64,000 bases of DNA from Asaia bogorensis (lineage in GTDB: Bacteria > Pseudomonadota > Alphaproteobacteria > Acetobacterales > Acetobacteraceae), in the NCBI GenBank assembly GCA_945869965.1, contig CAMBRC010000004.1, positions 1 through 64,000 of the forward strand. Reading direction: 5' to 3'. The notes under the pieces were generated by a model that saw nothing but the letters and a program-made list of their open reading frames with translations, was not told the origin of the DNA and searched no databases. Position numbers and translations under genes: made by a program. Numbering within the stretch: the first letter of the stretch is position 1; every line of letters begins with the position of its first letter. Positions 1 through 64,000 of the stretch are shown piece after piece.

Positions 1-1
1 C

Positions 2-148
2 ACCGGCGAAGTCCCCAGCGCCATGCGCCCGCCCCCAGGCTGCCGCTTCCACACCCGCTGCCCCCTGGCCATCGACCGCTGCAAAACCGACGAACCCACC
101 CTGCGCGACCTCGGCGGCGGGCAGTTGGTATCCTGTCACCTGGTGTAG
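2..148 (+). CDS. Oligopeptide/dipeptide ABC transporter ATP-binding protein, C-terminal fragment
   Basis: This is the last 48 codons of a gene that begins before the window. The translation contains a proline-rich [15 protein letters not shown] segment, the cysteine-bearing C-terminal tail typical of OppD/OppF/DppF ATPases (oligo_HPY domain), and ends at TAG. The nucleotide-binding core is outside the window. It is probably the last gene of a plus-strand peptide importer operon, since a convergent junction with a palindromic repeat follows immediately. The family is secure from the tail; the transported substrate cannot be told. Confidence 0.8.
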
Positions 149-154
149 GCAGGA

Positions 155-340
155 AGGCCAGGGCTCTGCCCTGGACCCGCTGGGGCCGGCGGCCCCAGAC
201 CCCATTCTGTAAGCGCCTTCGGCAAGGGGGGCATCGAGACCGTGATCAAGGCCTCGATGCCCCCCTTGCCGAAGGCGCTTAAAATTCGAGGTCCAGGGTC
301 TCGGACCCTGGTGGCGTCCAGGGCAAAGCCCCAGCCTTGC
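155..340. repeat. Composite palindromic intergenic repeat, family P, copy 1
   Basis: The junction between two convergent genes is filled by nested dyads. The centre is a perfect inverted repeat with 29-bp arms (210-238 and 253-281) around a 14-nt loop. It is flanked on the left by GGGCTCTGCCCTGGACCC and a GGGGCCGGCGGCCCC palindrome, and on the right by a CCAGGGTCTCGGACCCTGG dyad. A rearranged, inverted copy lies at 24262-24450 and a shorter relative at 7805-7915. The position suggests bidirectional termination or mRNA 3' end protection. Confidence 0.85.
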
Positions 341-344
341 TTTC

Positions 345-1238
345 CTACCAGCCAGCCGCCTCGAACTGGTAGCCGTTGCCTTGGGTTCGGATGTAGCCGC
401 AATAGGGGTCGCCGAAGTGGAACGGCATGATCAGGGCGTTGCGGGCGGCGGCGTTTTTTAGGGTGCGGGCGCGGGCTTCGCGGGCCATGTCGGCGTTCAG
501 GATGTAGCGGTCGTTCCAGTGCGGGTAGGCGATTTGGATGGGCGAGTGCATGGTGTCGGTGGTGAACATGCCTTCTTCGCCGTTTGAGCGCAGGCGCATC
601 GAGAACATGCCGGGGGCGTGGCCGAAGACCGGTTCGGGGGCGAGGCAGCCGGCGAGTTCCTTGCGGCCGTCGTAGAAGTCGCCGAGGCCGGCATCCAGGA
701 TCGGCAGCACGGAGTCGGCGAAGGAGCCGGCCTGGACCAATTTGTCACCGCCGTCGTATTCGGCTTTCCAGTGATCGAATTCCGGCTTGGGGAAGAGGTA
801 GCGGGCGTTCGGGAAGGTGGGGACCCAGCGCCCGTCCTGGAGGGTGGTGTTGTTGCCGACGTGGTCGGTATGCAGGTGGGTGTGGACGACGTGGGTGACC
901 TGGTGCGGGGCGGCGCCGGCGGCTTCGAGCCAGGGCAGCAGCAGGGTGTTGAGGTTGTGCATGCGCGGGGCGGCACGGGTTTTGAAGCTGCCGACGCCGG
1001 TGTCGATCAGGACGACGTTGCCGCCGGCGTGCACGACCCAGCATTGGATGGTGACGATGAAGCGGTCCATGTGCGGCACGTAGTGGTGGGGTGCGAGCCA
1101 ATGGCGCTGGGCGGCGATGCCGGCGTCGCGCTCGGCCTTGGCGACTTCGGGGAACAGGAAGTCCGGCGCGTGGGTGGGGCCGGTGTATTCGATGACGCTG
1201 CTGACGCGGGCGCCGCCGATCATGCGGGTATGCAGCAT
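345..1238 (-). CDS. Metallo-beta-lactamase-fold hydrolase
   Basis: The 297-residue protein carries the zinc-binding HxHxDH signature (H121, H123, D125, H126, in the context VVHTHLHTDHVGNN) after a GGNVVLIDTGVG strand-loop that is standard for the MBL superfamily. Further ligand candidates are the His in FGHAPGM and the late HFGDP. It is probably a cytoplasmic hydrolase of a lactone, thioester or similar bond; quorum-type lactonases and glyoxalase II share this fold, so the substrate is not assigned. The ATG at 1238 is used; another ATG at 1223 is possible. It lies 5 nt downstream of the GST gene, so the two are probably co-transcribed, divergently from the pca genes. Confidence 0.8.
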   Translation of the reverse strand: MLHTRMIGGARVSSVIEYTGPTHAPDFLFPEVAKAERDAGIAAQRHWLAPHHYVPHMDRFIVTIQCWVVHAGGNVVLIDTGVGSFKTRAAPRMHNLNTLLLPWLEAAGAAPHQVTHVVHTHLHTDHVGNNTTLQDGRWVPTFPNARYLFPKPEFDHWKAEYDGGDKLVQAGSFADSVLPILDAGLGDFYDGRKELAGCLAPEPVFGHAPGMFSMRLRSNGEEGMFTTDTMHSPIQIAYPHWNDRYILNADMAREARARTLKNAAARNALIMPFHFGDPYCGYIRTQGNGYQFEAAGW

Positions 1239-1243
1239 GTGTC

Positions 1244-1873
1244 TCAGCCCTCTTGCGGCATGTTGGCGGCAACCGATGGCCGGGCGTTGAAGCTGGCGTG
1301 CCAGGCTGCAAGTTTCGGGCGCGTGGCCTGCCAGGCCTCGGCGGCGAAGCGGAAGTCGAGGTAGCCGAGCGCCACGCCGATGGCGATGTGGCCGATGTTG
1401 AATGGGGTCGCGGCCAGGGTCGCTGCCTCGGCTTCCAGCGCATCGAGGCTGCATTCGATCTTGCCGTGCCACAGCGCGGCGTGCGGGGCGGAGCGCATCG
1501 CTTCGGGCTTGTTCCGCTCGGTCAGGCGCAGCAGCGAGATGTCGAGCATGCCGCTGCCCAGCGCTTGCCAGCGCAGCGCCACCAGCCGGGCATTCCAGTC
1601 GGCGGGAAACAGCGATCCGCCGGCCATGCGGTCGAGAAATTCGCAGACCACGGGCGAGTCGTAGATGATGGTGCCGTCGGCCAGGACGAGGGTCGGGATC
1701 TTGCCCAGCGGATTTTCGCGCATCAGCGCGGGGTGCGGATCGGTGCCGCCGACCACGGTGCGCACGGTGTCGATGCGGTCCTGCAGACCGAGTTCGTGGG
1801 CTGTTATCACCACCTTGCGCACATAGGGCGAGCGCGGCGACCAGTGCAGGATCATGCGACCCGTGACGTTCAT
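1244..1873 (-). CDS. Glutathione S-transferase family protein
   Basis: The 209-residue protein has an N-terminal thioredoxin-like domain (HWSPRSPYVRKV, then NPLGKIPTLVL and the GSH-binding YDSPVVCEFLD segment) followed by an all-helical C-terminal domain, the usual GST length and order. No catalytic Tyr is evident; the SPRSP stretch suggests a Ser-type or binding-only GST. The ATG at 1873 follows GGAGG at 8 nt. The gene is transcribed away from the pcaI gene across a 79-bp gap and leads the MBL hydrolase gene, which suggests a detoxification or isomerisation step near aromatic catabolism. The particular reaction is not deducible. Confidence 0.8.
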   Translation of the reverse strand: MNVTGRMILHWSPRSPYVRKVVITAHELGLQDRIDTVRTVVGGTDPHPALMRENPLGKIPTLVLADGTIIYDSPVVCEFLDRMAGGSLFPADWNARLVALRWQALGSGMLDISLLRLTERNKPEAMRSAPHAALWHGKIECSLDALEAEAATLAATPFNIGHIAIGVALGYLDFRFAAEAWQATRPKLAAWHASFNARPSVAANMPQEG

Positions 1874-1888
1874 GTTGTTTCCTCCGGA

Positions 1889-1898
1889 ATGGCGCCAT
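1889..1898. promoter_or_regulatory. Candidate operator in the GST/pcaI divergent promoter
   Basis: The palindrome ATGGCGCCAT sits in the 79-bp gap between the divergent GST and CoA-transferase genes, where both promoters must lie. No regulator gene is adjacent. The assignment rests on position and symmetry only. Confidence 0.2.
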
Positions 1899-1952
1899 GT
1901 TGGCATCGCGCCCGCGCCTCGCCTAGACTCCCGCCAAGACGAACGAGGGGAA

Positions 1953-2639
1953 ATGCGCGTGGCGATCGACAAACGCAGGATGACGGCGGCCGAAGCGGTG
2001 GCCGGGATAGGCGATGGTGCGACGGTCATGCTGTCCGGGTTCGCCGGAGCAGGATTTTCCAACCAGCTTGTGGCGGCTCTGCGCGATCTCGCTCCGCGCA
2101 ACCTCACCCTGGTGGTCAATTCCGCCACCCACCGCTTGTCGAACACGCATGAGCTGATCGCGGCCGGCATGGTGCGAAAGGTGATCTGCTCGGCGGCGCG
2201 CGGGCATGACAAGAGCGGGCTGTCGGCGTTCGAGCAGCTCTACAAGGACGGAATGATCGAGCTGGAGGTGCTGCCGCAAGGCACGTTCGTGGAGAGCATC
2301 CGCGCTGGCGGGGCAGGGATCCCGGCCTATTTCACCCCGACTGGCTATGGTACCGATCTGGCGGCCGGCAAGGAGACGCGGCGCTTTGGCGAGCGCGACT
2401 ATGTGCTGGAACAGGCGATCACCGGCGATGCCGCGCTGATCCGGGCGGACACCGCCGATCGCTGGGGCAACCTGACTTTCCGTCATGCCCAGCTGAATTT
2501 CGGCCCGGCGATGGCGACGGCGGCGAAGCTGGTGGTGGCCGAGGTGCGCGCCTTCAGCGAGACGGCGATCCCGCCGGAGCAGGTGCAGCTGTCGGGCGTT
2601 TATGTCGATCGGATTTTCGTCGCGGGAGTTGCAGGATGA
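1953..2639 (+). CDS. pcaI: 3-oxoacid (probably 3-oxoadipate) CoA-transferase subunit A
   Basis: The 228-residue protein is a class I CoA-transferase alpha subunit. The glycine-rich CoA-binding loop SGFAGAGFSNQL is at residues 28-39, and the usual EVLPQGTF and AADTADRWGNL-like segments follow. With subunit B it moves CoA from succinyl-CoA to a 3-oxoacid. Because pobA, pcaH and pcaG lie downstream, 3-oxoadipate in the beta-ketoadipate pathway is the likely substrate, although acetoacetate-type enzymes (ScoA/AtoD) look similar. The start at 1953 follows GAGGGG. The stop overlaps the next start (ATGA), which supports translational coupling. Confidence 0.85.
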   Translation: MRVAIDKRRMTAAEAVAGIGDGATVMLSGFAGAGFSNQLVAALRDLAPRNLTLVVNSATHRLSNTHELIAAGMVRKVICSAARGHDKSGLSAFEQLYKDGMIELEVLPQGTFVESIRAGGAGIPAYFTPTGYGTDLAAGKETRRFGERDYVLEQAITGDAALIRADTADRWGNLTFRHAQLNFGPAMATAAKLVVAEVRAFSETAIPPEQVQLSGVYVDRIFVAGVAG

Positions 2640-3322
2640 AGCCGCTTAATCGCCTTCAGATGGCTTGGCGCGCCGGCCAGGACGTCGTGGACGGCACCGT
2701 GGTCAATCTCGGCCTCGGCATGCCGGTCAACGTGTCGGACTATGTGCCGGCCGATTTCGACGTGGTGGTGCAGTCGGAGAACGGCATCATCGGGGTGGGA
2801 CCGCTGGCCTCGGCGAATGCGTCGGACGCCGACCTGGTCGATGCCGGCAGCCGGCGGGTGACCTTGCGGGCGGGAGCGACGGTGATCGATTCGGCCAACA
2901 GCTTCGCCATGATCCGCGGCGGGCATATCGACGTGACGATCCTGGGGGCGTTCGAGGTGGCCGCGAATGGCGATCTGGCCAATTGGGATAACCGGATTCC
3001 GGACAAGGGGCCGCTGGTTGGCGGCGCCATGGACCTGGCGGCCAGCGCGCGGGCCGTGTGGGTGCTGATGGAGCACAACACGCGCAAGGGTGGGCCGCGC
3101 TTGTTGGCGGCCTGCACCCTGCCGCTGACGGCGGTGCGGTGCGTGAAGCGGATTTATACCGATATCGCGGTGCTGTCGGTGACGGCCGAAGGTTTCCTGG
3201 TGCACCAGATCCTGCCCGGCATTTCGCGCGACGAACTGCAACAGCGCACCGGGGCGCCGCTCACTTTCGCCCCGGATTGCGGCGAGTTGATCGCCCCCGA
3301 TATCGCCCTGCCGGAGGCGTGA
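2636..3322 (+). CDS. pcaJ: 3-oxoacid (probably 3-oxoadipate) CoA-transferase subunit B
   Basis: The 228-residue beta subunit carries the catalytic SENG motif (residues 47-50, Glu48 forming the glutamyl-CoA intermediate), followed by GIIGVGP and a C-terminal GFLVHQILPG segment common in this family. It works with the preceding subunit, whose stop codon it overlaps by 4 nt. The lengths and order match pcaIJ and scoAB alike; the pca context favours 3-oxoadipate. A hydrolase gene follows after one nucleotide. Confidence 0.85.
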   Translation: MKPLNRLQMAWRAGQDVVDGTVVNLGLGMPVNVSDYVPADFDVVVQSENGIIGVGPLASANASDADLVDAGSRRVTLRAGATVIDSANSFAMIRGGHIDVTILGAFEVAANGDLANWDNRIPDKGPLVGGAMDLAASARAVWVLMEHNTRKGGPRLLAACTLPLTAVRCVKRIYTDIAVLSVTAEGFLVHQILPGISRDELQQRTGAPLTFAPDCGELIAPDIALPEA

Positions 3323-3323
3323 G

Positions 3324-4118
3324 ATGAAACAGTGGATCGAAGTGAACGGCACCGCGCTGCGTTACGAGGTCAGCGGTGCCGGGCCGAGCACGCTGGTGCT
3401 GGTGCACGAAATGGGCGGCACGCTGGATAGCTGGGACCACGTGCTGCCGGCGCTATCCGCCACGCGCCGGGTGGTGCGATACGACACGCGCGGGGCCGGG
3501 CAGTCGGAAAAGCTCGCGACCACGCCGAGCATGGCGCTGATGGCCGATGATGTCGCCGCCTTGCTGGACTCGCAGGGGATATCGGGCCCGGTGGCAATCG
3601 CCGGCTGTGCCGTGGGCGGCGGGATCGCCATGACCTTCGCGCTGCGCCATGCCGCGCGCTGTGCCGCCCTGATCGCCATGGGCCCGGCAACCGGCGTGGC
3701 ACCGGACCGGCGGGCGGCGACCCTGGCGAGGGCCGAAGCGACGGTGCAATCCGGCATGGCCGCCGTGGTGGAGGAAAGCTTCGCCAACTCCTACCCGCCG
3801 GCGGTGCGCCATGACGCCGCGCGTTACCGGGAATTCCGCGCGCGCTGGATTGCCAATGATCCGCACAGCTACGGCCACATCTACCGCATGCTGGTGGACA
3901 CGAACCTGGCGCCCTCCTATGGCCAGATCGCCTGTCCGGCGCTGCTGTTGGCTGGCATCCACGACAAGCTGCGTCCGCCCGCGCTGGTCGAACCGATCGC
4001 ACAGGCGATCCCCGGCGCGCGGTTCCAGGCGCTGGAGAGCGGCCATTTCATGGCGGTGCAAACGCCGGCATTGGTCGCCGATGCGATCAACGGGTTTCTC
4101 GCCACGCTGAACCTCTGA
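3324..4118 (+). CDS. pcaD: Alpha/beta hydrolase, 3-oxoadipate enol-lactonase-like, with cysteine at the nucleophile position
   Basis: The 264-residue alpha/beta hydrolase follows pcaJ by one nucleotide, where an enol-lactonase would be expected. The nucleophile elbow reads AGCAVGG, placing Cys95 where PcaD enzymes have Ser. The other triad members look present: Asp214 in GIHDKLRPP and His241 in LESGHFMAV. A Cys-His-Asp triad occurs in dienelactone hydrolases, so the reaction may still be lactone hydrolysis. The name pcaD rests on context and overall similarity. The last 200 nt overlap the 3' end of the convergent DUF1194 gene. Confidence 0.65.
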   Translation: MKQWIEVNGTALRYEVSGAGPSTLVLVHEMGGTLDSWDHVLPALSATRRVVRYDTRGAGQSEKLATTPSMALMADDVAALLDSQGISGPVAIAGCAVGGGIAMTFALRHAARCAALIAMGPATGVAPDRRAATLARAEATVQSGMAAVVEESFANSYPPAVRHDAARYREFRARWIANDPHSYGHIYRMLVDTNLAPSYGQIACPALLLAGIHDKLRPPALVEPIAQAIPGARFQALESGHFMAVQTPALVADAINGFLATLNL

Positions 4119-4795
4119 GGCGCCGTCCCTGCAATCTCGGTCACCAGCTTGCGCAGCACCGCGGGCGCGAATTCCTCGAAACTGGCAACGGGGATCATGA
4201 AACTGCCTGGCCCGCCGATGACGTGGTCGCGATAGAAGCCGTCCAGGTTGTATTCCATCGCCAGGATCGGCAGCCCGTTGATCACCACGCCGGCGGCGAC
4301 CGCGTCGTCGCGCGCATCTTCGGCCGGCCGCCCGCGATTATTGGCACCATCGCCGGACACATCGATCACCCGCCTTGCCGCGGTGAACGGCGCGAGCGCC
4401 AGCATGCGCATGCCATGGTCGATGGCCCCGCTGATCGAAGTGCCGCCGCTGAACAAGGCGCGCGGCGCCGTCTCGATCCCGCGCGCGAACGCCATGGCCG
4501 AGGCGGGGTCGGCAAGCCGGGTCCAGGCCACGCTGGGCACCTGCATCCCCGGGCCCGTCCACTGGAACATCATCACGGCCACCGCGCCGAGCGGACCCGA
4601 GCGGATCGCCTGGTGCAGCCGCGGCGCGCGAAAAGCGTCGGCATAGCCCTGGCGTTGCAAGTTGAAGCGCTGCTCGCTGACGCTGCCGGACGCATCGACG
4701 GCCAGCACCAGCAACAGGTCGGCCTCGGTCTCGGCGCGCACCGGCAGCGCCAACAGCAGCAGGGCGGCGAGGCCGGCCAGCCCGCGCCGCCACAT
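3917..4795 (-). CDS. DUF1194 protein with von Willebrand A-type domain, secreted
   Basis: The start at 4795 gives a hydrophobic signal peptide ending near PVRAE (about residue 22), then a VWA-like domain with the MIDAS-type DASGS motif (residues 34-38) and a GGTSISGAID segment. This matches the DUF1194 family, whose role is unknown. The conserved part ends near KLVTEIAGTAP (about residue 225). The frame then runs on for about 67 residues antisense to the pcaD-like gene before a stop. This tail has no recognisable family sequence and looks like a lost stop codon. The gene lies 1 nt downstream of the hydrolase gene, so the two form a unit. Confidence 0.7.
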   Translation of the reverse strand: MWRRGLAGLAALLLLALPVRAETEADLLLVLAVDASGSVSEQRFNLQRQGYADAFRAPRLHQAIRSGPLGAVAVMMFQWTGPGMQVPSVAWTRLADPASAMAFARGIETAPRALFSGGTSISGAIDHGMRMLALAPFTAARRVIDVSGDGANNRGRPAEDARDDAVAAGVVINGLPILAMEYNLDGFYRDHVIGGPGSFMIPVASFEEFAPAVLRKLVTEIAGTAPQRFSVARNPLIASATNAGVCTAMKWPLSSAWNRAPGIACAIGSTSAGGRSLSWMPANSSAGQAIWP

Positions 4796-4796
4796 C

Positions 4797-5690
4797 TCAG
4801 GCCCCGGCGGCTTCGGCGTCGCGCAGAATCTCCAGCGCCAGCGCGGTGAATTCCGCCGCGGCCTCATACGCCACCCAATGCCCCGCCCCCTCGATCACCC
4901 GCAACAGCGCATCCGGCCGCGTGCTGCGCAGCGCCCCGATCCGCGCCTCGATCGACGGAAACGAGGTGATGTCGCCATCGCCCCACACCGCGGTCAGCCG
5001 CGCCGTCGCCCGCCCGGCGGCATCGCGCAGCGAGGTGGAACCGGCAAACCCCTTGCTCTTGAAGCGGGCATGCACGGTGTTCCAGTCCTGGATCGCCACC
5101 GCCGCCTCGGTGATGCGTGCGGGGTCAGCATACATGAACATGCCGAGATTCTTGCGATTGGCCTCGTATCGCTCCTGGCCGTGCTTATTGCGCACTTTCT
5201 CCAGCGGCACCGCCGGGCGCGAGAAGCCCAGCGCCGCCGGGCCGACGATGGTCAGCGAGCGGGCGCGCGCGCCGTGCATCGCGGCCACATGGGTGGCCAC
5301 CATGGCACCGAAGGAAAAGCCCATGATGTCGAACCGCGCACCCGCCGGCAGGATTTCCGACAGCCCATTGGCCACGATGGCTGACACGCTCTCGGGCGTG
5401 ATCTCCGGCACCTCATGCATCATATCGGAATCGCCCAGCCCGGGCGCGTCGGCGGCATAAACCTGGTGATGCCGCGCAAGCTCGGCGATGTTGCCGGCCC
5501 AATGGCGCCACGACCCGGTGCCGCCATGCAGCAACACCAGCGGCGAGCCTTCGCCCCAGCGCCGCCAGACCATGTGGCCATCCCCGCACGGGGTGCGCAG
5601 CACGGTCGCCGCGGCGGCCAGTTCCGGCACCGGCTCCGCCACCACCGGGCGATGGACGATCGGGCGGTGGGCGGTCCTTGTTTCGTCCAA
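4797..5690 (-). CDS. Alpha/beta-fold hydrolase
   Basis: The protein has the oxyanion LLHGGTG segment, a nucleophile elbow GFSFG (Ser126 if started at 5690) and a late GAGHWVAYE histidine, so the Ser-His-acid triad looks complete. It resembles ring-cleavage or lactone hydrolases of the MhpC/PcaD type, but the substrate is not evident. The start is uncertain: no ATG lies near the expected N-terminus. The TTG at 5690 is used here, a GTG at 5744 is possible, and the first ATG (about 5573) would cut into the fold. It runs antisense to its pca neighbours and continues into the DUF1194 gene. Confidence 0.7.
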   Translation of the reverse strand: MDETRTAHRPIVHRPVVAEPVPELAAAATVLRTPCGDGHMVWRRWGEGSPLVLLHGGTGSWRHWAGNIAELARHHQVYAADAPGLGDSDMMHEVPEITPESVSAIVANGLSEILPAGARFDIMGFSFGAMVATHVAAMHGARARSLTIVGPAALGFSRPAVPLEKVRNKHGQERYEANRKNLGMFMYADPARITEAAVAIQDWNTVHARFKSKGFAGSTSLRDAAGRATARLTAVWGDGDITSFPSIEARIGALRSTRPDALLRVIEGAGHWVAYEAAAEFTALALEILRDAEAAGA

Positions 5691-5794
5691 GTGTAAAAAT
5701 CCACTCTGCTGGGCGGCCAGCGTGCCGCGCGTTTGGGTTGCCACTGAAAGCCATTCTATGCTGCGCGGCAAGATCACACGCGGAGGACCGCCCG

Positions 5795-6346
5795 ATGGCT
5801 CGCCTGCCTTACCTGACCCAGGACGACCTGGCGCCCGACGACAAGAAGCTGCTGACCCGCGATATCGCCCTGATGCGCCTGATGGTGCACAGCCCCGGCG
5901 CCACCCGAGCCTTCCAGGGCCTGGGCGGCTATATCCGCAACAAATCCACCCTGGACGGCCGCCTGCGCGAGCTGGCGATCCTCCAGGTCGGCTGGCTCGC
6001 CCGCTCACCTTACGAATGGTCGCATCACGTCAAGATCGGCCACGATTTCGGCGTGACCGACGGTGACATCCAGGCCCTGATCGACGACACCGCCGGCAAG
6101 CCGACGACGCTCGGCCCGGTGGAATGCTGCGTGCTCCTGGCCGCGCGCGAAATGACGGTCCAGGGTGCGGCCAGCGACGCCACGTTCAAGGCGCTGCAGG
6201 GCCACTTCAGCACCGAGCACCTGACCGACTTGGTGGTGACCATCGCCTTCTACTGCGCCGTCGTGCGCTTCCTGGCCACGATGCAGGTCGATGTCGAGCC
6301 CGACTACCAAGCCTATCTCGATCGCTGGCCGTTGCCCAGGGATTGA
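5795..6346 (+). CDS. Carboxymuconolactone decarboxylase family protein
   Basis: The 183-residue protein has the CMD/AhpD-like helical core: LRELAILQVGWLARSPYEW is followed by a HHVKIG segment with the conserved Glu-x-x-His arrangement. PcaC itself is shorter (about 130 residues). Decarboxylation of 4-carboxymuconolactone is suggested mainly by the pca setting. The family also contains peroxidase-like members, but no AhpD CxxC is seen here. The ATG at 5795 follows CGGAGGA. It lies 36 nt before the M20 gene in the same direction. Confidence 0.75.
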   Translation: MARLPYLTQDDLAPDDKKLLTRDIALMRLMVHSPGATRAFQGLGGYIRNKSTLDGRLRELAILQVGWLARSPYEWSHHVKIGHDFGVTDGDIQALIDDTAGKPTTLGPVECCVLLAAREMTVQGAASDATFKALQGHFSTEHLTDLVVTIAFYCAVVRFLATMQVDVEPDYQAYLDRWPLPRD

Positions 6347-6382
6347 CGTAAGACGGCACCCCCCAGCCTCACGGAGCCCGCC

Positions 6383-7804
6383 ATGCAGAACTCGGACATC
6401 ATCTGGCAACTCGTCGACGCCAAGCGGGAAGCCTTCGAGGCGCTGAGCGACCGCGTCTTCGACATGCCTGAGATCGCCTACACCGAGTACCGCTCGGTCG
6501 CCGAGCACAAGGCCGAGCTGGAACGCCAGGGCTTCCGCATCACCGAAAACCTCGCCGGCATCCCCACCGCCATCATGGGCGAAGCAGGCGAGGACGGCCC
6601 GGTCATCGCCATCCTCGGCGAGTACGACGCGCTGCCCGGCCTCAGCCAGGAAGCCGGCGCCACCACGGCGACTCCCTTGCCCGGCGACGGCATGGGCCAT
6701 GGCTGCGGCCACAACCTGCTCGGCTCCGGCGCCCTGCTGGCCGCCACCGCCGTAAAGGACTGGCTGGCATCCCAGGGCATCAAGGGTCGCGTGCGCTATT
6801 ACGGCTGCCCCGCCGAAGAAGGGGGTGCCGCCAAAGGCTTCATGGTGCGCGAAGGCTGCTTCGACGACGTCGACATCGCCATCACCTGGCACTCCATGCC
6901 CTTCGCCGGCGTCAACGACGCGCTCAGCCTCGCCAATACCCGAATCGACTTCACCTTCACCGGCCGCCCGTCCCATGCCGCCGCCTCGCCCCATCTCGGC
7001 CGCTCGGCACTCGACGCCGTCGAGCTGATGAACGTCGGCGTGAACTACATGCGCGAGCACATGCCCAGCGACGCGCGCATCCACTACGCCTATCTCGACA
7101 CCGGCGGCATCGCGCCAAACGTCGTGCAGGGTACAGCGAAAATCCGCTACGCCGTCCGCGCCCGCGACCTGGCGGAGATGCAGCAGCTCAACGACCGCGT
7201 CCGCAAAATCGCCCAGGGCGCCGCCCTGATGACCGAAACCACCGTCGAGGAAAAGGTGATCAGCGCGGTCTCCAACCTGATGGCCAACACGCCCCTGGAG
7301 CGCGCGATGCACGCCGAGTTCGAACGCCTCGGCCCGCCGCCCTTCGACGACGCCGACCGCGCCTTCGCAGACGAAATCCGCGCCACCCTCTCGCCGGACG
7401 ACATCGCCTATCCCTACCGTCGCCACGGCGTGCCGCACCGAACCGACCAGCCACTGGCGGATTTCATCACCACGCTGGGCCAGACCGGCGCCCCCATGCT
7501 CGGCTCCACCGATGTCGGCGACGTCAGCTGGAAAGTCCCGTTGGTCCAGGCCGATGGCGCCACGGTGGCCGTGGGCACCCCGTTCCACTCCTGGCAGATG
7601 ACCGCCCAGGGCAAGTCGCCGCTGGCCAAGAAAGGCATGATCCACGTCGCCAAGGTCATGGCCGCCACCGCCGTCGAAGCCATCCGCAACCCCGCGCTGC
7701 TGGCCGCCGCCAAGGCCGACCACGCGGCACGCATCGCGGCTACGCCATATGTGTGCCCCATTCCGGCCGACGTGAAGCCGAATGTGCAACCTCGGCCCAA
7801 GTAA
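6383..7804 (+). CDS. M20 family amidohydrolase, AbgB-like
   Basis: The 473-residue protein has the M20 metallopeptidase hallmarks: GEYDALPG, a HGCGHNLLG zinc-binding motif, the PAEEGG catalytic glutamate pair, and SHAAASPHLGRSALDA in the dimerisation domain. It resembles the B subunit of p-aminobenzoyl-glutamate hydrolase and related amidohydrolases that split aromatic acyl-amino acids. Placed between a CMD protein and pobA, it might release 4-hydroxybenzoate from an amide conjugate; that is inference only. No signal peptide is seen, so it should be cytoplasmic. A family P repeat follows the stop. Confidence 0.8.
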   Translation: MQNSDIIWQLVDAKREAFEALSDRVFDMPEIAYTEYRSVAEHKAELERQGFRITENLAGIPTAIMGEAGEDGPVIAILGEYDALPGLSQEAGATTATPLPGDGMGHGCGHNLLGSGALLAATAVKDWLASQGIKGRVRYYGCPAEEGGAAKGFMVREGCFDDVDIAITWHSMPFAGVNDALSLANTRIDFTFTGRPSHAAASPHLGRSALDAVELMNVGVNYMREHMPSDARIHYAYLDTGGIAPNVVQGTAKIRYAVRARDLAEMQQLNDRVRKIAQGAALMTETTVEEKVISAVSNLMANTPLERAMHAEFERLGPPPFDDADRAFADEIRATLSPDDIAYPYRRHGVPHRTDQPLADFITTLGQTGAPMLGSTDVGDVSWKVPLVQADGATVAVGTPFHSWQMTAQGKSPLAKKGMIHVAKVMAATAVEAIRNPALLAAAKADHAARIAATPYVCPIPADVKPNVQPRPK

Positions 7805-7915
7805 GGCTGGGCTCTGCCCAGACCCGCCAAGGGCCAAGCCCCTGGACCTTAAAATTCAAGGTCCAGGGGCTTGGCCCCTGGTGGGTCCAGGGCAAAGCCC
7901 TGGCCTTATTTCCGA
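7805..7915. repeat. Family P intergenic repeat, short copy
   Basis: Between the M20 gene and pobA, the segment carries GGGCTCTGCCC, then facing arms around CCAAGCCCCTGGACC and GGTCCAGGGGCTTGG with a short AAAATTC centre, then a CCAGGGCAAAGCCCTGG dyad. These modules match those at 155-340 and 24262-24450, but the 29-bp central arms are absent. It lies between co-directional genes, where it could end or attenuate the upstream transcript. Confidence 0.75.
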
Positions 7916-7930
7916 GACTCAGTGATCCCG

Positions 7931-9079
7931 ATGCGCACCCAGGTGGCGATCATCGGCGGCGGCCCCTCCGGCCTGCTGCTATCGCACCTGCTGCATCTCG
8001 AAGGCATCCACAGCGTCGTGCTCGAACGCCAAAGCCGCGCCTACGTCGAAGCCCGCATCCGCGCCGGCGTCCTCGAACCCGGCACGGTGGCCCTGCTGCG
8101 CCAGGCCGGCCTCGCCGAACGCCTGGATCGGGACGGGCTCATCCATGAAGGTGCCAGCTTCGCCGTTGGCGACCAACAGGTGCGTGTCGACTTCGTCGCC
8201 CTGACCGGCCACCACGTCACGGTCTACGGACAGACCGAAATCCAGAAAGACCTAGGCGACGCCCGAGCCCGCGGCACCATCCTGCACGAAGCCCGCGACG
8301 TCGCGCTGCACGACATCGAAACCGCCCCGCTGGTCCGCTTCACCCACAACGGCGCGGCGCACGAACTGCACTGCGACTTCATCGCCGGCTGCGACGGCTT
8401 CCATGGCCCCAGCCGCGCCGCCATCCCCGCCGCCGTGCTGAAGACCTGGGAACGCAGCTGGCCCTTCGCCTGGCTCGGCATTCTGGCCGACGCCAAACCC
8501 GCCGCCGACGAGCTGATCTACGCCGCCCACCCAAACGGCTTCGCCCTGGCCAGCATGCGCTCCCCCACCCGCAGCCGCTATTACATCCAGTGCGCACCTG
8601 ACGACTTGCTCGACAACTGGCCCGACGAACGCCTGTGGGACGAACTCCGCCTGCGCCTCGGCCCCACCGTGACCAGCGCGCCCGCGATCGAGAAAAGCAT
8701 CACCCCGCTGCGCAGCTTCGTCGCCGAGCCGATGCGCCATGGCCGGCTGTTCCTGGCCGGCGACGCAGCCCACATCGTGCCCCCCACCGGCGCCAAGGGC
8801 CTGAACCTGGCACTCGCCGACATCAGCGCGCTGCACCGGGCGCTGACCGCCTGGTATCATCGCGGCGACACGGCGGCGATCGAGGCCTATTCCGCCACCT
8901 GCCTGCGCCGGGTCTGGCGCGCCGTGCGGTTCTCCTGGTGGATGACAAACCTGCTGCACCGCGTGCACGATCCGGCCAGCTTCGAGCACCGCCTGCAACG
9001 GGCCGAACAGGACCAGTTGGCGACATCCGAGCGCGCGCGCGCGATGTTGGCCGAGAACTACGTCGGCCTGCCGGACTGA
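7931..9079 (+). CDS. pobA: 4-hydroxybenzoate 3-monooxygenase
   Basis: The 382-residue flavoprotein hydroxylates 4-hydroxybenzoate to protocatechuate with NADPH and oxygen. Visible are the N-terminal FAD-binding GGGPSGLLL (residues 9-17), the PobA signature RIRAGVLEPGTV, the CDGFHGPSR DG motif, the active-site SRYYIQC segment and the second FAD motif GDAAHIVPPTGAKGLNLA. The length is close to the usual 390. The ATG at 7931 begins directly at the conserved MRTQVAIIGGG. It is followed 14 nt later by pcaH, so its product feeds straight into the next enzyme. Confidence 0.93.
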   Translation: MRTQVAIIGGGPSGLLLSHLLHLEGIHSVVLERQSRAYVEARIRAGVLEPGTVALLRQAGLAERLDRDGLIHEGASFAVGDQQVRVDFVALTGHHVTVYGQTEIQKDLGDARARGTILHEARDVALHDIETAPLVRFTHNGAAHELHCDFIAGCDGFHGPSRAAIPAAVLKTWERSWPFAWLGILADAKPAADELIYAAHPNGFALASMRSPTRSRYYIQCAPDDLLDNWPDERLWDELRLRLGPTVTSAPAIEKSITPLRSFVAEPMRHGRLFLAGDAAHIVPPTGAKGLNLALADISALHRALTAWYHRGDTAAIEAYSATCLRRVWRAVRFSWWMTNLLHRVHDPASFEHRLQRAEQDQLATSERARAMLAENYVGLPD

Positions 9080-9093
9080 ACGAGGAGCACGCC

Positions 9094-9813
9094 ATGAACG
9101 AACCCCCTCTGATCCACGATGGCTGGACCGCCCGCGACTGGAAAACCCAACCGCCGCTGATCCACCCGGAGTATCGCTCCAGCGTGCTGCGCGGCCCAAC
9201 CCAGCCCATGGTCAAAATCGCGCCAACCCTGACCGAACACACCGGCCCGATCCACGGCCCCGCCAGCGTCGACACCCTGGACTACGACCTCACCCGAAAC
9301 GGCCGGCGCAACGGCGAGCCACTCGGCGAACGCATCATCGTCACCGGTCGCGTGCTCGGCGATGACGGTCGCCCGGTACCAAACACTGTGCTGGAACTCT
9401 GGCAGGCAAACGCCGCCGGCCGCTATATCCACGCCACCGACCAGCACGACGCGCCGATCGATCCGAACTTCTTCGGCGCCGGCCGCTGCATGACCGATGA
9501 AAACGGCGTCTACCGCTTCACCACGATCAAGCCCGGCGCCTACCCCTGGGGCAACCACCACAACGCCTGGCGCCCCGCACATATCCATTTCTCCCTGTTC
9601 GGACCAAGCTTCTCCACGCGGCTCGTCACCCAGATGTATTTCCCCGGTGACCCCCTGCTGGCGCTGGACCCGATCTTTCATGCCGTCCCCGAAACCTCCC
9701 GCCCGGCCCTGATCGCGGATTTCTCGCTCGACCACAGCCAGCCCGGCATGGCTCTCGGCTACCTCTGGGACATCATCCTGCGCGGCCGCAAAGCCACGCC
9801 GATGGAGGCCTGA
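9094..9813 (+). CDS. pcaH: Protocatechuate 3,4-dioxygenase beta subunit
   Basis: The 239-residue subunit binds the catalytic Fe(III) and cleaves protocatechuate between its hydroxyls. By alignment to the known family, the four iron ligands are all present: Tyr111 (GRYIHATD), Tyr150 (GAYPWGN), His163 and His165 (RPAHIHF); the spacings of 39, 13 and 15 residues from Tyr to Tyr and from Tyr to each His match the Pseudomonas enzyme. GAGGAG precedes the ATG by 5-6 nt. It is 1 nt upstream of pcaG, with which it forms the alpha-beta protomer. Confidence 0.95.
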   Translation: MNEPPLIHDGWTARDWKTQPPLIHPEYRSSVLRGPTQPMVKIAPTLTEHTGPIHGPASVDTLDYDLTRNGRRNGEPLGERIIVTGRVLGDDGRPVPNTVLELWQANAAGRYIHATDQHDAPIDPNFFGAGRCMTDENGVYRFTTIKPGAYPWGNHHNAWRPAHIHFSLFGPSFSTRLVTQMYFPGDPLLALDPIFHAVPETSRPALIADFSLDHSQPGMALGYLWDIILRGRKATPMEA

Positions 9814-9814
9814 T

Positions 9815-10393
9815 ATGACCAGGCGCCAAACCCCTTCCCAAACCATCGGCCCATTCTTCGCCTACGGCCTGACCCCCCGCCAATACAACTACCCCCTGCG
9901 CGACATCGCCGGCCCGACCATCGCCACCGACGAAACCCCCGGCAACCGCATCCGTATCGAAGGCCGCGTGCTGGACGGCGCCGGCGCCCCGGTCGACGAC
10001 GCCATGATCGAACTATGGCAAGCAGACAGCCAAGGCCGCTACCCCACCCCCGCCACCAACCAAAGCTTCACCGGCTTCGGCCGCGCCGGCACCGGGCCCG
10101 ACCCGAAAAAACGCTTCATATTCGATACAATAAAGCCCGGCCGCGTCGACCCCCGCCAGGCGCCGCACATCGGCGTCATCCTGTTCATGCGCGGCCTGCT
10201 CGTCCATCTCTACACCCGCATCTACTTCGACGACGAAGCCACCGCCAACGCCACCGATCCCGCCCTGTCCGCGGTTCCTCCCGAACGCCGCCACACCCTG
10301 ATCGCGGCGCGAACGGACACGCCCAGCGGCGTGGTCTACCGCTTCGACATCCGCATGCAGGGTCCTGACGAGACGGTCTTCTTCGACGCTTGA
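9815..10393 (+). CDS. pcaG: Protocatechuate 3,4-dioxygenase alpha subunit
   Basis: The 192-residue protein starts with the typical TPSQTIGPFFAYGL and carries the conserved ELWQADSQGRY and FDTIKPG segments of the alpha subunit. As expected for alpha chains, the second His of the beta-type HIH pair is absent (QAPHIGVILF). It partners with PcaH. It is the last gene of the plus-strand block; a hairpin repeat begins 25 nt after the stop. Later pathway genes pcaB and pcaF are not in this window. Confidence 0.93.
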   Translation: MTRRQTPSQTIGPFFAYGLTPRQYNYPLRDIAGPTIATDETPGNRIRIEGRVLDGAGAPVDDAMIELWQADSQGRYPTPATNQSFTGFGRAGTGPDPKKRFIFDTIKPGRVDPRQAPHIGVILFMRGLLVHLYTRIYFDDEATANATDPALSAVPPERRHTLIAARTDTPSGVVYRFDIRMQGPDETVFFDA

Positions 10394-10410
10394 TCCGCAG
10401 AAAGCATTAG

Positions 10411-10583
10411 AAAAGGTCTTCTTTTTGTGAACAAAAAGAAGCAAAAAAACTTTATTCGATTTGCGTTCGCCAGCACGGAAGCCTTGAAGTCACCCGTCGT
10501 GACAGAGAACCGCGGTCGAAAACCTTGCCCAGCCCAAAGCGGATAAAGTTTTTTTGCTTCTTTTTGTTCACAAAAAGAAGACT
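10411..10583. repeat. Inward-facing pair of family H hairpin repeats
   Basis: Each unit is a hairpin with arms CTTCTTTTTGT and ACAAAAAGAAG and a 2-nt centre, followed by CAAAAAAACTTTAT. Copy one (hairpin 10418-10441) follows pcaG in sense orientation. Copy two (10557-10580) is inverted and follows, on the minus strand, the stop of the ATPase gene at 10587. Together they form an inverted repeat of about 40-bp arms around some 80 bp of unrelated sequence. Confidence 0.9.
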
Positions 10584-10586
10584 CCC

Positions 10587-11369
10587 TTACCCCTCGATCG
10601 CCTCCACCGCCCCGCTCGCCAGCCGCCGGTCATACCCCAGGCTCGCCGCCAGCAACTGCCGCGTATAAGGATGCGAAGGGCTGTCATCCTCCAGCGCCGC
10701 CACAGGCAACTCTTCCAGCAGGTGCCCGGCATTCATCACCCCCAGCCGGTCGCACATATGCGCCACCACCGCCAGGTCGTGACTGACCAGAATACAAGTC
10801 AGCCCCAGCCGCTCCCGCAAATCCACCAGCAGGTTCAGGATCTCCGCCTGCACCGAGACGTCCAGCGCCGAAGTCGGCTCATCCAGCAGCAACACCTGCG
10901 GCTCGAGGATCAACGCCCGCGCAATCGCCAACCGCTGCCGCTGCCCGCCGGACAATTGATGCGGATAGCGATACCGAAACGAAGGCCCCAGCCCGACCTG
11001 CACCAGCACCCGGGCAATGCGTTCGTCGGTGTCGCCGATGTCGTGAATGGCCAGGGGTTCGGACAGCGTCGTGTTGACGGTATGACGCGGATGCAGCGAT
11101 CCATACGGGTCCTGGAACACCATCTGCACCCGCCGGTAGAAGCTGCGGCTGCGCACCGGGGTCATCGCCTCGCCACCAATGGTGACGGCCCCGGACCAGT
11201 TGGGATTCAAGCCGCAAAGGGCGCGCAGGATGGTGGATTTGCCGCACCCGGACTCGCCGACCAGCCCATAGGTTTCGCCCTGCCCGACATCGAATGAAAC
11301 GCCGTCAACGGCATGGACCAGATTGCTGCAGGTGCCGAAGGTGACGCGAAGGTCTTTGACGGTGATCAC
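10587..11369 (-). CDS. Peptide-type ABC transporter ATP-binding protein (DppF/OppF-like)
   Basis: The 260-residue ATPase has an intact Walker A (GESGCGKST), Q-loop (VFQDPYGSLHPRHTV), signature LSGGQRQRLAIARAL, Walker B VLLLDEPTSALD and H-loop SHD. It powers import together with the following genes on the same strand. The start is GTG at 11369, preceded by GGAGG and placed 4 nt after the stop of the other ATPase gene. The C-terminal cysteine-rich oligo_HPY tail is absent; the protein ends soon after HPYTRQLLAA. The substrate could be a dipeptide, oligopeptide or nickel-type ligand. Confidence 0.88.
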   Translation of the reverse strand: MITVKDLRVTFGTCSNLVHAVDGVSFDVGQGETYGLVGESGCGKSTILRALCGLNPNWSGAVTIGGEAMTPVRSRSFYRRVQMVFQDPYGSLHPRHTVNTTLSEPLAIHDIGDTDERIARVLVQVGLGPSFRYRYPHQLSGGQRQRLAIARALILEPQVLLLDEPTSALDVSVQAEILNLLVDLRERLGLTCILVSHDLAVVAHMCDRLGVMNAGHLLEELPVAALEDDSPSHPYTRQLLAASLGYDRRLASGAVEAIEG

Positions 11370-11373
11370 CGTA

Positions 11374-12225
11374 TCACCCCTCCAACCAAGCGGGATCGCG
11401 ACTAAGCACCGCGAGCTTCTGATGCCGCGACCCGATGCGGGGCAGGGAGGCCAGCAACCCCTGGGTATACGGATGCTGCGCATTTGCCAGTTCGGCGGCC
11501 GCACACTCCTCGACAATCCGCCCGGCGTACATGATCAGCACCCGATCACAGAACGTCGCCACCAGGTTGAGATCATGACTGATAAAGATCAGCCCCAGCC
11601 CGCGCCGCGTGACCAGGTCGTCCAGGATCGCCAGCACCTGCATCCGCACGGTCACATCCAGCGCCGAAGTCGGTTCATCGGCAATCAGCAGATCGGGTTC
11701 GGCCATCAGCATCATCGCGATCATGACGCGCTGCCCCATCCCGCCGGAAACCTCGTGCGGATACAGCGCGAACACCCGTGCGGGATTGCGGATGTGGACG
11801 GCCTCCAGCATCGCCATCACCCGATCGCGCTTTTCCGCCTTGGACAGGCGCAGGTCTTGCGGAATCGCCTCAGCGATCTGCGCCCCCACGCGCATCACCG
11901 GGTCAAGTGCATGCTTCGGGTCCTGCATGATCATGGAGATGCGCCGCCCGCGCACCTTCAGCATCTCGCGCTCACTGGCCGCCGCGAGGTCGACTTCCTG
12001 GAACTGCAGCCGCCGCGCCGTCAGCGTGCCGTTGGGCGGCGTCAGCTTCATGATCGCGCGTCCGGTTTGTGACTTGCCAGAGCCGGACTCACCCACGATG
12101 CCGATCTTCTCGCGCCCAACCTGGAACGACACGCCGCGCACCGCATGGACCATGCGCTGCGGGGTACGAAACCGGACATGCAGGTCTTCGACGACAAGCT
12201 GGGGAGGTGCCAGATCGGTGTTCAT
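11374..12225 (-). CDS. Peptide-type ABC transporter ATP-binding protein (DppD/OppD-like)
   Basis: The 283-residue ATPase has Walker A GESGSGKSQT, Q-loop IMQDPKHALDPVMRVG, signature VSGGMGQRVMIAMML, Walker B LLIADEPTSALD and an intact H-loop SHD. The Met in SGGM is common in OppD/DppD subunits. The start at 12225 overlaps the stop of the upstream permease gene (ATGA). Like its partner it ends after HPYTQGLLASLP and a short tail. It pairs with the other ATPase to drive the two permeases. Confidence 0.88.
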   Translation of the reverse strand: MNTDLAPPQLVVEDLHVRFRTPQRMVHAVRGVSFQVGREKIGIVGESGSGKSQTGRAIMKLTPPNGTLTARRLQFQEVDLAAASEREMLKVRGRRISMIMQDPKHALDPVMRVGAQIAEAIPQDLRLSKAEKRDRVMAMLEAVHIRNPARVFALYPHEVSGGMGQRVMIAMMLMAEPDLLIADEPTSALDVTVRMQVLAILDDLVTRRGLGLIFISHDLNLVATFCDRVLIMYAGRIVEECAAAELANAQHPYTQGLLASLPRIGSRHQKLAVLSRDPAWLEG

Positions 12226-13121
12226 TCGGAACGCGGGTCCAAAACGTCGCGCAACCCGTCGCCGAACAGGTTGAAGGCGAGCGAGGTGAGCAGGATCGCC
12301 AGGCCGGGGATGGCGGCAATCCACCAGGCCCCCAGCATGTATTGCCGCCCGGTCGACAGGATCGCCCCCCATTCCGGCATTGGCGGCTGCGCGCCCAAGC
12401 CCAGAAACCCAAGCCCGGCAGCAGTCAAAATGATCCCCGCCATGTTCAGCGTGATCCGCACCACCACCGACGGCACGCACATCGGCACGATATGCTTCAG
12501 GATGATCCGCCGCGGCGATGCCCCCTGGACCCGCACCGCGGCGATATAATCCGACGCCCGGATGGTCAGCGTCTCCGCCCGCGCCAGCCGCGCAATCGGC
12601 GGCCAGGCCGTCAGCGAAATCGCAATCACCGCATTCTCAATCCCCGAGCCCAACGCCGCCACAAACCCAAGTGCCAGGATCAACGGCGGAAACGACAGGA
12701 AGATATCGTTGATCCGCATCAGCACGGTGTCGGTCCAGCCGCCGAAATACCCCGCCGTGGTCCCCACCGCCAACCCGATCGGGGCGGCAATGACCGCCAC
12801 CAGACATGACATATACAGCGTGATCCGCGAGCCATAGACCACCCGGGCAAACAGGTCGCGCCCCAGCTCATCGGTGCCGAACCAATGCGCGCCGCTCGGC
12901 GGCAGCAACCGCCGGGTAAGGTCCTGGTCATTCGGCCCAACCGGCGCAATCACCGGCGCCAGGATCGCCACAACCACCAGCGACAACAGGATCCCCAGCC
13001 CGATCAGTGCCAGCGGATTGGCCCGCAGCCGCAGCCAGCCGAAATAGAACCGCTGCACATTGGCATGGCGCGGCGAGGTGGTGACCTCCGCCGTCAACCA
13101 GGAGTGCAAGGACCCGCTCAT
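12222..13121 (-). CDS. Peptide-type ABC transporter permease (DppC/OppC-like)
   Basis: The 299-residue inner-membrane protein has the OppC N-terminal layout (cytoplasmic leader, first membrane helix LALIGLGILLSLVVVAILAP, then a HWFGTDELGRDLFARVVYG loop) and the BPD_transp_1 core with the coupling EAA-like loop (DYIAAVRVQGASPRRIILKHIVP). About six membrane helices are visible. It overlaps both neighbours by 4 nt, so the operon is tightly coupled. Confidence 0.88.
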   Translation of the reverse strand: MSGSLHSWLTAEVTTSPRHANVQRFYFGWLRLRANPLALIGLGILLSLVVVAILAPVIAPVGPNDQDLTRRLLPPSGAHWFGTDELGRDLFARVVYGSRITLYMSCLVAVIAAPIGLAVGTTAGYFGGWTDTVLMRINDIFLSFPPLILALGFVAALGSGIENAVIAISLTAWPPIARLARAETLTIRASDYIAAVRVQGASPRRIILKHIVPMCVPSVVVRITLNMAGIILTAAGLGFLGLGAQPPMPEWGAILSTGRQYMLGAWWIAAIPGLAILLTSLAFNLFGDGLRDVLDPRSE

Positions 13122-14167
13122 CGCGTGCGCGGGTCCAACAGCCGATACAGCACGTCACTCAACAGGTTCAGCCCCACAAAGATGATTCCGATGATCAGCA
13201 CACAGGCCAGCACCGCGTTCATATCCCCGGCCAACAGCCCGGACGTCAGATAGCGCCCAAACCCCGGCCATGCGAACACCGTCTCCGTCAGCACCGCGCC
13301 TTCCAACAAAAACGCATAGGCCAGCGCGATCACCGTGATGAGCTGCACCAGGATGTTGCGAAATGCGTGCCGCCAAACCACCCGCCAACGCGACATCCCC
13401 TTGACCCGCGCTGCAACAATGTATTCCTGGCTCAACTGCTCCAGCATGAAGCTGCGCGTCATCCGGCTGATATACGCCATCGACGCATACCCCAGGATCG
13501 ACGCCGGCAGGATGATGTGGCTGAACGCGTTCCAGAACACCTCTGCCTCGCCGGCCAGCAACGCATCCACCAGCAACAGCCCCGTCCGCGTATCCACCAT
13601 GTCGAGATAAACCACATCCAGCCGCCCCGGCCCGCCGACCCAACCAAGGCTGGCATAGAACAGGATCAGCCCCATCAACCCAAGCCAGAAGGTCGGGCTC
13701 GAATACCCCAACAACCCGATGAACCGCGCGACATGGTCCAGCACGCTGCCGCGATACACCGCCGCCAGCATCCCGAACGGCACCCCAAGCCCAACCCCGA
13801 ATATGATCGCCACAGTCGCCAGCTCGATCGTTGCCGGAAACACCCGCTTGATGTCATGCGCCACCGAGTTGCCGGTGAACAGCGCATTGCCGAACTCGCC
13901 GGTCATCATGTCGCGGATGAACACCCCGAACTGGACATAGATCGGCTTGTCCAGCCCAAGCTGCGCCTTGACCATGTCATAGGTCTCGGGCTCCGCCTGC
14001 TCGCCGATGATCGCAATCACCGGATCGATCGGCAGCATCCGCCCCATGAAGAAGGTCAGCGCCAGCAGGCCAAGCAACGTCACCAGAACCGAAACCACCT
14101 GGCCGGCTGCCGCCTTCATCCAGGGCGGCAGCCCAGTCCCCTTCGCCGGCGCCTTGCTATCGCTCAC
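13118..14167 (-). CDS. Peptide-type ABC transporter permease (DppB/OppB-like)
   Basis: This permease has the DppB pattern: a first helix LVTLLGLLALTFFMGRMLP followed by DPV, the LGLDKPIYVQF loop, then the membrane core with the EAA-like loop SQEYIVAARVKGMSRWRVVWRHAFRN. The GTG at 14167 (349 residues) is chosen because it lies 4 nt beyond the stop of the binding-protein gene. An ATG at 14197 would add ten residues and overlap that gene. The Shine-Dalgarno sequence is weak for either start. Confidence 0.85.
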   Translation of the reverse strand: MSDSKAPAKGTGLPPWMKAAAGQVVSVLVTLLGLLALTFFMGRMLPIDPVIAIIGEQAEPETYDMVKAQLGLDKPIYVQFGVFIRDMMTGEFGNALFTGNSVAHDIKRVFPATIELATVAIIFGVGLGVPFGMLAAVYRGSVLDHVARFIGLLGYSSPTFWLGLMGLILFYASLGWVGGPGRLDVVYLDMVDTRTGLLLVDALLAGEAEVFWNAFSHIILPASILGYASMAYISRMTRSFMLEQLSQEYIVAARVKGMSRWRVVWRHAFRNILVQLITVIALAYAFLLEGAVLTETVFAWPGFGRYLTSGLLAGDMNAVLACVLIIGIIFVGLNLLSDVLYRLLDPRTR

Positions 14168-14171
14168 GCCG

Positions 14172-15788
14172 TTACTTGCCAGCAGTCGCGTAGACAACGT
14201 TGAACGGGGTAATGGCGAAGCCCTTGACGTCCTTGCGCAGCGCGATCGGCCGCACCGTCTGGTACATATACGCCATCGGCCCGTTCTTCATCATGTAGCG
14301 CTGGATCTCATGATACATCGCAATCCGCTTGGCCGGGTCCCGCTCCATCCGCGCCGTCTCGGCCATCTCGTTGATCTTTTCGTCCTGCCACGACGAGCGC
14401 CAGGACGGATACTGCGCCAGCCGCGCCTCCGCCCGGTTGTCCGGGTTCACCGCATGGCGCGAGATCATGCTGTCGGCATCGGGATACCCCGCACCCCAGC
14501 CAATCTGTAGCACCTCGAAATCGCGCGACCGTGCCCGGGTGAACAGGTTGGCGTCCGCCATCTGCTCCAGCTCCAGCTTGATGCCGATCTTGGCCGCATT
14601 CGCCTGGACATGCTGCGCGACCACCGGGGCGATGTTGTTGGCCGAGATGATGAACTTCTTGGTGAAGCCATTCGGAAAACCAGCTTCCGTGATCAGCGCC
14701 TTTGCCTTCTCCAGGTCCAGCTTGAACGGCTGCCCCTCCTTGGTGTCCAGCGCCCCGAACGCCCCCTCCGGCACCAGGCTGGCGCGCGGATTCCCCTGGT
14801 ACTCCAGGATCGTCTTGCCCAACCCGTCATAGTCGATCAGATAGCGAAACGCCTCGCGCACCAGCGGCTTGCCAACAATCGGGTCGCTGCCGTTGAACGC
14901 CAGATAGCCATAGCCATGCATCACCGTGGTTTCGACATGGATCGCCGGATTCTGCGCCAGCGCCCTGAGATCGTCGGTGTTCAACAGCCGCGCCACATCG
15001 ATGTCGCCCTTCTCCAGCAATAGCCGCTGCGCCCCGGATTCCGGCACATGACGAATGATCACCCGCTTCAGCTTGGCCTTCTCGCCGAAATAATTATCGT
15101 TGCGCTCCAGGATTACCACCTCGTTGGTATTCCATCGCGCCACCCGATACGCCCCAACACAGATCGGCGCCGTCTTGAAGAACGCATTGCCATAGTCGCT
15201 CTTGCCGTCGGTAACCTTGGCGTTCTTCTCGCCCTCCGCCTTGTCGAGAATCCCGGTCGACCCCGAGGCAAACATCGCCGACAGCAACAGCCCGATCGGA
15301 TACGGCTTGGCCAGCTTCACCACCAGCGTGCTGTCATCCGTCGCCTTGATCGTCTCCGCCGCATTCTCCTTGGAAAAACCCCACTGGGTGAAGTTCGCCG
15401 AATTGCCAAACCCCAGATGGATCACCCGATGCATCGACCACTCGGCATCATACGCCGTCGCCTTTTTCCCCGACGGAAACTGCAAATCCGGCCGCAGCTT
15501 CAGCGTGATCGTCAGCCCGTCATCGGACACCGTCCAACCCTGCGCTGCACTCGGCAGGATCTTGGAAACATCCTTCAGGTCATAGTTGACCAGCGGCTCG
15601 CACACGTTGCGAATGATGTCGTTGCCGTTCACTTCGGCGATTTGTGCGGGATCAAACGTGATCAGCGCATCCAGGTTCCACGCCATCACCAAAGCGTCCC
15701 GCGGCGTCGCCGCCTGCGCGGCACCAGCCACCAGCCCAAGCGACAACAGCGGTGCGGCAAGCGCTACGCGAACCGAGATGGACATCAT
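14172..15788 (-). CDS. Peptide-type ABC transporter substrate-binding protein (SBP_bac_5)
   Basis: The 538-residue protein begins with a Sec signal peptide (cleavage near AAQA-ATPR, about residue 27) and has the family 5 features: MAWNLDALITFDPAQ, the DDGLTITLKLRPDLQFPSGKK segment, VREAFRYLIDYDGL and GWGAGYPDADSM. It would capture the ligand in the periplasm and deliver it to the permeases encoded next. It is the first gene of a five-gene minus-strand operon, divergent from a carbohydrate-type importer. A CDS for a regulator is not adjacent. Confidence 0.9.
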   Translation of the reverse strand: MMSISVRVALAAPLLSLGLVAGAAQAATPRDALVMAWNLDALITFDPAQIAEVNGNDIIRNVCEPLVNYDLKDVSKILPSAAQGWTVSDDGLTITLKLRPDLQFPSGKKATAYDAEWSMHRVIHLGFGNSANFTQWGFSKENAAETIKATDDSTLVVKLAKPYPIGLLLSAMFASGSTGILDKAEGEKNAKVTDGKSDYGNAFFKTAPICVGAYRVARWNTNEVVILERNDNYFGEKAKLKRVIIRHVPESGAQRLLLEKGDIDVARLLNTDDLRALAQNPAIHVETTVMHGYGYLAFNGSDPIVGKPLVREAFRYLIDYDGLGKTILEYQGNPRASLVPEGAFGALDTKEGQPFKLDLEKAKALITEAGFPNGFTKKFIISANNIAPVVAQHVQANAAKIGIKLELEQMADANLFTRARSRDFEVLQIGWGAGYPDADSMISRHAVNPDNRAEARLAQYPSWRSSWQDEKINEMAETARMERDPAKRIAMYHEIQRYMMKNGPMAYMYQTVRPIALRKDVKGFAITPFNVVYATAGK

Positions 15789-15952
15789 GGCCTCCTGCTA
15801 CGGGGGAAATCCGCGAAGCGTCGCGGCGGTGCAGCAATCCTAGCGGAGGGATGGCGCGGGCAACAAGCGTGACGAAGAGAAGTGACAGCAAGCAAGCCTC
15901 GATTGCACCAACCGCATGCGGGAAACCTGTAGCCAGCCGCCGCGAACAATGC

Positions 15953-15967
15953 CTAATATTATATTAG
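15953..15967. promoter_or_regulatory. AT-rich palindrome between two divergent ABC operons
   Basis: CTAATAT-T-ATATTAG is a perfect 15-bp dyad, very AT-rich in an otherwise GC-rich 273-bp gap between the minus-strand peptide importer and the plus-strand carbohydrate-type importer. Its symmetry and position fit an operator or a promoter element shared by both operons. Nothing identifies the binding protein. Confidence 0.35.
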
Positions 15968-16061
15968 CTGCCGCAGCCAAGTGCCACAAAGGCACAGCGC
16001 GGCAAGAATGCCGACCCGGCAAGCGCTGGTGCCAAGAAACGACAAACGAGGAGATGCCCCG

Positions 16062-17384
16062 ATGCCCCTGGACCACAACAACAGCCGCGTAACGCGCCGC
16101 CGCGTCCTCGCCACCGCCGCCGCCACCCCCGCCCTGGCCACCCCCGCCATCGCCCAGGGCGTGCTGAAGGGCACCAAGCTCACCGTCCTTGCCGGCCAAT
16201 GGTACGTGCCGCAGACCAACACCATGCTCGACGAACTCGCCGCCGAGCTCGGTCGCGATACCGGCATGGAGATCAGGATCGAGCGCTTCGCCGGTGACGA
16301 GCTGATGACCAAGACCGCCGCCGTCGTCGGCGCCGGCCGCGGCGCCGACCTCGCCGTCGGCGTCGAGTTCGACACGTACGTCTATGCCGCCAAGCTGAAC
16401 GACGTCACCGACCTCGCCGACGAGATCGGTCGCACGTATGGCGGCTGGCTCGACTCAGCCAAGGCAGCTTCAGTGGTCGGCGGCCGCTGGAAGTCCCTGC
16501 CCATCGGCCAGGCCCCGGCCGCCTGGAACTGGCGCACCGACATGTTCCGCGCCGCCGGCCTCACCAAATTCCCCGACACCTTCGCCGACCTGCTCGCCGC
16601 CGCCAAGCTGCTGCACGCCAAGGGCACCCCGATCGGCATGACCCTCGGCCACGCCTCGGGCGATGGCCGCTCCACCAACTACCCGGTCCTCTGGGCCTTC
16701 GGCGGCAAGGAATTCGAAGCCGACGGCAAGACCGTCGCCATCAACTCCCCCGGCACCCTGGCCGCCGTCGAGTGGTACAAAGAGATCTACCAACACTTCA
16801 TTCCCGGCACGACCGCCTGGCTCGACCCCGACAACAACCAGGCCTTCCTGGCCAGCAAGGTCTCCGCCACCGTCAACGTCAACACCATCTACCTCGCCTC
16901 GCGCGCCGCCGCCGCCACCGATCCGGCCCGCAAGGTGATCGTCGACAACATGGAACACGGCCAATGGCCGAGCGGCCCGGCCGGACGCTTCGCCTGCTAC
17001 AACGTCAACGTCTGGCTGCCCTTCGCCTCCAGCCCCAACAAGGCCGGCCAGCGCGAGTTCCTCAAGGCCTGGTTCAGCCGCGGCTTCCTGCCAAAATGGA
17101 CCAAGACCGGCCAGTCCTACTTCATCCCCCAGCTCGCCGGCTTCGACGCCGAGGATGTCTGGCCGACCGACCCCAAGCTGCGGATCTTCCGCGATCTGAA
17201 CAAGATCAACCGCCTGCCCGGCTACGCAGGCCCCCCCAGCCCCGCCGCCGCCGAAGCCGTCAACAAGTACATCCTGGTCGACATGTTCGCCAAAGCCTGC
17301 ACCGGCCAACTCACCCCGCGCGCCGCCGTCGACTGGGCCGAAAAGGAATACCAGCAGATCGCCCGCCGGCGCACCCGGACCTAG
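16062..17384 (+). CDS. Carbohydrate-type ABC transporter substrate-binding protein (family 1), Tat-exported
   Basis: The 440-residue protein starts at the ATG at 16062 after GAGGAG. It has a twin-arginine leader (VTRRRVLATAAATPAL) with cleavage near AIAQG. The body has family 1 (MalE/UgpB-like) features such as GGRWKSLPIG, AAWNWRTDMFRAAGL and NSPGTLAAVEWYKEIYQ. The ligand is unknown. Two MalF/MalG-type permease genes follow, but no ATPase gene is nearby, so the transporter may borrow an ATPase encoded elsewhere, as is known for some carbohydrate importers. Confidence 0.88.
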   Translation: MPLDHNNSRVTRRRVLATAAATPALATPAIAQGVLKGTKLTVLAGQWYVPQTNTMLDELAAELGRDTGMEIRIERFAGDELMTKTAAVVGAGRGADLAVGVEFDTYVYAAKLNDVTDLADEIGRTYGGWLDSAKAASVVGGRWKSLPIGQAPAAWNWRTDMFRAAGLTKFPDTFADLLAAAKLLHAKGTPIGMTLGHASGDGRSTNYPVLWAFGGKEFEADGKTVAINSPGTLAAVEWYKEIYQHFIPGTTAWLDPDNNQAFLASKVSATVNVNTIYLASRAAAATDPARKVIVDNMEHGQWPSGPAGRFACYNVNVWLPFASSPNKAGQREFLKAWFSRGFLPKWTKTGQSYFIPQLAGFDAEDVWPTDPKLRIFRDLNKINRLPGYAGPPSPAAAEAVNKYILVDMFAKACTGQLTPRAAVDWAEKEYQQIARRRTRT

Positions 17385-17480
17385 ATGCCGGCCGGGGCAC
17401 CATCGGGCGGTTGCGTCTTGTGGCAATGCCGCTGGGTATTGCCACCGCTGCTGCGCGGCCGCGGCGGGAAGGCAAGTGGA

Positions 17481-17647
17481 GAAAGGTCTTCTTTTTGTGA
17501 ACAAAAAGAAGCAAAAAAACTTTACTCGCTTGCTTCCCGTCACCCTCGGCGCATCCAGGGCCACCCGCCAATGACGGCAAGACCGCCGCCATCGCCTCTC
17601 AAACGATTAAAGTTTTTTTGCTTCTTTTTGTTCACAAAAAGAAGACT
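17481..17647. repeat. Inward-facing pair of family H hairpin repeats
   Basis: The 308-bp gap between the binding-protein gene and the first permease gene contains two hairpins (17488-17511 plus orientation, 17621-17644 inverted), each with the CAAAAAAACTTTA-type tail pointing inward. The sequence between them is unlike that in the other pairs. Because the pair lies inside a plus-strand operon, it could attenuate the permease genes relative to the binding protein. Confidence 0.9.
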
Positions 17648-17692
17648 TCCTTCCCCATGCCATGCCAAGCCTTCGCCCGGACAAGCCCTGAC

Positions 17693-18619
17693 ATGCCCAA
17701 CGTGATCGCGCCGGCCCGGGTGGTCCGGCGCAGCCTCCTGACCGACCTGATCGACAACGAGAAATCGCTCGGCTACCTGCTGGTGGCCCCGGTTGTCATC
17801 CTGTTGCTGGCGCTGGTGGCCTATCCGTTCTGCGTCGCCATCGGCTACGCCCTGACCGACCGCACCCTGGCCGACCCCGGCGTCTTCGTCGGCCTGGAAA
17901 ACTTCGAGCTGCTCTGGGAAAACCAGATCTACCGTCAAACGTTGCGCAACACCTTCATCTTCACCGCGGGATCGGTCACCCTCCGCCTCGTCCTCGGCGT
18001 CGGCCTCGCCCTGCTGCTGAACGAAAGCTTCCGCTTCCGCCGTGCCGTTCGCGCCGCCATCCTGCTCCCCTGGATCGTGCCGACGGTGCTGGGCACCATG
18101 GCCTGGCTCTGGCTGTTCAACCCGAACTTCTCGGTGCTGAATTACATGCTCGTCGAGTCCGGCCTGATGAAGGTCGGCTTCAACTGGCTGACCAACCCCG
18201 ATCTGGCCCTGTTCTCCGTGCTGTTGGTCAATGCCTGGCGCGGCGTCCCGTTCATGGCCATCACCGTGCTGGCCGGGCTGCAGGCGATCCCGCAGGACCT
18301 CTACGACGCCTCCTCGATCGACGGTGCCGGCAAGCTGCAACGCTTCCTCTATGTGACCCTGCCGCTGGTCATGCCGGTCCTGCTGACCGCGCTGGTCCTC
18401 TCGATCATCTGGACCTTCTCGGATTTCGGCATCGTCTATGGCCTGACCAAGGGCGGCCCGATGAACGCCACCCATGTGCTGGCGACATTGAGCTACCAGA
18501 CCGGCCTGGCCAGCGGCCAGATCGGCGAGGGTGCCGCGATCTCGCTCACCATGCTGCCGGTGCTGCTGGTGCTGATCATCTGGCAGTTGCGGCGCATCCG
18601 CCGCAGCACCGTGGTTTAG
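17693..18619 (+). CDS. Carbohydrate-type ABC transporter permease (MalF/UgpA-like)
   Basis: The 308-residue membrane protein has about six transmembrane helices, beginning LGYLLVAPVVILLLALVAYP, and the EAA loop (LYDASSIDGAGKLQRFLYVTLPL) that docks on the ATPase. It pairs with the next gene, 9 nt away. The ATG at 17693 is preferred. An in-frame ATG at 17657 exists, and still longer readings run into the hairpin repeat and give a lysine-rich artefact. Confidence 0.85.
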   Translation: MPNVIAPARVVRRSLLTDLIDNEKSLGYLLVAPVVILLLALVAYPFCVAIGYALTDRTLADPGVFVGLENFELLWENQIYRQTLRNTFIFTAGSVTLRLVLGVGLALLLNESFRFRRAVRAAILLPWIVPTVLGTMAWLWLFNPNFSVLNYMLVESGLMKVGFNWLTNPDLALFSVLLVNAWRGVPFMAITVLAGLQAIPQDLYDASSIDGAGKLQRFLYVTLPLVMPVLLTALVLSIIWTFSDFGIVYGLTKGGPMNATHVLATLSYQTGLASGQIGEGAAISLTMLPVLLVLIIWQLRRIRRSTVV

Positions 18620-18628
18620 GGGCGGACG

Positions 18629-19501
18629 ATGAGTGTGACACTCGGCTCCGGCGCACCGCGCTCGTACTACCCGCGGATGGAGCGGGCGCTCTTCATCTGG
18701 GCGCCGCTGGCCTTCTTCATGGTCTTCCTGGTGGGCCCGTTCTACTGGATGCTGATCACCGCGCTGAAGCCGGATTCCGAGCTGTACGACGGCAGCAAGA
18801 GCCCGCTCTACGTCGCCAACCCGTCGCTCGATCACTTCCTCTATCTGTTCCAGAAGACCGACTTCGTCACCTGGGTCAACAACACCATGCTGGTGGCCAC
18901 CCTGTCGACCGCGATCGCGCTGGTCCTGGGGGTCCCCTGCGGCTACGCGCTGGCCCGGCTGCGCTTCCGCGGCTCGGAATTCGTCGGCACCGCCATCTTC
19001 GTGACCTACCTGGTGCCGAGCAGCCTGCTGTTCATCCCGATGGTCGAGGTGATGGGCAGCATCGGCATGGACGACAACATCTGGGCGCTGGTGATCGTCT
19101 ATCCCACCTTCCTGGTCCCCTTCGTCGCCTGGCTGATGAGCGGCTATTTCCGCACCATCCCCACCGAACTGGAGGAATGCGCCCGCATCGACGGCCTCAC
19201 CCGCCTGGGCGCCATGATCCGCATCGCCCTCCCGCTGGCCCGCCCCGGCATCCTCTCGGCGGGGATCTTCTCATTCACCCTGTCATGGAATGAATTCATC
19301 TACGCCCTGACCCTGGTCACCGCCAGCAGCGAACGAACCATCCCGGTCGGCGTGCTGGTCCAACTAACCCGGGCGGATTTCTACTTCTGGGGGCCGCTGA
19401 TGGCCGGTGCCCTGCTCGGCTCGGTGCCGGTGGCGCTTGTCTACTCGTTCTTCGTCGACCAATACGCCTCCGGCCTCACTGCGGGCGGGGTCAAGGGCTG
19501 A
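18629..19501 (+). CDS. Carbohydrate-type ABC transporter permease (MalG/UgpE-like)
   Basis: The 290-residue permease has the MalG pattern: a first helix then FYWMLITALKPDSELY, the core helices, and an EAA loop with ELEECARIDGLTRLGAMIRIALPLARPG. It completes the membrane part of the importer begun at 16062. A family H hairpin begins 8 nt after the stop, and no ATPase gene follows. The ligand is not evident. Confidence 0.88.
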   Translation: MSVTLGSGAPRSYYPRMERALFIWAPLAFFMVFLVGPFYWMLITALKPDSELYDGSKSPLYVANPSLDHFLYLFQKTDFVTWVNNTMLVATLSTAIALVLGVPCGYALARLRFRGSEFVGTAIFVTYLVPSSLLFIPMVEVMGSIGMDDNIWALVIVYPTFLVPFVAWLMSGYFRTIPTELEECARIDGLTRLGAMIRIALPLARPGILSAGIFSFTLSWNEFIYALTLVTASSERTIPVGVLVQLTRADFYFWGPLMAGALLGSVPVALVYSFFVDQYASGLTAGGVKG

Positions 19502-19504
19502 AGC

Positions 19505-19550
19505 GAGCCTTCTTTTTGTGAACAAAAAGAAGCAAAAAAACTTCATCCGT
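19505..19550 (+). repeat. Family H hairpin repeat, single copy
   Basis: The hairpin (19509-19532, arms CTTCTTTTTGT and ACAAAAAGAAG) follows the permease stop by 8 nt in sense orientation, with the usual CAAAAAAACTTCATCC tail. No inverted partner lies within 200 bp. Confidence 0.85.
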
Positions 19551-19687
19551 TCGCCCTCGTAGGGTGAAATGCGCTTTGGCATTCCACCATTTCTCCCCCC
19601 CACCGTCATCCTGAGCAAAGCGAAGGACCCACGCTTTTTCCTTCCGCCATTCTCCGTAAAAAAACCTCGAAACTTAGATAAATTTCC

Positions 19688-19716
19688 TTGCGCCCTCATT
19701 CTCCGTCTGTTAGTAT
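19688..19716 (+). promoter_or_regulatory. Promoter of small-protein gene family, copy A
   Basis: TTGCGC (19688-19693), a 17-nt spacer and TAGTAT (19711-19716) form a near-consensus sigma-70 promoter. The -10 box ends 4 nt before the ATG at 19721, so any transcript would be leaderless. Copies B and C show the same spacing. Confidence 0.5.
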
Positions 19717-19720
19717 GCCG

Positions 19721-20212
19721 ATGAATTAACGAGCAACCAACCCCTCTGGGCGCCCTACGCGCTCCCGGCGCCCCTTCGGGGGCAGGTCGGACACGCACGT
19801 CCGCCGCCCTGCACGCCTTGATCGCGGCCATCTTCGCCCGCATTTTCGCCCGCCTGGAACAGATCCTCCTGCTCTGGCAGGCCGGCACCCTTGTCCCGCT
19901 GCCCCCCGCCTCCTGCTTGGCAAAGCCCCCCCGCTCAGCAAAGCCCCCCCGCGTCCTGCCTCCCGCCGTTCACCGCGCCATCAGGCATCCGCGCGCCATC
20001 CCAGCGCCCGCAGCGCTCATCCGCGCGCTCAAACAGACCACCCCTGCCGCGCAACCCCGGCGCGCAACCAGCTTACGCCGCCACCCGCGCCCCAATCCCC
20101 GTCCGCGCCCGCAACCGGCGCATGACCCGCCGCCGGCGCCGCCGTCCCATCCCCACCGAACCTCCCAGCGAGGTTGCACAAGCATGTCCCTATAATTACG
20201 ATATCGTATTAA
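19721..20212 (+). pseudogene. Small-protein family (SLHALI/FGRLEQ), copy A, frameshifted
   Basis: This is a damaged relative of the gene at 61664-62164. The recognisable core (LHALIAAIFARIFARLEQILLLWQAG, read from about 19806) follows the same proline/arginine-rich run and ends with the family tail, here ITISY (stop at 20210-20212). The only ATG (19721) is one nucleotide out of frame with the core, and the tail is in another frame than the core, so at least two frameshifts have occurred. A TTG at 19818 could start a 125-residue remnant. Function is unknown. The following 234 bases before the permease gene hold only a short hairpin. Confidence 0.6.
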
Positions 20213-20400
20213 ACGTACCTCCCCATACGCCCCCTCGCCCAACTCCTGACACCCAGGTTACAGTTGACTAAACATAAGGTTGTCATAGCTGCGATTCGTG
20301 GTATGCGCAGCCAAGCGGCAATCGACACGCAGCGGTTGGGACCCGGGTGACATCATCCGGCGGAAAGGGGCTTATGGGTGAGCCAGCAGTGGCATCCGCA

Positions 20401-20422
20401 GCCGGCCGGGCGATCGGCCGGC
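20401..20422. other. Short GC hairpin upstream of an ABC permease gene
   Basis: GCCGGCC (20401-20407) can pair with GGCCGGC (20416-20422) about 25 nt before the permease start codon. It could lie in the 5' leader and affect translation, or be incidental in GC-rich DNA. The rest of 20213-20446 shows no gene. Confidence 0.3.
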
Positions 20423-20446
20423 CTGCTATAGTAGACGCCTGACGCG

Positions 20447-21463
20447 ATGGATCGCCCGGGTCGTGCATTCCTGCGCTTGATCGGACTTGCGGCATTCGTG
20501 CTCCTGGTCTTTATCGTGCTCAGCTTCATGCTGCTCAAGCTGGGTGCCGCACCGACCGTCGTGCTGCTCGGCGGGCCCGACGGAGTCGGCGACGACCGCA
20601 CCCTTCTGGCCATCGATTACGGCCTGAACCAGCCGGCGATCATCCAACTGGTCCGCTATGCCGCCCGCACCCTGACCGGCGAGTTCGGCCGCTCCTGGCT
20701 GTCCGGCGACCCTGTCCTCGGCGAGTTGCTCGCCCGCCTGCCCGCCACCCTGGAACTGATGATCTATGCCCTCCTGCTCGGCGCCTTGATCGGCGTGCCC
20801 CTCGGCGTCGCCGCCGCCTTTAACCGAGACGGCCCGGAGGACCGCACCGTCCGCGGCGCCGGCCTCCTGGGCGAGGCGATGCCGGCCTTCCTGATCGCCC
20901 TGCTGCTGCTGCTGGTGTTCTACCGCTGGCTCGACATCGCCCCGGCCCCGTCCGGCCGGATCAGCGTCGTGCTCACCCCGCCGCCTGCCTTCACCGGCAG
21001 CTACTTCATCGACGCCATCCTGACCCAGGACTCCATCGCCGCCCGCTCGGCCCTCGGCCAGTTGATCCTGCCGACACTCGCCCTCGCCCTTTTGGTTGCC
21101 AGCGCCCTGACCCTGCACGTCCGTGGCGCCATTCTGGCCCAGCTCCATACCGCCCATTTCGCCTATGCCCGGGCCCAGGGCATGTCGCGCGACATGCTGA
21201 CCGCGATCGCCATGCGCGGTGCAGCGCCCACCATCTGGGCGGCGTTCTGCGCCCAGTTCACAACGCTGATCGGCACCACCGCCGTGGTCGAGCACGTCTT
21301 CGCCTGGGGCGGCGTCGGCCAGTACGGCATCGATGCCATGGTCAAGGCCGACTTCGCCGCGGTCCAGGGCTTCATCCTGCTATGCGGCGCCTTCGCCGTG
21401 CTGATCCACCTGCTGCACGGCGCCGCCCGCCGTGTGGCGCGCCTGCGGATTCGCCGCGCATGA
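20447..21463 (+). CDS. Dipeptide-type ABC transporter permease (DppB-like), divergent
   Basis: The 338-residue membrane protein has DppB order: one helix (FVLLVFIVLSFMLLKLG), a periplasmic loop with LTGEFGRSWLSGDPVLGELLARLPATLEL, then the membrane core with an EAA-type loop (HFAYARAQGMSRDMLTAIAMRGAAP). The N-terminal region is more divergent than in its counterpart at 13118. It is the first of four overlapping genes that lack a binding-protein gene. The start at 20447 lies in the only clear frame; the stop overlaps the next start (ATGA). Confidence 0.8.
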   Translation: MDRPGRAFLRLIGLAAFVLLVFIVLSFMLLKLGAAPTVVLLGGPDGVGDDRTLLAIDYGLNQPAIIQLVRYAARTLTGEFGRSWLSGDPVLGELLARLPATLELMIYALLLGALIGVPLGVAAAFNRDGPEDRTVRGAGLLGEAMPAFLIALLLLLVFYRWLDIAPAPSGRISVVLTPPPAFTGSYFIDAILTQDSIAARSALGQLILPTLALALLVASALTLHVRGAILAQLHTAHFAYARAQGMSRDMLTAIAMRGAAPTIWAAFCAQFTTLIGTTAVVEHVFAWGGVGQYGIDAMVKADFAAVQGFILLCGAFAVLIHLLHGAARRVARLRIRRA

Positions 21464-22338
21464 TGCGCCCCCTGCTCGCCGCCCTCCGCGCCCTGCCGCG
21501 GCGCAGCCTGGCGGTGACCTTCGGCCTGTTGATCCTGGCCGCCTTCGCCGTGGCTCTTCTCGCGCGCCCGGTCGCCTGGCCGTACGGGCCCGAAACGGTG
21601 GATGCCCAACGCATCCTGACCGCCCCGTCGCTAGTTCATCCGCTCGGCACCGATGCCGCCGGACGCGACGTCTTCGCCCGCGTGGTCGACGGCACCCGCT
21701 ATGCCTTCGCCGTACCGCTGGCCGCCCTGCTGCTCGGCATCGGCCTCGGCGCGCCGGCGGGATTGCTGGCCGGGTTGTTCGGCGGCATTGCCGACCGGGC
21801 GCTGCGTCAGTTTCTCCTGGCAATTGGCTTCATCCCACCGCTGTTGCTCGCCCTCGCCCTGGTCGCCGCGATGGGCCCGTCCTTGCGCCATGTCGTGCTC
21901 ACCCTCGGCCTGCTGGAGGCGGCCTTCTTCGCCCGTGCCATGCGCGACCAGGTACGCGCCATGCACGACAGCGGCTTCATCGAAGGCGCGGTGGCCGCCG
22001 GCAATTCGTTGCCGCGGCTGGTGCTGGCGCATCTGCTGCCCAACACCTTGGCCGGCATCGCCGCCGAACTGCCGCGCCGCGCCGCCTGGGCACTCGGCAC
22101 GCTCGCGGTGATGGGCTTCGTCGGCATCGGCACCGCCGCCGATGCCACCGAGTGGGGAGCGATGGTGCGCGAAGGCGTCGAGCGGATGTATGCCGGCCAG
22201 TGGTGGCTGGCGATCTTCCCCGGCCTGGCGCTGCTGGCGCTCGGCTTCGGATTGCAACTGCTGGCCGCCGGAATCGCCGACCTGACCCGGCGCAACCCGG
22301 CCTTCCTCGCCGGTGCCCTGGCCGAGGGGCCACGCTGA
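21460..22338 (+). CDS. Dipeptide-type ABC transporter permease (DppC-like), divergent
   Basis: The 292-residue permease has the DppC landmarks LVHPLGTDAAGRDVFARVVDGTRY and an EAA-like loop (SGFIEGAVAAGNSLPRLVLAHLLPNT), with about six helices. It starts at ATG 21460 overlapping the previous stop and ends with TGATG overlapping the ATPase start. The membrane part of this transporter looks intact, unlike its ATPases. Confidence 0.82.
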   Translation: MMRPLLAALRALPRRSLAVTFGLLILAAFAVALLARPVAWPYGPETVDAQRILTAPSLVHPLGTDAAGRDVFARVVDGTRYAFAVPLAALLLGIGLGAPAGLLAGLFGGIADRALRQFLLAIGFIPPLLLALALVAAMGPSLRHVVLTLGLLEAAFFARAMRDQVRAMHDSGFIEGAVAAGNSLPRLVLAHLLPNTLAGIAAELPRRAAWALGTLAVMGFVGIGTAADATEWGAMVREGVERMYAGQWWLAIFPGLALLALGFGLQLLAAGIADLTRRNPAFLAGALAEGPR

Positions 22339-23285
22339 TGCTGCTGGACATCCAGGACCTGCGCGTCGATCGCTCCACCAACGCGAATGCCCAGGCTTTG
22401 GCAGGCGTGTCGTTCCGCGTCGTCAAGGGTCGCATCCTCGGCCTGGTGGGCGAGCACAAAGCGGGAAAATCGCTGACCGCCAGTGCCATCCTCGGCCTGT
22501 TGCAACCGCCGGCCCGGGTGGTCGGCGGCCGCGCCTTGTTCGAGGGCCAGGACCTGCTGCGCATGTCGGACGCCGACCTGACCCGGGTGCGCGGCGCCCG
22601 CATCGGCTTCGTGGTCCAGTCCGGCCACACCACGCTCGACCCCAACACCCGTGTCGGTGCCCAGTTGGTGCGCGCCCAGAGCGTCCACCGGCCCATCGTC
22701 GCTGCCGAGGCCGCCTGGCGGGCCGAGACCATCATGTCGTCCATGGGCATCCCCGAGCCCCGGCTGCGTGCCGAAGCCTGGCCGCACGAGCTGACCCCGG
22801 CCACCGTCCAACGAGTGGTCATCGCCCTCGCCTTGATCAACGAGCCGCAACTGCTGATCGCCGATGAACCGACCGCCGGGCTGGACATCACCACCCAGGT
22901 GCAGATCCTCGACCTGCTCTACATGGAACTGCGGCGCCGGCGCATCGGCGGCGTACTGATCACCCGCGACCTCGGCGTGGTCGCCCAGTACTGCGACGAT
23001 GTCGGCGTGCTCTATGCCGGCCAGGTGGTGGAACAGGGCCCGGTGACCCAGGTTTTCGCCCGCCCGGCCCATCCCTTCACCCGCGCCATGCTGGCCACCA
23101 TGCCCGAGCGCCTGGCGATCGCCGGCGATCGGAGTTTCGGCGGGGCGCTGCCGCCCGCCGCCCAGGGCTGTTCGTACCAGCCGCGCTGTGGCGAGGCCAC
23201 CGAGCGCTGCGCCGTGGCGCCGCCGTTGGTGGGTGCCGGCGTGCATGCGGCGCGTTGCCATTTTGCGCGCTTTGGTGCCGCATGA
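22338..23285 (+). CDS. Dipeptide-type ABC ATP-binding protein with degenerate motifs (DppD-like)
   Basis: The 315-residue protein aligns along its whole length with DppD/OppD, including the cysteine-bearing tail CSYQPRCGEATERCAV. Walker A survives (GEHKAGKS, residues 38-45) and so does Walker B (LLIADEPTAGLD). The ABC signature, normally LSGGxxQR, reads LTPATVQR (152-159), and the H-loop His is Arg210 (LITRDLGVV, where LITHDLGVV is usual). Both changes are expected to cripple ATP hydrolysis. The frame is open, so this is an eroded or repurposed subunit, not an obvious pseudogene. Confidence 0.75.
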   Translation: MLLDIQDLRVDRSTNANAQALAGVSFRVVKGRILGLVGEHKAGKSLTASAILGLLQPPARVVGGRALFEGQDLLRMSDADLTRVRGARIGFVVQSGHTTLDPNTRVGAQLVRAQSVHRPIVAAEAAWRAETIMSSMGIPEPRLRAEAWPHELTPATVQRVVIALALINEPQLLIADEPTAGLDITTQVQILDLLYMELRRRRIGGVLITRDLGVVAQYCDDVGVLYAGQVVEQGPVTQVFARPAHPFTRAMLATMPERLAIAGDRSFGGALPPAAQGCSYQPRCGEATERCAVAPPLVGAGVHAARCHFARFGAA

Positions 23286-24256
23286 CGGTCGTCGCCGAAC
23301 TGCGTCGCGCCTCGGTGCGACTGGGCCAAGGCGATGCCCAGGTGCCTGCGCTGACCTGGATCGACCTGCAAATCGCACAAGGCTAGATCGTCGGTGTGGT
23401 GGGGGAGGCTGGCGCCGGCAAGTCCACCCTGGCCCGCGCCCTGTTGCGCCTGGTCGCGATCGAGGACGGCGCGGTTCTGCTGGAAGGGGAGGACATCTCC
23501 ACCCTGCCGGAGCGCCGGTTGCGCCGGCTGCGCGGCCGGATGACGATGGTGTTCCGCAATCCACTGGCGGTGCTGAACCCGCGCATGACCGTGCGGGCGT
23601 TGCTGGAAGAGCCGCTGCGGCTGCATACCAAGATGACAGCGGCGGAGCGGCGCACGGTGGTCGATGCCTTGGCCGAGCGGTTGCGGCTGCGCCCCGGCGA
23701 GGTCGCCTTGCGCCCAGCGGATCTTTCGATCGACCGGTTGCAGCTGGTGAGCCTCGGCCGGGCGATCGTCACCCGGCCGGCGTTGCTGGTGCTGGATGAG
23801 CCGACGCGGGAGATGGACATGGCCGCCGCGGCGCAGTTCCTGAGTCTGTTGGCCGAACTGCGCGATGCGTCCGACATGGCGATCGTGCTGATCAGCCACG
23901 ATATCGCCGCGGTGCAGCCGGTGGCCGACCGTATCGCCGTGCTTTATCTCGGCGAAATCGTCGAGGAAGGCAGCACCGCCGACCTGCTGCGCGATGCCCT
24001 GCACCCCTATACCCAAGCCCTGCTCTCCGCCCACCTGCCGGCCGATCCAACCCGGCGCGGCCGCCGCATCCGCCTGCGCGGTGAAGCGCCGCAACCTGAA
24101 GACCGCACCCCCGGCTGCGGCTTTGCCCCACGCTGCCCAATCGCCGAAAATCGATGCCGCAGCGGAGCACCGACGCCAAACCAAGTGGGCGCAGACCGCC
24201 GTGTCGCCTGCTTGCGGGTACTCGAAGGCAGCAGCCGGATTCCGTTGTCGCGGTGA
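23282..24256 (+). pseudogene. Dipeptide-type ABC ATP-binding protein (DppF-like) interrupted by in-frame TAG
   Basis: Reading starts at ATG 23282, overlapping the previous stop, and gives 34 codons of normal ATPase N-terminus before TAG at 23384-23386. The same frame then continues with IVGVVGEAGAGKSTLARALL (Walker A) through Walker B VLDEPTREMD, the intact H-loop SHD and the cysteine-rich tail CGFAPRCPIAENRC. The ABC signature is also altered (LSIDRLQ for LSGGQRQ). TAG normally ends genes in this window, so suppression is unlikely. A GTG at 23396 could restart just after the stop, but Walker A would lie only about 5 residues inside. Confidence 0.75.
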
Positions 24257-24261
24257 ACGAA

Positions 24262-24450
24262 GCAAGGCCGAGGCTTTGCCCCAGACCCCACCAGGGTCCG
24301 AGACCCTGGACCTCGACCCTTAAGCGCCTTGGGCTAGGGGGCCATCGAGGCCGTGGGGAAGGCGTCGATGGCCCTCTAGCCCAAGGCGCCTCAACGGGTG
24401 GGGTCTGGGGCCGCCGGCCCCAGCGGGTCCAGGGCAGAGCCCTGGCCTTT
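24262..24450. repeat. Composite palindromic intergenic repeat, family P, copy 2
   Basis: This copy, inverted relative to the one at 155-340, again fills a convergent junction (ATPase remnant and acyl-CoA dehydrogenase). The inner arms (about 24321-24348 and 24365-24393) share TAAGCGCCTT...CATCGA with copy 1 but differ inside, with most differences matched on both arms, so the pairing is preserved. The outer modules include GGGGCCGCCGGCCCC and GGTCCAGGGCAGAGCCCTGG. Confidence 0.85.
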
Positions 24451-24454
24451 CTTC

Positions 24455-25624
24455 CTATCCAGGCAATGCCAGCACGTTCTTGGCCAGCACGTTGCGTTGG
24501 ATTTCGTTGCTGCCACCGTAGATCGTTGAGGGACGGGACTGGATGAACTGCCCCTGTGGGTTCAGTTCGCGGTTGCCGCCGATTGGCTCCAACAGCCCGG
24601 CGTTTTCGCCGGCCACGTCAAGCATGGCTTCGGTGATGCGCTGGTAGAGCTCGGTCTGGTTGATCTTCAGCATCGAGACGTCGGGCCCCAGCTGCTCGCC
24701 GCGCCGGACCTTTTCGGCAAAGGTTTCATACAGCGCCTTGTGGTCTTCCAAATCCATGCGCAGCCGCGTGTAGCGCTCGACGAACTGCGTGTCGTCATCC
24801 AGGCCCATGTGCTCGGCCAGCAGCTTGAGCCGGGCCAGCGCGTAGCCGGACTGCCGCGGCGAGCCGATGCCGATGCGCTCGAAGCTCAGCAGGTTCTTGG
24901 CCATGGTCCAGCCGCGGTCGACATCGCCGACCATCTGGCCTTTCGGCACCCGGACATTATCGAAGAAGACCTCGCAGAACTCGTCGCCCATATCGATGTT
25001 GCGGATCGGCCGGACGGTGATCCCCGGGCTGTCCATGCGCACCAGCAGGAACGAGATGCCGTCTTGCTTCTTGGCGATCTTGTTGGTGCGGACGAGAAGG
25101 AAAATCCAGTTGGCGTCCATCGCCAGCGAGGTCCAGATCTTCTGCCCGTTGACCACCCAGTCGTCGCCATCCAGCACCGCCTCAGTGCGCAGCGACGCCA
25201 GGTCGGAACCGGCATTGGGCTCGCTATAGCCCTGGCACCAGATATGCTCGCCGGCGATGATCTTCGGCAGGTAGAAGTCGCGTTGCTCCGGGGTGCCGTG
25301 GCGGATCAGCAGCGGGCCGATCATCGTCATGCCCATGTCGTTCAGACGGGTGCAGCCATGGCGCTGCAATTCCTCCAGCATAACCAGCTGCTTGCCGGCA
25401 GTCAGCCCCATGCCGCCGTACTGGGGCGGCCAGCCAGGCGCGAGCCAGCCCTTTTCGGAAAGCTTGTAGTACCAGACCTTGTTTTCCGAAAAATGCAGCC
25501 GCTTGGTCGGGTTGCGCAATTCGGGCGGATAATTCGCGCGGATCCAATTGCGCACCAGCATGCGAAAGCCGTCATCGTCGAGGCTGTTATAGTCCTCGGG
25601 CTCCGCCGGCGTAACTGCGTTCAT
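24455..25624 (-). CDS. Acyl-CoA dehydrogenase
   Basis: The 389-residue flavoenzyme introduces a trans double bond into an acyl-CoA. Visible are WCQGYSEPNAGSDLASLRTEAV in the FAD-binding middle domain, GQKIWTSLA, and the C-terminal STIYGGSNEIQRNVLAKNVL. No acidic residue could be assigned as the catalytic base without alignment. The ATG at 25624 follows GGAGC. It stands alone between the repeat and a divergent MFS gene. The acyl substrate is unknown. Confidence 0.9.
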   Translation of the reverse strand: MNAVTPAEPEDYNSLDDDGFRMLVRNWIRANYPPELRNPTKRLHFSENKVWYYKLSEKGWLAPGWPPQYGGMGLTAGKQLVMLEELQRHGCTRLNDMGMTMIGPLLIRHGTPEQRDFYLPKIIAGEHIWCQGYSEPNAGSDLASLRTEAVLDGDDWVVNGQKIWTSLAMDANWIFLLVRTNKIAKKQDGISFLLVRMDSPGITVRPIRNIDMGDEFCEVFFDNVRVPKGQMVGDVDRGWTMAKNLLSFERIGIGSPRQSGYALARLKLLAEHMGLDDDTQFVERYTRLRMDLEDHKALYETFAEKVRRGEQLGPDVSMLKINQTELYQRITEAMLDVAGENAGLLEPIGGNRELNPQGQFIQSRPSTIYGGSNEIQRNVLAKNVLALPG

Positions 25625-25753
25625 CGTGGTGCTCCGCTTGGTCGATGCAGTTGCAGGTTAGGCCGCATCCGCGCCCTGTTCCAGTGGGGCGTGCGGCGAT
25701 AGGGTGGCCGCCGGTTCGGGGGAGACGCGGCCATACGCAGCGCGCATGCAGGA

Positions 25754-27091
25754 TTGCTGGTGATCGGCCTCGGCACATTGGTGGTGCCGCTGGATTCGAT
25801 GGTCAACGTCGCCTTCCCCGACATCGTGCGCGATTTCGGGCTTGAGATCCCGATGATCCAATGGGTGGTGATCAGCTACGTGCTGACCCATGCCAGCTTG
25901 ATGCTGGTGTTTGGCCGGCTCGGCGACATGCTGGGCCATCGCCGCATCTTCCTGATCGGCGCGGCGGTCAGCTTGTTGGCGTTTATCGGCTGCACCCTCG
26001 CCCCGGCCTATGGCTGGCTGTTGGCCGCGCGGGTGGCTCAGGGCATGGGGGCGGCACTACTGTTGAGTTGCGGCCCGGCGCTGGCGACGTTTTTGTTTCC
26101 AGAGAGCGAGCGCGCCCGGGCGCTCGGGCTGTACACCATGATCTTCGGCCTCGGCGGCGCGCTAGGCCCGCCGCTGGCGGGGTTGCTGGTGGAGCAATGG
26201 GGCTGGCGGGCGGTCTATGCGGTGCGGGTGCCGCTGTGCCTGGTGGCCTTCGCCTTCGCCATGCGCCTGCCGGTGGCGCCAGCCTCCGGCCAGCGCGAGC
26301 GCTTTGATGCCGTGGGCGCGATACTGCTGGCATTGACCATCACGGCCACCTTGCTGGCGGTGAACCAGTTGCGCGACTGGGCGGGCCAGGGGTTCCTGAT
26401 CCTGGCGATGGCGGGCGTCGCGGTGGCCGCCGGCGCCGGTTTCGTGCGCCGCGAACTGCGCGTGGAGCGGCCGATCATCGATGTCAGGCTGTTCGGCGAT
26501 GCAGGCTTTGCCGTGATCAACCTGGGCAACGTGCTGGTCAATCTCTCGGCCTTTGCCGTGATGCTGCTGGCGCCGTTCTACCTGGTGCAGGTGGTGGGCC
26601 TGTCGGTGACGATGCTGGGCCTGGTGCTGGCCTGCTCCGCGGTCGGCATGATGGTCTCCGCACCCCTGGCCGGGCGCCTGGCCGCACGCATCCCTGCCCG
26701 AAGACTGCTGGTCGCCGGCACCGCCATGGTGGCCGCCTCGCTCGCCCTGGTGAGCCAGACGGCCGGGCTGGCGGTGATGCTGCCCGCGCTGGTGCTGCAA
26801 GGGGTGGGGCTCGGACTGTACCAGGTCGCCTATACCGAAATCGTCACCCGCACCCTGCCCCGTCGTGCCCGCGGGGTGGCGGGGAGTTTGGCGATGATGA
26901 CCCGCACCTTGGGAACGGTGACCGGCGCGGCCGTGTTGATGCTGGCCTTCACGTGGGTGCGCGGCATGGCGGACGCCGCGGGGCTCGGCGGCAACGAAGC
27001 ACTGGCCGCCGGATTTCGCGCCGCCTTCATGCTGGCGGCGGCCATCACCGCGGCGACCACCATGCTGCTGCTGTGGCGGTCGCCGAAGTAA
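25754..27091 (+). CDS. MFS transporter, DHA2-like drug exporter
   Basis: The membrane protein of about 445 residues has 12-14 hydrophobic segments. The DHA2 family signatures are present: LVVPLDSMVNVAFPDI in helix 1, the GRLGDMLGHRR loop between helices 2 and 3, and GGALGPPLAGLLVEQWGWRAVY in helix 5. It would export a small molecule using the proton gradient. The start is unclear: no ATG or GTG lies in frame near the N-terminus, TTG 25754 gives MLVIGLGTL, and the best Shine-Dalgarno (GGGGGAG, 25718-25724) instead precedes an ATA codon at 25733. One or two N-terminal turns may be missing from this model. Confidence 0.8.
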   Translation: MLVIGLGTLVVPLDSMVNVAFPDIVRDFGLEIPMIQWVVISYVLTHASLMLVFGRLGDMLGHRRIFLIGAAVSLLAFIGCTLAPAYGWLLAARVAQGMGAALLLSCGPALATFLFPESERARALGLYTMIFGLGGALGPPLAGLLVEQWGWRAVYAVRVPLCLVAFAFAMRLPVAPASGQRERFDAVGAILLALTITATLLAVNQLRDWAGQGFLILAMAGVAVAAGAGFVRRELRVERPIIDVRLFGDAGFAVINLGNVLVNLSAFAVMLLAPFYLVQVVGLSVTMLGLVLACSAVGMMVSAPLAGRLAARIPARRLLVAGTAMVAASLALVSQTAGLAVMLPALVLQGVGLGLYQVAYTEIVTRTLPRRARGVAGSLAMMTRTLGTVTGAAVLMLAFTWVRGMADAAGLGGNEALAAGFRAAFMLAAAITAATTMLLLWRSPK

Positions 27092-27098
27092 CCGGACG

Positions 27099-27947
27099 CT
27101 AGAACTGGTAGGTCGCGCCGAACATCGCGATCGGCTGGGTACGGCGCTGCGTGATCGGGCTCTTGGCCGCGTCACCGAGCAGATGGACAACGCCGGCCGA
27201 TCCATTGATGCGCCACTGCTGGGTGATCGCATAGGTCGCCGACAGCATGAACGTCACGTCGCGCATCCCTGACTCCGGCCGATATGCCTGGAACGATGTT
27301 CGTTGTGCCTGTAATCCGCTGATCCCAAACCATTCCTGCATATGGCTTTGATCGGCCCAGGTGCCATCGACCCGTGCCGCGAGCGAGAAATCCGCGGTCA
27401 CCGGGATCCGATACGAAGCGCCAACGGCCGCGGTGGTGCCGCTCTGCCCGCCAAAGGCTTTTTCAGCCCGCGCGGAGAACCCCACGGGGCCAAAATCGGC
27501 GCGAACAAACAAGTTGCCGGCGGCCGCGGACGAAATATCGCCCATGCCATTCAGCCGGGCCGCGACATCCTGGTCCCGCCCGCGGGCATAGCCGACACCG
27601 CCGCCGACGGAAATGGCCCCGAAGCGCACCGCCACGATGCCCAAACCGTCGCGGGCATTGAGGAAGACGGTATCAAGGCCCGGCAATCCCGGACGATAGG
27701 CGAGATCAACCAGTGGTATCGGCGTGAAGCCCAGCGACCGGCTGCCGGGATAGATCGGCGCCAGGATGCCGCCCGCCCCGATCCGGACGGACCATTTGCC
27801 CGGCTCCGGCGGTGGTCCCCCCTGGGCGTGTGCCGGGGCGCCATGCAGCGCCAGGAAGCTCGCCACGCATACCGGCAACAACGCCGCGCGCATGGCGATA
27901 ACGCCGGCCCTTCGTAGGGTGGCGGCGTTGAGCTTACGTGGTTGCAT
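27099..27947 (-). CDS. MipA/OmpV family outer-membrane protein
   Basis: The 282-residue protein has a signal peptide ending near PAHAQG (about residue 42), repeated beta-strand pairs with alternating hydrophobics, and a C-terminal phenylalanine (GATYQF) typical of proteins inserted by the BAM complex. LAPIYPGSRSLGFTPIPLVDLAYR matches the opening of the MipA/OmpV family. ATG 27947 follows GGGAG at 6 nt. It converges on the MFS gene 7 nt away. Confidence 0.82.
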   Translation of the reverse strand: MQPRKLNAATLRRAGVIAMRAALLPVCVASFLALHGAPAHAQGGPPPEPGKWSVRIGAGGILAPIYPGSRSLGFTPIPLVDLAYRPGLPGLDTVFLNARDGLGIVAVRFGAISVGGGVGYARGRDQDVAARLNGMGDISSAAAGNLFVRADFGPVGFSARAEKAFGGQSGTTAAVGASYRIPVTADFSLAARVDGTWADQSHMQEWFGISGLQAQRTSFQAYRPESGMRDVTFMLSATYAITQQWRINGSAGVVHLLGDAAKSPITQRRTQPIAMFGATYQF

Positions 27948-28130
27948 CGGCAACTCCCTTCCTTGTTACGCTCCCATCCCCCGGCAGAGTGGGTTCGGTC
28001 TCGGTAGGGCGCATGGACGCGCCTGCGTTGACGCGCGCCTTGCAGCGCCAGAGACGGGAAGTGGGGGGGAGTTGGAGTCTTACAAGGCCACCGGTGCGAC
28101 GGCATGCCCGTGCTGTCGGCGCAACGCGTT

Positions 28131-28161
28131 GCCTCCCGGTCCCGTTGGTGAACCGGGAGGC
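28131..28161 (-). terminator. Candidate terminator after binding-protein gene
   Basis: GCCTCCCGGT and ACCGGGAGGC form a perfect 10-bp stem starting 12 nt beyond the stop codon at 28173 on the minus strand. There is no U-rich tract after it, so Rho-independent termination is plausible but not certain. Confidence 0.45.
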
Positions 28162-28172
28162 GTTGAGCGCTT

Positions 28173-29744
28173 CTACTTCGCGGGCAGCACTTCGATGGCC
28201 ATCGTCTCTTCGTCCTGGCGGGTGGTGTACATCACCTTGTCGGCCCGCCCGGCGCTGACGGTGCCGAAGGCCAGCACGGGGATGATCCAGTTGCGCTCCA
28301 CCGTCAGTTCGGTGATCCGCTCGAGCGCCGCGCGGCGCTTGGGCAGGTCGAGCATCGGCCGCACATCCTGGATCAGGCGGTCGAGCTCGGGATCGCTGAC
28401 GCCGGAGGTGTTGATGGCGCCCAGCCCCTTGTCCTTGTCAGGAGTGTGGACCACCAGACTGAGGAAGTACGAGGACTCACCGGTCAGGCTGCCCCAGCCG
28501 GCCATCGACACGCCGAACTCGCGCTTGGCGCGGCGCGGGAAGAACACGGCCGAGGGATAGGCCGACACCGTGACCTTGATGCCGATGCGCGAATACTGTT
28601 GTGCGACGGCCTCGCAGATCTTGGCGTCGTTGGGGAAGCGGTCGTTCGGGCAGGACAGCTCGATCTGGAAGCCGTCCTTGTAGCCGGCCTCGGCCATCAG
28701 CGCGCGGCCCCGTTCCACGTTGTAGGGCGCGGGCGGAATGCGCGGGCTGGCGCCGAACATGCTCTCGGGCACCGGCTGGGTCATCTTTACGGCCAAGCCC
28801 TCCATCACCCGATCCACCAGCGCCTCGCGGTTGATCGCCAGCGACATCGCCTGGCGCACGCGGGCGTCCTTGAACGGGTTCTTAGCCAGCGGGGCGCCGG
28901 CATTGTCCTTCACCCCCGGCGCCTGGTCGGAGCTGACATCGGGATAGACCATGTAGACATAGGCCGACGGGCCGGAGAACACCTTCATCTTCCGGTCGGT
29001 CTTGAGCTTCTCGACATCGGCGACCGGCACGCGGTTGATGAAATCGACATCGCCGGACAGCAGGGCGGCGACGCGGGCGGGGTTGTTGGAGATCGGTGCG
29101 ATCTTCAGCGTGGCCCAATGCGGGCGGCCGCCCCAATACGCGTCGTTGCGCACCAGCAACTGCGGCGTGCCGGGGGCCCAGGACACCAGCTTGTACGGGC
29201 CTGTGCCGATCGAGGCCTTGGCGGTGTTGAAATCGGCGGTGGGCTGCACGCCCTTGGCGCCCGACATCATGAACACGTTGGACAGGTTGGTCGGCATCAG
29301 CGGCACCGGGCCATCGGTGATGAACCGAACGGTCAGGGGATCCACCACCACCACGTCCTTGATCTGGCTGGTGTAGGCGGAATAGGCGCTGGGATTGCCC
29401 TGGAGCGTCGGGATGCGGGCGAGGGTGAACTTCACATCCTCGGCGGTGAAGGGCGAGCCGTCATGGAAGGTGACGCCAGGCCGCAGCTTGAATTCCCAGG
29501 TGGTCTCGTCGATCACCTTCCAGGACAGCGCCAGGCTGGGCCGGTCCTGCAGGTTGACGTCGCGGCCGACCAGCGTGTCGTACTGGTTGCGCATGGCGGC
29601 GGTGTTGTTGCCGAGCAAATGCCATTGCGGGTCCATGGTATTCGGCTCGTTCTGGATGCCGATATTCAGGTTCTGGGCGCTCGCCATCGGGACGAGGGCA
29701 GTGGACGCCGCAAAGGCGAAGGCGAGAGTGGCAAGTTTGCGCAC
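28173..29744 (-). CDS. Peptide-type ABC transporter substrate-binding protein (SBP_bac_5)
   Basis: The 523-residue protein starts at GTG 29744 after AGGAGA. It has a Sec signal peptide (cleavage near ASAQN, residue 23) and the family 5 pattern: NEPNTMDPQWHLLG, LRPGVTFHDGSPFTAEDVKFTL, VRQAMSLAINREALVDRV and GWGSLTGESSYFLS. It stands without permease or ATPase genes among acyl-CoA dehydrogenase genes. It may be an orphan binding protein or serve a transporter encoded elsewhere. Confidence 0.88.
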   Translation of the reverse strand: MRKLATLAFAFAASTALVPMASAQNLNIGIQNEPNTMDPQWHLLGNNTAAMRNQYDTLVGRDVNLQDRPSLALSWKVIDETTWEFKLRPGVTFHDGSPFTAEDVKFTLARIPTLQGNPSAYSAYTSQIKDVVVVDPLTVRFITDGPVPLMPTNLSNVFMMSGAKGVQPTADFNTAKASIGTGPYKLVSWAPGTPQLLVRNDAYWGGRPHWATLKIAPISNNPARVAALLSGDVDFINRVPVADVEKLKTDRKMKVFSGPSAYVYMVYPDVSSDQAPGVKDNAGAPLAKNPFKDARVRQAMSLAINREALVDRVMEGLAVKMTQPVPESMFGASPRIPPAPYNVERGRALMAEAGYKDGFQIELSCPNDRFPNDAKICEAVAQQYSRIGIKVTVSAYPSAVFFPRRAKREFGVSMAGWGSLTGESSYFLSLVVHTPDKDKGLGAINTSGVSDPELDRLIQDVRPMLDLPKRRAALERITELTVERNWIIPVLAFGTVSAGRADKVMYTTRQDEETMAIEVLPAK

Positions 29745-29778
29745 GCGGCGTCTCCTGGATGGAAGAGGGTTCAAGCGA

Positions 29779-29809
29779 CAACGCCGCGCCCGGGAGGGGC
29801 ACGGCGTTG
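29779..29809 (-). terminator. Candidate hairpin between acyl-CoA dehydrogenase and binding-protein genes
   Basis: CAACGCCG (29779-29786) pairs with CGGCGTTG (29802-29809) in the 108-bp gap after the dehydrogenase stop. There is no U-tract on the minus-strand side. It may terminate the dehydrogenase transcript or form part of the binding-protein leader. Confidence 0.4.
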
Positions 29810-29852
29810 CAGTAAACGTAATGCAGCGTTGCGTCCTGATCAAGCGCTCCGA

Positions 29853-30989
29853 TCAAGCGACCTGATCGGCGAGCAGGCCGAGGTGATAGGCGCTGTCGCC
29901 CCACATGTGTTCGAACACCATCACCCGGCGGAAGTAGTGACCGACCTGGTATTCTTCGGTCATGCCGATGCCGCCGTGCAGCTGGACCGCGGCTTGCGTC
30001 ACGAACCGGCCGGATTGGCCGACGCCGACCTTGGCCATCGAGATGTTGCGCGAACGTTCGGCGGCGTCGTCTTCGTCGACCATCATCGCGGCCAGCATGG
30101 CCATCGAGCGGGCCTGCTCGACCTCGATCAGCATGTCGGCAGCCTTGTGCTGCAGCACCTGGTTCTGGCCGATCGGGCGGCCGAACTGGACGCGGGTGCG
30201 CAGGTATTCCAGCGTCATGTTATGGGCGGCTTCACAGGCACCGACGGTTTCGGCCGCCATCGCGGCGATGCCGGCCTGGGTGACGCGCTCGATCACCCCC
30301 ATCGCGTCGCCCACTGTACCCAAAACGGCGTCCGCGCCAAGTTTTACCCCGGACAACGAAATCTCCGCAGCCCTGGTGCCGTCACGCATCGCGTAGCCGC
30401 GACGTGCCAGGCCCGGGGTTCCCGCCGGAACGAGGAACAGGGTCAGGCCGGCCCTGTCCATGCGATCGCCCGAGGTTCGCGCACTGGTGACTAGCGTATC
30501 GGCGCAGTCGCCGTGGAAGACGACGCTCTTGGCGCCTTCGAGTATCCAGCCGCTGCCGTCCTTCGTCGCCGTGGTCATGACATCCGAGAGGTCGTAGCGC
30601 GCCTGTTGCTCGCTATGGGCGAAGGCCAGTTTCAGCGAGCCGTCGACGATCTGGGGCAGGAGTTCGCCCTTTTGCGCTTCGTTGCCGGCATACTTGATGG
30701 CGCTGCCGCCGAGGACGACGGTGGCGAGGTAGGGTTCGAGGACGAGGTTCCGGCCGAACGCCTCCATCACCATCATGATGTCGACGGCGTTGCCGCCGAA
30801 GCCGCCGTAATCCTCGGCGAAGGGCAGGCCGAGCAGGCCAAGCTCGGCATACTTGTCCCAGAGATCCTGGCTCCAGCCTTGGGGCGACTTGATGTAACCG
30901 CGCCGCGCATCGAAGGCGTAGCGGTCGGCGAGGAGGCGGCCAACAGAGTCGTTGAGCAGCCGTTGGTCTTCGGTGAGATCGAAATCCAT
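29853..30989 (-). CDS. Acyl-CoA dehydrogenase, short paralogue of a two-gene pair
   Basis: The 378-residue protein has the acyl-CoA dehydrogenase fold: helical LTEDQRLLNDSVGRLLADRY, a middle domain (LAFAHSEQQARYD) and C-terminal RVQFGRPIGQNQVLQHKAAD and QLHGGIGMTEEYQVGHYFRR. The middle-domain FAD-binding segment is more divergent than in the upstream gene. It overlaps that gene by 1 nt (TGATG). Adjacent, dissimilar pairs like this are known to form heteromeric dehydrogenases for bulky substrates (FadE/ChsE type), which is possible here. Confidence 0.88.
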   Translation of the reverse strand: MDFDLTEDQRLLNDSVGRLLADRYAFDARRGYIKSPQGWSQDLWDKYAELGLLGLPFAEDYGGFGGNAVDIMMVMEAFGRNLVLEPYLATVVLGGSAIKYAGNEAQKGELLPQIVDGSLKLAFAHSEQQARYDLSDVMTTATKDGSGWILEGAKSVVFHGDCADTLVTSARTSGDRMDRAGLTLFLVPAGTPGLARRGYAMRDGTRAAEISLSGVKLGADAVLGTVGDAMGVIERVTQAGIAAMAAETVGACEAAHNMTLEYLRTRVQFGRPIGQNQVLQHKAADMLIEVEQARSMAMLAAMMVDEDDAAERSRNISMAKVGVGQSGRFVTQAAVQLHGGIGMTEEYQVGHYFRRVMVFEHMWGDSAYHLGLLADQVA

Positions 30990-32209
30990 CAGAGCCTCAG
31001 GATTGCTTTGTTCAGGATGTTCTTTTGGATCTCGTTGGTGCCGCCGTAGATCGAGGCGGCACGCAGCATGAGATACGGCGGAGCGGCGTAACCGGCCCAG
31101 TCCGGCCCGATCTTCGGTTCGTTGTCACCGGACTCCTGATTGAGGCTGTCCAGCTCCTTCGCCCAGTCCGGCATGGCCAGGGGGCCGGCGATGTCCATGA
31201 CGAGTTCGGCGGTGTCTTGCAGCAGCTCGGTGCCCTTGATCTTGAGCAGGGAGGAGAACGGGTCGGGCTTGCCGTCGCTGGCCGCGGCGGCTTTGGACAC
31301 GACGCGCAGCTGGGTCAGTTCGAGCGCCTTGGCCTGGACCTGGAGCTTGGCGACGCGGCTGCGGAAGCCGGGGTCCTCGATCAGGGGCTTGCCGTTCTGG
31401 CGGACGTCGCGGGCGAGTTCGCGGGCGTAGTTGATGCGCTCCATGGACTTGCCGAGGCGGGCGATGCCGGTGCGTTCGTTGCCGAGCAGGAATTTGGCGA
31501 CATCCCAGCCTTTGTTCTCGTCGTAGATGCGGTTGGCGACCGGGACCTTTACGTCGTCGAAGAAGACTTCGTTCAGGTGATGGGCACCGTCGATCGAGAT
31601 GATCGGGCGGACGGTGATGCCGGGGGTCTTCATGTCGACCAGCAGGAAGGAAATACCCTCCTGCGGCTTGCGGGCGTTCGGGTTGGTGCGCACCAGGACG
31701 AAGCACCAATCGGCCATGTGGGCCGTGCTGGTCCAGATCTTCTGGCCGTTGACGATGTAGTCGTCGCCGACCTGCTTGGCGGCGGTTTTCAGCGAAGCCA
31801 GGTCGGAGCCGGAGCCGGGCTCGGAGAAGCCCTGGCACCACCAATCGTCGAGGTTGGCGGCACGGGGCAGGATGTGGGCCTTCTGCTCGGGGGTGCCGAA
31901 CTGGATGATCACCGGGCCGATCATGGTGATGTTGAAACCGTTCACCTCCGGCGCGTGGCAGATCTGGTTCTCTTCCTGGAAGATCATGCGCTGGGTCGGC
32001 GACCAGTCGGTGCCCCCGAACTCCTTGGGCCATTTGTAGGTGGCCCAGCCCTTCTTGTTCAGGATGCGCTGCCAGTCGACGATGTCCTGCTTGGTGGCGG
32101 AGTAGCCGAGGCGCAGGCGCTCGCGCGTCTTGGCCGGCAGGTTTTGCTGGATGAAGTCGCGGACTTCCTTGCGGAAGGCGACCTCCTGTTCCGTGAAGCG
32201 CAGATCCAT
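30989..32209 (-). CDS. Acyl-CoA dehydrogenase, long paralogue of a two-gene pair
   Basis: The 406-residue flavoenzyme has WWCQGFSEPGSGSDLASLKTAA, GQKIWTSTAH, and a C-terminal AASIYGGTNEIQKNIL. It is very similar over its full length to the protein encoded at 32953-34170, so the two arose by duplication. ATG 32209 is preceded by GAGAGGG. It is first in a two-gene unit with the short paralogue. Its promoter region is abutted by small-protein copy B. Confidence 0.9.
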   Translation of the reverse strand: MDLRFTEQEVAFRKEVRDFIQQNLPAKTRERLRLGYSATKQDIVDWQRILNKKGWATYKWPKEFGGTDWSPTQRMIFQEENQICHAPEVNGFNITMIGPVIIQFGTPEQKAHILPRAANLDDWWCQGFSEPGSGSDLASLKTAAKQVGDDYIVNGQKIWTSTAHMADWCFVLVRTNPNARKPQEGISFLLVDMKTPGITVRPIISIDGAHHLNEVFFDDVKVPVANRIYDENKGWDVAKFLLGNERTGIARLGKSMERINYARELARDVRQNGKPLIEDPGFRSRVAKLQVQAKALELTQLRVVSKAAAASDGKPDPFSSLLKIKGTELLQDTAELVMDIAGPLAMPDWAKELDSLNQESGDNEPKIGPDWAGYAAPPYLMLRAASIYGGTNEIQKNILNKAILRL

Positions 32210-32357
32210 TGGGTTCCCTCTCGCTCGGTCAATGCCGCTCGGCAGATAGTATGTGGGGCGGGCTGGCGGCAGGCAAGGGGTGGGTTGGTTAGTTAATTTT
32301 GATATCGTAACGTTTAGGGCATGCTTGGGCGATGGCGCTTGAGGGGCTGGGCTGGGG

Positions 32358-32756
32358 TCAGTGGGGCGGCGGCAGGCGGACGGCGCGGGCGCGCGACGGG
32401 GCGGTCGGGGTGGGAAAGCAGGCTGCCGCGGTGCGGTGCGGGATGGCGGGAGCGCGCGGGGGGATTCCGGGCGTGGCGGAGTCCCGGCGGGCGTTGCGCG
32501 TGCGGAGCCGGCGGGGTGCCTGGTGCGGCGACGTGGCGCGGGGATGGAAGGTGCGACGCGCGGCGGATTGCGGCAGGGGGAGCGCGTCGGATTGCCACAA
32601 CAGGAGCATCTGCTCCAGGCGGCCGAAGATGCGGGCGAGGCAGGACATGATGAGGGCGTGCAGCGACGGCGGCAGCCAGCCCGAGGCGGAGTCCGCCTGG
32701 ACCGAGGCGCGCAGTGTGCCGACCCGTTCGGCGAGGGTAGCCGGTGAAGTTTCCAT
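32358..32756 (-). CDS. Small-protein family (SLHALI/FGRLEQ), copy B, probably frameshifted at the 3' end
   Basis: The open frame encodes 132 residues. Residues 26-56 (GWLPPSLHALIMSCLARIFGRLEQMLLLWQ) align without gaps with the same positions of the copy at 61664. A proline/arginine-rich run of different sequence follows. The family's C-terminal tail (here NVTIS, coded at 32300-32313) is present in the DNA but in another frame, so the 3' half has probably shifted. The core suggests an amphipathic or membrane-associated helix. No enzyme motif is seen and the function is unknown. The next ATG upstream (32760) is in another frame. Confidence 0.55.
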   Translation of the reverse strand: METSPATLAERVGTLRASVQADSASGWLPPSLHALIMSCLARIFGRLEQMLLLWQSDALPLPQSAARRTFHPRATSPHQAPRRLRTRNARRDSATPGIPPRAPAIPHRTAAACFPTPTAPSRARAVRLPPPH

Positions 32757-32762
32757 GCATCG

Positions 32763-32791
32763 TATCTAACAGATGTTTGTTAGATATGCAA
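32763..32791 (-). promoter_or_regulatory. Promoter with overlapping dyad, small-protein copy B
   Basis: On the minus strand, TTGCAT (32791-32786), a 17-nt spacer and TAGATA (32768-32763) form a promoter. A perfect dyad, TATCTAACA and TGTTAGATA with a 6-nt centre (32763-32786), covers the -10 box and spacer. The start codon at 32756 lies where transcription should begin, so the mRNA would be leaderless and could be repressed by a protein bound to the dyad. Confidence 0.5.
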
Positions 32792-32907
32792 GGGATGACT
32801 TCTGGTTTTTGGGAAATTTTTTGAGAAAGAGGTGAGGGGTATTCAAGAGAGCGAGAGCCCCCCTCCGGCTCCCCCCGCCCAAGCGCGAGGGGAGAGAAGA
32901 TTCTTGT

Positions 32908-32950
32908 GGATGAAGTTTTTTTGCTTCTTTTTGTTCACAAAAAGAAGGCT
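32908..32950 (-). repeat. Family H hairpin repeat, single copy
   Basis: The hairpin (32924-32947) lies 6 nt after the stop of the acyl-CoA dehydrogenase at 32953, in that gene's sense orientation, followed by the CAAAAAAACTTCATCC tail. It has no nearby inverted partner. Confidence 0.85.
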
Positions 32951-32952
32951 TC

Positions 32953-34170
32953 CTACAGTCTGAGGACTGCCTTGTTCAGGATGTTTTTTTGGATTTCGGT
33001 GGTTCCGCCGGCGATGGTGGAGGCGCGGTGCATGAGGTAGGGGGCGGCGGCGTAGCCGGCCCAGTCGGGGCCGATGCGGGATTCGTTGTTGCCTTCGCGG
33101 GTCAGGGTGTCGAGTTCCTTTGCCCAGTCGGGCATGGCGAGGGGGCCGACCGCGTCCATGATCATTTCCGAGGTGTCCTGGTTCAGCTCGCTGCCTTTGA
33201 TTTTGAGCAGGGAGGAGAACGGGTCGGGTTTGCCGTCGGATTTCTGCATCATCTTGGAGACGACGCGGAGCTGGGTGATTTCCAGGGCTTTGGCGCGGAT
33301 TTCCAGGGCGGCGACGCGTTCGCGGAACAGGGGGTCGTCGAGGAGTTCGCCGCCGTGGTTGCGCAGGCGGGGGCTGAGGTCGCGGACGTCGTGCAGGCGG
33401 GCGAGGGATTTGCCGAGGCGGGCGATGCCGGTGCGTTCGTTGCCGAGGAGGAACTTGGCGACGTCCCAGCCTTTGTTTTCCTCATAGACGCGCTGGGTCA
33501 GGGGGACGCGGACGTTGTCGAAGAAGACTTCGTTGAAGTGGTGGCTGCCGTCGATCGAGATGATGGGGCGGACGGTGATCCCTGGGGTTTTCATGTCGAT
33601 CAGCAGGAAGGAGATGCCTTCCTGGGGTTTGCGCGCCTGCGGGTTGGTGCGGACCAGCGCGAAGATCCAGTCGGCGTGGTGGGCGGTCGAGGTCCAGATT
33701 TTCTGGCCGTTGACGACGTATTCGTCGCCATCGCGGACGGCGGCGGTTTTGAGCGAGGCGAGGTCAGAGCCGGCGCCGGGTTCGGAGAAGCCCTGGCACC
33801 ACCAGATGTCCAGGTTGGCGGTGGGGGCGATGAAGCGTTCTTTCTGTTCGGGGGTGCCGAACTGGATCAGCACCGGGCCGATCATGGTGATGTTGTAGCC
33901 GGTCACCTCGGGCGCGTGGGCCAGGAGGTTTTCGTCCTGGAACATCATGCGCATGGTGGGCGACCAGTCGCGGCCGCCGTGGTCCTTGGGCCATTTGTAG
34001 GTGGCCCAGCCCTTTTTATTCAGCACGCGCTGCCAGGTGACGACGTCCTGCTTGGTGGGCGGGTATCCGAGGCGCAGGCGTTCGCTGATATGGGAGGGGA
34101 GGTTGGCGCGGATGAAGTCCCGCACTTCCTGGCGGAAGGCGTTCTCTTGCTCGGTGAAGCGCAGGTCCAT
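32953..34170 (-). CDS. Acyl-CoA dehydrogenase, paralogue of the gene at 30989
   Basis: The 405-residue enzyme is nearly collinear with the 406-residue paralogue at 30989: the same MDLRFTEQE start, WWCQGFSEPGAGSDLASLKTAA, LLGNERTGIARLGKSL and GGTTEIQKNILNKAVLRL end. ATG 34170 follows GGGAGG. The two copies flank small-protein copy B and a hairpin repeat. The substrates may differ, since the region between residues 250 and 290 is the most divergent. Confidence 0.9.
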   Translation of the reverse strand: MDLRFTEQENAFRQEVRDFIRANLPSHISERLRLGYPPTKQDVVTWQRVLNKKGWATYKWPKDHGGRDWSPTMRMMFQDENLLAHAPEVTGYNITMIGPVLIQFGTPEQKERFIAPTANLDIWWCQGFSEPGAGSDLASLKTAAVRDGDEYVVNGQKIWTSTAHHADWIFALVRTNPQARKPQEGISFLLIDMKTPGITVRPIISIDGSHHFNEVFFDNVRVPLTQRVYEENKGWDVAKFLLGNERTGIARLGKSLARLHDVRDLSPRLRNHGGELLDDPLFRERVAALEIRAKALEITQLRVVSKMMQKSDGKPDPFSSLLKIKGSELNQDTSEMIMDAVGPLAMPDWAKELDTLTREGNNESRIGPDWAGYAAAPYLMHRASTIAGGTTEIQKNILNKAVLRL

Positions 34171-34190
34171 CGTTACCTCCCGTATGCGGC

Positions 34191-34856
34191 TTAGCGTGCC
34201 GTGATGAGCACCAGTTCGCGGCGGACGTCGTCGGCCAGGCGCAGGCCGAGCGCGATCATGACTCCGCCGGCCAGCAGGTCAAGCCGCCGGGCGAGCCGGA
34301 GGTAGTGCTGGCGTGCCATGCCGGTGGAGAAGACCAGCGCGACCAGGCCGTACCACAGCCCCGACTGAAGGCCGATCACGGCGACGATGGCGGGGTAAAG
34401 CCAGGCATCGGGATGTGGCGGCACGGCGACCAGGAAGGCGCTGGTCCAGAACACCGCTGATTTCGGGTTGCTGAGCGTGGTCACCAGCCCGGCCCGAAAC
34501 GGGTTTTGGCCGAACAGTCGGGGCGGCGCGGCGGCGCCAGTGGGGGTGGGGCCGGTGGGGGTGGGGCGGAGGCCGCTTCGCAGCATGCGGATGCCGATAT
34601 GGAGCAGGTAGGCGGCGCCGGCGAGGCGCAGGAGGTGATAGAGCCAGCCCGCTTGCAGCAGCAGGGCGCCGACGCCCCACAGGCTGAGCACCACCCAGAT
34701 CAGCGAGGCCAGCACGATGCCGGCGGTTGCCAGCAGGCCGTCGCGCCGCGAGACGGTGGCGGATAGCCAGCTGACCACCACGGTGTTCGGGCCGGGGATC
34801 ATCGCCAGCAGGAGATGCATGCCGGCCAGGGTCAGCAGGCTGGTCCAGGCTTGCAC
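34191..34856 (-). CDS. LysE/RhtB family amino-acid exporter
   Basis: The 221-residue inner-membrane protein has about six helices and the LysE signature AMIPGPNTVVVSWLSATVSRRDGL near its N-terminus, then NPFRAGLVTTLSNPKSAVFWTSAF. It would export an amino acid or homoserine-lactone-like compound. GTG 34856 with an upstream GAAAGG is preferred; a TTG at 34871 is an alternative. A proline/threonine-rich loop (PTPTGPTPTGAAAPP) is longer than usual. It lies 20 nt upstream of the acyl-CoA dehydrogenase on the same strand. Confidence 0.85.
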   Translation of the reverse strand: MQAWTSLLTLAGMHLLLAMIPGPNTVVVSWLSATVSRRDGLLATAGIVLASLIWVVLSLWGVGALLLQAGWLYHLLRLAGAAYLLHIGIRMLRSGLRPTPTGPTPTGAAAPPRLFGQNPFRAGLVTTLSNPKSAVFWTSAFLVAVPPHPDAWLYPAIVAVIGLQSGLWYGLVALVFSTGMARQHYLRLARRLDLLAGGVMIALGLRLADDVRRELVLITAR

Positions 34857-34893
34857 GGTGTTGCCTTTCAAACGGCGGGCTAAAACGCAACAA

Positions 34894-34944
34894 CCCCCGC
34901 CGCAGCCGCCGCGGCGCGTGGCGCCGGGACGGTCGCAGCGGGGG
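34894..34944 (-). terminator. Candidate terminator after binding-protein gene
   Basis: CCCCCGC (34894-34900) can pair with GCGGGGG (34938-34944), with further GC pairing inside. On the minus strand the stem lies 15 nt after the stop at 34959 and is followed by TTGTTGCGTTTT, a moderately T-rich tract, so it fits a Rho-independent terminator. Confidence 0.5.
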
Positions 34945-34958
34945 CGTCGCCGGTCAGG

Positions 34959-36536
34959 TTATTCGCGCCAGACGTCCCAGTTGCGCAGGGCGTACCAGGG
35001 TTTCCAGCCTTTGAGGCTCGACTTGAAGGTCACGGTGCGGCCGGCGTCGGCGATTTTCACCAGGTAGGCTTTGCTGCGGATCGCCGTCTCGGCTTCGAGC
35101 CAGGCCGCCTTGCGGGCGCCGACGTCCATCGAGGCGAAGAAGCGGTCATAGGGCGTGTTGACGTCGGGGTCGCTGATTTTGCCGAGGCCGGAATGGCCAT
35201 AGATCAGCGGGCGCCATTGTTGCGGCCCGAGCAGCGGCTGTGAGCAGTAGCCGGTCATCGAGATATTCCAGCCGCCGTCGCCCGATGTCAGGGCATTGGC
35301 GTTGGTGATCCAGTCGGTGACGCGCATCTCGACGTTGACGCCGACCGCCTTCAGCGCCTGTTCCAGCACCAGCATCTGGGCGCGCATGTAGGCGTAGACC
35401 GAGTTGGTGTGGATGATGATCTTCTCGCCCTTGTAGCCGGCGGCGGCCAGCAGGGCCTTCGCCTTGGCCGGGTCTTTCTGGTTGTAGTACGGCTTCATCT
35501 GGTCGCCGGTGAAGTACGGGCTGTCCGAGTATAGCAGCGACGCGTTCTGGCGGGTGACCTGGCCGGAGACCTCGGCCATTTCCTCGGTGTCGACCACCGC
35601 CATGATGGCCTGGCGGATGCGAACATCGCGGGTGATCCCGTTATCGGCACGCAGGATGATGGTGTGCATGCAGCCGGGGAAGACTTTTTCGATGATGACG
35701 TCGTTGCGGCCCTTGAAGCGGTCGATCTGGTCGGCGTCGACTTCGGCCAGGTCAGCGCTGCCGGCCAGCATGGCGGCGACGCGGGTGCTGACTTCGGGCA
35801 GGAAGTTGTAGCGGATGGTGTCGAAATGCGCGGTCTTGCGGCCGGCAAAGCCGTTCGGGCCAGGGGCGGAGGTGTCGGCGGAGTAGCCGTCGAAGCGGCG
35901 CATGATCAGGTGGCTGTCCTTGACCAGCTCGCCCATCATAAAGGGGCCGGTGCCGATCACGGTGATTTCGCGCGGGCCCTTGGCGGCTTCCTCGGCGGGG
36001 ATGATCGACAGCGGGAAGCAGGGGGTCTTCAGCACCTCGAGCAGGACGGCCGAGGTGTCCTTGAGGTTGATGATGAAGGTGTAGGGGTCGGGCGCGTCAA
36101 AGCTGGCGACGTTGGCGAAGGAGGCGGCGTTCGGGCTCTGCTTGGCGTAGCGCTGGTAGGTGGCGAGCACGTCGGCGGAGGTCATTTCCTTGCCGTTGTG
36201 GAACTTGACGCCGCGGCGCAGGGTGAAGGAGAACTTCTTGCCGTCCGGGGCGACTTCGGCCTTGCTGGCGAGCATGGGTGTCGACGAATAATCGTCGCCC
36301 ATCATCATCAGGCCTTCGTACATGTGCATGCCGGTTTCGAGCTGAACCGTGGTGCAGAAATGTGCGGGGTCGAAGTGGTCCATGCCGGAGACGTGGGCGT
36401 GGATCAGCGTGCCGCCCTTTTTGGCCTGGGGGTTGGCGGTCTGGGCCGATACCGGCAGGGCGATCAGCAGCCCCGCGGCAGCCAGGCCCAAGGCGGCCAA
36501 AGTTGGGGCCCCCCACTTTGATGCAGCCGAGATCAT
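34959..36536 (-). CDS. Peptide-type ABC transporter substrate-binding protein (SBP_bac_5)
   Basis: The 525-residue protein starts at ATG 36536 after GGGAGC. It has a signal peptide (hydrophobic LAALGLAAAGLLIALP, cleavage near VSAQT) and family 5 landmarks: HVSGMDHFDPAHF, the LRRGVKFHNGKEMTSADVLATY segment and VRIRQAIMAVVDTEEMAEV. It has no adjacent permease genes, making it the second orphan family 5 binding protein in this region. The ligand is unknown. Confidence 0.88.
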   Translation of the reverse strand: MISAASKWGAPTLAALGLAAAGLLIALPVSAQTANPQAKKGGTLIHAHVSGMDHFDPAHFCTTVQLETGMHMYEGLMMMGDDYSSTPMLASKAEVAPDGKKFSFTLRRGVKFHNGKEMTSADVLATYQRYAKQSPNAASFANVASFDAPDPYTFIINLKDTSAVLLEVLKTPCFPLSIIPAEEAAKGPREITVIGTGPFMMGELVKDSHLIMRRFDGYSADTSAPGPNGFAGRKTAHFDTIRYNFLPEVSTRVAAMLAGSADLAEVDADQIDRFKGRNDVIIEKVFPGCMHTIILRADNGITRDVRIRQAIMAVVDTEEMAEVSGQVTRQNASLLYSDSPYFTGDQMKPYYNQKDPAKAKALLAAAGYKGEKIIIHTNSVYAYMRAQMLVLEQALKAVGVNVEMRVTDWITNANALTSGDGGWNISMTGYCSQPLLGPQQWRPLIYGHSGLGKISDPDVNTPYDRFFASMDVGARKAAWLEAETAIRSKAYLVKIADAGRTVTFKSSLKGWKPWYALRNWDVWRE

Positions 36537-36649
36537 GTTTTTTGCTCCCTGATGGGCCGCCCACGCGGCGTTCGGGGGAGCATAGAACAGGAGATGGGTT
36601 GTGGGAACCTCGTTTGGTGGGGAAGGGGACGGGAGGAGGGAGGAGGGAG

Positions 36650-36811
36650 GAAGCCTTCTTTTTGTGAACAAAAAGAAACAAAAAAACTTTATCCATTTAG
36701 CGAGGCTAGCGTTTCCAGAGAAAAAATCGCGGGTCCTACACTGCATTCCGTAAGATAAAACCCTAACGAATGAAGTTTTTTTGCTTCTTTTTGTTCACAA
36801 AAAGAAGATCT
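36650..36811. repeat. Inward-facing pair of family H hairpin repeats
   Basis: The 299-bp gap between the DUF1203 gene and the binding-protein gene holds a plus-oriented hairpin (36655-36678, final arm base changed) and an inverted one (36784-36807), tails facing inward. The inverted copy follows the DUF1203 stop in sense orientation; no gene ends next to the plus copy. The 76 bp between the tails is AT-richer than its surroundings and unlike the other pairs. Confidence 0.88.
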
Positions 36812-36835
36812 TTCTTTGACTTCCCGTCGGCCAGT

Positions 36836-37306
36836 TCAGACGCGTTCGACGCGGCAGAGCAGGCAGCCGGGTTTGGCGGTGTGGATGTTGACGAAGCTGG
36901 TGCGGGGGTCGGCGAGGGCGCGGGCCAGCGGGGCGTCGGCGTCTGGGCCTTCGGCGACCTGGCCGAGATCGTAGAGCACGATCTGTTCGGCGTTGTAGGC
37001 GCGGACGGAGATCAGGCTGGTGCGGATGATGTCGGCGATCTCGTCCTGGCCGGTGTAGGCGGGGCAGTCGCTGGCGTGCAGGAAGATCGGGCTGGGGGTC
37101 CAGTAGATGCCGGTGGGGCCGGGCAGGTGGTATGAGCCGAGGAGCATTTCCTCGCCCTTGGTGCCGTTGCGCAGGCAGTGGCGGCAGGGAGCGCCGGAGC
37201 CGGTGGAGATGGCGCGGCGGAGCGGGTTGCCGGCGTCATCCTGGTTGGTTTGGCGCCAGCGTTGGGCGGTTTCGGTGGGGATGGGGACGCAGCGGAAATG
37301 GGTCAT
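36836..37306 (-). CDS. DUF1203 domain-containing protein
   Basis: The 156-residue protein resembles the DUF1203 family in FRCVPIPTETAQRWRQ, PCRHCLRNGTKGEEMLLGSY and PIFLHASDC. The Cys-x-x-Cys of PCRHC, a second cysteine pair near the end (GCLLC) and several histidines suggest metal or redox chemistry, but no function is established for the family. ATG 37306 follows AGGAG. It lies 80 nt downstream of the CoA-transferase gene on the same strand, so they may be co-transcribed. Confidence 0.8.
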   Translation of the reverse strand: MTHFRCVPIPTETAQRWRQTNQDDAGNPLRRAISTGSGAPCRHCLRNGTKGEEMLLGSYHLPGPTGIYWTPSPIFLHASDCPAYTGQDEIADIIRTSLISVRAYNAEQIVLYDLGQVAEGPDADAPLARALADPRTSFVNIHTAKPGCLLCRVERV

Positions 37307-37386
37307 GGGCGGCTCCTGTTGGTGGAGCCTTGGTAGGGCGGCGGCCGGGGGCGGACCATCCGGGTGTTGCGGTGGGTCGCGTGGGG

Positions 37387-39828
37387 CTATCCGCTCTCGC
37401 GCAGGCGGGCGGCGCTGCGGGGGGCGCGTTCGCTGGTTGGGATTGGGTGTTCGCCGATGATGCGGTCGGCTTCGAGGCGGTCGAGCTCGGCGGGGGGGAG
37501 GTTGAGGATGCGCGACAGGACTTCGCGGGTGGATTGGCCGAGGGTTGGGGCGGGAGAGCGGATGGGGTAGGGGGCGGCGTTTTCGCGGAAGGTTGGGGTG
37601 GATTGCCAGTGCCGGCCGAGGATGGGGCGGTCGATCTCCTGCCAGAAGCCGCGGGCGAGGAGGTGGGGCTCGGCGGCGATCAGCTCGTTGAAGCCGCGGG
37701 CGACACCGGCGGCGATGCCGGCGGCTTGCAGGGTGGCCATGGCGTCTTCCGGGGGCTGGGTCTCGGTCCAAAGGGTGATGGCGGCTTCCAGCTCGGCCTC
37801 GCGCAGGCGGCGGCCGGCGGCGGTGGCCAAAGTGGGGTCGTCGCCGAAGTCGGGGCGGCCGATGATGCGGCAGAGGCGGTGGAAGGCAGCGTCGTTGGTG
37901 ATGGCGATGACGAGCCACTGGTCGCGGCCGGTGCAGCGGAAGGCGCCGTGTGGGACGAAAAGCGGGTGGCGGTTGCCCAAGCGCTTGGGCGGGGTGTTGT
38001 GGGCGGATTGGTGGATGATGCCGGTGGCGGCGAGGGGGAACATGCATTCGACCTGACTGAGGTCGATGAGTTGGCCACGGCCGGTGCGTTTTTTATGCAG
38101 GAGGGCGGCGATGAGGGCGGCGGCGGCGTTGAAGCCGCCATTGGGGTCGCCGCCGGCGACGTGGTTCATGGTGGGGGGCCAGCCTTCCTCGCCGGTGATG
38201 CTGGGCAGGCCGGAGCCTTGTTCGAGGGTGGAGCCGTAGGCGCGGGTTTCGGACCAGGCGGTGCCGGCGGCGTAGGCGGGCATGGTGACCATGACCAGGT
38301 CGAGTTTGATGCGGACCAGGTTTGGGTAGTCGAGGCCGAGCTTGGGCAGGACGCCTTGGGAGTAGTTTTCGACCACGGCGTCGGCGGTCATGACCAGCTG
38401 GCGGGCGAGGTCGGCGCCGGCGGGGCGGGTGAGGTCCAGCGTGATGCCGGTCTTGTTGCGGTTCAGGGCGTTGAAGTTGAGGCGGGTCTCGTAGACGTTG
38501 TCCTTGATCGCCTGGTCGGAATAATCGTGGCCGCGCCACCAGTCGGGATAGGCGCGGCCTTCGATCTTGATGACTTCGGCGCCGAGGTCGGCCATCTGGC
38601 GGGTGGTGAGCGGGCCGGCCCAGCCCATGGCCATGTCGACGATGCGCAGGCCGGCCAATGGGAGCCCGGTTGGGGCGGGGGCGGGCGTGCGCGGGCGGGG
38701 TTCGGGCAAGGGCATGGCGTTGTCGGCGCCGGCACGTGGGGCGGTGCCGGTGGCGGCGGGCGGGGTGTCGTTGAGGTGTTGGGGGAGGACGGGGGCGCGG
38801 AATTCGGCGGTGCCGATCTTGACTGTGCCGATGGCGCCGCGGGCCTGGTGGACCGGTTCGGCGAGCAGGTCGGCCATGGTGGGGACCATCACCAGGGGGA
38901 TGCGGCGGCGCAGGCCCTCCTCGAACCATTCGCGGGTGGTGCGGGTCAGCAGGATCGGGCCGTGGATGGCCTCCAACTCGTCGGCGGCTTCCAGGCGCTG
39001 GGGCGAGGTCGCGAAGCGGGGGTCTTCGGCGAGGTCCGGGCGGCCGAGCAGGTGGCACCAGTTGCGCCACTGGTCGGGGGTCAGGACGGTGATGCCAAGC
39101 CAGCCGTCGCTGCATTTGTAGCAGCCCATCGGGAAGGTCGGGTACCAGCGGTTGACGCCGCGGCGCTGTTCCGGCGGGCCCGGGGCGAAGGTGATGACGG
39201 CCTGGTATTCGGCGATGACGGCGTTGGCGTCTTGGGCGGAGATTTCGAACATGCGGCCGGCGCTGCCGGACCACAGCGACGCGACGGCGGCGATGAAGGC
39301 GGTCAGGCCGTGGGGGGCGAAGCCTTGGTAGTCCGGCATCATGGCGGGGTGTTCGACCGGGCCGGTGTTTTTCACCAGGCCGGCGAGCGCGCGCATTGTG
39401 GAGTCGGTGGCGGCGTGGTCGCGGTAGGGGCCGCTGAGGCCGAACCAGGAGAGCGAGACGATGTGCAGTCCGGGATGGGCGGCGCGCAGGGCGGCGTGGC
39501 CGGTGGTGGGGTCGAGCTGTTCGGCGACCGGGCGGCCGTCGAGCAGGACGTCGCTGGCCGCGAGAATCGCGCGGGCGCGGGCAGGCGTGGCGGTCAGGCT
39601 GCGCTTGTTGGTGTTGAGCCAGGCGAACCAGCCGCTTTCCTGCTGACCGGGTGCTGCTTCGACCAAAGGCGGGAGGTGGCGCAGGGGGTCGCCGCCGGGC
39701 GCCTCCAGTTTGACGACCTCGGCGCCGAGATCGGCGAAGAGTTTGCCGGCGTAGGCCAGCCCTGCCCCTTCGCCGAGTTCGGCCACGCGGATGCCGGCCA
39801 ATGCGCTGTTGGTTTGCGCAGCACTCAT
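37387..39828 (-). CDS. Class III (CaiB/BaiF) CoA-transferase, two domains in one chain
   Basis: At 813 residues this is twice the normal family length. The first domain opens IRVAELGEGAGLAYAGKLFADLGAEVVKLEAPGGD, and the second, from about residue 400, opens LRIVDMAMGWAGPLTTRQMADLGAEVIKIEG. Where family members carry the catalytic Asp (GYDLLAQAMSG-type segment), domain 1 has ATDSTMRALAG with the Asp, and domain 2 has AYGSTLEQGSG, which aligns with Gly there. So only domain 1 may form the acyl-Asp intermediate, if this hand alignment is right. It should move CoA between carboxylic acids; the substrates are unknown. ATG 39828 follows GGAGGCG. Confidence 0.85.
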   Translation of the reverse strand: MSAAQTNSALAGIRVAELGEGAGLAYAGKLFADLGAEVVKLEAPGGDPLRHLPPLVEAAPGQQESGWFAWLNTNKRSLTATPARARAILAASDVLLDGRPVAEQLDPTTGHAALRAAHPGLHIVSLSWFGLSGPYRDHAATDSTMRALAGLVKNTGPVEHPAMMPDYQGFAPHGLTAFIAAVASLWSGSAGRMFEISAQDANAVIAEYQAVITFAPGPPEQRRGVNRWYPTFPMGCYKCSDGWLGITVLTPDQWRNWCHLLGRPDLAEDPRFATSPQRLEAADELEAIHGPILLTRTTREWFEEGLRRRIPLVMVPTMADLLAEPVHQARGAIGTVKIGTAEFRAPVLPQHLNDTPPAATGTAPRAGADNAMPLPEPRPRTPAPAPTGLPLAGLRIVDMAMGWAGPLTTRQMADLGAEVIKIEGRAYPDWWRGHDYSDQAIKDNVYETRLNFNALNRNKTGITLDLTRPAGADLARQLVMTADAVVENYSQGVLPKLGLDYPNLVRIKLDLVMVTMPAYAAGTAWSETRAYGSTLEQGSGLPSITGEEGWPPTMNHVAGGDPNGGFNAAAALIAALLHKKRTGRGQLIDLSQVECMFPLAATGIIHQSAHNTPPKRLGNRHPLFVPHGAFRCTGRDQWLVIAITNDAAFHRLCRIIGRPDFGDDPTLATAAGRRLREAELEAAITLWTETQPPEDAMATLQAAGIAAGVARGFNELIAAEPHLLARGFWQEIDRPILGRHWQSTPTFRENAAPYPIRSPAPTLGQSTREVLSRILNLPPAELDRLEADRIIGEHPIPTSERAPRSAARLRESG

Positions 39829-39855
39829 GGGCGCCTCCTGCCTCAGACGGGGTGG

Positions 39856-40092
39856 CTAGACCTCGAGGATGACGACCACCTGGTCTTCGGCCACGGCGTC
39901 TTCTTCCTTGACCAGGATCGCCTTGACGCGGCCGGCCTTGGGGGCGTCGATGGGGATTTCGGTCTTCATCGATTCCAGGATGAGCAGCGTGGCCTCGGCC
40001 TCCACCGTGTCACCGACGGCGACTTCGATCTTCCATACCTTGGCGTTGAGGTCTGAAAGCACCTTGAGCTCGGCCAAATCCACCACTCCCAT
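39856..40092 (-). CDS. Biotin/lipoyl carrier protein, single-domain
   Basis: The 78-residue protein is a stand-alone biotinyl domain with the attachment motif ESMKTE (Lys43) inside the usual eight-strand hammerhead sequence. The Thr after Lys is less common than the Met of canonical biotin sites (EAMKM) but occurs in stand-alone carriers. It would shuttle a carboxyl group for an acyl-CoA or pyruvate carboxylase encoded elsewhere. ATG 40092 follows GGGGAGCC. It lies 27 nt before the CoA-transferase gene on the same strand, suggesting joint work on an acyl-CoA. Confidence 0.8.
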   Translation of the reverse strand: MGVVDLAELKVLSDLNAKVWKIEVAVGDTVEAEATLLILESMKTEIPIDAPKAGRVKAILVKEEDAVAEDQVVVILEV

Positions 40093-40187
40093 ATGTCGGC
40101 TCCCCTGCGGGGCCATTGTCGACATTGGAGAAGCGCGCGCCGGGGTCGTCAACCCCCGGGTACCCAGATGCGCCGGGCGCCAAGCGG

Positions 40188-40226
40188 ATAAAAGTTTTTT
40201 GGTTCTTTTTTTCAAAAAAGAACGCG
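40188..40226 (-). repeat. Variant H hairpin repeat (GTTC type)
   Basis: The arms GTTCTTTTTT and AAAAAAGAAC around TC (40202-40223) lie 9 nt after the stop of the acetyltransferase gene, in its sense orientation, followed by CCAAAAAACTTTTATCC. This is a sequence variant of the CTTCTTTTTGT family with the same length and tail. Confidence 0.8.
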
Positions 40227-40231
40227 CTTTT

Positions 40232-40744
40232 CTAAAGCTTCAAGTGCTCCGGGATGACCAGGCCGAGGCGCAAAGGCACATGCCAATCCTCAGGCACATC
40301 GCGCACCCGGCGGAAGCCGACGCGCAGGTAGTTCGGCATGGCGCGCGGGTGGTCGGCGGTGCAGGTGTTGACCGTCACAGCGCGCGGCCCCATGCGCCAG
40401 CAGGCGTCAACGGCGTGGCGCAGGAAGGCGTGGCCCATGTTTTGGCCGACCGCCTGGGGCATCAGGCCGAAATAGCTGAGGTTGACGCCGGGCCAGGGGT
40501 TGCGGTCCAGCTCGTAGAAGCCGAGCAGCTCGCTGTCACGTTCCAGCACGTGGATCGAGATTTGCGGGTCGCGCAGCAGGGCGGCGAGCTGGCGGTCGGA
40601 CAGGGTGCGGCGGAGCCACCAGACGTAGTCGGCGCCGACGGTGTGGTAGAGCGTGCGGTATAGTTCGACCGGGCAGTTCGCCACTTGGCGCACGGTGACG
40701 CCGGGGGGCAATACGGGTGCGGGCTCCGTTGGTGGGCGTTCCAT
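40232..40744 (-). CDS. GNAT family N-acetyltransferase
   Basis: The 170-residue protein has a GNAT fold: [19 protein letters not shown] strands, the acetyl-CoA binding turn around [16 protein letters not shown] (a degenerate Q/RxxGxG/A loop) and a late [10 protein letters not shown] segment. The target is unknown. The ATG at 40744 begins shortly after rpoD ends, 62 nt away on the same strand, so it may be read through from the rpoD transcript. Confidence 0.78.
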
Positions 40745-40806
40745 GCGCAGGAACGTCACGACCACGCCGACACGGACAACAGGTTCCACAGCAGGCTCGG
40801 GACGGC

Positions 40807-42768
<1,962 letters not shown>

Positions 42769-42878
42769 GGATTAGTTCACTCCAATGCGAGGGAGCCGCG
42801 GAAATAGGTCATAGGGCAGCAGCAGGCCGCGGAGGCAGGTCGGCGGGGTCGGCAGGTCGGCAGATGGCTATCGTCGCC

Positions 42879-42910
42879 AGTCTCAGTCATCAGTCTCAGT
42901 CATCAGTCTC
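42879..42910. repeat. Tandem 13-bp repeat spanning the dnaG stop codon
   Basis: AGTCTCAGTCATC occurs twice in direct tandem (42879-42891, 42892-42904) with a partial third unit (42905-42910). The dnaG stop codon is at 42896-42898. Slippage here would change the last residues of primase or the length of its 3' untranslated region. Confidence 0.85.
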
Positions 42911-44719
42911 GCCGGGTTCACCACGCAGCAGCGCCGCGCGGGTGGCGGTTAGCAGGATCAGGCGCCGTTGCGCGGGTTCGTCGGGCAGAAGCGCGAAGGC
43001 GGCCCGTGCGGCCTCGACCTCCTCGTCCAGCCTTCCCGGGTTCATCAGTCCGAAAAAATGCCACCAGCCCGCACCGGCCTCCGCCGGCATCGCGTCAGCG
43101 GCAGCACAGCCCGGCAGCGGCACAGGTGCCGCGGACAGGGCCTGGGCCGCCTCCGCCGCCAAACCGGAAAGGGTCAGGTGGGACATGAGCCCCTCTGTGT
43201 CAAGCATCTCTGCGGTCTGGGACCACTGCAGAATCGCATCGCGGAGTCGCGCCAGCGTCGGCGGCAGGTCCAGTGTGGCAAAAGCTTCCTCAACATCGGT
43301 TAACAGGCCGGGATGATGCAGCAGAATTGCCACCAGCGCGCGCCCCCGTTCGGCCCCGGCCGTCCCGGCGCCGACCGGGCTGCGCTGGATGCGGACGGGC
43401 GGGCGCAGTTTGGCCAATCCCGGCCGGCCGCCAACCCGTCCAGGCCCAGCCGGACGCGGGCCATCCGACCGCCGGGCGCGCATCCGCTCGCGGAAGTATC
43501 GCCGGAACTCCCACGCCAGCGGCTTGTCGCCCACGCGGTCGGCCACCGCGTCGAGCCGGCGTGTCAGCGCGGCGCGCGCCTCGACCGTGGCGGCGACGCC
43601 TTCGGACAGCAGGTCGAACAGCGCCTCGGCCAGCGGGCGCGCGGCCTCCAGCACCTTCTGGAATCCGCCTGCACCCTGGCGGCGGACCAGCGTATCCGGG
43701 TCCTCGCCGGCCGGCAGGGTGGCCAGGCGCAGGCTGCGCTCCGCCCCGAGCATCGGCAAAGCCAGTTCCGCCGCGCGCGCCGCCGCCCGGATGCCGGCGG
43801 CGTCGCCGTCGAAGCACAGCACCGGGGCGGGCGACAGGCGCCATAGCTCCTCCAGCTGCTCCTCGGTCAGCGCGGTGCCGAGCGGTGCCACCGCGCCCCC
43901 GAAGCCCGCCTGGTGCAGCGCGATCACGTCCATGTAGCCCTCGACCGCCACCACCGCGGCCCCGGTGCGAGCGGCCTCGCGGGCGAGATCCAGGCCAAAC
44001 AGGGTGCGGCGCTTGGAGAATACCGGGGTTTCCGGGCCGTTGACGTATTTCGGCTGGCCGTCGCCCATGATGCGGCCGCCGAAGCTGATCACCCGGCCGC
44101 GGCGGTCGCGGATTGGGAACATCACCCGGTTGAAGAACAGGTCGTATGGCGGGCGGCCCTCATCGCCCTGGCGCATCAGCCCGGCTTCGAGCAGCAGGGC
44201 GGGCTCGATGCCCTTCTGGCCAAGCTCCGCGGCCAGGGCGCCGCGGCCCTCGCCCGTCCAGCCGAGGCCAAACCGGGCAATCGTCTCCTCCGACAAGCCA
44301 CGCCCGCGCAGGTAATCCAGCGCACGCGCGCCCTCCGGCAGATACAGCTTGCGGCGATAGGCGTCCTCGGCCGCCGACAGCACGTCTTGCAGCGACAGGC
44401 GCACCCGCTCGGCCTCGGCGGCGGCCGGGGTGGGCTTGGGCACGTCGAGCCCGGCTTCGCCCGATAGCTGCTCGACCGCTTCCATGAAGCCGAGCCCCTG
44501 AGTCTGCATCACGAAGCTGATGGCGTCGCCATGCTGGCCGCAGCCGAAGCAGTGATAGCCGTTGTCGTAGACATAGAAGCTGGGTGATTTCTCGTTGTGG
44601 AACGGGCAGTTACCCTTCCAGTTGCGGCCCGAGCGCGCGAGCTTGACCCGCCGCCCCACCACGGAGGCCAAGGGCGTGCGGGCGCGCAGCTCGTCGAGAA
44701 ACCCGGGCGGCAGCGCCAA
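42896..44719 (-). CDS. dnaG: DNA primase
   Basis: The 607-residue primase has the N-terminal CHC2 zinc-binding domain (CPFHNEKSPSFYVYDNG then CFGCGQHG), the TOPRIM catalytic core (VVAVEGYMDVIALHQAG with the conserved Glu, and CFDGDAAGIRAA with the DxD pair) and a C-terminal helicase-binding region. The start is TTG 44719, preceded by GGGAGG at 8 nt, and gives the family start MALPPGFLDELRART; no ATG is available. It lies 4 nt after yqeY. Confidence 0.95.
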   Translation of the reverse strand: MALPPGFLDELRARTPLASVVGRRVKLARSGRNWKGNCPFHNEKSPSFYVYDNGYHCFGCGQHGDAISFVMQTQGLGFMEAVEQLSGEAGLDVPKPTPAAAEAERVRLSLQDVLSAAEDAYRRKLYLPEGARALDYLRGRGLSEETIARFGLGWTGEGRGALAAELGQKGIEPALLLEAGLMRQGDEGRPPYDLFFNRVMFPIRDRRGRVISFGGRIMGDGQPKYVNGPETPVFSKRRTLFGLDLAREAARTGAAVVAVEGYMDVIALHQAGFGGAVAPLGTALTEEQLEELWRLSPAPVLCFDGDAAGIRAAARAAELALPMLGAERSLRLATLPAGEDPDTLVRRQGAGGFQKVLEAARPLAEALFDLLSEGVAATVEARAALTRRLDAVADRVGDKPLAWEFRRYFRERMRARRSDGPRPAGPGRVGGRPGLAKLRPPVRIQRSPVGAGTAGAERGRALVAILLHHPGLLTDVEEAFATLDLPPTLARLRDAILQWSQTAEMLDTEGLMSHLTLSGLAAEAAQALSAAPVPLPGCAAADAMPAEAGAGWWHFFGLMNPGRLDEEVEAARAAFALLPDEPAQRRLILLTATRAALLRGEPGETDD

Positions 44720-44723
44720 GGGA

Positions 44724-45182
44724 TCAGCCTCCCAGCTTTGCCTTTACCAACGGGCCAACCTTGCCCATGTCCAGGACGGCGCCGTGCGCGGCCCTGAGTG
44801 CGGCCATGACGCGGCCCATGTCCTTGATATTGGCCGCGCCGGTTTCCGCCACCGCCGCGGCGACGGCAGCTTCGATGGCCGCGTCGTCCATCTGTTGCGG
44901 CAGGAAGGCCTCGATCACCGCGATCTCGCTTTCCTCCTTTGCTGCCAGTTCGGCGCGGTTGCCTTGGCGGTAAAGGTCGACGCTCTCGCGGCGCGACTTG
45001 ACCATGCCGCGCAGCATGGCGATGACCTCCTCGTCCGGCACCGCGGTGATGCCCTTCGGGCGCGCCGCGATGTCGACGTCCTTGAGCCTGGCGGTGATCA
45101 TGCGGATGGCCGAGACGCGCGGTGCGTCCTTGGCCAGCATGGCGGTTTTGAGTTGGGCGGTGAAGTCATCACGCAAGCTCAT
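44724..45182 (-). CDS. yqeY: GatB/YqeY domain-containing protein
   Basis: The 152-residue protein matches the YqeY family: MSLRDDFTAQLKTAMLAKD, ESEIAVIEAFLPQQMDDAAI and the C-terminal GKVGPLVKAKLGG. The domain resembles the tRNA-binding tail of the GatB subunit; its cellular role is not settled. ATG 45182 follows GGAGGCC. It heads the yqeY-dnaG-rpoD unit and diverges from carA. Confidence 0.9.
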   Translation of the reverse strand: MSLRDDFTAQLKTAMLAKDAPRVSAIRMITARLKDVDIAARPKGITAVPDEEVIAMLRGMVKSRRESVDLYRQGNRAELAAKEESEIAVIEAFLPQQMDDAAIEAAVAAAVAETGAANIKDMGRVMAALRAAHGAVLDMGKVGPLVKAKLGG

Positions 45183-45257
45183 GGCATCGGCCTCCAGATC
45201 AACAACCCTCTATACTATGTCATCGCCCGGACGGCACGAGGGGAGGCAACGGCGCCA

Positions 45258-45332
45258 AGCGGTTGAAAGTTTTTGCTTCTTTTTTCAAAAAGAAGTTCTT
45301 TTTTGGAAAAAAGAACCAAAAAACTTCTATTC
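45258..45332. repeat. Outward-facing pair of variant H hairpins upstream of carA
   Basis: Two hairpins abut: CTTCTTTTTTCAAAAAGAAG (45276-45295) and a GTTC type (45295-45316, arms GTTCTTTTTT / AAAAAAGAAC with the G centre changed). The tails point outward (GAAAGTTTTT on the left, CAAAAAACTTC on the right). The left flank GGCGCCAAGCGG also precedes the copy at 40202. It separates the divergent yqeY and carA promoters. Confidence 0.8.
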
Positions 45333-45352
45333 ATTGGCGCTCGGCTTTGCCG

Positions 45353-45367
45353 GGGAAGTTTTTTCCC
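45353..45367 (+). promoter_or_regulatory. Upstream dyad of the carA control region
   Basis: GGGAA and TTCCC flank GTTTT 17 nt upstream of the carA -35 box. The half-sites match those of the dyad inside the promoter (45391-45405), suggesting a second binding site for the same protein. Confidence 0.35.
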
Positions 45368-45383
45368 AATCCGCCAAAAAACA

Positions 45384-45412
45384 TTGAAGTGGGAAGTCTC
45401 TTCCCATATACC
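45384..45412 (+). promoter_or_regulatory. carA promoter with operator in its spacer
   Basis: TTGAAG (45384-45389), a 17-nt spacer and TATACC (45407-45412) form a sigma-70 promoter. The spacer is almost wholly the perfect dyad GGGAAG-TCT-CTTCCC (45391-45405), so a protein bound there would block polymerase. The ATG at 45419 starts 7 nt beyond the -10 box, implying a leaderless mRNA. There is no Shine-Dalgarno sequence before this ATG. Confidence 0.6.
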
Positions 45413-45418
45413 GCCCGC

Positions 45419-46786
<1,368 letters not shown>

Positions 46787-46789
46787 TCC

Positions 46790-50035
<3,246 letters not shown>

Positions 50036-50053
50036 AGCCCCGTCGTGACCCGG

Positions 50054-50076
50054 CCCTCGCCGCGTCGCGGCGGGGG
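50054..50076 (+). terminator. Candidate terminator after carB
   Basis: A 10-bp stem (CCCTCGCCGC with GCGGCGGGGG, one G-T pair) with a 3-nt loop begins 18 nt after the carB stop. It is followed by CATTTGG, only weakly U-rich. It separates carAB from greA. Confidence 0.5.
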
Positions 50077-50153
50077 CATTTGGGGCCTTGCGTACACGAC
50101 CGCCTATAGCCACCTCGCTCCAACGCCGCCTTTCTCCACTTAGGGTTCACGCA

Positions 50154-50627
50154 GTGCAGAAATTTCCGATGACCGGGCCCGGTCTGAAGCGACTGGAGGA
50201 CGAACTCCGGACGCTGAAAAGCGCTGAGCGTCCGGCCGTCATTCGCGCCATCGCCGAAGCCCGCAGCCATGGCGACCTCAGCGAGAACGCCGAGTACCAC
50301 GCCGCGCGTGAACGCCAGTCTTTCATCGAGGGCCGCATCGACGAGCTCGAAGCCGTTATCTCGGCCGTCGAAGTGATAGACCCCGCCTCGCTGTCGGGCG
50401 ACCACGTCAAGTTCGGCGCCCATGTCCGCCTGGTCGACGAAGAGACCGAAAAAGAAGCCACCTACCAGATCGTCGGCGTCCACGAGGCCGACATCAAGCA
50501 GGCGCGGCTGTCGATCTCCTCGCCGCTCGCCAAGGCGCTGATCGGCAAGAAAATCGGCGATACCATCTCAGTCCCGGCACCGGGCGGGGATCGCACGTAC
50601 GAGATCCTCGCGCTGCGGTTCGGCTGA
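50154..50627 (+). CDS. greA: Transcription elongation factor GreA
   Basis: The 157-residue protein has the GreA order: an N-terminal coiled coil with the acidic tip HGDLSENAEYHAARE that enters the polymerase secondary channel to stimulate transcript cleavage, then the FKBP-like C-terminal domain (VHEADIKQARLSISSPLAKALIGKKIGD). GTG 50154 yields the conserved VQKFPMT start and the standard family length; longer in-frame readings have no support. A family H hairpin follows the stop by 13 nt. Confidence 0.95.
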   Translation: MQKFPMTGPGLKRLEDELRTLKSAERPAVIRAIAEARSHGDLSENAEYHAARERQSFIEGRIDELEAVISAVEVIDPASLSGDHVKFGAHVRLVDEETEKEATYQIVGVHEADIKQARLSISSPLAKALIGKKIGDTISVPAPGGDRTYEILALRFG

Positions 50628-50635
50628 AGCGAGGA

Positions 50636-50796
50636 AGATTCTTCTTTTTGTGAACAAAAAGAAGCAAAAAAACTTCATCCATTTCGGCGGCACTCTCCCT
50701 GTGAAACACCCGGGGGCAGGCGAACGGCGCCGGTGAAGCTCAACTGCCAAACGAATAAAGTTTTTTTGCTTCTTTTTGTCCACAAAAAGAAGACTT
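50636..50796. repeat. Inward-facing pair of family H hairpin repeats
   Basis: A plus-oriented hairpin (50641-50664) follows greA, and an inverted one (50769-50792, TC centre replaced by CC) precedes the threonine dehydratase start. Tails face inward (CAAAAAAACTTCATCC and GAATAAAGTTTTTTTG). The pair fills most of the 190-bp intergenic gap. Confidence 0.9.
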
Positions 50797-50817
50797 CTCC
50801 TTCCTCCCCGGAGCCAA

Positions 50818-52014
50818 ATGATCACCCTGGCCGACGTAAAACAAGCCGCCGCCCGCATCCAAGGCCGCGTCATCCGCACGCCTTCGCTGTTCAGCGACAC
50901 ACTCTCGCGCGCCACTGGTGCGATGGTGACGCTGAAGCTGGAAAACCTCCAGGCCACCGGCGCCTTCAAGGAACGCGGCGCCGCCAACCGCCTGGCCATG
51001 CTGACCGAGGCCGAGCGCCGGGCCGGCGTTATCGCCATGTCCGCTGGCAACCACGCCCAGGCCGTGGCTCGCCACGCCAGCCTGCTGGGCATCACCGCGG
51101 TCATCGTGATGCCGAAACACACGCCATCCACCAAGGTCACCCGCACCGCCGGCTGGGGCGCGCGCGTGGTGCTGCACGGCGACACCTTGGCCGAATCCGC
51201 CGAACACGCGCACGCGCTGGCCGCCGCCGAGGGCCTGGTCTTCGTCCACCCCTACGATGATCCCGCGGTGATGGCCGGCCAGGGCACGCTCGCGCTCGAA
51301 TTGCTGGAAGACGCGCCCGATCTGGACATGCTGGTGATCCCGGTCGGTGGCGGCGGCCTGCTCGCCGGCTGCGCGGTCGCCGCCACCGGCCTCAAGCCGG
51401 GAATCGAGGTGATCGGTGTCGAAGTCGCCGCTTACGCCGCCCTCGCCCAGCGCCTCGCAGGCCAGCCGGTTTCGGTCGGCGGCGCCACCATCGCCGAGGG
51501 CATCGCGGTGCGAGACATCGGCGAAATTCCGCTGCGCCACATCCGCGCCCATGTCGCCGACGTCGTCGTGGTGCCCGAACGCACCGTCGAAGAGGCGATC
51601 GCGCTGCTCGCCGAGGGCGCCAAGGTCGTCGCCGAGGGGGCGGGTGCCGCAGGTATCGCCGCCCTTCTCGCCTTCCCTGACCGTTTCGCTGGCAAAAAAG
51701 TCGGCGTCGTCATCTGCGGCGGCAATATCGACGCGCGCATCCTGGCCAACGTGCTGCTGCGCAACCTGCTGCGCGACGGCCGCCTGGTCCGCCTGGTCCT
51801 GGAAATCCCCGACCGTCCCGGCGTCCTGGCCGACATCGCCGGGCGCATCGGCACCGCCGGCGGCAACATCATCGACGTCTCGCATCACCGCCTGTTCGCC
51901 TCGCCCAGCGTCCAGGCCGCCCAACTCGAAGTGATGTTCGAAGCCCGCGACCCCGCCCACGGCACCGAAATAGTTCGTTCACTGGAACAAATCTACATCA
52001 TCCGTCGAATCTGA
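50818..52014 (+). CDS. ilvA: Threonine ammonia-lyase with C-terminal ACT domain
   Basis: The 398-residue PLP enzyme converts threonine to 2-oxobutanoate. The PLP lysine lies in GAFKERGAANRLA, SAGNHAQAVA binds the substrate carboxylate, and the glycine loop PVGGGGLLAG holds the PLP phosphate. From about residue 325 a single ACT-like domain follows (VRLVLEIPDRPGVLADIAGRIG). This layout is shared by short IlvA and catabolic TdcB-like enzymes of many bacteria, so biosynthetic or degradative use cannot be separated. ATG 50818 follows CCGGAGCC. Hairpin repeats flank the gene on both sides. Confidence 0.9.
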   Translation: MITLADVKQAAARIQGRVIRTPSLFSDTLSRATGAMVTLKLENLQATGAFKERGAANRLAMLTEAERRAGVIAMSAGNHAQAVARHASLLGITAVIVMPKHTPSTKVTRTAGWGARVVLHGDTLAESAEHAHALAAAEGLVFVHPYDDPAVMAGQGTLALELLEDAPDLDMLVIPVGGGGLLAGCAVAATGLKPGIEVIGVEVAAYAALAQRLAGQPVSVGGATIAEGIAVRDIGEIPLRHIRAHVADVVVVPERTVEEAIALLAEGAKVVAEGAGAAGIAALLAFPDRFAGKKVGVVICGGNIDARILANVLLRNLLRDGRLVRLVLEIPDRPGVLADIAGRIGTAGGNIIDVSHHRLFASPSVQAAQLEVMFEARDPAHGTEIVRSLEQIYIIRRI

Positions 52015-52017
52015 ATG

Positions 52018-52100
52018 GATAAAAGTTTTTTTGTTTCTTTTTTAAAAAAAGAAAGCGCTTTCTTTTCTGAAAAAAAGAAACAAAAAACTTTTATTCATTG
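52018..52100. repeat. Outward-facing pair of variant H hairpins between convergent genes
   Basis: Two AT-rich hairpins with TTTCTTTTTT / AAAAAAGAAA-type arms lie side by side with tails AAAAGTTTTTTTG and CAAAAAACTTTTATTCATTGG. They occupy the 96-bp junction of the threonine dehydratase and AsmA genes, each within 20 nt of one stop codon. The right tail ATTCATTGGTGCTC resembles the one upstream of carA. Confidence 0.8.
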
Positions 52101-52110
52101 GTGCTCATCT

Positions 52111-55032
52111 TCAAGGGCGTTCCGCGCGCCAGCGCATAGCGCCCGCCAGTTCGGGCACGCGTTCAGGCGCCGCCGCCGGCCCGCTGAGGCGCAGCCCGAT
52201 CTCCGGCGCATCCGGCACTGCCGGCACGATCGCCAGCCGCAACGCCATCAAAGCCCGGCCCAGGTCGATTGTCCCGCGCGCCGTCGCTGTCCCCGCCGGC
52301 CCCGACAGCACCGCCTCGGTCAATGCCACACCACCGCGATCGACATCAGCTTCCAGCACCAGTCGGGCAAAACCCGTGCTGCCGCCGGCCAGCGCCGCGC
52401 GCAGATCGTCCTCCGCCAGCCGCGTGCCCATCCGCGCCAGATCGATGCCCGTCAGCATCCCGTCGCGCACCACGATCGCCGCCCGCCCGCCCAGGCTCGC
52501 CAGCAACCCCGCCGGCGAAAAGCCCGACGCGCTCACCCGCACCGCGCCGTCCAGTATCCCTTCGGCCAGATCGAGTGCCGCATCGAACACCGGTGCTGCC
52601 ACCGTCACTCCGGCCAATGTGACTGTTCCCGCCAGGGCCGGTGGCCGCGCGGCCGCATCGAGGCTCACCGCCCCGGTAAGGCTCCCGCCGCCGAGCTTCG
52701 CCGCCAGCCGGGCAAGTTCCAGACGCCCGGCCGCCAGGGTCACGGTGGCGCTCGCCTCCCGCAACAGCAGCCCCTGCGCCACCAGCACCTGTTTCGCCGT
52801 GATCTGCACCGCGGCCTCCCAGCCCATCAGGGCGGCAAGCGGCAGCGGATCGGCGCTGTGCGGATCGGCCCGCGGCACCGGCAGGCGCTCGGCCGCAACC
52901 TGCCCGGACAGCTTCGGAATCGCCCCCCGCTCTAAACGAAGCGCCCCGCCGGCGCGCAACCCGCCAGCGGTCAAATCGAAACTATCGGCCACGATCCGCT
53001 CCGGCCCCACCGCCAGGTGCGCCACCAACCCGAACGAGCCATCGCCCAGCCAGGCGCGTGTGCCAGCCACGCCCAGCATCTCCGCCAGGCGCGGCGCCCC
53101 GGGATGGTGCAACATCACATGCCCGGCCCAGCGGCCGCGCGGCAGGTCCGCCACCGGTGTCGCCTCGATCCGGAGATCGCCGAGATCGCCGGCCAGCTTC
53201 AGCCCCAGCGCATCCGGCGCACCGCCGCCCTGGACCTGCATCGCCCAAGGCCCGCGCAACAGCGGCGCCAGCCAGCCACTCGCCTCCGCGCCCATCCAGG
53301 CCGCCAGCTCCGGCGCCAGGCCGGCGCCGCGCAACTCCGCCTTGGCATCGGCCAGCCGCCCGCCCTCCAGCAACGTACCAGACGCCGACAGCATCGCCCC
53401 CAACCCGCTCGCCTCCAGCCGCCGCAGCATGACCCGCCCGGGCTCGGTCGCAAGGTCCAGCGCAACTGCCGCGAGCTCAACGCCGCGCCAACCCGCCCGC
53501 GCCGCCTCCAGCTTCAAGTCCAGCGATACTCCGCCAAGGCCCGCCCCCAGCAAGCCCGTCCACTGCCCCATCTGCCCAAAAGCCGGCTGCCCAAAGGCCG
53601 CCAGCCAGGGATCAAGCTCCAGCCGCTGCAGCGCCACCATCGCGCGCAATGCCGGCCGTGCTGCCGCCCCTTGGCCTGCCCCCTGGCCCGGACGCCACGA
53701 AAGGCTCGCCGCCACGCGCGCGCCATCCACCGTGCCGGCCACCTCCGACAGGACCAGCTGCCCGTCTTCCAGCACCACCTTCCCGGCCAGCACGCCGCGT
53801 TGCAACACGCCGGGCGGGAGGCTGTCTACCAGCCCCATGCCCGGCCCCCAGGCGCCCGCTGCCCAGACAAGCGTCGAGCGCAGCGCCGGCGCATCGAGCT
53901 GTGCCTCCCCCTCGAAGCGTCCCCCGCCCCCCGGCATCAGCCGCCCGGAAAGCCGTAACGCGGCATCCCCCGGCAGCACCGCCCGCGCCTCGCGCAAGCT
54001 CACTGCGCCGCCGGTGATATCGACCGCGCCGCGCAGCGCGCGCAGCGTCCCGCCCGCCAGCGTCGCCGCCTCGGCCGAGATATCGAGCCCAACCGGCAGG
54101 ACCGGCCGCGCCCCGCCCTCGGCATATTTCTGCAACGCAACCACCCAGGCATCCCCGTCCAACCGGCTCGCCGTCACCGCCACATCCAGCCGCACCACTG
54201 GCGCCAGACGCAACGCCACCGCGCCCTGGACCGGCGAACCCGCCAGTTCGCCCAGCACCTCGTCCGCCGCGATCAGCCCGCCGCCCGACGACAAGCGCCC
54301 CTCGGCGCGAAACGCCACCGCCGGCGCCGGCAATAGCTGCGACAGGTCCGGCCCGCGCACCGCAACGCGCCCAAGCATCGTGCCATCGCCCTGCATCTGG
54401 CCCGACACCACCGCGCCGATGCCGCGCGATGCGCCTTGCCCGTCCAGCGTCAGATCGATGCCGACCGCGCCGTCGCCACCCGGCCGGCTCACCCGCGCGG
54501 TGAACATCCATTCCCGCCCGCCGCCCTGCACCCGCCCTGCACTGTAGAAACTGCCGGACAGATCGCTGGTCGCCAGGGTCGCCTCCAACCCGCTCAGCTC
54601 AACCTCGCCCAGCCAAAGCCGCCCGCGCTCAATCCGCGCCGATAACGCCGACAACCATGACGGCGTGCGCAGCGCCAGCGCCGAGGGCTCCATCGGCCAG
54701 GGCAGGCGGATCTCCGCCCCGCGCAGCACCAGCTCGCGCGCATCCACCCGCCCCGCCAGCAGCGGCCCGAGCCCGACGCGCAACACCAGCTGCTCCGCCG
54801 TAACATTCACTCCGCCCACCACCGACACGCGCTCGGCCACCAGCAACGGCTGCGGCAACACCCGCACGGTGATCGCACCATCGATCCGCACCGCCTGCCC
54901 CAGTGCGGCGGACGCCAGCTCGGCGACCTCATCGCGAAACCGGTCGCCGTCCAGCCACGGCGGCACGGCCCAGGCCGCCCCCAAAACCAGCGCCAGCAGC
55001 ACCACAACCCCGACGGCAATGTGGCGCAGCAT
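52111..55032 (-). CDS. AsmA family protein
   Basis: The 973-residue protein starts with one membrane helix (HIAVGVVVLLALVLGAAWAVPPWL) followed by AsmA N-terminal sequence (LDGDRFRDEVAELASAALGQAVRIDGAITV) and a very long, repetitive beta-rich region typical of AsmA/YhdP/TamB-like proteins that bridge the inner and outer membranes and are linked to phospholipid transport. The C-terminal part (ARMGTRLAEDDLRAALAGGSTGFARL) matches the conserved AsmA C-terminal domain. ATG 55032 is preceded by GGGGTG. It lies 12 nt downstream of the oxoprolinase gene. Confidence 0.85.
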   Translation of the reverse strand: MLRHIAVGVVVLLALVLGAAWAVPPWLDGDRFRDEVAELASAALGQAVRIDGAITVRVLPQPLLVAERVSVVGGVNVTAEQLVLRVGLGPLLAGRVDARELVLRGAEIRLPWPMEPSALALRTPSWLSALSARIERGRLWLGEVELSGLEATLATSDLSGSFYSAGRVQGGGREWMFTARVSRPGGDGAVGIDLTLDGQGASRGIGAVVSGQMQGDGTMLGRVAVRGPDLSQLLPAPAVAFRAEGRLSSGGGLIAADEVLGELAGSPVQGAVALRLAPVVRLDVAVTASRLDGDAWVVALQKYAEGGARPVLPVGLDISAEAATLAGGTLRALRGAVDITGGAVSLREARAVLPGDAALRLSGRLMPGGGGRFEGEAQLDAPALRSTLVWAAGAWGPGMGLVDSLPPGVLQRGVLAGKVVLEDGQLVLSEVAGTVDGARVAASLSWRPGQGAGQGAAARPALRAMVALQRLELDPWLAAFGQPAFGQMGQWTGLLGAGLGGVSLDLKLEAARAGWRGVELAAVALDLATEPGRVMLRRLEASGLGAMLSASGTLLEGGRLADAKAELRGAGLAPELAAWMGAEASGWLAPLLRGPWAMQVQGGGAPDALGLKLAGDLGDLRIEATPVADLPRGRWAGHVMLHHPGAPRLAEMLGVAGTRAWLGDGSFGLVAHLAVGPERIVADSFDLTAGGLRAGGALRLERGAIPKLSGQVAAERLPVPRADPHSADPLPLAALMGWEAAVQITAKQVLVAQGLLLREASATVTLAAGRLELARLAAKLGGGSLTGAVSLDAAARPPALAGTVTLAGVTVAAPVFDAALDLAEGILDGAVRVSASGFSPAGLLASLGGRAAIVVRDGMLTGIDLARMGTRLAEDDLRAALAGGSTGFARLVLEADVDRGGVALTEAVLSGPAGTATARGTIDLGRALMALRLAIVPAVPDAPEIGLRLSGPAAAPERVPELAGAMRWRAERP

Positions 55033-55044
55033 TGTCACCCCGGC

Positions 55045-58000
55045 TTAAGCGGCCGAACCGTAGCCGCCACCGCCCGGCGTCTCGATCACAAAACAATCGC
55101 CCGGCAGCAACTCGGCCTGGTCCGTCCCGGTCAGCATTTGCCGGGCACCACCCGCCCGCTCCACCCATTGCCGCCCCGCCGCCCCGTCCGCCCCACCGGC
55201 CAGCCCGAATGGCGCGACATTGCGTCGCGACGACACGATCACCGCCGTCATCGGCTCCAGGAAGCGGATGCGCCGCACCGCCCCATCCCCGCCATGCCAC
55301 GTGCCCGCCCCGCCCGACCCGCGCCGGATGCCGAACAATTCCAGCCGCACGGGATAGCGCAGCTCCAGCACCTCGGGATCGGTCATCCGCGTGTTGGTCA
55401 TATGCGTCTGCACCGCCGAGGTCCCGTCAAAACCGTCCCCGGCCCCCAACCCGCCACAGATCGTCTCGTAGTACTGCCGCGTCGCATCGCCGAACAAGAA
55501 ATTATTCATCGTCGCCTGCGAACACGCCAGCGCCCCCAGCGCCCCAAACAGCGCATTGCAGGTCGCCTGCGACACCTCGGTATTCCCCGCCACCACCGCC
55601 GCCCCAGGATAGGGCGACAGGAACGTCCCAGGCGGGATCACGATCTCGATAGGCTTCAAACACCCATCATTCAACGGAATATCCGACCCCACCAAACACC
55701 GGAACACATACAACACCGCGGCCCGCGTCACCGCCGGCGGCGCATTGAAATTATCCCCCCGCATCGGCCCGGTGCCGGTGAAATCCACCACCGCCGACCG
55801 CGCCGCCTGGTTCACCGTCACCCGCACCCGCAACGGCGAGCCGTCATCCATCGTATAGTCGAACGACCCATTGCCAATCCGCGCCAGCACCCGCCGCACG
55901 CTCTCCTCGGCGTTATCCATCACATGGATCATGTAGGCCCGCACGGTCCCCCACCCGAACTGCCCAACCACGCGCTGCAACTCCTGCACGCCCTTCTCGT
56001 TCGCCGCCACCTGCGCCTTGATGTCGGCGACATTCACATCCGGCGAGCGGGCGGGATATTTCGCCCCCGCCAACACCGCGCGAAACTCGGCCTCGCGAAA
56101 ACGCCCCTGTTCCACCAACAGGAAATCGTCGATGACGACCCCCTCCTCCTCCAGCGTCCGCGACACCGGCGGCGTCGATCCCGGCGTGATCCCGCCGATA
56201 TCCGCGTGATGCCCGCGCGACCCGACGAAGAACAAGATCTCCCGCCCGGCAACATCAAACACCGGCGTAATCACGGTCACATCCGGCAGATGCGTCCCGC
56301 CATTGTACGGATTGTTCAGCGCCACCACATCCCCAGGCCGCAGCGTCTCCCCCCGCCACTTCAGCACCGTGCGCACGCTCTCGCCCATGGCACCAAGATG
56401 CACCGGCACATGCGGCGCATTGGCCACCAGCCCCCCCGTCGCATCAAAGATCGCACACGAAAAATCCAACCGCTCCTTGATGTTCACCGACATCGACGTG
56501 TTCTGCAAAACCGCCCCGGTCTGCTCCGCCACGTTCATGAACAGGTTGTTGAACAACTCCAGCAACACCGGATCCGCCCGCTCCGTCCCCGACGCCGCCA
56601 CAAACCGCCGCGCCACCGTCCGCTTCAAGATCATATGATCCAACCCCGTCACCTCGGCCGTCCACCCCGGCTCCACCACCGTCGTCGCATTCGCCTCGCG
56701 CACCAGCGCCGGCCCCGAAACCCGATCCCCCGCCCGCAACGCCGTGCGCTCAAACACCGGCGTCTCGTGCGCCGCCCCCCCGCTCCACATGCTGACCGTA
56801 TCCACCGCCGCCGGCAGCCCCACCGTCGCGGCAATCCCGGCCTCCGCCACCACCTCCCCGGCCGACGTCGCCTCCACCGCCACCGCCTCGACAATCAGCG
56901 TCCGCCCCGGCGTCGCAAACCCGAACCGCGCCCGATGCGCCGCGGTAAACGCCGCCTCCACCGCCTCAACCCCCGCGAAATCCACAATCAACGCCGCCTC
57001 GGTCCCCGCGTACCGAACATGCAGCTTCTTCACCAAAACCGCCCGCGCCGGGTCCCCCCCCTGCACCGCCAGCTCCGCCGTAGCCTCCCCCCCCAGCCGC
57101 TCCAACAACGCCGAAAGCTCCGCCATCACGCCGCCCGAGAGCACCACTTCCACCGCCTGCTCGCGCATCACCGTCTGGTCCGCCAGCCCCATCCCATACG
57201 CCGACAACACCCCGGCATACGGGTGAATGAACACCGTCTCCATCCCCAATTCATCCGCCACCAGGCAGGCATGCTGCCCCCCCGCCCCGCCAAAACACTG
57301 CAACGCAAACTTCGTCGCGTCATGCCCCTTCTGCACCGAAACCTGCTTGATCGCATTGGCCATGTTCGCCACCGCAATCCGCAGATACCCCTCCGCCACC
57401 TCCCGCGGACCGCGCGCAACCCCGGTCTCCGCCGCGATCTGCTCGGCAAGAGCCGAGAACTTCGCCGCCACGACATCGGCATCCAGCTTCTCATCCCCCC
57501 CGGGCCCAAAAATCGCCGGGAAATGATCCGGCTGGATCTTGCCCACGCAAACATTGGCATCCGTCACCGCCAACGGCCCGCCGCGCCGGTAACACGCCGG
57601 CCCCGGATTGGCCCCCGCACTATCCGGCCCCACCCGAAACCGCCCAGCCTCAAAATGGAGAATAGACCCCCCCCCAGCCGCCACCGTATTGATCGCCATC
57701 ATCGGCGCCCGCATCCGCACGCCCGCCACCGCCGTCTCGAACGCCCGCTCGAACGCCCCGTCATACAGCGCCACATCCGTCGACGTGCCGCCCATATCAA
57801 ATCCGATAATCCGCGAAATCCCGGCCATCGCCGCCGTCCGCGCCGCCCCCACGATCCCCCCCGCCGGCCCCGACAAAATCGCATCCTTGCCCTGGAACCG
57901 ATGCGCCTCCGCCAGCCCGCCATGCGACTGCATGAAATACAGCTTCACGCCCGAAAGCTCGCTCGCCACCTGCTCCACATACCGCCGCAGGATCGGCGAC

Positions 58001-58635
58001 AGATACGCGTCCACCACCGTCGTATCCCCGCGCGGCACCAGCCGCAGCAGCGGGCTCACCGTATGGCTCGTCGAAACCTGGCTGAACCCCGCCTCGCGCG
58101 CCAACTCCGCCAGCCGCGCCTCATGCGCCGGATATTTCCATGCGTGCATCAACACGATCGCCACCGCCTGGATGCCGCGCGCGCGCACCTCCCGAAACGA
58201 CGCCCGGGCAGAATCCTCATCCAGCGCCTCGATCTCCGCCCCGTGCACATCCACCCGCCCGGCAACCTCGACCACGTCCTCGTACAACAGCGTCGGCAGC
58301 ACCACATTCAAATCGAACAACCGCGGCCGCGCCTGGTTGCCAATCCGCAAAATATCGGTGAACCCCCGGTTCACCACCAGCAGCGTCCGCTCCCCCTGCC
58401 GCTCCAACAGCGCATTGGTCGCAACCGTCGTGCCCATCTTCACGCAGTCCACCAGCCCGGCGGGGATCGGCATCTCCAGCGGCACCCCGAGCACCGTCTT
58501 GATCCCCGCAATCGCCGCATCGCGATACCGTCCGGGATTCTCGCTCAACAGCTTATGCGTCGACAGCCGCCCCACGGGATCGCGCGCCACGATATCGGTG
58601 AAGGTGCCGCCACGGTCGACCCAGAACTGCCACAT
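55045..58635 (-). CDS. 5-oxoprolinase, fused HyuA/HyuB type
   Basis: The 1196-residue protein joins hydantoinase A (N-terminal WQFWVDRGGTFTDIVARDPVG phosphate-binding region, IIGFDMGGTSTDVALYDG nucleotide site) and hydantoinase B (from about residue 690, ERADPVLLELFNNLFMNVAEQTG, then LNNPYNGGTHLPDVTVITPVF), the arrangement and length of ATP-dependent 5-oxoprolinase, which opens 5-oxoproline to glutamate. ATG 58635 begins the conserved MWQFWVDRGG; longer readings are not supported. N-methylhydantoinases are related but usually split. It appears to head a unit with the AsmA gene. Confidence 0.92.
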   Translation of the reverse strand: MWQFWVDRGGTFTDIVARDPVGRLSTHKLLSENPGRYRDAAIAGIKTVLGVPLEMPIPAGLVDCVKMGTTVATNALLERQGERTLLVVNRGFTDILRIGNQARPRLFDLNVVLPTLLYEDVVEVAGRVDVHGAEIEALDEDSARASFREVRARGIQAVAIVLMHAWKYPAHEARLAELAREAGFSQVSTSHTVSPLLRLVPRGDTTVVDAYLSPILRRYVEQVASELSGVKLYFMQSHGGLAEAHRFQGKDAILSGPAGGIVGAARTAAMAGISRIIGFDMGGTSTDVALYDGAFERAFETAVAGVRMRAPMMAINTVAAGGGSILHFEAGRFRVGPDSAGANPGPACYRRGGPLAVTDANVCVGKIQPDHFPAIFGPGGDEKLDADVVAAKFSALAEQIAAETGVARGPREVAEGYLRIAVANMANAIKQVSVQKGHDATKFALQCFGGAGGQHACLVADELGMETVFIHPYAGVLSAYGMGLADQTVMREQAVEVVLSGGVMAELSALLERLGGEATAELAVQGGDPARAVLVKKLHVRYAGTEAALIVDFAGVEAVEAAFTAAHRARFGFATPGRTLIVEAVAVEATSAGEVVAEAGIAATVGLPAAVDTVSMWSGGAAHETPVFERTALRAGDRVSGPALVREANATTVVEPGWTAEVTGLDHMILKRTVARRFVAASGTERADPVLLELFNNLFMNVAEQTGAVLQNTSMSVNIKERLDFSCAIFDATGGLVANAPHVPVHLGAMGESVRTVLKWRGETLRPGDVVALNNPYNGGTHLPDVTVITPVFDVAGREILFFVGSRGHHADIGGITPGSTPPVSRTLEEEGVVIDDFLLVEQGRFREAEFRAVLAGAKYPARSPDVNVADIKAQVAANEKGVQELQRVVGQFGWGTVRAYMIHVMDNAEESVRRVLARIGNGSFDYTMDDGSPLRVRVTVNQAARSAVVDFTGTGPMRGDNFNAPPAVTRAAVLYVFRCLVGSDIPLNDGCLKPIEIVIPPGTFLSPYPGAAVVAGNTEVSQATCNALFGALGALACSQATMNNFLFGDATRQYYETICGGLGAGDGFDGTSAVQTHMTNTRMTDPEVLELRYPVRLELFGIRRGSGGAGTWHGGDGAVRRIRFLEPMTAVIVSSRRNVAPFGLAGGADGAAGRQWVERAGGARQMLTGTDQAELLPGDCFVIETPGGGGYGSAA

Positions 58636-58751
58636 GATCCCGCAAAACCCCTTCTGCACGCGCCCGACAACAGAACGCACACGTTATCAATTACTTAGTC
58701 CTGACCTTATACAGACCCCAAGCCCCCCGGCCAAGCCACGCCGCTAAATCG

Positions 58752-58876
58752 GACAAAGTTTTTTTCTTCTTTTTGTTCACAAAAAGAAGAACCTTCCTGC
58801 GCTTTCCCGCAGACGGCGTGAAGAAGTAAAGCAAGTGCTTCTTTTTGAAAAAAGAAGCAAAAATTTTTATCCACAA
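58752..58876. repeat. Outward-facing pair of family H hairpins in a divergent promoter region
   Basis: An inverted hairpin (58766-58789) and a plus hairpin with shortened arms (58838-58857, CTTCTTTTT / AAAAGAAG) lie between the divergent oxoprolinase and adenylation-protein genes. Tails point outward (GGACAAAGTTTTTTT, CAAAAATTTTTATCCAC). No gene ends here, so these copies cannot act only as 3' end elements. Confidence 0.82.
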
Positions 58877-58921
58877 GATTTTCCCGGCCAGCACTTATCG
58901 CCGCCGCGCCGCCGGGCCAGG

Positions 58922-60526
58922 ATGACGCGAACAGCCGAAAGCGCCGCCATGATCCCCGAAACCGCCTGGCGCAGCACACCCGCCGGGTCCGGCCCGGGCG
59001 CCGAGACCTGTTCCATCCCGGCCATCCTTGACCGCGCCGCCCGGGAACATGGCGACGCGCCCGCCCTGGCCAGCCTCGGCGAAACCATCACCTTCACCGA
59101 ACTGCGCAACCAGGTTCGCACCATCGGCCATGCGGTCGCCCAGGCCGTCCCGCCCAGCGCCACCGTGGCAACCCTGTTCCCCCACAGCCCCTCCGGCATC
59201 GCCGCCATCCTCGGCTGCCTGGTCTCCGGCCGCCTCTGTATCCCGCTGAATGCAGGCGAACCGCCCGACCGCCTCGCCCTGCTGCTCGAAGACGCCGCCC
59301 CCGCCCTCGTCCTGGCCGCGCACAACCCCGGCACCATCCGCTTCCTCAACCCGGCCGCCCTGGCCCCGGCCGCCCTGGCCCCGGCCGCCCTGGCCCCGGC
59401 CGCCCTGGCCCCAGCCCCCGCCGCCTGGCAGCCGCCCGGCCGCGATCCTGACAGCCCCTGCGTGGTCCACTTCACCTCCGGCAGCTCGGGCCGCCCCAAG
59501 GGCATCGTCATGTCGCAGTACTCCGTGCTGCACCGTGCCCTGCACTGCGTCGACGACATCGGCCTGCGCCGCGGCGACCGCCTGTTGGCGACAACCACCG
59601 CCAGCGTCGGCTCCGGCCTCAGCTTCGTCTTGGCCGCCCTGGCCGCCGGCGCCACCCTGGCCGTCGTCGACATCGCCACCGAGGGCGCCAACGCCTTGCT
59701 CCGCCTGGCCGCGCGCGAGCGGATCACCGTGCTCATCGCCAACGCCAACATCTCCCGCAGCCTGACCGGACTGCCGGCCGCGCCGCGCGCCTTCGCCGCC
59801 TTGCGTCTCCTGCGTTGCGGCGCCATGTCGCTGCCGGCGGCCGACATCCGCCGCTTCCGCGCCCGGCTGCCAATGGACTGCGCCATCAGCCATACCTACG
59901 CCTCCACCGAGGCGTCGGTGATCGCCGCCGCGATCGTCCCGCACGGTGCCGAAGACCTCACGCCTGCCAGCAGCGAAGCGCCCAACGTCGCCGCCGGCAC
60001 CATCGCGCCCGGCCAGCAATACGCCCTGCTCGACCAGGACGATCGCCCGGTGCCCGACGGCACGCCTGGCGAAATGGTCCTGCGCGGCCGCCATATAGCG
60101 CTCGGCGAATGGCGCCTCGGCACGCTCCACCCGGGCCGCATGACCCCCGACCCCGCCCGACCGCACAGCCGCATCTTCCGCACCGGCGACATCATGCGCC
60201 TGGACCGCGCCGGCCTGCTCCATTTCGTCGGCCGCGCCGACCGGCAGGTGAAAAACAACGGCGTCCGCATCGAACCGGCCGAGATCGAAGCCGTGCTGCG
60301 CAGCGCCGCGGGTGTCAGCGACGCCGCCGTGGTCACCGACGAAGCCGGCCGCCTGCACGCCTTCGTCGCCGGCCCCGACACAGTGCGCCCCACCCTCGCC
60401 GAGCACCTCCGCGCCCGCCTGCCCCCCACCCTCCGCCCGGCCCGCATCACCATGCTGCCCGCCCTGCCGCTGCTGCCCAGCGGCGAGACCGACCTGCAAG
60501 CCCTGCGCACCCGCACCGCCCAATAG
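58922..60526 (+). CDS. Stand-alone AMP-binding (adenylation) protein with altered A10 lysine
   Basis: The 534-residue protein is an ANL-family adenylation domain with core A3 TSGSSGRPKGI (185-195), A5-like TYASTEAS, A7 FRTGDI and A8 GRADRQVKNNGVRIEPAEIE. There is no carrier or condensation domain. In A10, where NPNGK-like motifs carry the catalytic Lys, it reads LPSGETD, with Glu522 at that position. That Lys is needed for adenylation in this family, so activity is doubtful. A linker of four AALAP repeats (145-164) precedes A3. It resembles amino-acid activating domains; the substrate is unknown. ATG 58922 gives a start after the hairpin repeat. Confidence 0.75.
   Translation: MTRTAESAAMIPETAWRSTPAGSGPGAETCSIPAILDRAAREHGDAPALASLGETITFTELRNQVRTIGHAVAQAVPPSATVATLFPHSPSGIAAILGCLVSGRLCIPLNAGEPPDRLALLLEDAAPALVLAAHNPGTIRFLNPAALAPAALAPAALAPAALAPAPAAWQPPGRDPDSPCVVHFTSGSSGRPKGIVMSQYSVLHRALHCVDDIGLRRGDRLLATTTASVGSGLSFVLAALAAGATLAVVDIATEGANALLRLAARERITVLIANANISRSLTGLPAAPRAFAALRLLRCGAMSLPAADIRRFRARLPMDCAISHTYASTEASVIAAAIVPHGAEDLTPASSEAPNVAAGTIAPGQQYALLDQDDRPVPDGTPGEMVLRGRHIALGEWRLGTLHPGRMTPDPARPHSRIFRTGDIMRLDRAGLLHFVGRADRQVKNNGVRIEPAEIEAVLRSAAGVSDAAVVTDEAGRLHAFVAGPDTVRPTLAEHLRARLPPTLRPARITMLPALPLLPSGETDLQALRTRTAQ
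59351..59410 (+). repeat. 15-bp tandem repeat inside the adenylation gene
   Basis: CCGGCCGCCCTGGCC is repeated four times in tandem, each unit coding AALAP. The units are almost identical, which suggests recent expansion by slippage. It lengthens a linker before the A3 motif. Confidence 0.9.
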
Positions 60527-60662
60527 CCCCGCCATGAAAGGGGTTCCAAGCGCCCCCGGCCCTGCGCCACCGGAGGCTCGCTTGCTCACCTGCCTGCCCC
60601 ATCCCCCCAACACGCGTTTTGCGAAAATTCACCGCTCCATGGTATTGCCCCCCATGCGTTGA

Positions 60663-61481
60663 ATGGGTGACCGCTTCGTGTGGGGCAAGATTATCGGCGG
60701 GGTGGCCGGCTTCGCCATCGGTGGCCCGGTTGGCGCAATCGCCGGCGTCGCACTCGGCCACGCGGCCGATAGCGGCGGCGCCGGCCGTATCGGCATAGCC
60801 GGGCGCAACGCCGCCGCCGGCCTGTTCGCCCCGTCGGGCCCGAGCGGCCGGACCTCCCCCTTTGCCGCCCCCAAAGCACTCGGCCGCGAACAGGTCTTCG
60901 CCATCGGCGTGGTGGTCATCTCGGCCAAGCTCGCCAAATGCGACGGCCCGGTGAACCGGGCGGAAATCGACGAGTTCAAGCGCCACTTCCGCGTCCCGGC
61001 AACCGCCGCGCGCGACGTCGGCCGGCTGTTCGACCAGGCCCGCGAAAGCCCCGAAAGCGCCGATGGCTATGCCTTGCACATGGGCGAGGCCTTCAGCGAC
61101 AACCTCGGCGTGCTCGATGACGTGCTCGCCGCCCTGTTCACCATCGCCCGTGCCGACAAGCCGCTGAACGGCGCCGAACAGGCCTTCCTGGAAGGCATCT
61201 GGCGCAATTTCGGCCTCGGCCAGGACTCCTGGGCGCGGGCCATCGGCCGCACCCGCCCCACCCGCGCCGTGCCGGAAGACGACCCCTACGCCGTCCTCGG
61301 CGTCCCCCCGGACATCGACGACAACGCCCTGCGCGCCGCCTGGCGCCAGCTGATGCGCGAAAACCACCCGGACACCCTGGCCAGCCGCGGCGTCCCCGCC
61401 GAATTCATCGCCCGCGCCAGCGACAAAGTGGCCAAAATCAACGCCGCCTGGGACATCATCAAGCGGCGGCGCGGGCTTTAG
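60663..61481 (+). CDS. DjlA-like protein with TerB and DnaJ domains
   Basis: The 272-residue protein has a glycine-rich hydrophobic N-terminus (IIGGVAGFAIGGPVGAIAGVALG, probably membrane-inserted), a TerB-like helical middle (VFAIGVVVISAKLAKCDGPVNRAEI), and a C-terminal J domain with the HPD triad (235-237) that would stimulate a DnaK ATPase. This is the DjlA order. The ATG at 60663 gives a start close to the hydrophobic segment. A family H hairpin follows 14 nt after the stop. Confidence 0.85.
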   Translation: MGDRFVWGKIIGGVAGFAIGGPVGAIAGVALGHAADSGGAGRIGIAGRNAAAGLFAPSGPSGRTSPFAAPKALGREQVFAIGVVVISAKLAKCDGPVNRAEIDEFKRHFRVPATAARDVGRLFDQARESPESADGYALHMGEAFSDNLGVLDDVLAALFTIARADKPLNGAEQAFLEGIWRNFGLGQDSWARAIGRTRPTRAVPEDDPYAVLGVPPDIDDNALRAAWRQLMRENHPDTLASRGVPAEFIARASDKVAKINAAWDIIKRRRGL

Positions 61482-61489
61482 GCAAGCGA

Positions 61490-61538
61490 GCAAGCCTTCT
61501 TTTTGTGAACAAAAAGAAGCAAAAAAACTTTATCCATC
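61490..61538 (+). repeat. Family H hairpin repeat, single copy
   Basis: The hairpin (61496-61519) follows the DjlA-like gene in sense orientation with the CAAAAAAACTTTATCC tail. It lies about 110 bp upstream of the promoter of small-protein copy C, as the variant pair at 45258 does for carA. Confidence 0.87.
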
Positions 61539-61626
61539 AGACTCGTAGGTCGGATAAGTGCCGCGCCATCCGATTCCTGCCCGCGGCCGGGTGGAAATAT
61601 TTTTTCCGCAATACGCCAATTTTTCC

Positions 61627-61655
61627 TTGTTATCCCACCGTCTGTCCTATATTCT
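61627..61655 (+). promoter_or_regulatory. Promoter of small-protein gene, copy C
   Basis: TTGTTA (61627-61632), a 17-nt spacer and TATTCT (61650-61655) resemble a sigma-70 promoter; TATATT two bases upstream is an alternative -10. The ATG at 61664 follows by 8 nt with no Shine-Dalgarno, so the mRNA would be leaderless. The stretch GTGGAAATATTTTTTCC and ACGCCAA just upstream (61591-61619) resembles the sequence before the carA -35 box. Confidence 0.45.
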
Positions 61656-61663
61656 ATCCACAC

Positions 61664-62164
61664 ATGTCAATCCAACCACCCCCGCTGGCCACCCGCTTCG
61701 CCAGCCTCCACGCCACCATCGCAGCCTGCCCCTACCGGGGTTGGCTGCCCCGGTCTCTGCACGCCCTGATTTTGGCCGCCCTCGCGCGCGTCTTCGGCCG
61801 TCTGGAACAACTTCTCCTGCTCTGGCAAGCAGGCCAGCTCCCCACCCCAAAATCCCGTCCTCCCGAACGACGTGAAGGACCCACGCTTCCTTCCTCCCCC
61901 CGCCAGCCCAAAGCCACCGGGATCACGCGCCGTGCCCACACCCGCCACAACGCCACCTGCCACAGCGCCGCCCGCGCGCCCTTTGGCTTGGCAGCCATAC
62001 CCGCGTCCAACCCCAGCGCCGCGCCATCCGCCGCCATCAAACCCGGCCCCCATTCGCGCCCCGCCCCCATCCGCGCCCCAGCCGGCCGATGTCCAAGCCC
62101 CCGCCAAAAGCGCCCCATCGCGGGGACGCCGATCCGCGCCTATATTGTTACGATATCGAATTAA
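61664..62164 (+). CDS. Small hypothetical protein (SLHALI/FGRLEQ family), intact copy C
   Basis: The 166-residue protein belongs to no family I can name. Its core at residues 26-56 (WLPRSLHALILAALARVFGRLEQLLLLWQ) could form a long amphipathic or membrane-associated helix. After LPTP comes a basic, proline- and alanine-rich low-complexity stretch, and the protein ends YIVTISN. Core and terminal VTIS recur in the copies at 19721 and 32358, but only here are promoter, start, core and tail in one frame, so this is the likely functional member. The low-complexity region is so GC-rich that all frames look alike, so the model rests on the conserved ends. rnpB follows within 50 bp. Confidence 0.6.
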   Translation: MSIQPPPLATRFASLHATIAACPYRGWLPRSLHALILAALARVFGRLEQLLLLWQAGQLPTPKSRPPERREGPTLPSSPRQPKATGITRRAHTRHNATCHSAARAPFGLAAIPASNPSAAPSAAIKPGPHSRPAPIRAPAGRCPSPRQKRPIAGTPIRAYIVTISN

Positions 62165-62180
62165 CTAACCACGCCATCCC

Positions 62181-62209
62181 TTGACGCCCCCAACCGAACG
62201 GCGCATCTC
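62181..62209 (+). promoter_or_regulatory. Probable rnpB promoter
   Basis: TTGACG (62181-62186) and a weak CATCTC -10 (62204-62209) are 17 nt apart and end a few bases before the expected 5' end of the RNA. The -10 match is poor; the spacing and position support it. Confidence 0.45.
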
Positions 62210-62212
62210 CGG

Positions 62213-62626
62213 CCCCTGCCAGACGGCTGGACGGCCGCTGCCGGGGGCAACCCCGGTGGAGGAAAGTCCGGGCTCCACGGAAATACGGTGCCGGCTAACC
62301 GCCGGCGGGGGCGACCCCAGGGAAAGTGCCACAGAAAACAAACCTCCCGCGCAAGGGCTCGCCCCCCGCGGGCAAGGGCGAAACGGTGCGGTAAGAGCGC
62401 ACCGCGCCCCTGGCAACAGGGGCGGCAGGGCAAACCCCACCGGGAGCAAGACCGAATAGGGGCGACCGGCGTGGTGCCAAAAGGCACGGACGCAGGGGCA
62501 TTTCCGCCCCGCCGCCCGGGTTGGTCGCGCGAGGCGCGCAGCAATGCGCGTCCCAGAGGAATGGCCGTCCAACTGCCCGCAAGGGCGGCGGACAGAACCC
62601 GGCTTACAGGCCGTCTGGCAGACTGG
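62213..62626 (+). ncRNA. rnpB: RNase P RNA, bacterial type A
   Basis: This is the catalytic RNA that removes 5' leaders from tRNA precursors. The closing P1 helix is perfect: CTGCCAGACGGC (62216-62227) with GCCGTCTGGCAG (62610-62621). The universal P4 strands are present: GAGGAAAGTCCGGGCTCC (62259-62276) near the 5' end and ACAGAACCCGGCTTACAG (62592-62609) near the 3' end, along with the loop segment CCCAGGGAAAGTGCCACAGA (62318-62337). The length of about 410 nt is normal for alphaproteobacteria. Exact ends are estimated from P1. It lies upstream of mraZ, a common alphaproteobacterial order. Confidence 0.95.
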
Positions 62627-62773
62627 CCTAAATAAAGCGAGCGGCCCTAAATTTAAGTTGACACAACCCGACTCGCCGTTGCCAACATGTTCTCGCAACC
62701 CGACGCAAAGGCTTGAATCCGCACTGAATCCACTTCCGTCACAGCCCGCCCCGCATAGCGCGACGCGCCTCTG

Positions 62774-62798
62774 ACCCACGAAGTGGGGCAATTTCCCA
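62774..62798. promoter_or_regulatory. Candidate MraZ-binding boxes upstream of mraZ
   Basis: Three 5-bp boxes lie at exact 10-bp spacing: ACCCA (62774), TGGGG (62784) and TCCCA (62794). MraZ is known in enterobacteria to bind TGGGN repeats spaced by 5 bp upstream of its own gene. Here the middle box is on the opposite strand from the outer two, so the match is partial. The rest of 62627-62926 holds a TTGACA (62658) but no clear -10. Confidence 0.35.
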
Positions 62799-62926
62799 TA
62801 AATTGCCATGGACTCACCGCCCGCACCCGGCGATACTGCCGACGGTCCGGCGACGCGCGCGCAATGCCGGTTCCGGCCGTGCCGCACGATCGTTTGAACC
62901 CCGGGCACAAGGACAGCACAGCAGGG

Positions 62927-63388
62927 ATGACCCAGTTCAAGGGCACCCATCTGGTTCGCCGGGACGGAAAGGGCCGCGTGTCCATTCCGTCGGCGTTCCG
63001 TGACGTCCTGAACGGCGAGCACATCACCAACCGCCCCTTGGTCCTGCGCCCCTCGCACAAGCACGCCTGCATCGAGGGCTGGCACCCCGACGCCTTCAAC
63101 GCCCAAGGCACCCTGGTCCAGCAACTCCCCCGCTTCAGCGACGAGGAGGAAGACCTCGCCCTGGCCCTCTACTCCGACGCCGCCGACGCCGAACCCGACA
63201 AGGAAGGCCGCATCGTCCTGCCGCGCACCCTGGCCGAACACGCCGGCCTCGGCGAAGAGGTCGCCTTCATCGGCGCCGGCAGCCACTTCCAGATCTGGGA
63301 ACCCCAGGCCGCCCACCGCCGCATCGCCGAAGCCCGCGAACGCGCCCGCGTCCTGCGCATGACCCTGCCTGTGGCAGCCGGCAAATGA
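62927..63388 (+). CDS. mraZ: Transcriptional regulator MraZ
   Basis: The 153-residue protein contains the two AbrB-like SpoVT domains that define Mra[16 protein letters not shown] near the N-terminus and [17 protein letters not shown] near residue 90. MraZ controls the division and cell-wall cluster of which it is the first gene. ATG 62927 starts the conserved MTQFKGTH; longer readings lack similarity. Its stop overlaps the rsmH start (ATGA). Confidence 0.94.
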
Positions 63389-64000
63389 GCAGCCACACCC
63401 CCGTCATGCTGGCCGAAATCCTGGCCTCCCTCGCCCCCCGCGACGGCGGCACCTACCTCGACGCCACGTTTGGTGGCGGTGGCTACGCCAGCGCCATTCT
63501 GCAAGCGGCGGCCTGCACCGTCTGGGCCATCGACCGCGACCCCGACGCCATCGCCCGCGGCGCCGAACTCGCGGCGAGCTATCCCGGCCGCCTGCACCTG
63601 CTGCACGGCGCCTTCGGCGACATGATCGACCTGCTCGGCGAGCACGGCGTGACCGCGCTGGACGGCATCGTCTTCGACCTCGGCGTCTCCTCGTTCCAGC
63701 TCGACCAGCCCGAGCGCGGCTTCTCCTTCCGCCGCGACGGCCCACTGGACATGCGCATGGCCCGCACCGGCCCGACCGCCGCCGACCTGGTCAACCGCCT
63801 GCCGGAAGCCGAGCTGGCCGACACGCTCTACGAATTCGGCGAGGAACGCGCTTCCCGCCGCATCGCCAAGGCAATCGCTGCCGCTCGCGCGATCGAGCCG
63901 ATCACCACCACGGGCCGCCTCGCCGAGGTGATCCGCAGCGTCCTGCCGCCCGACCGCAACGGCCATCACCCGGCCACCCGCAGCTTCCAGGCGCTGCGCA
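63385..64000 (+). CDS. rsmH: 16S rRNA (cytosine1402-N4)-methyltransferase RsmH, 3' truncated by window end
   Basis: The first 205 codons are present. [11 protein letters not shown] opens the protein, the SAM-binding glycine loop [16 protein letters not shown] follows, and later segments [32 protein letters not shown] and [16 protein letters not shown] are diagnostic of RsmH (MraW). It methylates N4 of C1402 in the ribosomal P site. It overlaps mraZ by 4 nt, as in typical mra/dcw clusters, which should continue beyond the window. Confidence 0.95.

Follow-up and report, generated by a model that had tools for sequence, protein, structure and literature searches.

The window analysed here comprises the first 64,000 nt of contig CAMBRC010000004.1 of Asaia bogorensis (Acetobacteraceae) and contains three copies of a small gene, which are named below by their positions 61664, 32358 and 19721. 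The 61664 copy lies on the forward strand, and its open reading frame (61664–62164, 166 aa) begins with a conserved core (residues 1–66, 61664–61861). It is preceded by a -35 box TTGTTA (61627–61632), at the spacing of 17 that recurs across the family, and by a -10 box TATTCT (61650–61655) that stands 8 nt before the ATG, which suggests a leaderless start. At the end of the frame lies a 3' DNA motif, ATTGTTACGATATCGAATTAA (62144–62164). The rnpB gene, encoding the RNase P RNA (62219–62622), follows directly on the 3' side, and a TTGACG box stands at 62181, 16 nt past the end of the reading frame.

The 32358 copy is encoded on the reverse strand (32358–32756, 132 aa) and shares the core of the 61664 copy, the residues SLHALI beginning at position 30 in both proteins. 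Its -35 box TTGCAT (32786–32791) and -10 box TAGATA (32763–32768, 6 nt before the ATG) were read from the sequence, as were those of the other copies, and its 3' DNA motif (32295–32315) is found past the stop codon and out of the core frame. The 19721 copy, again on the forward strand, has the boxes TTGCGC (19688–19693) and TAGTAT (19711–19716), a reading frame at 19725–20195 with the core in frame from 19788, and a 3' motif at 20192–20212 that is likewise out of the core frame. When the single core sequence was searched against the own genome, this copy matched with 63% identity over residues 25–62 (E 2.5e-8). It is 12 nt shorter near the core start than the corresponding copy (L150) of the sister species G006, and since ATT stands at the start position where the sister species has ATG, the 19721 copy may be silent. 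The sequence-only reading of the window had proposed a family of three small proteins, two of them with the core at matching residue positions; the reading frames and the core bear this out for the window, and the count of three does not hold for the genome, as described below. The family-specific promoter, the leaderless start, the insertion history and the two-domain relatives go beyond what that reading had noticed.

The core is about 60 residues long and is predicted by AlphaFold2 to form two helices (residues 8–21 and 30–55; mean pLDDT 76.8, pTM 0.41). A Foldseek search of the PDB with this model of moderate confidence gave no match at E<=10, and a profile search of the PDB gave none either (best E 0.21). 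The 61664 protein has no match above the cut-off in Pfam, NCBIfam, PHROGs or PADLOC, and the 32358 protein, searched against PHROGs only, has none there. Matches to curated families were all below threshold (DUF6103, E 0.18; lasso B2, E 0.2; MmdC, E 2.7), and no description of the family was found in the titles and abstract openings of the literature searched. The gene family is undescribed, and the earlier statement that it could not be placed in a known family stands.

Between the core and the 3' motif lies a variable middle that had been described as basic and proline-rich. Its composition is 52% C and 9.5% T; arginine and lysine together make up 20% of residues when the middle is read in the core frame, and 18% in either other frame. 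The middle is indeed rich in P, R and A, and this is mostly a matter of base composition.

In the genome from which the window comes (G000), 124 loci of the family were detected, 69 of a short form like the window copies and 55 carrying a second conserved domain. The total was obtained by merging 81 of the 87 core matches, 12 of which lie beside a domain-2 match, with 55 domain-2 matches, six weak core matches without domain 2 (E 0.385–1.21) having been dropped before counting. The 87 matches come from a search with the 66-residue core at E<=10, in which the best non-self match had an E of 3.6e-21 and none of the 87 contained an internal stop. The closest paralogues of the 61664 copy are 65–67% identical to it, and for the contig of the window (C4) the core and domain-2 lists show no family copies other than the three short ones. 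By estimate (69 x 0.53 kb plus 55 x 0.7 kb), the 124 loci occupy about 1.6% of the 4.74 Mb genome.

Homologues, which the sequence-only reading had left to be sought, were found in other genomes. All eight other genomes of the genus have core matches, with 7 to 55 per genome. Counting the own genome, the core was positive in 15 of the 100 genomes searched (7 of 92 genera), and domain 2 in 31 of the 150 genomes of a draw from the bacterial family (23 of 102 genera), with at least 41 matches in one of them. In a draw of 385 genomes from the class, scored on at most 16 candidates per genome, the own genome was the only positive; the negatives of this draw include at least four other members of the bacterial family and are weak evidence of absence.

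The two-domain proteins are hypothetical proteins of Acetobacteraceae, recognisable by the motif LRPLCRMLG within the domain-2 consensus ...QLxxLLAxPxxxAFLAAAPQAGRxLRPLCRMLGI.... For these no curated family was found, and in Pfam, NCBIfam, PHROGs and PADLOC they have no match above the cut-off. Their N-terminal domain is related to the core (single-sequence core search: C84 copy, E 2.5e-6; G028, E 4.4e-7); the lower E-values for these relatives were obtained with an iterated profile of which they are themselves part. They share with the short form the same 3' motif, and they differ from it in the second domain, which the short form lacks, and in a stop codon placed about 20–40 nt before the motif. 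Judged by these similarities, the short form and the two-domain Acetobacteraceae proteins are members of the same superfamily.

The substitution rates of the core were compared in 20 orthologue pairs between G000 and G006. In these pairs 8.8% of core sites differ, and dN/dS is 0.49 in frame against 0.81 and 1.84 in the shifted frames, with the proviso that the pairs were picked for a core identity of >=0.79, which lowers dN. Five faster pairs, run apart, gave 0.60 in frame against 0.75 and 1.57; the pairs L127/L017 and L132/L059 were excluded, as they resemble replaced occupants. All three indels in the core of the 20 pairs are multiples of three. The middle of the same pairs is 27% divergent with a dN/dS of 0.83, and 28 of its 48 indels are multiples of three. 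Because this exceeds the third expected by chance, the frame of the middle is weakly kept over short times, though not over long ones. These rates show that the core is under purifying selection at the protein level and that the middle is nearly free to change. The earlier proposal of a conserved helical core is supported, two helices being predicted and synonymous change being in excess in its own frame. Of the two findings that would have spoken against it, a lack of homologues elsewhere and a lack of such an excess, neither was obtained. Chance or low complexity as the source of the core was considered and is ruled out by the core matches and the in-frame selection.

Synonymous divergence in the core is itself low (pS 0.136, against 0.222 in 26 flanking gene fragments, which were accepted only at a pN/pS below 0.5). 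In the short-copy cores of G000 and G004 the leucine codons are position-specific, with CTG:CTC ratios of 34:2 and 1:52 at two columns; such specificity is not clearly present in the two-domain relatives. The low pS and the codon preference, for instance at 61751–61843, could reflect shared ancestry, expression-linked codon bias or constraint at the nucleotide level.

The typical unit has a sigma-70-like promoter of the form TTG-17-TAnnnT, with the -10 box ending 6–8 nt before the ATG. A scan of 67 short copies found this geometry in 46, whereas 1340 mononucleotide shuffles showed it in 77; in 43 of the 46 the spacing is 17, and in 43 of the 46 the distance from the -10 box to the ATG is 6–8 nt. 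A strict pattern, TTG-N14-GTTAGTTANNAT, has 30 matches in the genome and none in the reversed control. All 30 lie within 300 bp of a core match, and the strict form accounts for only 30 of the 69 short copies. Among the two-domain relatives, 12 of the 19 distinct loci with a proposed start show leaderless geometry in other letters, a count for which the script picked the best ATG and which has no control. Because the -10 box ends 6–8 nt before the ATG, the family gene is probably leaderless, with a transcript starting at or beside the ATG.

These observations bear on whether the short copies are relics, that is, decayed two-domain copies that have lost domain 2 and are now drifting. The absence of domain 2, the nearly neutral middle and the ATT at the start of the 19721 copy would fit such a decay. 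Drifting copies would not be expected to retain the spacing between the -10 box and the ATG, and both the promoter geometry in 46 of the 67 copies and the purifying selection on the core between species speak against it, so that we hold this explanation to be very improbable.

The 3' motif has a consensus of about TTRTTMCGWTATCRWAACA and was placed by a search between +330 and +560 only. Of 67 short copies, 56 have a tail that could be placed; in these the motif follows the core start at a distance of 447 +/- 20 nt (range 414–516) and falls in phases 0, 1 and 2 relative to the core in 21, 19 and 16 copies, respectively. In most two-domain loci, those of other genera included, it stands about 20–40 nt past the stop codon; at some, such as L198, it was not seen. 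Because the phase varies and the motif lies after the stop codon in the two-domain relatives, the V/I-TIS "tail" is best read as a DNA motif translated in whichever phase it happens to fall, and the claim of a conserved C-terminal peptide has to be given up. The accompanying remark that the DNA of the tail is kept even where the frame is lost was correct. The motif is palindromic in look; its halves do not covary, pairing in 142 tails exceeding the shuffled mean beyond chance at none of 8 pairs (142 of 192 rows were left after an anchor score and the removal of duplicates, including 31 of 38 two-domain rows). Twelve of 13 exact motif sites in the genome lie within 700 bp of a family match, as do 34 of 66 one-mismatch sites among the matches listed. 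Because the remaining 32 exceed the whole-genome reversed control of 17, either the motif also occurs elsewhere or copies of the family were missed.

The distance from the core start to the 3' motif varies little although the reading frame is not kept, which raises the alternative that the conserved entity is a nucleic acid, either an RNA or a DNA site, and that the open reading frame arises for the most part from the C-rich composition. Among 56 copies, the three frames leave the middle open in 41, 35 and 34, respectively; this, the position-specific leucine codons of the core and the conservation of the tail as DNA would all fit such an alternative. It does not agree with a core that evolves as protein in one frame, and RNA-level searches gave it no help: 32 sequences gave no consensus RNA structure over the first 250 nt (-0.08 kcal/mol), the 3' palindrome lacks covariation, and Rfam matched nothing in 61400–62700 except rnpB. 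The codon preference is not common to the two-domain relatives and may be plain shared ancestry. A nucleic acid as the conserved entity is considered improbable.

The neighbours of 63 short copies, with strands taken from a home-made codon-usage gene call, are both on the strand of the copy in 38 cases, both on the opposite strand in 4 and mixed in 12, and in 9 cases a neighbour was undetermined. Upstream of the window copies lies a 22-bp hairpin repeat, TTCTTTTTGTGAACAAAAAGAA, at 61497–61518 (+), 32925–32946 (-) and 19510–19531 (+), which is associated with the units and probably a separate element. Of 67 short copies, 45 have it upstream and none has it downstream; of 20 two-domain copies, 4 have it upstream. 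With at most two mismatches it has 445 forward and 465 reverse matches (reversed control 0), which, as the repeat is nearly palindromic, correspond to about 450 places in G000, and it often occurs as inverted pairs about 90–150 bp apart in a REPIN-like arrangement. Within the window it is found at 10419, 10558, 17489, 17622, 19510, 32925, 36656, 36785, 50642, 58767 and 61497. The repeat was considered as a part of the unit and set aside, given that only 4 of 20 two-domain copies have it and that it occupies some 450 places genome-wide. Dispersed repeats of about 30 bp (..GAAGGACCCACGCTT..) are also alike at 61860–61894, in the middle of the 61664 copy, and at 19604–19636, upstream of the 19721 copy, and translations resembling this repeat are found in the middle of several other family copies.

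Synteny in the related genomes was compared, as the sequence-only reading had suggested, and the three window copies have their sites in common with one sister species, G006, and are absent from five or six of the eight other congeners. The 61664 copy lies between djlA and rnpB in G000 and G006, where the gap measures 737 and 720 nt, respectively; in G001, G002, G003, G005, G007 and G008 the gap is 36–133 nt and the copy is absent (G004 not judged). In G000 and G006 two acyl-CoA dehydrogenase genes flank the 32358 copy, which is absent in G001, G003, G004, G005 and G007 (G002 and G008 not judged). The 19721 copy is present in G000 and G006 and absent in G001, G002, G003, G005, G007 and G008, while in G004 the gene end was not found. 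Each window copy is an insert between genes that stand in other congeners without it. At the 61664 site the extra stretch is about 700 nt, the upstream hairpin repeat included. Comparing filled with empty sites by eye, target-site duplications were not seen, the ends being blurred by other repeats.

Beyond the window, sites were compared across fragmented assemblies. A site in common with a short copy of G000 was found for 28 of the 31 G006 copies fetched, 8 of the 30 from G004 and none of the 7 from G008, these being parts of the 45, 55 and 36 core matches of the three genomes; the 28 comprise 27 and the 19721 site, and at contig ends only one flank was comparable. Five of the 8 G004 sites matched on both flanks, and flanking DNA at the 8 sites is 79–91% identical. 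At none of the 8 are the two occupants nearest relatives, the partner ranking 5th to 62nd among the G000 copies. For 22 of 30 G004 copies the best match is another copy of G004, and on a tree of 104 cores the species labels need 15 changes, against 28–37 in 200 shuffles. In the alignments of two G004 sites and one G006 site (L132/L059) the neighbouring genes match and the gaps are unlike; L164/L029, L177/L069 and L132/L059 are each one intergenic site with differing occupants between species. The site sharing, the mismatch of occupants and the clustering by species mean that gain, loss or exchange of copies went on after the separation of these species. For each of the G006 copies L142 and L146, the upstream and the downstream flank point to different G000 copy sites (L061/L030 and L013/L072), a pattern that recombination between copies would leave, or else an error in assembly.

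That promoter, gene and 3' motif move together as one piece is best supported by pairs of copies in G028, a genome of another genus. Near-unit HSPs there are 81–90% identical and extend from roughly the -35 box to roughly the 3' motif, and the flanks of 8 copies are unlike by eye. In some pairs the shared sequence reaches about 50 nt further upstream of the -35 box, and in one pair this stretch holds a shared repeat of about 30 bp. No recent movement is seen among the copies fetched from G000, whose best long DNA match is about 86%, and none of the best 45 of 1914 G000 HSPs is a long patch of >90% identity that would point to gene conversion. Inverted repeats joining the ends of the unit (arms >=10) were found in neither the two window copies nor the two G028 copies searched, and profile searches of the unit proteins gave no transposase-like domain. 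A phage, plasmid or defence origin was also considered, and the searches gave it no support: PHROGs and PADLOC had no match, plasmids gave a single partial core match (E 1e-2, inside a LysR gene) and none to domain 2, viral contigs gave no family match, and phage records, searched with domain 2 only, gave none.

A good part of these observations would also suit a host gene family, namely a regulon of small nucleic-acid-binding or regulatory proteins, duplicated, kept for use and rarely recombining. The purifying selection on the core, the absence of internal stops in 87 of 87 core matches, the 38 copies with both neighbours on their own strand against 4 with both opposite, and a synonymous divergence below that of the flanking fragments, as in highly expressed genes, are what such a family would show; the strict promoter, with its GTTAGTTA motif on the -10 box, is confined to family members (30 of 30) and is regulon-like. 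Host function is still compatible with sites that turn over between species of one genus, although this turnover counts against the explanation. Further points against it are the distant relatives that occupy all 8 shared G004 sites, the species clustering with its within-G004 best matches, and the G028 copies, which have little in common beyond the stretch from promoter to 3' motif. We regard a host family as the main rival explanation, possible but unlikely.

We lean, by no great degree, towards a dispersing gene unit that is copied as a discrete piece and depends on an agent acting in trans. Such a unit would measure about 0.55 kb, or about 0.7 kb where the second domain is present, and comprise its own promoter, a leaderless gene transcribed from the ATG and a 3' boundary motif. 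The trans agent, which has no recognisable gene in the unit, would recognise the ends and copy the unit into intergenic gaps, and selection would afterwards keep those copies that run with their neighbours. The product would be a small protein of two helices that ends in a basic, flexible tail; least certain is that it acts on nucleic acid, perhaps on the promoter or ends of its own family. Nucleic-acid binding is a guess from the tail, most of whose basic character follows from base composition. Neither a simple mobile element nor a simple regulon sits well with three observations: terminal repeats are lacking, the ends are blurred at the window sites, and the 3' motif is also found at a distance from the copies detected.

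The dispersing unit can be compared with known systems. REPIN/RAYT systems and MITEs reach high copy number between genes, carry no transposase in the unit and differ in their sites between relatives. The family unit is likewise multicopy, intergenic, transposase-less and variable in its sites, including presence or absence between relatives with the same neighbours, as for a MITE; unlike these elements, it carries a promoter of its own and codes for a protein that is under selection. It also lacks the terminal inverted repeats of a MITE (two window and two G028 copies, arms >=10), and its 3' palindrome lacks the covarying hairpin of a REPIN. In integron gene cassettes a single gene precedes an imperfectly palindromic 3' site. 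By this description they resemble the family, which is one gene followed by a palindromic-looking site; by description, too, they are set apart from it, since the family units are dispersed singly, have their own promoter and end in a palindrome that does not covary. A stronger proposal, which we put forward only tentatively and think rather doubtful as a whole, is a new class of mobile unit made of promoter, leaderless gene and 3' boundary motif, without terminal inverted repeats or a recognisable transposase, that would spread and replace its like at preferred intergenic sites, its own protein or a two-domain relative recognising the promoter or the 3' motif.

A mobile unit would be a protein-coding element that falls outside the element classes compared here; a host family would be a promoter-defined set of many probably leaderless genes. 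In either case the filled and empty sites, with their orthologous or replaced occupants, provide a natural experiment on gene copying without a visible transposase.
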